A program made the position numbers and the translations under genes. The notes below the pieces were generated by a model. The model saw only the letters and a list, made by a program, of their open reading frames with translations, made no database searches and was not told the origin of the DNA. Positions 1-32,401 of a stretch of 32,401 bases of DNA are shown piece after piece. The DNA is from a bacterium. GTDB taxonomy: Bacteria > Patescibacteriota > Microgenomatia > Levybacterales > UBA12049. Within the stretch, counting starts at the first letter, position 1. Each line of letters starts with the position of its first letter. The stretch is from positions 1 through 32,401 of the forward strand of contig JAKALS010000006.1 of NCBI GenBank assembly GCA_021813145.1, given 5' to 3'.

Positions 1-725
<725 letters not shown>

Positions 726-927
726 ATTTGACGAAGTTAAAACTTCATCTATGCCGGATTCTTTTTATGGAATATCCGACAAAATTCCTACCACTTTCTG
801 ATAGAGAAACTTATTCAACCGACCCGCTGTAGAATCGGCTAAACAGCTTCTAAAAAAACAACAAACGCCTCACACGCTGTTGTTACATCCTGATACGCTG
901 TCAAAGTGCAAAACCCATTTTAGTATG

Positions 928-950
928 AAAAAACCCCGCCAAGCGGGGTC
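928..950 (-). terminator. Rho-independent terminator downstream of the 1042-1470 ORF, upstream of 16S
   Basis: Minus strand GACCCCGCTTGGCGGGGTTTTTTC: 7-bp GC-rich stem followed by a T-run. Confidence 0.8.
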
Positions 951-1041
951 AAATTCCCAATTGCTATGGCGAAAGAGTTTCACATACCAAAAATCATTAT
1001 ACTTAGTTTGGGATTTTTGTCAAGAAGGAATGAATTAAGCT

Positions 1042-1470
1042 CTAACGCCTTCTCATCGAATCCAGATAGTTTCTTGCATCGGCTACAGCCCTCTGTAATT
1101 CTTCCAAGTCCAAGGGGTTTTTTACTTCTTCTACGTCAACAAGCTTTTTGTCCTCATAGTCCAACTTCAAAGGCAAATATTTAAAAACTCCTTCTCTTGT
1201 TATAAATATTTCCGTAGTCATTTTTTCACCCGATGCCCTTACTCTGTCATAAGCTATACCTATGGCACTATTGGGTTCGTCCTGAACAAGAGATACAACC
1301 CTTGAACCTCTTACGTCTCGGGAATCATGCGGATTTGCCAAAACTGCTTTTCTACCCGGTTTCTCTGAAGCAGGATTCCCGTATTTTTCAACCAAATCCC
1401 TAGCCATATCGTAAATAGGCCCCAGTCTTTCTTTCTCTCCATCTGTTATTGTATATTCTTCTTTTCCCAT
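1042..1470 (-). CDS. Hypothetical protein (142 aa), no family recognised
   Basis: Long ORF with coding-like composition, ATG start, followed by a terminator. Confidence 0.65.
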   Translation of the reverse strand: MGKEEYTITDGEKERLGPIYDMARDLVEKYGNPASEKPGRKAVLANPHDSRDVRGSRVVSLVQDEPNSAIGIAYDRVRASGEKMTTEIFITREGVFKYLPLKLDYEDKKLVDVEEVKNPLDLEELQRAVADARNYLDSMRRR

Positions 1471-1558
1471 AATTGTTCATGAAAAATCCACAGAACCATG
1501 TTAAAAATTTTATGTTAGAAGACGGTAAAAATCTTTTAATAAAAGGCCAAGAAAGAGA

Positions 1559-2161
1559 CTACTTTTTCTCGAGGAATAGCATTGTCCAGGCGAAAGGAAA
1601 TCTGCGGGCAAGAATTTTCACTTTTTCACCGGTATTTTTTTTAATGAATTTCGGGAACCCTAGCATTGTCCAATGGTTAATGTGTTCTATATCATTCCCA
1701 AACCTTGACCAGTTTTTGCCCCTTACCATTTGAGCAAACATAAAAAAAGGCTCATTTGGAACAGAAATTGCCAAATATTTTTTTGAAACTCTTTCCAGTT
1801 CTTTTAGTGCTTTTTCCGGTTCCTCTAAGTGTTCCAAGACTTCTGTACATAAAACTAAATCAAAAGAATTATCCTTATAAGGCAATTCGTATATACTACC
1901 TTGAGTAATTTTTATATCCGGATACAATTGCTTTCCTAAGGATATAGCATCTTTAGAATATTCTAATCCCTCAAGCCTTTTTCCGATATTGTGCTCTTTT
2001 AGTCTGTTTAAAGTAAAACCCTCTCCGCATCCGACATCTAAAACTGATTCCACTTCCCTATTTTTGATTAAAATTAAAAGGTTTCGGAAGAAATTCCAGA
2101 GCAATAACCTTTGAATTGGGTTTCTGTGGGTGTGTTTTCGGTAATTATCCGTCTTGTTCAT
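1559..2161 (-). CDS. Class I SAM-dependent methyltransferase
   Basis: Motif I VLDVGCGEGFTLNRL, post-I GLEYSKDAI, and FDLVLCTEVLEHLEEPEKALKEL (Methyltransf_11-like). Confidence 0.9.
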   Translation of the reverse strand: MNKTDNYRKHTHRNPIQRLLLWNFFRNLLILIKNREVESVLDVGCGEGFTLNRLKEHNIGKRLEGLEYSKDAISLGKQLYPDIKITQGSIYELPYKDNSFDLVLCTEVLEHLEEPEKALKELERVSKKYLAISVPNEPFFMFAQMVRGKNWSRFGNDIEHINHWTMLGFPKFIKKNTGEKVKILARRFPFAWTMLFLEKK

Positions 2162-2186
2162 GCTTTTAGATTATAGCATTTAAAGA

Positions 2187-2810
2187 TTAATAAGTAAGAG
2201 GATAAATTTTTTTATATGCGTCTCTTGCAAATTTTGCCCCTAAGTAAAAAAGTCCCGGTTCGGTAGAAAAGGCTACAGGAGTATATCCTTCTCTATCCGG
2301 ATCACTCCATACGACAAACGCATTCAAAAGCGTAATGCCCGTAGGATCGCCTCTTAAAGCGGCCAAAGCCCTTCTTTCTTCACTTTCAAGTCTTTGGGTT
2401 TCCCCCAAGTCATCGTAATATCTTCCGGAAAGGAAAAGGTCAAGTCTTTGAGGCCCCATTGACGTATTTAGATAGGCAACCGCCGAAGAAATCGTATCAA
2501 GGCACATCCTTGCACCGGTTCCAAGGTCATAATATAGAACAAATTCCTCTTCTCTTGTAGATTTTCGGAGCTGCTCCATCAGTTCTTTTTCGGTAAAAAT
2601 TCTCGTGAACTCCGAGGCAGCCATTACTCTTTGTATCCGGAGATTGCTCTTTTTAAACTCTACGAATAAATTTCTTAAATTTTGCCAATCAAGTCTTCTT
2701 ACGGCCATCAGAGAATATTCTTCGGCTTTTTCCAGAAGAAAACCGACTTCCTGGAGAGAAAGTGTAATCTTTTCTCTTTCGCTTACAAGCGGAGAATTTT
2801 CTGCGCCCAT
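2187..2810 (-). CDS. Hypothetical protein (207 aa)
   Basis: Long ORF, GGAGG-type RBS upstream of the ATG (AAAGGAGGAAATATG on the minus strand). Confidence 0.7.
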   Translation of the reverse strand: MGAENSPLVSEREKITLSLQEVGFLLEKAEEYSLMAVRRLDWQNLRNLFVEFKKSNLRIQRVMAASEFTRIFTEKELMEQLRKSTREEEFVLYYDLGTGARMCLDTISSAVAYLNTSMGPQRLDLFLSGRYYDDLGETQRLESEERRALAALRGDPTGITLLNAFVVWSDPDREGYTPVAFSTEPGLFYLGAKFARDAYKKIYPLTY

Positions 2811-2833
2811 ATTTCCTCCTTTTTTAGGGAAAT

Positions 2834-3514
2834 TTAAAGATGCCTAAGGCGCGTTTTAATATGCTTCCAGGGATACTCTAACAAAAATGAAGTCGGATTG
2901 TGTAGAAGCCGCCTGCCCGACGAATCTACGACAATATCCCTGAAGTACCCTATTTTACCACCTTCTTTATGAATGTGCACTGCCAAGTCTGCATCCTCAT
3001 GAACGTCTTTATCGATAAGGCAAACTTTATTTCTTACTTTTTCCCAGATTTCTTTCTTTAAAGCCAGATTCGGGCCATCCAGAATTCTATGCTGATAAAC
3101 GATAAGAGCTCCATCATTGTAAACGTTGGCTAAAAATTCGGTAAATCCCGTTTTAGGTACATCAAAAAATCTTACGGGACCGCTTAATGCGGATAATTCC
3201 GGATGCTCTTCAAAATGTCTTTTTATAGTTTTTACCCAGTTTTTCGGTACTCTTGTATCGGAATCGCATCTTACGATAAGAGGATACTTTGCGCTGTCAA
3301 AACCTTTATTCCTGGCATAAATCATCCCTTGTTTTTCTTCTTTAACAATTCTTACCCCGTCAAATTTTTCTGCTATCTCTACCGTTCTGTCGGTACAATT
3401 ATTATCCACAACAATAATTTCATCCGGTTTTTCTTCCTGAGTTTCCAAAGCCTCAAGGCACTGCCCTATGTATTTTTCTTCGTTGTAGGCTATTATTACT
3501 GCCGATACTTTCAC
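2834..3514 (-). CDS. Glycosyltransferase family 2
   Basis: VKVSAVIIAYNEEKYIGQCLEAL, PDEIIVVDNNCTDRT, RNKGFDSA, VRCDSDTRVP. The GTG start at 3514 fits better than the upstream ATG at 3616. Confidence 0.9.
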   Translation of the reverse strand: MKVSAVIIAYNEEKYIGQCLEALETQEEKPDEIIVVDNNCTDRTVEIAEKFDGVRIVKEEKQGMIYARNKGFDSAKYPLIVRCDSDTRVPKNWVKTIKRHFEEHPELSALSGPVRFFDVPKTGFTEFLANVYNDGALIVYQHRILDGPNLALKKEIWEKVRNKVCLIDKDVHEDADLAVHIHKEGGKIGYFRDIVVDSSGRRLLHNPTSFLLEYPWKHIKTRLRHL

Positions 3515-3555
3515 TGACTTTATTATAATCAAAAAGGTATATTTACAAAAGCGCT

Positions 3556-4032
3556 TTGAGATGTATAATAATTTTGAATATGCTCCATGAAGTACCGTCT
3601 CATGCTCCGATTCCACCTGTACCCGAAGTTCCCCGTCCTCTCACTATACAAGATCTTTTAACAAGGCAAGATATAATCCTATCAAGACTAAATCTAATGA
3701 CGGCGGGCAGAACATCCGTAGACTTTGAACTGACAACCGGTTCGAGGGTTTCCAAAAACGGCGAAGGTTACTACTGGGTAAAAAAACCCGGGATATTCTT
3801 TAGCATCGGACCTTTCGAAGACGATTATTTTGGTATAAAAGCCAAGAGCTCTATTTCGATTGAATACGGACAGGGAGAAGAAGTAAGAAGGGATACTTTT
3901 ATTTTTAACGAACGGTTAGAAGGCGGCAAAAGCAAGCGGAACGGCCATGCCGAGGAGCCGGATCCCATGAAACAGGAAGATATAAATAGAGTTCATCAGG
4001 CGCTTCTGGGAATTGAGGAATCACTCGGATAA
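3556..4032 (+). CDS. Hypothetical protein (up to 158 aa; the start may be internal)
   Basis: ORF in the gap divergent to the GT2 gene. Coding-like composition, no family recognised. Confidence 0.55.
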   Translation: MRCIIILNMLHEVPSHAPIPPVPEVPRPLTIQDLLTRQDIILSRLNLMTAGRTSVDFELTTGSRVSKNGEGYYWVKKPGIFFSIGPFEDDYFGIKAKSSISIEYGQGEEVRRDTFIFNERLEGGKSKRNGHAEEPDPMKQEDINRVHQALLGIEESLG

Positions 4033-4563
4033 AAACTTTAAATCTTCCTTAAACATCTCCTTGTATTTATTTGGAAATCTCAAGACTGCCGAGGGATGAA
4101 AAGTAATCAGATATTTTTTCCCCTTTTTTTCCAAAACTTCACCGTGTCTTTTTAGAATGGGAATTTTAGAACCTAACATTGCAACACACGCGCTATTCCC
4201 TAAAAGCACAATTGTTTTAGGGTTAATCACATCTATCTGTTTTTGAAGATGCGTTTTTCCGTGGTTTATGTCCGAAACCGTCGGAGTTCCTCTATCGGGC
4301 AAATACTTAACGGGACTTGTAATAAATATCTCTTCAGCTTTAAGCCCCAAGCCGTCAATCATCTGCCTTAAAAGTTTTCCGGACCTTCCGACAAAAGGCC
4401 TTCCTGTTTTTGCTTCGGTTTTTCCCGGTGCCTCGCCGACAAACATTATTTTTGCATCGGGACTGCCTTCTCCCGGAACTGCTTTGCCCGATTTACCCAC
4501 CTTACAAATTTTGCATTTTTCTACTTCTTCGGCAATTTCTAAGAGTTTTTTATTTTTACCCAT
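4021..4563 (-). CDS. Uracil-DNA glycosylase, family 4-like
   Basis: MFVGEAPGKTEAKTGRPFVGRSGKLL (motif 1) and TFHPSAVLR (motif 2), with an N-terminal CxxC. Confidence 0.88.
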   Translation of the reverse strand: MGKNKKLLEIAEEVEKCKICKVGKSGKAVPGEGSPDAKIMFVGEAPGKTEAKTGRPFVGRSGKLLRQMIDGLGLKAEEIFITSPVKYLPDRGTPTVSDINHGKTHLQKQIDVINPKTIVLLGNSACVAMLGSKIPILKRHGEVLEKKGKKYLITFHPSAVLRFPNKYKEMFKEDLKFLSE

Positions 4564-4608
4564 TAAATTTATTTTACTACACTTATTTTTCTGTTATAAT
4601 TTTTCTCA

Positions 4609-5490
4609 ATGAGAGAAACCTGGGTCGAAGAAGCAGTTGAGGCAAAATCTTCTCCTGTACTTGAAATCGTAAGAGACATACAGGCAACAAACAGAACCCT
4701 GAAATGGGTACATGAAATAAGAAACGGCAGAACGCTAACCGAAGCGGAAGAAACGGTAAGACAGCAGTTAAACGAAAGAAAAAACAAAAAAATCTTCGAG
4801 CTTCTTGAAGCGAGAAGTAAATACGGCCTTGAAGCCGTCTTTCCCGTAGAATTAACTATGGGAAAAAGAGAAGTTCTTCATTTCGCCTCCATGAACCCCT
4901 TCCGTATTTATATGCCTTCCCTATATTCTTTTGACCAGGATTATTATGTTGATTTAGAGTTATCGGATATTAAAGACGCCGACCCACAAAAGCATTCCCT
5001 CGACGCTTTAGCAATAATAGGAGAACACAGTATAGTTGAGCAAGATCCTGTTCCTTATATTAAAAGGACGGCGATGGAACTACAAAAACTGGATAGGCTA
5101 AGAGGGAAAGCGAGACACTCCGAGCAGCCGAGTATCGGAAAGGTATTTAGATATATCGATAAATTAACGGCAGAAATCATTGTAACCAGGTTTATCCCGA
5201 TGATTAAAGCAGGAGAAAAACCACCGGGAGTGGATATAGAATTCGCTAACTTCCAGGATTCTTCGGGTAATATTAAATATGAAGGCGTGAACGTGAAATT
5301 TGGATCTGAATATTTTGCGGAGGTTTCTTTAGGCGGAAGACTTAAAACTCCGCTTGCAGAAATAGGCGGATATACAAGAACTTTACAGGCTAATCCCTTC
5401 GCGCTTCAAGAATTTAGAAAGGGATCTTTAAACGGAGATTTTTCCGATCAACTCGTACAAGACAATTCCAAGGGAAACCATAACATTTAA
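4609..5490 (+). CDS. Hypothetical protein (293 aa)
   Basis: Long ORF preceded by a TATAAT-like box (ctgttataat, about 4590-4600). No family recognised. Confidence 0.7.
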   Translation: MRETWVEEAVEAKSSPVLEIVRDIQATNRTLKWVHEIRNGRTLTEAEETVRQQLNERKNKKIFELLEARSKYGLEAVFPVELTMGKREVLHFASMNPFRIYMPSLYSFDQDYYVDLELSDIKDADPQKHSLDALAIIGEHSIVEQDPVPYIKRTAMELQKLDRLRGKARHSEQPSIGKVFRYIDKLTAEIIVTRFIPMIKAGEKPPGVDIEFANFQDSSGNIKYEGVNVKFGSEYFAEVSLGGRLKTPLAEIGGYTRTLQANPFALQEFRKGSLNGDFSDQLVQDNSKGNHNI

Positions 5491-5964
5491 ACTTTTGTTT
5501 ACGCCGTACATTGGAAGCTCTACTATCATATCCGAAGCTTCCATTACTTCTTCCGAAACCCCGTTGCTTTCATGTCCAACCACTAAAGCAACGGGAAATT
5601 TATAATCCGCTTTGTCAAAAGGGACTGCCCTTTTATCCAGCTCTACCGAAACTATCCAAATCCCGGGAACCTCTTTTCTTAAATCATGTATTGCCTTAAG
5701 CGCCGTTTCCTTATATTCCCAGTTGACCCATTCTGTCGTATTTATAGATGCTTTTTTTATTCTTGTATGAGGAGGCGTTTCGCTTTCACCGCAGATAATA
5801 ACCCTTTGGGCCGAAACAGCATCCGCTAACCGGAATATTGCCCCTATGTTATAGGTATCTAAAACATTATCCAAAACAATATAAATGGGATTTCTTTTTA
5901 AGTCTTTAATAAGTTCTAAATCCCCTTTTGTTGTTCTAAGCTCTGCCGCACCTAATTTAATCAT
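5428..5964 (-). CDS. TrmH/SpoU-family RNA 2'-O-methyltransferase
   Basis: YIVLDNVLDTYNIGAIFRLADA, VALVVGHESNGVSEEV, LPMYGVNKSLNVMVSLGIVLYE (SPOUT motifs). Internal ATG at 5964 preferred over 6126. Confidence 0.92.
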   Translation of the reverse strand: MIKLGAAELRTTKGDLELIKDLKRNPIYIVLDNVLDTYNIGAIFRLADAVSAQRVIICGESETPPHTRIKKASINTTEWVNWEYKETALKAIHDLRKEVPGIWIVSVELDKRAVPFDKADYKFPVALVVGHESNGVSEEVMEASDMIVELPMYGVNKSLNVMVSLGIVLYELIGKISV

Positions 5965-6031
5965 AATTGATATTATATCAAGATTAATCTTACTTTTGAT
6001 TTTTAATTTTTTCTTTGTATAATACTTCTTT

Positions 6032-7600
6032 ATGTATCCTAATTCCCTCTCAAAGCTGTCGAATGCCCTGGTAAATATTTTCGAGGAAAAGAAAATAGAA
6101 AACAACGACAAAAAAATAAGCGTCAATCCCCTGCTCTCAAAAATAACCTCCTGGTATGAAAAACTGAGGACTTCTATGGATTACGGCGAAGAAGAAACCG
6201 TATTCAGAAAAGCCATAGAAAGAATATTAAAAAGAAGGCTAATGCTGGACCAGCAGCCGCAATATATGGCAGACGGACTCGTTCGGGAACTCATATGGGC
6301 AAAATATTTTCAGGATGGGACAGTTCCTGAAACAATAATAAACGACGTTGCAAAAAGCATAGACCTGCATCTAAGAATAAAAAATAAAGTTTCTAAAGAA
6401 AAAGGGCTGAACGAAGGCAAATTAAACGAATTTTTTATCCAGGTCCTTTCCTGTGACATAGACTCGATACTTCTCCCAAGAAAAGAAAAGGAAGCAATGA
6501 TTAACTATATGTTCAGGATAGTAAAGGACTCCATAGCGATAACCGATATGGACGAACAAACAAAGGATGCCCAGGTCTATCTGGCGGTAAGGAAAAACTT
6601 TGCGAAAGACGATATTGCCTCGTTAAGATACCATCTTTTTATACAGTTATTCGGGAGATTATCTGAAAGAAATTTTGATAATACGCTTAAAAACTTTAAG
6701 GAAGGCTATAAAGAAATAGAAAAAGAGCTAGTGTACCCGAGAAAAGATAGAGTATTTAATCACATAAAAAAAGAAACCCCTCCTTTTTTAATTCTCTACG
6801 ACATTTTGATAGATGAAAAAGGAAATATCAGAAATCTCGTGAGAGATGAAACAGCATTTAGAAAAAGGGTGTTCTTCGCCTGCGACAGGCGTTATAAAGG
6901 AATAAGGCAAAAAGTAAGGACGGCGATAATAAGAAGTTTTATTTTCATACTTTTTACAAAAGCGTTTATTGCCCTTTTTATCGAGGGCACGTTTGAAAAT
7001 CTTGTTTTTGGTCATATCCAGTGGGCTTCAATCGGAATAAATACTCTTGTTCCTCCGCTTCTTATGATAATAGTCGGACTTTCCATAAAGACGCCCGGAA
7101 CATCCAATTCGGAGAGGATTTTTACAAACATAAAAAAAATACTTTTTCTTGACGAGCCAAATATAGCTCCAAAAATTACAATAAAGACCAAATCCGGAAC
7201 AAGAACAATAAGGGAATACATTTTTTCCTTTTTATGGCTTACCGCTTCGGTTATAAGCTTCGGGGTTATCGTTTTTGTACTTACCAGACTCCACTTTAAT
7301 ATTTTAAGTCAGGGAATTTTCCTTTTCTTTGTTGCCATTATTTCTTTTCTTGCCTACAGGATTTTCCAAACCGCAAACACTTACACCCTTCCGACCAAGC
7401 AGGGTATCTTAACTCCTGTTATCAACTTCTTTTTTGTCCCCATTGTTACCGTAGGAAGAAGCTTAACCGAAGGAGTTTCACAAATTAACTTTATTTTGAT
7501 TATTGTCGACTTTATTATAGAAACACCCTTTAAAGGTCTTGTAGGCTTTTTTGAGCAGTGGTTTGTGTTTCTTGCGGTAAAGAGAGAAGAACTGGAATAA
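6032..7600 (+). CDS. Hypothetical multi-pass membrane protein (522 aa)
   Basis: Long ORF with a soluble charged N-terminal half and several hydrophobic segments in the C-terminal half. Confidence 0.8.
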   Translation: MYPNSLSKLSNALVNIFEEKKIENNDKKISVNPLLSKITSWYEKLRTSMDYGEEETVFRKAIERILKRRLMLDQQPQYMADGLVRELIWAKYFQDGTVPETIINDVAKSIDLHLRIKNKVSKEKGLNEGKLNEFFIQVLSCDIDSILLPRKEKEAMINYMFRIVKDSIAITDMDEQTKDAQVYLAVRKNFAKDDIASLRYHLFIQLFGRLSERNFDNTLKNFKEGYKEIEKELVYPRKDRVFNHIKKETPPFLILYDILIDEKGNIRNLVRDETAFRKRVFFACDRRYKGIRQKVRTAIIRSFIFILFTKAFIALFIEGTFENLVFGHIQWASIGINTLVPPLLMIIVGLSIKTPGTSNSERIFTNIKKILFLDEPNIAPKITIKTKSGTRTIREYIFSFLWLTASVISFGVIVFVLTRLHFNILSQGIFLFFVAIISFLAYRIFQTANTYTLPTKQGILTPVINFFFVPIVTVGRSLTEGVSQINFILIIVDFIIETPFKGLVGFFEQWFVFLAVKREELE

Positions 7601-7684
7601 CGGTAGGTTATATTAAAGATTACCCGGGTAGAATCCTTGACAAATCCTTGCAGAAATAGAGTATAATTTTAATACCTTAAAATC

Positions 7685-8134
7685 ATGACAGCTACCGGAC
7701 ACGCGCTCATAGGGACAGTTATTGCGGCAAAAATAGGAAACCCCGCGCTTGCCGTTCCCATAGCTTTGGCTTCACATTTTGTAGCGGATGCTTTTCCCCA
7801 CTGGGACACCGGGTATCATAGAAAACAACATGGGAGAAAAAAATTTTTTATAGAAAGCACTATTGATGTTATTGCCGGATTTGTCCTTTCCTACGCACTT
7901 ATCAGCGTTTTCTTCCCTGCAACAAATTTACTTTATGCATTCCTTATAATTCTCGTGGCTCAATCTCCCGACTGGCTCACTGCCCCCTATCTTTTCTTTG
8001 ACATGAAGTTCGCTCCTTTCTGCTGGTTCTATAAATTCCAGAAAATATTCGACAGAAGTATGGGTATGCCCTGGGGAGTCATAGACCAGGTGGCAATTGT
8101 GGGAATAGTAATAGCCTTAGGCAGAATCTTTTAA
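7685..8134 (+). CDS. Small integral membrane protein, YdjM/metal-dependent hydrolase-like
   Basis: MTATGHALIGTVIA...ASHFVADAFPHWD: conserved His/Asp residues in hydrophobic segments. Confidence 0.6.
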   Translation: MTATGHALIGTVIAAKIGNPALAVPIALASHFVADAFPHWDTGYHRKQHGRKKFFIESTIDVIAGFVLSYALISVFFPATNLLYAFLIILVAQSPDWLTAPYLFFDMKFAPFCWFYKFQKIFDRSMGMPWGVIDQVAIVGIVIALGRIF

Positions 8135-10173
8135 TTCTTTTCCACGCTTTGGACTTTAGATTTTAAATTCTTCGGATGCTTAATGTCTTCCAACTTCCAG
8201 GCAGCAAAATCACATTTTGGGTAATTAGAGCAACCATAGAATTTACGGCCTTTTCTAGTCTTTTTGAGTATAATTTTTCCTCCATCTTTCGGGCATATTA
8301 AATTGGTTTCCTCCACAAAAGGTTTTGTGAATTTACAGTTAGGAAAATTTTCGCAGGCCAAAAATTTACCGAATCTCCCTATCCTTACAACCAAATGTCC
8401 CTGGTCATTCGGACAAAGCTCGTCTGTTTTTTCTACCTCTATTTTAACCCTTTCCGCACCTTTTACATTCTCTAGTGTTTTTTCAAAAGGAGAATAAAAG
8501 TCTTTGATTACAGGAACCCATTCTTTGTCGCCGTTTGCAATCTGATCTAATTCGTCTTCCATTTCCGCGGTAAAAGGAATATCGTCTATAGTCGAAAAAT
8601 TCTGTACCAGAAAATCATTAACGGCAATTCCTACGCTTGTCGGAAAAAATCGCCCTTCCTGTCTTTCTATATATTGCCTTGATTCAATGGTGGAAATAAT
8701 GCTCGCATAAGTAGAAGGTCTTCCTATTCCCTTTTCCTCCAGAATTGCGATTAGTGAAGCATCGTTATATCTGGGAGGAGGAGTTGTCTCGTGTTCTCTT
8801 GCCTCGACTTTTTGTGCCTCAAGATCCTCTCCTTGTGTAAATTCGGGAAGTATATTATCGTTTAATGCCTGTTGGTTGATTTTTAGAAACCCGTCAAAAA
8901 CCAAAACCGAACCGTTGGCTTTTAATGTATATTTATTGCCTTCGGAATTAACGGTAACTCCCGTCTGCTCCAATAGAGCATCCGCCATCTGAGATGCAAC
9001 AGCCTTTCTCCAGATTATGTCGTAAATCCTGGCATAATCTTTACCCAGTCCCTCCGACACTTTTTCGTATGTTACGTTTACGTTGGTAGGCCTGATTGCT
9101 TCATGGGCCTCCTGCGCAAGCTTCGATTTTGTTTTATAAAAATTAGGTTTTGCGGGGATATAATTTTTTCCGTAAACCTTTTCTACATAGTTTCTTATGG
9201 AAAAAACTGCGCTTGAGCTCATGTTAAACGAGTCCGTTCTATGGTAAGTAATATATCCTTCTTCGTATAATTTCTGGGCAAGGCTCATTGTCCTTTTACC
9301 GGAAAGGCCGAATTTTCTTGAAGCTTCCTGTTGTAACGTAGAGGTCGTAAAAGCAGGACCCGGACTTCTTTTTGTCTGTTTCTTTGCAACGTCCGAAACT
9401 TTATATTTTGCGGAATTTAACTCCGATACAATGTTTTCCGCATAATTATCGCTGTCAACAAGGGTTTTTGTAAATTTATAATCCCCGGTATAGAGCGGAA
9501 AACTTTCTGTAAACTCCACCTTTTTTCCGTCAATTTCTATCAGATCGAATTCCGCTTCGTTTTTCCCTGCCAGAACAGCATGAATTGTAAAATATTTTTC
9601 CTTCTTAAACTTTTCTATTGCCCTCTCCCGCTCTACTATAAATCTTAAAGCTACAGATTGAACTCTTCCCGCGGAAAGGCCCCTTCTCACTTTTGACCAT
9701 AAAATTGGGGAAAGTTTATAACCCACGAGTCTGTCCAAAACTCTTCTTGCAGTCTGGGCATCTACCAGATTTTCATCTATATCCCTCGGGCTTTTTAAAG
9801 CTTCTTCCACTGCGTCTTTCGTGATTTCATGGAACACTATTCTTTGGAACTTTTGCTCATCCTTTGTTTTTTGTTCTTTGAGTATTTCTTGCACGTGTGA
9901 AGCTATTGCTTCGCCTTCACGGTCAGGATCGGTTGCAAGAATAATTTCGGAACTGTTTTTAGCAGAAGATTTAAGTTCGGAAAGTATTTTTTTCTTGTCG
10001 GCTACTATTTCATATTGCGGGTCAAATCCATTATCTATATCAACTCCAAGTTTGCTTTTGGGTAAATCCATAATGTGCCCCATAGAGGCTATGATGTCAT
10101 ATCCGTCGCCCAAAAATCTTGAAATTGTCCTTGCCTTTGTCGGTGATTCAACCACAACTAATTTTTTCATCAT
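8131..10173 (-). CDS. topA: DNA topoisomerase I (type IA) with C-terminal zinc ribbons
   Basis: KKLVVVESPTKARTI, ATDPDREGEAIA, SAGRVQSVALR, YITYHRTDS, then CPND...CENFPNCK and CPKDGG...YGCSNYPKC. Confidence 0.98.
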   Translation of the reverse strand: MMKKLVVVESPTKARTISRFLGDGYDIIASMGHIMDLPKSKLGVDIDNGFDPQYEIVADKKKILSELKSSAKNSSEIILATDPDREGEAIASHVQEILKEQKTKDEQKFQRIVFHEITKDAVEEALKSPRDIDENLVDAQTARRVLDRLVGYKLSPILWSKVRRGLSAGRVQSVALRFIVERERAIEKFKKEKYFTIHAVLAGKNEAEFDLIEIDGKKVEFTESFPLYTGDYKFTKTLVDSDNYAENIVSELNSAKYKVSDVAKKQTKRSPGPAFTTSTLQQEASRKFGLSGKRTMSLAQKLYEEGYITYHRTDSFNMSSSAVFSIRNYVEKVYGKNYIPAKPNFYKTKSKLAQEAHEAIRPTNVNVTYEKVSEGLGKDYARIYDIIWRKAVASQMADALLEQTGVTVNSEGNKYTLKANGSVLVFDGFLKINQQALNDNILPEFTQGEDLEAQKVEAREHETTPPPRYNDASLIAILEEKGIGRPSTYASIISTIESRQYIERQEGRFFPTSVGIAVNDFLVQNFSTIDDIPFTAEMEDELDQIANGDKEWVPVIKDFYSPFEKTLENVKGAERVKIEVEKTDELCPNDQGHLVVRIGRFGKFLACENFPNCKFTKPFVEETNLICPKDGGKIILKKTRKGRKFYGCSNYPKCDFAAWKLEDIKHPKNLKSKVQSVEKN

Positions 10174-10259
10174 TACCTAACTCTAGAGAAGTATACATTA
10201 GCTGTCAAGCCCCACGATTTTATTTGACAAGATAAAAAGTAAGGAAATACTGATTAAGA

Positions 10260-10424
10260 ATGGAAAAGAATGCTCAAACTGCTCCAACCGCACCTACTCC
10301 GGTTCAAATTTCTCCGTCTCCCGTTCAACCGTCAGTTGAACCTAAACGGCCTGGCAGGATACTTTTAAATTCACACAATAAACACCGGAGAAGGACTTTT
10401 TCTTCGTCTTTACTTAATTGCTGA
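10260..10424 (+). CDS. Possible short Pro-rich ORF (54 aa), or a gene remnant
   Basis: ATG at 10260 opens MEKNAQTAPTAPTPVQISPSPVQPSVEPKRPGRILLNSHNKHRRRTFSSSLLNC*. TTGACA upstream at about 10224. Below the ORF-track length cutoff. Confidence 0.35.
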   Translation: MEKNAQTAPTAPTPVQISPSPVQPSVEPKRPGRILLNSHNKHRRRTFSSSLLNC

Positions 10425-10593
10425 CCTTTATTCAAAATTCTTGAGGGTTAATCATTTTTTAATTCATAATTCTTTTATAATTCTTCGGCAGATGTCACCA
10501 GTTTTGCCCTCTTTCGATATACAAAGATTTACGATTTATGATTGAAGAAGAAAATTTATTGACAACTCCATAAGTCTGATATATATTCTGTCT

Positions 10594-11358
10594 ATGGCTT
10601 TCTTACCTCTTATTGCTCTAGTCCTTGTAGTTTTATTCTTCTTAAGCGTCAGGATTGTACAGGAATACGACAGAGGAGTTATCTTTTTTCTCGGGAGATG
10701 CACAGGAGTAAGAGGACCCGGACTGATTCTTCTAATTCCCGTTTTTGAAAGAATGCAAAAAGTAAGCCTTAGAACAGTTACAATGGCCATTCCTTCCCAG
10801 AAAATTATTACAAAAGATAACGTTTCTATAGATATTGCCGCTGTTGCCTACTACAATGTTGTAGATCCAAAAAAATCCGTACTTGCTATTCAGGATGTAT
10901 ACGAAGCGGTTAATCAGATAAGCCAGACTACGGTAAGAAATGTAATCGGACAATTTGTCCTGGACCAGCTCCTTTCTAAAACTGCCGATATAAATACGAA
11001 AATAAAAAATGTGATAGATTCCCATACCGAACCATGGGGAGTAAAAGTTACGGCTGTCGAGATTAAAGACATAACCCTTCCGGATAATATGCAAAGGGCT
11101 ATGGCAAAAGAAGCTGAGGCAGAAAGAGAAAGAAGAGCGAAAATAGTAGCTGCCGAAGGAGAATTTCAGGCGGCCAAAAAGCTGGGTGAAGCAGCAGATT
11201 TAATAGGCAAACACCCTGTCGCCCTGCAGCTGCGAACTCTGCAGACAATGTCGGAAATTGCTACCGAAAAAAACTCTACAATCATATTCCCCGCCCAGTT
11301 TATGACAACCGTACAGGAGGCCATAAAAACAATCGGACGGGACCTCGTAAAAAAATAA
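10594..11358 (+). CDS. Slipin / SPFH (band 7) family protein
   Basis: [72 protein letters not shown]. Confidence 0.95.
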
Positions 11359-11369
11359 ATCCACGGAGT

Positions 11370-12116
11370 ATGAAAATAAAGTTCCTGCACTTAAATATAG
11401 AGTGGTCAAGGTTTCCCGAAAAGGTTTCAAACTTCATAAAAGAAAATGATATCGACATAGTAAACCTACAGGAAGTAACAGGCGGAAAACTAAACGAAAA
11501 ATCAATAGATACTTTTGAGTATTTTAAACAATCCTTAGGTTACAGGGGAGAACTTGTTAAGAACTGGTCTCTTTATGCCGACAAAAATGACTACTTTGGA
11601 AACACAACTCTCTTCAGAAACCCGATAGAACTTGTAAAAAAAGAAGTTGTTTGGCTTAAGGAGTTTATGCTCATACCAAATTTTAAGAAAAGAGATATAA
11701 AAGAAGACCCAAGAAGTGCAATGTCTCTTACCTTAAGGGCGGAAGGAAAAAAATTTAATGTCATAAACACTCATCTGGCTTGGGGACCAACACCCGAAGA
11801 CGAGCCTTATAAAATGGATCAGGCGAGAAAACTTTATGCTTATATGCTTTCGGTAAAATACCCCTTTATACTTTCGGGCGACTTTAATGTAACACCGGAC
11901 TCAAAAATAGTAAAAATGATTGAAAAATTCGGAGATAACTTAACTACGGCAAATAATATTCCTACAACCTTAAATTCAAAGTTGCACCGTTTTCCAAATC
12001 TTTCCTACGCCGTTGACTATATTTTTATTCCCAAAAATACAAAATACGGGAATTTTAAATTAATTGATGAAGATCTTTCCGACCACTATGGACTATTCGC
12101 CGAAATCGAACTCTGA
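11370..12116 (+). CDS. Endonuclease/exonuclease/phosphatase family protein
   Basis: FLHLNIEWSRFP, DIVNLQEVTG, INTHLAWGP, LSGDFNVTPDS, LSDHYGLFAEI (EEP-fold motifs). Confidence 0.92.
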   Translation: MKIKFLHLNIEWSRFPEKVSNFIKENDIDIVNLQEVTGGKLNEKSIDTFEYFKQSLGYRGELVKNWSLYADKNDYFGNTTLFRNPIELVKKEVVWLKEFMLIPNFKKRDIKEDPRSAMSLTLRAEGKKFNVINTHLAWGPTPEDEPYKMDQARKLYAYMLSVKYPFILSGDFNVTPDSKIVKMIEKFGDNLTTANNIPTTLNSKLHRFPNLSYAVDYIFIPKNTKYGNFKLIDEDLSDHYGLFAEIEL

Positions 12117-13883
12117 CTATCTGGAAAACCAATAACTGAGGATCTCTTTCACAATGGGCCCGGCAACATTTGAACCCTCTCCGCTGTTTTCCGAAAGGAC
12201 GGTTACTACAATTTGGGGATTATAGGCCGGAGCAAAAGCAGTAACCCAAGCATGAGGAAGAGTTGTTTCTCCCCCGACCTGGGCAGTACCTGTTTTGCAG
12301 GCGACAACCACATGTTTTGTATCGGCGGAGGCAGAAGCTACCGGCAGAATATTTTTGTTATCTATGGCAAGCTTGGGATTTTTGACCGAAAAATTAAACA
12401 AAGGCCATGCAACTCCTCCGGGAGCGCATGCTTCGACCATCCCCTCCCTGATAAGGTCATCGTCCTGCTGATTTAAAAGGTTTGAAGCAAGAGTAATCGG
12501 CTGTTCGGACTTTAAAAGATGGGGTTGATAAATAGTTCCGTTATTTGCTATTCCTTCTGTCCAGGCATTTACCTGCAAAGGCGTAACAAGCAAATATCCC
12601 TGTCCTATTCCATAATGATAGGTATCGCCCAAGTACCACGGCTGCCCAAAAGTTTTTTGCTTCCATTCGGGAGTCGGAACAACTCCGGATGCCTCCCCGG
12701 CCAGATCTATTCCCAAAGGCTTCCCAAGGCCGAATTCGCTCGCAGTTTTAGAAACGGTGTCAACTCCGACCTTTTCGGCAAGCTTATAGAAGAAAATATC
12801 GTTTGACCTTTGAATTCCCTTTACCACATTTACCATCCCGTCCGTCCCGCCGTAACCGGTGTAATACCAGTTGGAAAAGGAAAAAGAACCGACATTTAAA
12901 ACTCCCGTATCCTGAATCTGCCAGTTTGCATCGATTATCTTATTCGAAAGGCCTGATGCAGCGACGATAAGCTTAAAAGTCGAACCGGGGGGATAAAGAC
13001 CCGAAATAGCTCTGTTTAAAAGAGGCTGATTTTTTGAATCGGAAAGGATATCCGAAACCGAAAAATATGAACTGCCGGAGGAAACAAGATAATTTGAGCC
13101 CAAGGTAAAAAGGTTGGGGTCGAAGGAGGGTTTTGAAACCATTGCAAGTATTTCACCTTTAGGTGTCGATACTATTGCCGCCCCCCTTTTCACGTCTTTC
13201 ATTGCGTTATAAACCGCTTCCTGAAGGTTGGCATCTATTGTTAAAGTAATGTTTTGTCCCGGAACAGGGTCTGTTTGGCCAAGCGTCCTTACGGGATTTC
13301 CCATTGCATCGACTTCTATGAGTTGTTTTCCGTCTGTCCCCCTTAGCTTGCTTTCGTACTCCTGTTCTATCCCCTCTTTACCTATCAAGTCTCCCGGCCC
13401 GTATCCCGCATATTGAGGCTCGGATAATTCGCTCTTTGAAATCTGACCAAGGTATCCGATTACCTGCGCCATTGCATCTTTATAAGGATATTCTCTAAGG
13501 CTGTCCACCTCGAGGTCTTTTTTTCCTTTTGCAATCAGAGCTAAAGCCTGTTTTTGTTCAAGTTGTACTGTTTTCCCGTTTACTTCTTCTCTAAACCCCG
13601 GTATGTTATAAACAAGAGGTTTACCATACCTGTCAAATATTATTCCCCTCGGTGCATGAACTATAACCGTTCTTATCCTATTACTGTTGGAAAGATATCT
13701 GTATTTTGAGCCCTCGACTACCTGAAGATAAAAAAGTCGTGCGAAAAGGAGAAATACAAAAACACCCAGACATAAAAGCAAAAAAAGGTCTCTGGTGGAA
13801 TGATTTTGTATGAACTCCTTCTGTTTTTTATGCAGTTTTTCGCTTGAAACGAAATCCGGGAAAGCTATTCCGACTTTATTCAT
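12117..13883 (-). CDS. mrdA: Penicillin-binding protein 2
   Basis: RGIIFDRYGKPLVYN, YPPGSTFKLI (SxxK), RSND (SxN), CKTGTAQVG (KTGT), single N-terminal TM segment. Confidence 0.95.
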   Translation of the reverse strand: MNKVGIAFPDFVSSEKLHKKQKEFIQNHSTRDLFLLLCLGVFVFLLFARLFYLQVVEGSKYRYLSNSNRIRTVIVHAPRGIIFDRYGKPLVYNIPGFREEVNGKTVQLEQKQALALIAKGKKDLEVDSLREYPYKDAMAQVIGYLGQISKSELSEPQYAGYGPGDLIGKEGIEQEYESKLRGTDGKQLIEVDAMGNPVRTLGQTDPVPGQNITLTIDANLQEAVYNAMKDVKRGAAIVSTPKGEILAMVSKPSFDPNLFTLGSNYLVSSGSSYFSVSDILSDSKNQPLLNRAISGLYPPGSTFKLIVAASGLSNKIIDANWQIQDTGVLNVGSFSFSNWYYTGYGGTDGMVNVVKGIQRSNDIFFYKLAEKVGVDTVSKTASEFGLGKPLGIDLAGEASGVVPTPEWKQKTFGQPWYLGDTYHYGIGQGYLLVTPLQVNAWTEGIANNGTIYQPHLLKSEQPITLASNLLNQQDDDLIREGMVEACAPGGVAWPLFNFSVKNPKLAIDNKNILPVASASADTKHVVVACKTGTAQVGGETTLPHAWVTAFAPAYNPQIVVTVLSENSGEGSNVAGPIVKEILSYWFSR

Positions 13884-14319
13884 AAAGTTTTGAACCTAAA
13901 ACATCTTTTTTTAAAGCACCTTTATTCAATCTTGAGAATAAGACGAAGACCAAGACACCAAGTATAGCACTAAAAACGGACTCTAAAACTACAATTCCTT
14001 TGGAGTAAAAAATCCAAAGATAAAAAAGGCTGCCTATAAAAGAAGCCGTAAGGACAAAGGGTACGGTCGCTATTTCAAATTTCCTTTCGTAAATAAATAC
14101 GATAAAAAGAAAAACCGAAAAGAAAAGCCCCGATAAACCCAAAGGCCTAAATGTTATTGCATCAAGAAAAAAACCTGTAATTAAAGCAAGAAAAAGTACC
14201 CATTCCTTTCTTTCCAGAACAAAAAACGAAAGAAGGACAATAAAAACAAAAGGAATGGTAGTTACCGAACTTTCCAAAAAGAGAGATAACAGAAAAAAAA
14301 TCAGCAGAATATATTTCAT
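13876..14319 (-). CDS. mreD: Rod shape-determining protein MreD-like
   Basis: Hydrophobic multi-TM protein located between mreC and mrdA. Confidence 0.75.
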   Translation of the reverse strand: MKYILLIFFLLSLFLESSVTTIPFVFIVLLSFFVLERKEWVLFLALITGFFLDAITFRPLGLSGLFFSVFLFIVFIYERKFEIATVPFVLTASFIGSLFYLWIFYSKGIVVLESVFSAILGVLVFVLFSRLNKGALKKDVLGSKLYE

Positions 14320-15110
14320 TACTTTATTACAAAAACCGTAGTAAGTTTTGAAAAATCCAGAAAAGAGGTCACCATTGCCCTTTGAAAAAGGTCGCTTGGC
14401 CGTTTATCGACGGATACTATTTTCCCCACAACAAGCCCCGGAGGAAATCCCCCGCCCGAAAGATTAGTGTCTCCGTTTGTTAAAACAAGATCTTTTGTGC
14501 TTAAATTATCGGACAAAAGAACGTTATCGAGTATCATCTGGCCTCCTCCCTGTCCTTTTATGACTCCCAAAACTCCCTGTGATGTTTTTGCGGTAAAAGA
14601 CGAAGAGGAATTTGTAACAAGACTAACCTGCGAAAGAAAACCCTCTACTTTGGATACCCTGCCTACAAGATTATTTTTATATACAACGGTATCGCCTGAT
14701 TCTACCCCGTCGCTTGTTCCTTTATTAATAATAAAAGTTTCGGGAACAGAAAATCCGGGAATAAAACCGGGAGCTCCGACTATTTGAGCGGGTAAAAGGC
14801 TCTGCGTCTGTACATCCGCGGTTTTAAACTGATCCAAAAGAGCGGAATTTTCTTCTTTAAGCCTTTGTTCATCCGAAATTATAGAAGCCAAGTCGATATT
14901 TTCCGCCTCAAGTTTCTTCACTTGTCCGCTTGTTCCAAAATTTTCAAAAGAATTAAAAACTCCGTAAGTAAGACCTTGAAAAGGAGAAAATAATTTTTGA
15001 GTAATCGATGTTACGGGAAAAAGTATTCCTGTTTTTGAAAGGCCGAAAATAAAAAGAGAAAGAATTAAAACAATAAAAAAAGCAAGAAAAAAATTCTCTT
15101 TTTTTCGCAT
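14319..15110 (-). CDS. mreC: Rod shape-determining protein MreC
   Basis: N-terminal TM, coiled coil (KKLEAENIDL...EENSAL), then IVGAPGF...FIINKGTSDGVESGDTVVYKNNLVGRV. Confidence 0.92.
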   Translation of the reverse strand: MRKKENFFLAFFIVLILSLFIFGLSKTGILFPVTSITQKLFSPFQGLTYGVFNSFENFGTSGQVKKLEAENIDLASIISDEQRLKEENSALLDQFKTADVQTQSLLPAQIVGAPGFIPGFSVPETFIINKGTSDGVESGDTVVYKNNLVGRVSKVEGFLSQVSLVTNSSSSFTAKTSQGVLGVIKGQGGGQMILDNVLLSDNLSTKDLVLTNGDTNLSGGGFPPGLVVGKIVSVDKRPSDLFQRAMVTSFLDFSKLTTVFVIK

Positions 15111-15124
15111 GCAGACATTGTAGT

Positions 15125-15511
15125 CTACTTCTTTTTAAAGTTCAATGCACAGGAGTTTATGCAATATCTCATTCCGGTAGTTTCTTTGGGGCCGTCGTTA
15201 AATAAATGCCCAAGATGTGAGCCGCAGTTTTTACAGACTACTTCGGTTCTTATCATTCCATATCTGTCGTCTTCCCTAAGTTCTATATTCTCTTTGTTTA
15301 TTGGATCGTCAAAGCTCGGCCAGCCGCTGCCCGAATCAAATTTTGTGTCCGAAGAAAACAAAGGCCGATCACATGCAGCACACTCGTAAACCCCCTTTTC
15401 GTGATTGTTATAGAGAGCTCCCGAAAATGCCGGTTCCGTTGCGCCCTTTCTTAAAACCTCATACTGCTTAGGGCCTAACTTTTTCTTCCAATATTCATTA
15501 CTCTTATTCAT
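15125..15511 (-). CDS. msrB: Peptide-methionine (R)-S-oxide reductase
   Basis: YECAACDRPLFSSDTKFDSGSGWPSF, CKNCGSHLGHLFNDGP, RYCINSCALNF. Confidence 0.97.
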   Translation of the reverse strand: MNKSNEYWKKKLGPKQYEVLRKGATEPAFSGALYNNHEKGVYECAACDRPLFSSDTKFDSGSGWPSFDDPINKENIELREDDRYGMIRTEVVCKNCGSHLGHLFNDGPKETTGMRYCINSCALNFKKK

Positions 15512-15568
15512 GCCTAAATTATATCAAAGGCTTCCAACTTCTACTTTCTAGCTTCATAAACCTGAGGT

Positions 15569-16699
15569 TTATTTGAGGCCGCCTATAACTTTTACCCTTT
15601 GAAGCAGTGAATCGTCTTCCAAAACTTTTCCAGTTCCTCTTACAACGGATGTAAGCGGATCCTCGGAGCGGATAACCGGAATATGTGTTCTTTCCACTAT
15701 TAAATGGTCGAGTCCCGAGAGAAGCGAACCTCCGCCCGTCAGCAATACTCCGTGCTCCAGAATATCCGATGTTAGTTCGGGAGGAGCATCCTCCAGAACG
15801 TCCGCAACAGCATCTATTATTCTAGAAAGAACAGGCGATAATGCTTCCCTTACTTCAACTTCTGTTACCCTTAAGCTTTTTGGTAGTCCTGTTTCTATAT
15901 CTCTTCCCCTTACAACCGCCATCTTTTCCGGTGTTGGCTCACTGCTACTTTGCAAAGATTGGGTTATATCGTCCGTTTTTTCTTTTACTTTTGCACTTTT
16001 TGTTTTAATTTTTGGAGCTTCGTATGCACTTCCTATCTTTATTTTTAAGTCCTCTGCGGTTCTTTCGCCCAGAATAAGCCCGTGTCTTAACCTTATATAA
16101 TGGACTATCGCGCTGTCCATGTCGTCTCCGGCAAGTTTTAAGGATTTACTTACAACTATTCCCCCAAGAGAAATAACGGCAATTTCCGTCGTTCCCCCTC
16201 CTATATCCACTACCATTACTCCCGTTGGAGAAAAAACAGAAACAGACTCCCCTATTGCAGCCGCCATGGGCTCTTCTATTAAAAAGGCTTCCCTTGCTCC
16301 GGCCGAAAGAGCCGCTTCCCAGACAGCCCTTCTTTCGACTTCGGTTACGGATGAGGGTATTCCTATTACCACCTTTGGCCTTGACCATGCAACAGGCAGA
16401 ACATTTCCAACTTCGTGTACAGCCTGTATATAATGGGAAATCATTGCCGCAGTCGCATCAAAATCGGCTATTACTCCGCCATGCAGGGGTCTTACCGTTT
16501 CTATTGTCGCCGGGGTTTTACCGACCATTCTTTTTGCCTCGCTCCCTATAGCAATAACTTTTTTTGTTTTTTTGTGCATTGCAACAACCGAGGGTTCCCT
16601 TATGACTATTCCTTTGCCCTTTACCCAGACTAGTGTATTCGCAGTTCCCAAATCTATTCCTATATCATGGGAAAAAATAGAGAAGAATTTATCAAACAT
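15569..16699 (-). CDS. mreB: Rod shape-determining protein MreB
   Basis: IGIDLGTANTLVWVKGKGIVIREPSVVA, VIGIPSSVTEVERRAV, IGGGTTEIAVISLGGIV, LLTGGGSLLSGLD. ATG at 16699 preferred (MFDKFFSIFSHD). Confidence 0.97.
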   Translation of the reverse strand: MFDKFFSIFSHDIGIDLGTANTLVWVKGKGIVIREPSVVAMHKKTKKVIAIGSEAKRMVGKTPATIETVRPLHGGVIADFDATAAMISHYIQAVHEVGNVLPVAWSRPKVVIGIPSSVTEVERRAVWEAALSAGAREAFLIEEPMAAAIGESVSVFSPTGVMVVDIGGGTTEIAVISLGGIVVSKSLKLAGDDMDSAIVHYIRLRHGLILGERTAEDLKIKIGSAYEAPKIKTKSAKVKEKTDDITQSLQSSSEPTPEKMAVVRGRDIETGLPKSLRVTEVEVREALSPVLSRIIDAVADVLEDAPPELTSDILEHGVLLTGGGSLLSGLDHLIVERTHIPVIRSEDPLTSVVRGTGKVLEDDSLLQRVKVIGGLK

Positions 16700-16713
16700 A
16701 ACTGGCAACAAGC

Positions 16714-16750
16714 AACTAGCCGCTAGTTATTTAGTTCAACTAAATGCTAG
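16714..16750. repeat. CTAG-rich intergenic palindromic element, copy 1 (mreB upstream region)
   Basis: aactagc-c-gctagtt (16714-16728) and atttagtt-c-aactaaat (16729-16745), both perfect, followed by gctag. Confidence 0.7.
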
Positions 16751-16830
16751 ATTTTAGGTGCTGATTGCTAATAATATATCATCTTGCCCACCGATTTCCA
16801 ATATGTTAAGATAAACTCCATCCGGGCTTA

Positions 16831-19152
16831 ATGAAATACATTAATATATTAAATAAGATAATCGAATATAGCTTTTACGCTTTATTTTTCCTGGTTCCGC
16901 TCGTCCTCTTTCCGGATACTTCCGAACTTTTCGAATTTAACAAAATGTGGCTTACTTTTATTATCTCCCTCGTAATCCTTGCGGCCTGGGGGTCAAAGAT
17001 GCTTATTAAAAGACAGTTTAAAATTCAAAGAACTCCTCTTGATATTCCAATTCTGTTATTTCTTGCCTCACAAATAATCTCTACAATTTTTACCTTGGAT
17101 AGACACGTATCTCTTTGGGGGTACTACTCCCGCTTTAATGGCGGATTATTTTCTATACTCGCATATATCTTCCTCTACTATGCCTTTGTATCGAACTTCA
17201 GGGAAAATGCAAAAACGGTTGTAAAAAGACTCATAGCCGTTATTCTTTCATCCGGTGTTATAGTTGCCCTTTGGGGCCTTCCGTCGCATTTTGGCTATGA
17301 CCCGACTTGCCTTGCATTCAGGGGAACTTTTGATGTTTCATGCTGGACTTCGGATTTTCAGCCAAAGGTCAGGATATTCTCTACATTAGGTCAGCCTGAT
17401 TGGCTTGCGGCTTACCTTGCTGCTCTTCTTCCCATAATCACAGTTTTTCTTTTAAGAAGCAAACTATTCAAAGAAACAAAACAAGGCCTTAAGTTTTCGC
17501 CCAAGGATGCTTTTTTTGCAGTTCTTTATTTCCTTATTTTTGTCCTTTTTTATCTTGACCTTTTGTATACCAATTCTAAATCGGGACTTTTGGGGCTCTG
17601 GGCTGGAGCGGTATTTTTTGCGGCAGGATACATTCTCTTAAAATTACGGGATAAAGGCAAAGAAGAAGCCAAAAAATTCACATGGGACTACAGATTTCTG
17701 GCAACGGCAATAGTTGCAGTTCTTATAATGACTTTTGTTGTTGCCACTCCGTTTACATTCATGCGAAACTATTTCACTTATCAGGGGCTTAAAGGAAATA
17801 TTTCCCTTCTTATACACAAGCCCAAGCCTACCCCGGCGCCAAAAACGACAACCGTCCAGGCCGTTGCGGGCGCGGGAGAACTCGGGGGAACGGATTCCGG
17901 GACAATAAGGCTTTTGGTCTGGCACGGTGCAATAGAGGCATGGCTTCATAATCCGATAATAGGAACGGGTGTGGAAACTTTTGCCTTTGCATACTATTTA
18001 TATAGGCCTGCTGCCCACAACATGACTTCGGAATGGCAGTACCTTTACAATAAAGCGCATAACGAATATCTTAATTATCTTGCAACAACCGGGGCTTTCG
18101 GACTTTTGACATACCTTTCGGTGATTGGTCTTTTTTTCTACTTTTCTATAAAAACACTTTTGAAGGTAAAGATGAATGCGGATAATAAAAATCTTGTTCT
18201 TGGGCTTTTGGCCGGATATGTAACAATTCTTATTACAAACTTTTTCGGATTTTCCGTAGTAATAATAAATCTTTTTATATTCCTTCTGCCTGCTTTGGCA
18301 TTTACGCTTTTAAATCTTATAAATTACGACCGTACCCTAAACCTTGCACTTAATAAGAAAGTAGACGGAACCGTAGCCAAAAATGAGGACTACAAAGTGA
18401 CGGCTCCTATATGGGCAGGTATTGTTGTTATTGTAATTTTATGTGGATATTCGATTCTGGGATTGATCAATTACTGGAATGCCGACAGAGCCTATGCCAA
18501 AGGATATAATCTCGACAGAGTAGGAGATTATCAGACCGCTTATCCCTACTTGCAACAGGCGGTAAACCAAAGACCCGGCGAGCCGGTTTTCCAGGACGAG
18601 ATGTCCGTAAATGATGCTGTTTTAACAATTGCACTCTTAAAGGAAGCCCAAAGCCAACCGCAACAGGCTACCCAGGCGGCTGCCCTTGCGCAAAATCTTG
18701 CAAAAGAAGCTATTACCACAAGCGATAATATAACGACTCAACATCCGAACAACGTAGTGTTTTGGAAGGATAGGGTAAGAGTCTTATATACGCTTGCCCA
18801 GGCTGATCAGAGGTATTACGCACTCGCTCTTGATGCTATCAAAAAGGCGGCACAACTTGCTCCTACCGATGCTGATATTTCCTATAACATGGGGATACTG
18901 TACGGACAGAACGGAGACACAAAAGATGCTGTCTCTACGCTTGAAAATACAGTGAGGCTAAAACCTAATTATGATATGGCATATTACGCTCTTGGCATTT
19001 TCTACCATCAGCTTGCAATAAATAATAAGGGCCAAGTTGTGAACCAACAATATCAGCAAAAAGCAATAGACGCAATGAATGCAATGCTTAAAGTTTCTCC
19101 CGGCAACCAGCAAGCCCTCGACGCCCTAAAAACCTGGGGCGGAGGAAAATAG
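16831..19152 (+). CDS. O-antigen ligase/polymerase-like membrane protein with C-terminal TPR region
   Basis: Many TM segments, large loop GAIEAWLHNPIIGTGVETF...HNEYLNYLATTGAFGLL (Wzy_C-like), then TPR-like repeats (DADISYNMGILYGQNGDTKDAV, YDMAYYALGIFY). Confidence 0.9.
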   Translation: MKYINILNKIIEYSFYALFFLVPLVLFPDTSELFEFNKMWLTFIISLVILAAWGSKMLIKRQFKIQRTPLDIPILLFLASQIISTIFTLDRHVSLWGYYSRFNGGLFSILAYIFLYYAFVSNFRENAKTVVKRLIAVILSSGVIVALWGLPSHFGYDPTCLAFRGTFDVSCWTSDFQPKVRIFSTLGQPDWLAAYLAALLPIITVFLLRSKLFKETKQGLKFSPKDAFFAVLYFLIFVLFYLDLLYTNSKSGLLGLWAGAVFFAAGYILLKLRDKGKEEAKKFTWDYRFLATAIVAVLIMTFVVATPFTFMRNYFTYQGLKGNISLLIHKPKPTPAPKTTTVQAVAGAGELGGTDSGTIRLLVWHGAIEAWLHNPIIGTGVETFAFAYYLYRPAAHNMTSEWQYLYNKAHNEYLNYLATTGAFGLLTYLSVIGLFFYFSIKTLLKVKMNADNKNLVLGLLAGYVTILITNFFGFSVVIINLFIFLLPALAFTLLNLINYDRTLNLALNKKVDGTVAKNEDYKVTAPIWAGIVVIVILCGYSILGLINYWNADRAYAKGYNLDRVGDYQTAYPYLQQAVNQRPGEPVFQDEMSVNDAVLTIALLKEAQSQPQQATQAAALAQNLAKEAITTSDNITTQHPNNVVFWKDRVRVLYTLAQADQRYYALALDAIKKAAQLAPTDADISYNMGILYGQNGDTKDAVSTLENTVRLKPNYDMAYYALGIFYHQLAINNKGQVVNQQYQQKAIDAMNAMLKVSPGNQQALDALKTWGGGK

Positions 19153-19216
19153 GAGGCTCAAGACATTAGAAAATTCCCCTATTTTCTGCTAAAATATAGC
19201 TACTGCCTAAAATAAG

Positions 19217-19768
19217 ATGTTAAAAATTGTTCAAGCCCCTAATCCTGTCCTCTCGCAAAAAGCTAAAAGAATAGCCAAAGTAGATAAATCTGTTTTAAAA
19301 CTTATTAACGACATGGAGGAGTCCTTGGTAGCAGCAACGGACCCTATCGGAGTAGGACTTGCCGCTCCCCAGGTTGGAAGGTCGCTTCAACTTTTTATTG
19401 CAAAACCGACAAAAAAATCTAAACTTTTAGTGTTTATAAATCCTGTTATAGAAAAGTTCGAAAATAAGACAGACGGGGAAAAATTAAAAAAGAAAAATGA
19501 ACACAAAAAACTTGAAGGGTGCCTTTCATTAAGGGATATCTGGGGAGAAGTCGAAAGATATGACAGTGTTGAAGTTTCATACCAGGATATGACAGGAAAA
19601 AGACACAACAGGAGATTTGACGGATTCATGGCTACGATAATCCAGCACGAAACAGATCATCTCAAGGGAGTACTGTTTCCGAGGCGTGTTCTTGAACAAA
19701 ACGGAATTTTATATAAATCGGAAAAAGACGAAAAAGGCGAAGACGTTTTTGAAGAAATAAAGCTTTAG
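19217..19768 (+). CDS. def: Peptide deformylase
   Basis: Motif 1 GVGLAAPQVG, motif 2 EGCLSL, motif 3 QHETDHLKG. Confidence 0.97.
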   Translation: MLKIVQAPNPVLSQKAKRIAKVDKSVLKLINDMEESLVAATDPIGVGLAAPQVGRSLQLFIAKPTKKSKLLVFINPVIEKFENKTDGEKLKKKNEHKKLEGCLSLRDIWGEVERYDSVEVSYQDMTGKRHNRRFDGFMATIIQHETDHLKGVLFPRRVLEQNGILYKSEKDEKGEDVFEEIKL

Positions 19769-19800
19769 CCATAATTTTCGTGATTGAGGACTGATAAATT

Positions 19801-20568
19801 ATGAAAATTGTCTATTTTGGCTCTTCCGAATTCTCGAAATGGGTCCTTCCCTACTTAAAGGATTTTGAAGTTGAACTTATTGTAGATGAGAATACCCCTT
19901 TAGAAAAAGTTTTCCAGACAAAGGCGGAGGTAGCGGTATTGGCTGCTTATGGCAAAATTCTTCCCAAAAAGGTTCTTGAGCATTTCAACTCTGGAATTTT
20001 AAATATTCACCCTTCCCTACTGCCCAAATACCGGGGACCGAGCCCAGTGCAGACGGCTATTTTAAACGGAGACAAAAAAACTGGAGTAACAGTAATCAGA
20101 CTCGATGAAGAAATGGATCACGGCCCTATTTTAGGACAAGAAGAAATAGAAATATCAAAAAACGATACGGCACAGACTTTGTATGAAAAGCTATTCCCCC
20201 TAGGAGCCAAAATAATTGCAAAAAACCTTGACAAATACGTAAAAAGTGAAGTAAAACTTACTTGGCAATCCCACGAAGGCGCCACTTATACAAAAATACT
20301 AAAGCGTGAAGACGGATTCGTTAACTTATCGGAAGTCGGTAATCAGCAATCGGTAATCGAGCGTAAAATCCGCGCCTATTACCCTTGGCCAGGGGTATGG
20401 GGAAAGTTTAGAATTCAAAATTCAGAATCCAAAATAATTAAGTTTTTACCGGGCAAAAGGATTCAGGTAGAAGGAAAAAAAGCCGTAAACTATAAGGATT
20501 TTATAAACGGGTATCCAGACATCGACAAAAGACTGTTGGAACTTCTTAAGTGGAGAATAGACAAATGA
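19801..20568 (+). CDS. fmt: Methionyl-tRNA formyltransferase
   Basis: VLAAYGKILPKKVLE, GILNIHPSLLPKYRGPSPVQTAILNGDKKTGVTVIRLDEEMDHGPIL. Adjacent to def. Confidence 0.97.
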   Translation: MKIVYFGSSEFSKWVLPYLKDFEVELIVDENTPLEKVFQTKAEVAVLAAYGKILPKKVLEHFNSGILNIHPSLLPKYRGPSPVQTAILNGDKKTGVTVIRLDEEMDHGPILGQEEIEISKNDTAQTLYEKLFPLGAKIIAKNLDKYVKSEVKLTWQSHEGATYTKILKREDGFVNLSEVGNQQSVIERKIRAYYPWPGVWGKFRIQNSESKIIKFLPGKRIQVEGKKAVNYKDFINGYPDIDKRLLELLKWRIDK

Positions 20569-20571
20569 TAA

Positions 20572-20817
20572 TTAAGCGCTTACGCTTACCGGGGCTTCTT
20601 CCGCTTTTGTTTCAATAGCCTTTTCCTGTGTTTTTGATGCATTCTTCCAGATTCTCAAACACTTTGTACAAAGCCTCATGGTTTTTCTTGTTCCACCGAC
20701 ATTCATCTTCACATTGTGAAGATTAGGCTTAAAGATTCTTCTTGTTCGGTTTTTTGCATGGGACACATTATGCCCGTACATAATCCCTTTCCCGCAATTA
20801 AAACATTTAGCTGCCAT
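20572..20817 (-). CDS. rpmB: 50S ribosomal protein L28 (zinc-binding form)
   Basis: [36 protein letters not shown]...LCTKCLR. Start at 20817 preferred. Confidence 0.96.
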
Positions 20818-20856
20818 AGACAAATTTCCTTTCAACAATTATACTAGAAAAAACAT

Positions 20857-21531
20857 TTGAGTTCAAATGGTAATATTATGTCTTTAGTATTTGGAATTAT
20901 TTCTTTAATCATACTTATATTTTCGGCAATACTGCACGAGATTGCTCATGGATTTGTGGCCGAAAGACTCGGAGATCCGACCGCAAGGCTTTCGGGAAGG
21001 CTAACTCTGGACCCGCGAAAACATATAGACCCTTTTATGAGTATCCTTTTGCCCTTAGTTTTAATTTTGTCGGGCTCACCCGTAATATTCGGTGCGGCAA
21101 AACCTGTTCCGGTAGACCCGTTTAACTTAAGGGACGGGAGAAAAGACCTTGCCCTTGTATCGCTCGTAGGACCTTTGACAAACGTAATAATCGCAATAAT
21201 AGGGGCTATTATATTAAAGATATTAAGAATTGTTTCTTTCGGCGCTTTGGATTACTCGTTCATTTACCCTTATTTGTATCCCATCCTTCTTATGGTTACC
21301 GAAATAAACCTTTTACTAGCCATATTTAACCTGATTCCCATTCCTCCTCTTGACGGGTCAAAAATATTCTCCCTTATTCTTCCCGAAAGAGAAGCCGCAA
21401 CTTATATGTCTTTGGGTTCAATAGGATTTATAATAATTTTCTTTTTGCTCGTATTTCCAATAGGAGGACTTTCGCTCGAAACTCTCCTTTATAATCTTTT
21501 ATCTTTTTCTTTAAAACTTCTGGGGCTCTAA
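20857..21531 (+). CDS. Site-2 protease family (M50) membrane metallopeptidase
   Basis: LHEIAHGFVAERLGDPTA (HExxH) and NLIPIPPLDGSKI (NPxPxxDG-type motif). Confidence 0.94.
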   Translation: MSSNGNIMSLVFGIISLIILIFSAILHEIAHGFVAERLGDPTARLSGRLTLDPRKHIDPFMSILLPLVLILSGSPVIFGAAKPVPVDPFNLRDGRKDLALVSLVGPLTNVIIAIIGAIILKILRIVSFGALDYSFIYPYLYPILLMVTEINLLLAIFNLIPIPPLDGSKIFSLILPEREAATYMSLGSIGFIIIFFLLVFPIGGLSLETLLYNLLSFSLKLLGL

Positions 21532-21599
21532 ACTCTCTTCTTGGGGCTAATTATTCCGATTGGGAATATCCGAAAAACATTATAGACCATCTTGTCAAG

Positions 21600-21630
21600 T
21601 TGACAATTTTCTTGCCTTGTTTGTTATAAT
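21600..21630 (+). promoter_or_regulatory. Putative sigma-70 type promoter with extended -10
   Basis: TTGACA (21600-21605), 19-bp spacer, TGtTATAAT (21622-21630). Confidence 0.6.
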
Positions 21631-21637
21631 ATATCTG

Positions 21638-21830
21638 TTCTTTGGTATTAGAGGTAGTTGCGAGTATTTCCTCTACAATTTCACTGGATTATAGGTACTC
21701 CGAATTTTTCGGAGGACAGAGCGATTTACCGATGTTTCCGAGTGAAACAGGTTTAGCTCTCCTAGTTAACGGTCCGGGGAAACGGCAGCTATGCTCGATA
21801 TCGAAGAGCGGTCTTATTTTTTTTATTTTT
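21638..21830 (+). ncRNA. Candidate structured RNA (leader or small RNA), family unassigned
   Basis: Promoter immediately upstream. 7-bp hairpin CTCCGAA-ttt-TTCGGAG (21698-21714). Stacked helices AGAGC/GCTCT, ACC/GGT, GTTTC/GAAAC (21718-21760). An alternative 7-bp pairing TTTCACT/AGTGAAA. Ends in a weak hairpin plus T-run. Confidence 0.45.
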
Positions 21831-22020
21831 CCCTCGTTTGTTTTTGCTGTGGAAGCGATCAATATCTCTTCTTCCAGACTTAACAATCAATCTCTAATTT
21901 TTCCGCTGGAAAAACCAGCCTATTTGAACAAATATCAAAAACCCAAAAAGAAAACCTTGAAAAACAAGCAATAAGCTACGGGAAATTTCTTAATCTAAAT
22001 CCGCGCTTAGAAGTTCGATT
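21800..22020 (+). pseudogene. Possible frame-disrupted short secreted protein
   Basis: One frame encodes GLIFFIFPSFVFAVEAINISSSRLNNQ (signal-peptide-like). Another continues with SLFEQISKTQKENLEKQAISYGKFLNLNPRLEVRFQ*. No intact ORF joins them. Confidence 0.3.
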
Positions 22021-22032
22021 CCAATAAAAAAG

Positions 22033-22103
22033 CAGGCCAGGAGGGAATCGAACCCCCAACAGAGGTTTTGGAGACCTCAGTTATACCATTTAACTACTGG
22101 CCT
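22033..22103 (-). tRNA. tRNA-Trp (CCA)
   Basis: Cloverleaf AGGCCAG...GAGGT CTCCAAA ACCTC...GGGGGTTCGATTCCCTC CTGGCCT G, followed by T-run. Confidence 0.96.
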
Positions 22104-22108
22104 ACAAC

Positions 22109-22285
22109 TTATTTAAGTTTTTCGCTCTCTTTGTGCTCGGTTACCTTCTTACAATGCTTGCAGAATTTTTTTAGTAATAATTTCTCTTCGGTATTAATTT
22201 TATTCCTGGTTGTGACATAATTTCTGTTTTTGCAAACAGTGCACACCAAGCCTAGTTTTACTCTGTGTTCACCTTTTTTTGGCAT
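22109..22285 (-). CDS. rpmG: 50S ribosomal protein L33 (four-Cys form)
   Basis: Translates as MPKKGEHRVKLGLVCTVCKNRNYVTTRNKINTEEKLLLKKFCKHCKKVTEHKESEKLK* (58 aa, below the ORF-track cutoff). Confidence 0.96.
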   Translation of the reverse strand: MPKKGEHRVKLGLVCTVCKNRNYVTTRNKINTEEKLLLKKFCKHCKKVTEHKESEKLK

Positions 22286-22322
22286 TTCAACATCCTCCTT
22301 TCATAATATTATATCAAAATTG

Positions 22323-22394
22323 AGCCTAGAGAGGGAATCGAACCCTCGACTTCCAACTTACCAAGTTGGCGTTCTGCCACTGAACTACCTAGGC
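22323..22394 (-). tRNA. tRNA-Thr (GGU)
   Basis: GCCTAGG...CCAAC TTGGTAA GTTGG...GAGGGTTCGATTCCCTC TCTAGGC cloverleaf. Confidence 0.96.
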
Positions 22395-22996
22395 ATCACG
22401 TTTAATTTATCTAATTCTTGCATTATCCAATATTTTAATTTTGTGTTAGAAACTTCAACCGTACAAACCCCGTAATTTGACTTTCGTCTATAACTCCCTT
22501 TACCTTGAGGTGGAATTTGCACTATTTTACCAAATTTTTCTTCTGCTATGTTAAGCTCTTTTGCCCAAAACTCTTTCGCTTCCTCCGGATTACTATCGTT
22601 AAAACAAATTAAATAATAGTGTAACCTGGAGGGCAAAACCTGACAATTTATAGTTAAAAAATCACGAAAAGTCCTTAGTAAACTGGGGTTGGTATTGGCG
22701 ACTCGAACATGCCCTTTTGAAGTTTTTTCTCCTTCCCCCCAATATATGCCTAAACCTAAACCATATAAAAACTTTTCTTGATAATTCATGTTATCTTTAA
22801 TTTTAAAAGGGTCACCATTGGGATTTGATTTAACGTATATCGCTTGACTCATTGTTCTCCTTTTAATTCCATATTTAGTCATCCAATATACAATTTTATG
22901 CGTGGAACATTTTAATAACGTAGAAATTTCGGTCATTGATTTACCCGAACTATAAAGGTCTTCTAGCTCTTCTTTTAACAACCTCGTTGTATTCAT
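22385..22996 (-). CDS. Putative LAGLIDADG-like homing endonuclease with N-terminal HTH
   Basis: HTH-like LKEELEDLYSSGKSMTEISTLLKCSTHKIVYWMTKYGIKRR, then LYGLGLGIYWGEGEKTSKGHVRVANTNPSLLRTFRDFL. ATG at 22996. Stop TAG lies inside tRNA-Thr(GGU). Confidence 0.55.
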   Translation of the reverse strand: MNTTRLLKEELEDLYSSGKSMTEISTLLKCSTHKIVYWMTKYGIKRRTMSQAIYVKSNPNGDPFKIKDNMNYQEKFLYGLGLGIYWGEGEKTSKGHVRVANTNPSLLRTFRDFLTINCQVLPSRLHYYLICFNDSNPEEAKEFWAKELNIAEEKFGKIVQIPPQGKGSYRRKSNYGVCTVEVSNTKLKYWIMQELDKLNVMPR

Positions 22997-23018
22997 TATT
23001 TTTGGTATAGCTGGGGAT

Positions 23019-23047
23019 ATTATAGAACTATTTATGCCAAAAATCAA
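23019..23047 (-). promoter_or_regulatory. Promoter for the HTH/LAGLIDADG-like ORF
   Basis: Minus strand TTGATT (23047-23042), 17-bp spacer, TATAAT (23024-23019). Confidence 0.6.
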
Positions 23048-23082
23048 AAATAGTACCAGGTAAAAACTCTTAATTTATCTTG

Positions 23083-23167
23083 TGCTGAGGGAGAGATTTG
23101 CACTCCCGTAGCCCTTTCGGGCGCCTCGTCTACAGCGAGGTGCGATTGACTACTCCGCCACCTCAGC
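23083..23167 (-). tRNA. tRNA-Tyr (GUA), long variable arm
   Basis: GCTGAGG...CCTCG CTGTAGA CGAGG, variable arm GCCCGAAAGGGC, T-arm GGGAG TGCAAAT CTCTC, CCTCAGC A. Confidence 0.95.
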
Positions 23168-23537
23168 ATTTATATTCATTCCAACTTTTATTTCCAATCA
23201 TGATTTGAGACCTTTTTTGAACTTTTTCAGCTGGTATTAAATACCTTGTCTTATTTCCGCAATATATAAAAAGCAAATCAAAATCCCCGTCTTTATACTT
23301 TGTATGATAGGTCTTTTCTCGATATCCTCCAAATGTTCTTAAATCCACTATATATCCTCCTCCGGGTCCTATGTCATTTGAATACTTGCATTGGACTCTA
23401 TTGAGAATACCTTCTCGATCAACAACCAAATCGTATTTATCACAATCAGAAACAGGAATAAATACTGAATAGTTCTTATTTACAAAAAACACGATTGCTT
23501 CAGCAATTGCGAGACTTCCCTTTCTTTTACTATTCAC
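23163..23537 (-). CDS. Putative PD-(D/E)XK endonuclease, resembling the PDDEXK_5 / I-Ssp6803I-type family
   Basis: KRKGSLAIAEAIVFFVNKNYSVFIPVSDCDKYDLVVDREGILNRVQCKYS: E...D-x12-QxK-type core. GTG start at 23537. Stop TGA lies inside the tRNA-Tyr acceptor stem. Confidence 0.65.
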   Translation of the reverse strand: MNSKRKGSLAIAEAIVFFVNKNYSVFIPVSDCDKYDLVVDREGILNRVQCKYSNDIGPGGGYIVDLRTFGGYREKTYHTKYKDGDFDLLFIYCGNKTRYLIPAEKVQKRSQIMIGNKSWNEYKC

Positions 23538-23548
23538 ACCATCATCCT

Positions 23549-23567
23549 ACTTGGTAGCAAACCAAGT
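23549..23567 (-). other. 7-bp perfect hairpin between tRNA-Thr(UGU) and the PD-(D/E)XK ORF
   Basis: Minus strand ACTTGGT-TTGCT-ACCAAGT directly upstream of the AGGATGATG RBS region. Confidence 0.6.
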
Positions 23568-23585
23568 GTCAAATAGCTTTACATG

Positions 23586-23657
23586 AGCCGACTGTCGGAT
23601 TTGAACCGACGACCTTTGCTTTACAAAAGCATTGCTCTACCACTGAGCTAAGTCGGC
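23586..23657 (-). tRNA. tRNA-Thr (UGU)
   Basis: GCCGACT TA GCTCAGTGGTAGAGC A ATGCT TTTGTAA AGCAA...GTCGGTTCAAATCCGAC AGTCGGC T. Confidence 0.95.
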
Positions 23658-23706
23658 GCTGCTTTAGATTTTATCAAAAATAAGGATAATAAGGAAGCTA
23701 TTTATT

Positions 23707-24408
23707 TTATTGAGGATACTCGTAAACCGTAGAATTGCCTCTAAAAGAGTATTCTATCGCTTCTCCAAGGGAAACTGTAAGTTTTTCTCCGTGCCCGATA
23801 CTTACGGGAGCAACCGGACTAAAATGTTTGCGCACAAGCGCTCCAAGAACAGTTTCATGGGTAAACATAAGTATGTTTATTTCGGGCCCTTCGCCTACTA
23901 TAGTTGCAGTTTCTCGAAGAGCTCCTATGAATTTTTCAACTTTTGCAACTACATCCTCGGGCGGCAAAACTTTATTATGCCTTAAAAATTCCGGAGATAA
24001 CACCTGCCAACACGACATTGGATTCGCAAAACCAAGTTCCAGGAGTCTTTTAATGGGGTCTACTATCTCAAGCTCCGGTGCCGCATAAAATCCGTCAAAA
24101 GTTGTATACGGGAGTTGACCTCTTCTTATCGCTTTTTCTAACTCAGACCTGGCAATAATTGCAGAATCTAATGCCCTTATTCTTCTGCTGGACATAATTA
24201 TTAGACTGTTTTCGTTCTCATATTTTACTAATTCACCAATAAATTCGTCGGTCAAAGTTTTTATCTGTTGTTTCCCATTTTCACTCAAAGGAGAATCCGG
24301 GTTTCCATACTCCTGCGGCTCACCATGTCTTGTATAATGAAGCTTAATTTTTCTTCTTTGGGGGCCTATACCTTCAACAGTACGGCCCATTACACTTTCT
24401 CGTTCCAC
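23707..24408 (-). CDS. Histidine phosphatase (phosphoglycerate mutase-like) family protein
   Basis: LHYTRHGEPQEYGNPDSPLSENGKQQ, SSRRIRALDSA, MFTHETVLGAL. Confidence 0.85.
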   Translation of the reverse strand: MERESVMGRTVEGIGPQRRKIKLHYTRHGEPQEYGNPDSPLSENGKQQIKTLTDEFIGELVKYENENSLIIMSSRRIRALDSAIIARSELEKAIRRGQLPYTTFDGFYAAPELEIVDPIKRLLELGFANPMSCWQVLSPEFLRHNKVLPPEDVVAKVEKFIGALRETATIVGEGPEINILMFTHETVLGALVRKHFSPVAPVSIGHGEKLTVSLGEAIEYSFRGNSTVYEYPQ

Positions 24409-24666
24409 AAACTAAGAGTATCTTTCGAAAAAGTAAGAAATGAATTAACAAATTGTAAGAGCAATGTAAAACGTATTGCTTTTTAAAGCAAAACGCCTAT
24501 ATAAATGTTGGGGTACAACTGGCCAAACAGGGAATTCCAAAATGGGCAATCGGCTTTGCTATGGTTGTGTTTTTTGCCGTTTATCTACTTTTCTGGCCTA
24601 AGTTCTTCCAGCTTTTATAGATCCCCCCTTCTTGCTTTAAATTTATAATAATTCTACACTATTTAT

Positions 24667-25479
24667 ATGGCCGTAAGGCATTATCATCACCATTACCACT
24701 TTAGCTACCTGACTTCTAAAAAAAGGCATTTTACTTCATTGGTAATCGTAATAGCGGCAATCACTGTTATTCTTGTTTTCTTGCTTAAAATCCTTACCCC
24801 CCAATCCCCTCTGGATGTAAAAGAACTTTCCTATCCAGATATACTTTTAGCCTCGTTTAACACTCTTTTTCGGCTTTTAATCTCCTACGTCTTTGCGCTT
24901 ATAGTGGCAATTCCCTTGGCCCTTTTTATAACAAGAAGCCCGAGGACCGAAAGGTTTATGCTTCCCATTTCCGATATCCTTCAGTCAGTCCCTATACTTG
25001 CATTTTTTCCCGTAATTGTTTTGGCGTTTATTAAACTGCATTTAATAGAAGGCGCAGTAATTTTTATTCTTTTTATGGCGATGCTCTGGAACCTGGTTTT
25101 TAGCATGATAGGTGGCCTAAAAACTATTCCCGAGGATATCTTAAATGCTTCTACAATTTTCGGGCTAAAAGGTCTTAAAAAGCTATGGTATATAACTATC
25201 CCTTCTATTTTTCCCTATATCGTAACAGGTTCGCTTCTGGCATGGGCTCAGGGATGGAGTTTATTAATTGTTGCCGAAGCCCTGCACAGTTATATTCCGG
25301 GGGGAACAATGTCGCAGGACCCTTTAGGACTTGGTAGCCTGCTGGTTGACGCTTTTTATCAGGGTCAGAATATTGTCTTTCTGGTATCTCTGGCTGTAAT
25401 GATATTACTTATTACGCTTATTAATTTTTTCGTGTGGCAAAAATTATTGCATCTTGCGGAAAGGTATAAATTTGACTGA
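24667..25479 (+). CDS. ABC transporter permease, nitrate/sulfonate/taurine (SsuC/TauC) type
   Basis: Six-TM permease with ALIVAIPLALFITRSPRTERFMLPISDILQSVPILAFFPVIVL and EAA-loop DILNASTIFGLKGLKKLWYITIPSIFPYIVTG. Confidence 0.92.
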   Translation: MAVRHYHHHYHFSYLTSKKRHFTSLVIVIAAITVILVFLLKILTPQSPLDVKELSYPDILLASFNTLFRLLISYVFALIVAIPLALFITRSPRTERFMLPISDILQSVPILAFFPVIVLAFIKLHLIEGAVIFILFMAMLWNLVFSMIGGLKTIPEDILNASTIFGLKGLKKLWYITIPSIFPYIVTGSLLAWAQGWSLLIVAEALHSYIPGGTMSQDPLGLGSLLVDAFYQGQNIVFLVSLAVMILLITLINFFVWQKLLHLAERYKFD

Positions 25480-26182
25480 AGTAATTACTCTTAAGAATAT
25501 AAATAAAGTGTACCCGGGTTCTAAAGAAACGGCAGTTTCAGACTTTAGCCTTGAAGTTAAAGAAGGCGAATTCTTATGCCTAGTAGGATCTTCAGGTTGC
25601 GGAAAATCTACTGTTTTAAAAATGATTGCAGGACTTGAAAAGCCCACAAGCGGAAATATAGTAAAACCCCAAAACGTAGGCATGGTTTTCCAGTCCGGAG
25701 CTCTTTTGCCCTGGCTTAATGTTGAAGAAAACGTAGCATTCCCCCTTTATGCAAAAGGATTAAATAAAGAAAAAGCCGAAGACCTTACGAATAAATATAT
25801 TCAAATGGTGAACCTCGGGGAATACAAATTAAAATATCCGAGAGAACTTTCAGGAGGTCAAAAACAAAGAGTCGGAATAGCCCGTGCGCTGGCTGTTGAG
25901 CCCCCTGTACTTCTTCTAGACGAGCCTTTTTCTGCCTTAGACCCTATTACTACAGATGAAATGCATTCTTATCTTCTTAATATATGGCAAAGTACCGGAA
26001 AAACAATAGTAATGGTCTCCCATTCCATGGAGGAAGCAATAATCCTTGCGGACAGAATAGCAATAATGAAAGAAGGCAAATTAAAAAAACTGATGGAAGT
26101 AGAACTTAAAAGACCAAGAAAAGAAGAAGATAGAAAATTCATAGAGTTTTTAGATAAAATAAAGCAGGAATTAGTCTTATAA
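25472..26182 (+). CDS. ABC transporter ATP-binding protein, nitrate/sulfonate/taurine type
   Basis: Walker A GSSGCGKST, signature LSGGQKQR, Walker B VLLLDEPFSAL. TTG start at 25472 overlaps the permease end. Confidence 0.95.
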   Translation: MTEVITLKNINKVYPGSKETAVSDFSLEVKEGEFLCLVGSSGCGKSTVLKMIAGLEKPTSGNIVKPQNVGMVFQSGALLPWLNVEENVAFPLYAKGLNKEKAEDLTNKYIQMVNLGEYKLKYPRELSGGQKQRVGIARALAVEPPVLLLDEPFSALDPITTDEMHSYLLNIWQSTGKTIVMVSHSMEEAIILADRIAIMKEGKLKKLMEVELKRPRKEEDRKFIEFLDKIKQELVL

Positions 26183-26225
26183 TAGATTGAATTTAACCTC
26201 CTTTATTGATATAATCTCCTCCGTT

Positions 26226-26507
26226 ATGAACAGGCGGGAAAGATTGGAACAGAGAGGAAAGACATTGACTCTCGTAGAACAAAAAGCAGCCTGTAAAAAA
26301 TGTCCTGATGCAAACTCATGTAATACTTTAAGGGAAGTCGGCTTGGTACGCTTTTTTGCGCCTTCGAATCTATCTCCTTTTGAAAGAGCAATAATGGAAG
26401 CAGGAGTTTATAACAAATTAGGCTGTTTACGAAGAGCACAACTGGTAGTCGAAAAAACCAAAAGGAACGGCATTAGCGATCCTTTAAATGAGGATTGCGG
26501 AAAGTAG
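26226..26507 (+). CDS. Hypothetical small Cys-containing protein
   Basis: MNRRERLEQRGKTLTLVEQKAACKKCPDANSCNTLREV...; ATG at 26226 preferred. Confidence 0.55.
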   Translation: MNRRERLEQRGKTLTLVEQKAACKKCPDANSCNTLREVGLVRFFAPSNLSPFERAIMEAGVYNKLGCLRRAQLVVEKTKRNGISDPLNEDCGK

Positions 26508-27140
26508 GCTCATTGATAAACCAAGTAATGCTCCTCCTATAACATCCGAAAGCCAATGCTCTCCTAAATAAATCCTACTTACAAACATAACTAAGTCGAA
26601 AATTAAAATCAAAATAGCAAAAAAGAGCTTAAGCGGCAAAGAAATTCTCCTGGAATTAAAAATCATAATCAAAAATAACACAGAAATAAAAGCGGTTCTC
26701 GCCGAATGACCGGAAGGGTAAGAAGAACCGGGATTTACATAAGAACTGGGAAACTGGAAACCGATATCATAACGGAAAAACCTAAAAGACGGACCGGGAT
26801 GTTTTACAAATACCTTTCCAAACAGTTCAAAAAAGAAAATTGCTCCGTAAGGAATAAGAACAAAAAAAGATTTCAATTTCTTCTTTAGTGCAATAAATAT
26901 AATTAAAATCAATGTTGCAATTTCTGCGCTTCCAATCAAGCTGAACACCGAAAAAGGGGTATCTACAATATGAGATAGGTGATTTTGTATCCTTACCGTT
27001 GTATCAAAATCCAAAGAACTAAAAAGATCTTTATGAACTAAATACGTGAAAAAAACAAATAAAATAAAAGATATTGCTCCAAGAAGAATACATATTTTTT
27101 TATTCATTAAGTCCATTATACTAGATTTTTTATTTACCAT
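26484..27140 (-). CDS. PAP2-family phosphatase
   Basis: KHPGPSFRFFRY, YPSGHSARTAF, SRIYLGEHWLSDVIGGALLG (three PAP2 motifs). Confidence 0.93.
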   Translation of the reverse strand: MVNKKSSIMDLMNKKICILLGAISFILFVFFTYLVHKDLFSSLDFDTTVRIQNHLSHIVDTPFSVFSLIGSAEIATLILIIFIALKKKLKSFFVLIPYGAIFFFELFGKVFVKHPGPSFRFFRYDIGFQFPSSYVNPGSSYPSGHSARTAFISVLFLIMIFNSRRISLPLKLFFAILILIFDLVMFVSRIYLGEHWLSDVIGGALLGLSMSLLSAILI

Positions 27141-27198
27141 TTACCATTCACCACTCATTTAAACGATTTGCTCGAAGACCAATGAAAAATGGAAAATA

Positions 27199-28083
27199 TT
27201 ATTTTAGATCTAAATCTTTGAGGAATTTTTTAAACTCTTCGGAAATATCGGGATGGGTTAGCCCCAATTCCACCACCGTTTTCATGTATTCAAGTTTATT
27301 TCCCGTATCATAATACCTTCCGCCCTCTATTTCTACCGCATAAACAGGTACGCCCTCGTTCTTCAGCTTATTTATTGCATCCACCAGCCATATCTCCCCG
27401 CCTTTTCCCGGTTCAAGACTTCTTAATGCCCCGAATATTTCCGGAGGGAGAATATATGCTCCGTGTGTCGCAAGGTTTGAAGGAGCCGTATCGGGCTCCG
27501 GCTTTTCGACTATCTCGTTTATCTTAAATACGTTTCCCTCTACCTGCTCTACGTCGGCGATTCCGTATCTTTTTAGGTCTTCTTTTTTTTCTATCCTTAC
27601 CCCGCTTATTACGATTCCTCCGTACTTTTCATAAACTTTAATCATTTGGGAAAGCCTCGGCGGTTTGGCGTGTATAAATTCGTCTCCCCAAAGTACCGCA
27701 AAAGGCTCGTTATCTATTGCGGGTTCTGCCGAAAGAACAGGAGTTCCGTTGCCGTAAGCTCCTTTTTGTCTTATATAAATAAAGTTTGCAAGCTCCGATA
27801 TTCTCATTACGTGCTCCAGAAGCTCTTTCTTTCCGCCGACTTCCAGATTTTTGATAAGCTCCGCGTTTGGCATATCGAAATGGTCTTCGATTGCTCTTTT
27901 TACATATCCTGTTACAATTATTACATCCTCTATCCCCGACTCCACCGCCTCCTCAACTACATATTGAATAACGGGCTTATCTACTATCGGAAGCATTTCT
28001 TTAGGCATCGCTTTTGTCTGGGGAAGAAATCTTGTTCCAAAACCCGCCGCGGGAATTACCACCTTAGTAATTTTCTTATTCAT
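27199..28083 (-). CDS. galU: UTP--glucose-1-phosphate uridylyltransferase
   Basis: KVVIPAAGFGTRFLPQTKAMPKEMLPIVDKPVIQYVVEEAVESGIEDVIIVTG, LWGDEF, GGEIWLVDAI. Confidence 0.97.
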   Translation of the reverse strand: MNKKITKVVIPAAGFGTRFLPQTKAMPKEMLPIVDKPVIQYVVEEAVESGIEDVIIVTGYVKRAIEDHFDMPNAELIKNLEVGGKKELLEHVMRISELANFIYIRQKGAYGNGTPVLSAEPAIDNEPFAVLWGDEFIHAKPPRLSQMIKVYEKYGGIVISGVRIEKKEDLKRYGIADVEQVEGNVFKINEIVEKPEPDTAPSNLATHGAYILPPEIFGALRSLEPGKGGEIWLVDAINKLKNEGVPVYAVEIEGGRYYDTGNKLEYMKTVVELGLTHPDISEEFKKFLKDLDLK

Positions 28084-28167
28084 ACACCTGCTATTATCTT
28101 ATGACTGGGATTTTGTGTCAACTGCTTTTACTTTTTTCTTACCAAACCTTTGCTGTTTATATACTTC

Positions 28168-28196
28168 TTTACATGTAATTTTATTTTTGATAGAAT
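28168..28196 (+). promoter_or_regulatory. Putative promoter of the secE-nusG unit
   Basis: TTTACA (28168-28173), 17-bp spacer, TAGAAT (28191-28196). Confidence 0.5.
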
Positions 28197-28206
28197 CATC
28201 TTGCCT

Positions 28207-28250
28207 CTAGGACTAGGAATACTAAACGTTGATTACTAGTAGCTAGTGGC
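28207..28250. repeat. CTAG-rich intergenic element, copy 2 (upstream of secE)
   Basis: Four CTAG tetramers in about 40 bp: ctaggactaggaatactaaacgttgattactagtagctag. Confidence 0.5.
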
Positions 28251-28443
28251 TAAAAATATGGCCACTACACCGGTAGTTTTTCTAAAAGAGACAAGAGACG
28301 AATTAAAAAAAGTTGTATGGCCTACAAGGGACGAAGTAATAAGACTTACTTCGGTGGTAATAATAGTAAGCGTATTGGTCGGGGTATTTTTGGGAGGAAT
28401 AGATTATATTCTTACCAACCTACTCACTCTATTAATTAAATAA
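28246..28443 (+). CDS. secE: Preprotein translocase subunit SecE
   Basis: FLKETRDELKKVVWPTRDEVIRLTSVVIIVSVLVGVFLGGIDYILTNLL. Confidence 0.95.
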   Translation: MAKNMATTPVVFLKETRDELKKVVWPTRDEVIRLTSVVIIVSVLVGVFLGGIDYILTNLLTLLIK

Positions 28444-28449
28444 GAACTT

Positions 28450-29082
28450 ATGGATCAGGATACACAAACAACAGAAGAAAAAAAGACAGAGACCGAAGAA
28501 GTTTCGGCAACTCCCGAAATGAAAAGCGAAGCAAAAGAAGCAACCAGCTCGGCTTCGGACCAGGCTAAGTGGTATATAGTCCACACCTATTCGGGACACG
28601 AAAATAAGGTAGCAAAGTCTTTAAAGCAAAGAGTCGAATCGATGGGGTTTGAAGAAAAAATCTTCGATATAATTGTCCCCACAAGGAACACTATAAAAGT
28701 CTCCCAGGGCAAAAAAGAAACCGTAAAAGAAAAAATTTTCCCGGGATATGTCCTTGTAAAAATGATACTGGACGACGAGTCATGGCTTTTGGTCAGAACA
28801 ACTCAGGGCGTAACGGCCTTTATCGGCGCGGGAAACAAACCTTCCCCTATTTCGGACAAAGAAGTAGAAGCAATACAAAAATTCATAAAAACGGAAGAAC
28901 CTTTGTATAAAGCTGCTTTTGTTACGGGAGAGGCGGTAAAGATTGTGGACGGGCCTTTTACCGATTTCTTAGGGACAATTGACGAAATAGACGAAGCAAA
29001 AGGAAAAGTTAAAGTACTTGTTTCAATATTCGGAAGAGAAACACCCGTTGAGCTTGACTTCCTTCAAGTAGCCAAGCTATAA
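28450..29082 (+). CDS. nusG: Transcription termination/antitermination protein NusG
   Basis: KWYIVHTYSGHENKVAKSLKQR, VFPGYVLVKM-like FPGYVLVKMILDDESW, KOW region VKIVDGPFTDFLGTI. Confidence 0.97.
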   Translation: MDQDTQTTEEKKTETEEVSATPEMKSEAKEATSSASDQAKWYIVHTYSGHENKVAKSLKQRVESMGFEEKIFDIIVPTRNTIKVSQGKKETVKEKIFPGYVLVKMILDDESWLLVRTTQGVTAFIGAGNKPSPISDKEVEAIQKFIKTEEPLYKAAFVTGEAVKIVDGPFTDFLGTIDEIDEAKGKVKVLVSIFGRETPVELDFLQVAKL

Positions 29083-29111
29083 TTGAAAAACTTATTAAGT
29101 CTGGGAGATTC

Positions 29112-29162
29112 GTCGCTTGAACCAGTAGATAAGACACCTAAAATGTCCTCTACTGCCGCGAC
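29112..29162 (+). promoter_or_regulatory. Candidate L1-type autoregulatory leader hairpin upstream of rplK-rplA
   Basis: gtcgc/gcgac, cagtag/ctactg and gaca/tgtc stack into one long hairpin separated by asymmetric internal loops. Confidence 0.6.
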
Positions 29163-29173
29163 TTCAAAACAAT

Positions 29174-29596
29174 ATGGCAAAAAAAGTAAAAACATTAATT
29201 AAATTAACGATTCCTGCGGGAGCCGCAACGCCTGCGCCACCTGTAGGCCCTGCTTTAGGACAACACGGACTCCCTATTATGGAGTTCGTTAAAGCGTTCA
29301 ACGACAAAACGGCCGAGCAAAAAGGCACAGTTATTCCTGTTGTTATTACGGTTTATGAAGACAGGACCTTTTCTTTCATAACCAAAAAACCTCCGGTTGC
29401 CGAAATGATTAAAAAAGCTTTGGGCAAAGAAAAAGGTTCGCAAAAGCCGGGAAAAGAATCGGCAGGTAAAATTACAAGGGCGCAGGCCGAAGAGATTGCA
29501 AAAGCCAAAATGGAAGATTTAAATACAACAGAACTAGAGCCGGCAGTAAAAATAGTAACAGGAATAGCAAGAAGCATGGGAGTAACTGTCGAATAA
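29174..29596 (+). CDS. rplK: 50S ribosomal protein L11
   Basis: [51 protein letters not shown]. Confidence 0.98.
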
Positions 29597-29598
29597 AT

Positions 29599-30378
29599 AT
29601 GGGAAAAATAAGAGTTAAAACATTAGGAGACGAAGAAGCAGAAAAAAAACAGCAGGAAGAGCTTAAAAAGAAAAAGGAAGCTAAAATCGCCGAAGCAAAA
29701 GCCGCGGCATCCTCATCCGTCAAACCTACGGAAGAACAGGGAGAAGAAAATAAACCTAAAGCTAAAAAAGAAAAGTTTCAAAAAGAAGCTAAGGCATTCC
29801 ACTCTCAAAAGTATACTGACCTATCCGCTTCCATAGACAAGAAAAAAACTTATTCGCTTTTGGAAGGGCTTTCTCTTTTGGAAAAACTACAGAGGGGAAA
29901 ATTTGACGAAACGGTAGAGCTTCATTTAAACACGGTCTCTACGGGAATTTCGGGAAACGTAACCCTTCCTAACGGAACAGGCAAGAAAACAAGGGTTGCA
30001 ATAGCAAACGACGCTCTAATCGCAGACGTGGAAAAAGGCATAATAAACTTTGACGTTCTGGTGGCCGAGCCTTCTGTGATGCCTAAACTTGCAAAAGTTG
30101 CAAGAGTTTTAGGACCAAGAGGCCTTATGCCAAATCCTAAAAACGGAACAATCAGCACAAAACCCGAAGAAATAGTTAAAAAATACGAAGGCGGACAGGT
30201 TTCCTTTAAAACAGAAGCCAAATTCCCCATTCTTCATTTAACTGTAGGAAAAGTCTCTTTTGGACCTAAAAAACTTGAAGAAAATATAGATACACTTGTA
30301 AAAGCTGTTAAAAAAACAAATATCAGAAACGCGACCCTTAAGAGCACGATGTCACCGGGAATAAAGGTGCAGTTGTAA
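29599..30378 (+). CDS. rplA: 50S ribosomal protein L1 with N-terminal extension
   Basis: KFDETVELHLNT, GNVTLPNGTGKKTRVAI, VLGPRGLMPNPKNGTIS core motifs. About 75 Lys/Glu-rich residues precede the core. Confidence 0.95.
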   Translation: MGKIRVKTLGDEEAEKKQQEELKKKKEAKIAEAKAAASSSVKPTEEQGEENKPKAKKEKFQKEAKAFHSQKYTDLSASIDKKKTYSLLEGLSLLEKLQRGKFDETVELHLNTVSTGISGNVTLPNGTGKKTRVAIANDALIADVEKGIINFDVLVAEPSVMPKLAKVARVLGPRGLMPNPKNGTISTKPEEIVKKYEGGQVSFKTEAKFPILHLTVGKVSFGPKKLEENIDTLVKAVKKTNIRNATLKSTMSPGIKVQL

Positions 30379-30409
30379 TTTAGTCTCTATTGACTTAATG
30401 TAGCCCTTT

Positions 30410-30553
30410 TGGTAAACTCATAGAACCTAAGACAGCAAGCGAGTTAAGAATTAATGATTAACGAATAAGACTTGCCGAGGAGCAAAACGAACGGTTCATA
30501 AAGTCGAAGGTTCGTAAAATTATAAAGTTAGCTTCCTTAGGGAAGCTTTTTTG
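30410..30553 (+). promoter_or_regulatory. Ribosomal protein L10 leader with attenuator terminator
   Basis: CCTAAGACAGCAAGCG...GACTTGCCGAGGAG (gcaag/cttgc and gttaa/ttaac helices), then AGCTTCC-ttag-GGAAGCT plus T-run (30530-30552) before rplJ. Confidence 0.85.
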
Positions 30554-30578
30554 TGTTTTAGGTTTTAGAATTTTAAAT

Positions 30579-31133
30579 ATGACGGACGAAGTTAAAAAAG
30601 TAAGCGCAAACAGAGCTAAAAAGGAACAGATAGTTGAAGAAATAGCAGAAAAAGCCCAAAAGGCTAAAGCTGTCGTATTCACAAACTATCAGGGACTGAC
30701 TCACAAACAACTTGAAGAGCTTAAAAGGACCATTAAGCCCTTGGACAGCGAATACGTCGTCGCAAAGAATTCCCTCGTTTTAAGAGCTTTTGACAAGGCC
30801 AAGATAAAAATAGAAAATCCCGATTCGCTTGAAGGACCTACGGGAACCATGTTTTTATATGCAGACGTTGTGGAACCTCTTAAAAAACTTGCAAAAATGA
30901 TAAAAGATCTTAATCTTCCTTCGGTTAAGTTTGGAATCCTGGATAACTCCCCTCTTACAAACGAGCAGGTTCTTAAACTTGCAACTCTTCCCTCAAGAGA
31001 AACTCTTATAGCCCAATTTGTCGGCGGAATGAAATCCCCTCTTTTCGGACTTCACAGAGCCCTTAATTGGAATTTACAGAAATTGGTATTGACACTTAAA
31101 GCAGTAGAAAAATCAAAACCAGTGGCTAGTTAG
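30579..31133 (+). CDS. rplJ: 50S ribosomal protein L10
   Basis: AVVFTNYQGLTHKQLEELKRTIKPLDSEYVVAKNSLVLRAF; located between rplA and rplL. Confidence 0.97.
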   Translation: MTDEVKKVSANRAKKEQIVEEIAEKAQKAKAVVFTNYQGLTHKQLEELKRTIKPLDSEYVVAKNSLVLRAFDKAKIKIENPDSLEGPTGTMFLYADVVEPLKKLAKMIKDLNLPSVKFGILDNSPLTNEQVLKLATLPSRETLIAQFVGGMKSPLFGLHRALNWNLQKLVLTLKAVEKSKPVAS

Positions 31134-31181
31134 TCAGCGTTTAGCGTTTAGTTAACTAAAATACTAGACGCTAGTTGCTAG
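31126..31181. repeat. CTAG-rich intergenic palindromic element, copy 3 (upstream of rplL)
   Basis: Four CTAG tetramers plus the perfect palindrome tttagttaactaaa (31147-31160). Confidence 0.65.
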
Positions 31182-31209
31182 ACACTAATCACCAAGGGGG
31201 TGAGACGGA

Positions 31210-31605
31210 ATGGCAAAATTAACAAAAGACGAATTAATAAAAGCAGTTGAAGAAATGTCCGTTTTAGAGCTTTCGGAGCTCGTTAAGGCTTTGGAGGAAA
31301 AATTCGGAGTATCCGCCTCAGCAATGGTAGCGGCAGCACCGGCAGCCGGAGCAGCAGCACCCGCAGAAGGAGGAGAACCGGCCGAAGAACAGACGGTCTT
31401 TAACGTAGTCGTTGCAAATTCGGGCGCAAACAAAATTGCAGTCATCAAAGCCTTGAGAGAATTGGTTCCCACATTGGGACTCAAAGAAGCAAAGGACTTG
31501 GTTGACGCAGCTCCCAAAGAAGTAATGACAGCGGTCAACAAGAAAACAGCAGACGAAGCTAAAGAAAAGCTTACAGCTGCTGGCGCAACTGTAGAGTTGA
31601 AATAA
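31210..31605 (+). CDS. rplL: 50S ribosomal protein L7/L12
   Basis: [21 protein letters not shown], Ala-rich hinge, [39 protein letters not shown]. Confidence 0.98.
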
Positions 31606-31642
31606 TACGAGTATAAAGTATTTTGTATTTCGTATTTAGTAT

Positions 31643-31668
31643 AAGCCCCTTTCAAGGGGCTTTTTACT
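31643..31668 (+). terminator. Rho-independent terminator after rplL
   Basis: AAGCCCCT-ttca-AGGGGCTT followed by TTT. Confidence 0.9.
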
Positions 31669-31798
31669 TGACAAAATACCAGCTACAAGATGCTACATAC
31701 TTTTCTGTGATAAATACCTCTTGACAATTTTGTTATAGTTTGTTACTTTATAGATAATTAAAACATACATTGACTAATATAAATATATTCTTGAGGCT

Positions 31799-32008
31799 AT
31801 GACTAATCAAAGTATATCAATCAATAATCTACCCGACCTCCTAACGGTGCGCGAAGTAGCCCAAGTTTTACGTGTATCTCCGTTAACGATAAAAAGATGG
31901 GGAAAAAGAGGAAAACTCCCTGCAATAAGAATCAACTCAAGAGGCGACAGAAGATATAAAAAAGAAGCGGTTCTTTGGCTCCTCGGTATACAGCAGAAAG
32001 AAGAATAA
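31799..32008 (+). CDS. HTH (excisionase/MerR-like, HTH_17) DNA-binding protein
   Basis: LLTVREVAQVLRVSPLTIKRWGKRGKLPAIRINSRGDRRYKKEAVLWLL. Confidence 0.85.
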   Translation: MTNQSISINNLPDLLTVREVAQVLRVSPLTIKRWGKRGKLPAIRINSRGDRRYKKEAVLWLLGIQQKEE

Positions 32009-32049
32009 ATCCTACCTGAGTCCTTATCTATTAATTACCTAACTACTAT

Positions 32050-32401
32050 TTATTGTTTGCCTATTACCCACCAGTCGAAATTGATATTCTCGCTCTGGGC
32101 AGAAGGAAGACTGACTACAAATCTTCCTGTTCCGGTGTAACTTACGGAAAGATGAAGGTTAACAAGAGTCCTTAGAGCTAAAAGAACCTGTGAGTTTTCC
32201 TTAACATCCGGATTGTCTATTTCCACATAGGTAGAGCCTGCAGGAATGGTTGCGCTTCCTACGTCTCCCTGCATAACGAGCCTTTGTGTCTTTATGGTGG
32301 TAGCTCCTAATACCCCCTGTACATTCATATTGCCGTTGGTGTCTATGGTAATAAGACCGTTTAGTATGTTTACCCCTCCCAGTCCTTCGTTTTGAAGGTA
32401 G
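32050..32401 (-). CDS. C-terminal part of a large surface or tail-fibre-like protein (5' end beyond window)
   Basis: The frame stays open to the window edge: LQNEGLGGVNILNGLITIDTNGNMNVQGVLGATTIKTQRLVMQGDVGSATIPAGSTYVEIDNP... Confidence 0.6.
   Translation of the reverse strand, partial: YLQNEGLGGVNILNGLITIDTNGNMNVQGVLGATTIKTQRLVMQGDVGSATIPAGSTYVEIDNPDVKENSQVLLALRTLVNLHLSVSYTGTGRFVVSLPSAQSENINFDWWVIGKQ

Follow-up and report, generated by a model that had tools for sequence, protein, structure and literature searches.

The free-standing GIY-YIG enzyme SegB of phage T4 has a tRNA intergenic region as its target, and the reported outcome is preferred inheritance of the tRNA gene region (PMC2988022). 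In collaborative (trans) homing, a free-standing enzyme and an ORF-less intron have a common target (PMC2988022, PMC3984707). Homing endonucleases have been noted between rRNA genes in CPR genomes (PMC8172020), and the LAGLIDADG enzymes of the I-ShaI group, from CPR rRNA introns, match Pfam LAGLIDADG_1-3, with same-site enzymes related across distant hosts (PMC11270868); the terms free-standing and intergenic are absent from the text of that report. I-Ssp6803I, a PD-(D/E)XK enzyme of a tRNA intron, is known to target a tRNA gene in its anticodon region. Tyrosine-integrase elements also target tRNA genes, which are complete afterwards.

The locus described here shares features with each of these systems. 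As with T4 SegB (PMC2988022), a free-standing nuclease gene lies between tRNA genes and has a promoter-like site upstream; unlike segB, the genes are cellular, encode other folds and extend into the 5′ end of the tRNA, every clade is restricted to a single tRNA, and the apparent break points fall in the anticodon loop. As with tyrosine-integrase elements, a tRNA gene would be the target and is complete afterwards; unlike them, the element lies 5′ of the tRNA and consists of a single nuclease gene, with neither an integrase gene nor att repeats found and only a nuclease ORF between the tRNAs. In the open-access PMC literature, no account of nuclease genes docked on tRNAs in CPR was found; that absence is weak evidence. 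Free-standing homing endonucleases being known already, we rate the tRNA-docked CPR arrangement as an apparently undescribed variant of intronless homing. Our reading of the two ORFs described below, to which we give a probability of roughly 0.75, is that each is a free-standing homing endonuclease gene, independent of the other, with ORF A docked on tRNA-Tyr and ORF B on tRNA-Thr(GGU).

Two predicted nuclease genes in a tRNA cluster

The window (the whole stretch of DNA analysed, 32,401 nucleotides) carries on its minus strand, in this order, tRNA-Thr(UGU) (23585..23657), ORF A (23163..23537), tRNA-Tyr(GUA) (23082..23167), ORF B (22385..22996), tRNA-Thr(GGU) (22322..22394), rpmG (22109..22285) and tRNA-Trp (22032..22103). 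The first tRNA of the cluster, the upstream neighbour of ORF A, was called by ARAGORN and by Rfam (RF00005, 73 bits). The TGA stop of ORF A forms positions 3-5 of tRNA-Tyr, its docking tRNA, and the TAG stop of ORF B forms positions 8-10 (U8-A9-G10) of tRNA-Thr(GGU), on which ORF B is docked and which is present once among the 43 tRNA genes of this genome (G000). The ARAGORN and Rfam calls and the coordinates bear out the gene order given in the preliminary description and its claim that each ORF stops inside the next tRNA. Its further statement that no intron interrupts the tRNAs here holds for the window; in relatives, the docked Thr(GGU) gene is often intron-bearing. Downstream of the preceding tRNA and ahead of the start codon, both ORFs have a promoter-like site on the minus strand, recognised by consensus match only: TTGACA-N17-TAGGAT (23544..23572) for ORF A, which recurs at the same position in two relatives (G012 and G033), and TTGATT-N17-TATAAT (23019..23047) for ORF B. 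Elsewhere in the window, positions 1-725 hold a partial 16S rRNA gene, also on the minus strand, interrupted by the contig end.

ORF A encodes 124 amino acids from a GTG start and is a PD-(D/E)XK nuclease of the I-Ssp6803I type. It matched PF11645 (PDDEXK_5) with E=1e-24 and 87.6 bits (cut-off 26.1) and the solved I-Ssp6803I structure 2OST with E=8e-10, which confirms the fold first proposed for it. All three catalytic residues of the D..QxK motif (D36, Q49 and K51), invariant in alignment A4, are present. In the same alignment, ORF A deviates from the common residues with S8 and I11, D8 being common among relatives, and there is an E at 13. E11 is also missing in other tRNA-docked members of the family; an acidic residue at this position we take to be a feature of the I-Ssp6803I prototype. 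Eight of 13 ORF A relatives abut tRNA 5′ ends and three lie, like the prototype, inside tRNA introns (L039, L041 and L044), two of which were confirmed as group I; unlike the prototype, ORF A itself is outside any intron, upstream of an uninterrupted tRNA-Tyr. G012 and G033 have orthologues of ORF A in the same Thr(UGU)-Tyr gap.

ORF B, of 203 amino acids, probably starts at the ATG at 22996 and not at the TTG at 23047, because its homologues begin at that ATG and the promoter-like box occupies 23047-23019. Pfam and NCBIfam assigned it to no family and gave only weak HTH matches. The Pfam LAGLIDADG models did not match ORF B (one relative matched PF03161 at E=0.045), and a profile sequence search of the PDB returned HTH-type matches only of note. 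An AlphaFold2 model built from 73 relatives (pLDDT 93.4) predicts an HTH domain followed by an alpha/beta domain, with a helix (71-87) that terminates in an invariant E87-G88 (model numbering), as in LAGLIDADG enzymes. In Foldseek comparisons with viral models (BFVD), the top-ranking matches included several endonucleases and LAGLIDADG proteins; comparisons with the PDB gave the LAGLIDADG intein 7QSS (probability 0.93) and also 1MOW, with OmpA-like proteins ranking higher and no match at E<1e-3. Given the helix and the BFVD matches, but no PDB match below 1e-3, we term ORF B only LAGLIDADG-like, and with this qualification the domain composition proposed earlier stands. On the predicted model, ORF B looks like an HTH plus LAGLIDADG-like nuclease of an undescribed family. 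It resembles the I-ShaI group in its single, predicted LAGLIDADG-type domain, in its broad hosts and in the kinship of same-site enzymes across distant hosts, and differs in having an N-terminal HTH, in lacking a Pfam match, and in being free-standing and tRNA-docked.

A check for a nuclease fold was proposed at the outset; both proteins look like nucleases, ORF A by its PF11645 and 2OST matches and ORF B by its predicted model and the viral matches of that model. Values of dN/dS were 0.12-0.16 for ORF A within the family and about 0.11 between the two Levybacteria homologues of ORF B, with synonymous sites near saturation; both ORFs appear to be maintained as proteins under purifying selection.

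Docking of predicted nuclease families on tRNA genes

An unbiased protein search detected ORF B relatives in 135 of 374 class genomes, about a third. The preliminary description had asked whether related ORFs elsewhere also abut tRNA 5′ ends; at 106 of the 110 loci inspected, the ORF does end where a tRNA gene on the same strand begins. Among the best 70 places, 69 end within −39..+99 of such a 5′ end, and 37 of 40 weaker relatives end within −110..+120. By chance, an ORF end would fall in the −39..+99 interval in about 0.3% of cases (43 tRNAs × 139 bp/(2 × 954,117 bp)), so that docking at tRNA 5′ ends is far above chance. At two of the other three weaker relatives, the locus contains group I-like intron matches, which suggests that tRNAs were overlooked there by ARAGORN. 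A scan of contigs, for which the broad alignment A2 yielded no pattern, gave 80 named loci, in Patescibacteria and in a small number of bins that carry the labels Omnitrophota, Chloroflexi, Actinomycetota and Deltaproteobacteria; nearly all of them end at or within tRNA-Thr(GGU). The commonest stop at these loci is the TAG at tRNA positions 8-10 (38 of 69). At six loci (L195, L200, L171, L196, L206 and L176) the frame of the ORF B homologue crosses the entire downstream tRNA-Thr(GGU), and the tRNA gene doubles as coding sequence for the protein C-terminus.

In a tree of 139 ORF B proteins (support given as SH-aLRT), the docked tRNA tracks the clades: Thr(GGU) (79 rows, support 94), Ile(UAU) (24 rows, 99), Gly (11 rows, 99), Tyr (6 rows, 99) and Arg(CCU) (6 rows, 100). 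Host labels are mixed on this tree, and Peribacteria and Levybacteria are among the host groups forming clades, so that much of the inheritance may be vertical.

The genome of the window contains further, truncated relatives of ORF B. These relics lie on contig C6, upstream of tRNA-Ala(GGC) (near 139624), tRNA-Met(CAU) (82662) and tRNA-Arg(CCU) (169604-169738) (L290, L292 and L291), and each best matches a family member docked on the same tRNA elsewhere (E=8e-27, 3e-16 and 3e-7, respectively). Homing genes typically invade and then decay. Nucleases of other folds were found at equivalent sites: an HNH ORF (L014:1798-2408) fills the Thr(UGU)-Tyr gap in G013, the place of ORF A in the window, and GIY-YIG ORFs occupy tRNA sites at L218, L220 and L221.

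Empty sites, exchanged tRNAs and traces in the anticodon arm

The tRNA order Thr-Tyr-Thr-rpmG is kept across the host family, most other members of which have short gaps at this cluster. In the congener G001 the cluster reads Thr(UGU)-46 bp-Tyr-4 bp-Thr(GGU)-rpmG, without ORF A and ORF B; the empty gaps sought in close relatives thus exist, and the ORFs are not present at this position in all relatives. Presence and absence at the same site were found in two same-genus pairs, G000 versus G001 and G545 versus G583. In the first pair, Thr(GGU) is only 62% identical, as against 92% for the neighbouring Tyr and 86% for Thr(UGU). The Thr(GGU) type of G001 is common in the host family, and the closest match to that of the window is an ORF-B-bearing Amesbacteria locus (86%). 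In the second pair, Gly(GCC) is identical at 60/75 positions (80%) between the occupied G545 and the empty G583, and Phe at 74/74 (100%). Judged from these identities, the docked tRNA was swapped in both pairs, as in co-conversion of flanking DNA. The swap is not universal: two Levybacteria loci whose ORFs are nearest to ORF B (L134 and L135) retain the local tRNA type, and tRNA-Tyr at ORF A is of the unchanged family type. A Thr(GGU) resembling that of the window also occurs in G006 and G028, family members that lack ORF B.

At a handful of loci outside the window, a displaced tRNA 5′ half lies upstream of the ORF. An Arg half breaks after position 37 (L100), an Ile half after CUUA, inside the anticodon (L069), and another Ile half in the anticodon loop (L096). 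A gapped search for displaced halves placed 5 of 145 loci above the 99.9th percentile of shuffles (0.15 expected), few of them convincing: L184 and L143 are doubtful, the former match sitting in apparent coding sequence, and the match upstream at L204 resembles a whole decayed tRNA. An ungapped search for systematic tRNA 5′ copies upstream of the ORFs gave a weak excess only. In G659 and G701 (L218:1500-2300 and L221:1500-1960) the order is displaced tRNA-Gly 5′ half, 14-bp palindrome GTCGCCGCGGCGAC, GIY-YIG ORF and complete tRNA-Gly. The palindrome stands in place of the anticodon arm of the displaced half and is identical in the two genomes despite their different tRNA-Gly sequences.

Introns mark the same part of the tRNA. 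Of the roughly 75 Thr(GGU) loci with ORF B, about 32 (L155:3136-3330 and 31 others, alignment A6) have an ORF-less intron of 175-221 nt directly after U36. Rfam RF00028 misses these introns even at E up to 5 and no Rfam model detects them; we call them group I-like on the basis of the consensus AAGACCGU..GACUGACAAGGG..AAGAUACAGUC, the insertion after U36 and a terminal G. ARAGORN often assigns the intron-bearing Thr(GGU) genes wrongly to Arg, His or Ala. When 362 phylum genomes were searched with a covariance model of the intron, 16 had strong matches; an ORF B relative lies upstream in 7 of these, and none is visible in the other 9. The intron and ORF B are separable yet enriched together, which is suggestive only, as the two samples differ. 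Docked Thr(GGU) genes with an ORF-less intron recall collaborative homing; unlike that system, the window is intron-free, and any target common to enzyme and intron would be hypothetical here. Together, the displaced halves, the Gly palindrome loci and the U36 introns point to the tRNA anticodon arm as the predicted cut region.

Proposed mechanism and alternative explanations

All the tests made agree with the view that these are minimal mobile elements or free-standing homing endonucleases, docked at the 5′ ends of tRNA genes. We propose that the nuclease is expressed from the promoter-like site just described, which follows the preceding tRNA, and would cut the homologous tRNA gene, in the anticodon arm, in DNA without the element. 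The 3′ side of the break would pair with the donor tRNA, and repair would copy leftwards through the 5′ part of the donor tRNA and the nuclease gene, while the left side would be joined to the old 5′ half or to intergenic DNA. The expected product is an old 5′ half, soon lost, followed by promoter and nuclease and then by a complete tRNA. An essential single-copy tRNA would stay functional, the nuclease gene would be fixed upstream of it and in line with it, and the resident tRNA could be exchanged for that of the donor. A cut in the anticodon arm with one-sided copying would explain why order and orientation are fixed, why the ORF runs into the tRNA, and how the displaced 5′ halves and the swap arose. 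Cleavage, the exact cut site, the repair path, present activity and the avoidance of self-cutting are all inferred. The earlier wording is amended in two respects: insertion at tRNA 5′ ends is right as to docking, but the break point apparently lies inside the tRNA, and restoration of the tRNA describes ORF A, where the Tyr gene is unchanged, but not ORF B, where Thr(GGU) departs from the resident type over the entire gene.

The ORFs could instead be host genes co-opted for tRNA biology, as transcription regulators, processing factors or intron maturases beside the tRNA that they serve. The HTH domain of ORF B, the purifying selection on both ORFs, the host groups that form clades and the group I-like introns of about 32 docked Thr(GGU) genes would all suit such a role, and some LAGLIDADG proteins are maturases. 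We nevertheless consider it improbable. The ORFs are missing from the congener and from most relatives, most docked tRNAs are intron-free and 9 of the 16 strong intron carriers have no ORF B upstream; PD-(D/E)XK, GIY-YIG and HNH ORFs take equivalent places, and decayed copies persist next to intact tRNAs. Absence from the congener also bears on the reading that these are ordinary, vertically inherited genes, located by coincidence within a conserved tRNA cluster, which the conserved Thr-Tyr-Thr-rpmG order and the host-group clades might favour. That reading, which we find scarcely credible, is already contradicted by the empty site, by family members at many unrelated tRNAs with differing neighbourhoods, and by clades that track tRNA identity.

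The divergence of the docked Thr(GGU) in G000 and Gly in G545, together with break points in the anticodon loop, could also mean that the proteins cut the tRNA itself and that the diverged tRNA next to each gene resists them, as toxin and antidote. Yet the docked Thr(GGU) is the sole isoacceptor copy in G000, leaving no sensitive copy to protect; the folds match DNA nucleases, displaced DNA 5′ halves require a DNA break, and L134 and L135 retain a local-type tRNA. We regard this possibility as very unlikely.

For homing endonucleases docked in this way, self-protection could come from introns at some loci and from sequence change at others; many carriers show neither an intron nor an obvious sequence change. 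Immunity through a changed D-arm (D-stem GUUC/GAAC in the window) was considered and rejected, L134, L135 and many Paceibacteria carriers having GCUC/GAGC.

A broader proposal, whose chances we judge to be even, is that Patescibacteria harbour a widespread and so far undescribed class of selfish genes that home into tRNA genes at the anticodon loop, one-sided copying bringing along their own tRNA. HTH-LAGLIDADG-like lines would each be tied to one isoacceptor, at least three more folds (PD-(D/E)XK, GIY-YIG and HNH) would converge on the same way of life, and essential single-copy tRNAs would be replaced across lineages, sometimes with an ORF-less group I-like intron. If so, selfish nucleases of four or more folds would constantly contend for the tRNA genes of a huge bacterial group, and a tRNA could move horizontally as the passenger of a docked nuclease. 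This would offer a way in which tRNA genes turn over and would make available many enzymes that each cut a particular tRNA gene; it would also supply a natural system for testing how an ORF-less intron and a free-standing enzyme arrive at a common target.

Four further loci stand apart. The only relatives of ORF B found on viral contigs (L213 and L214, IMG/VR contigs of 497 and 372 kb) have no same-strand tRNA directly downstream and have tRNA-Asn genes nearby on the opposite strand. At L217 and L219, the docked tRNA-Gly has an unusual D-loop, AGCAGUAG, and a T-loop of UGCGA or CGCGC in place of the usual conserved bases.
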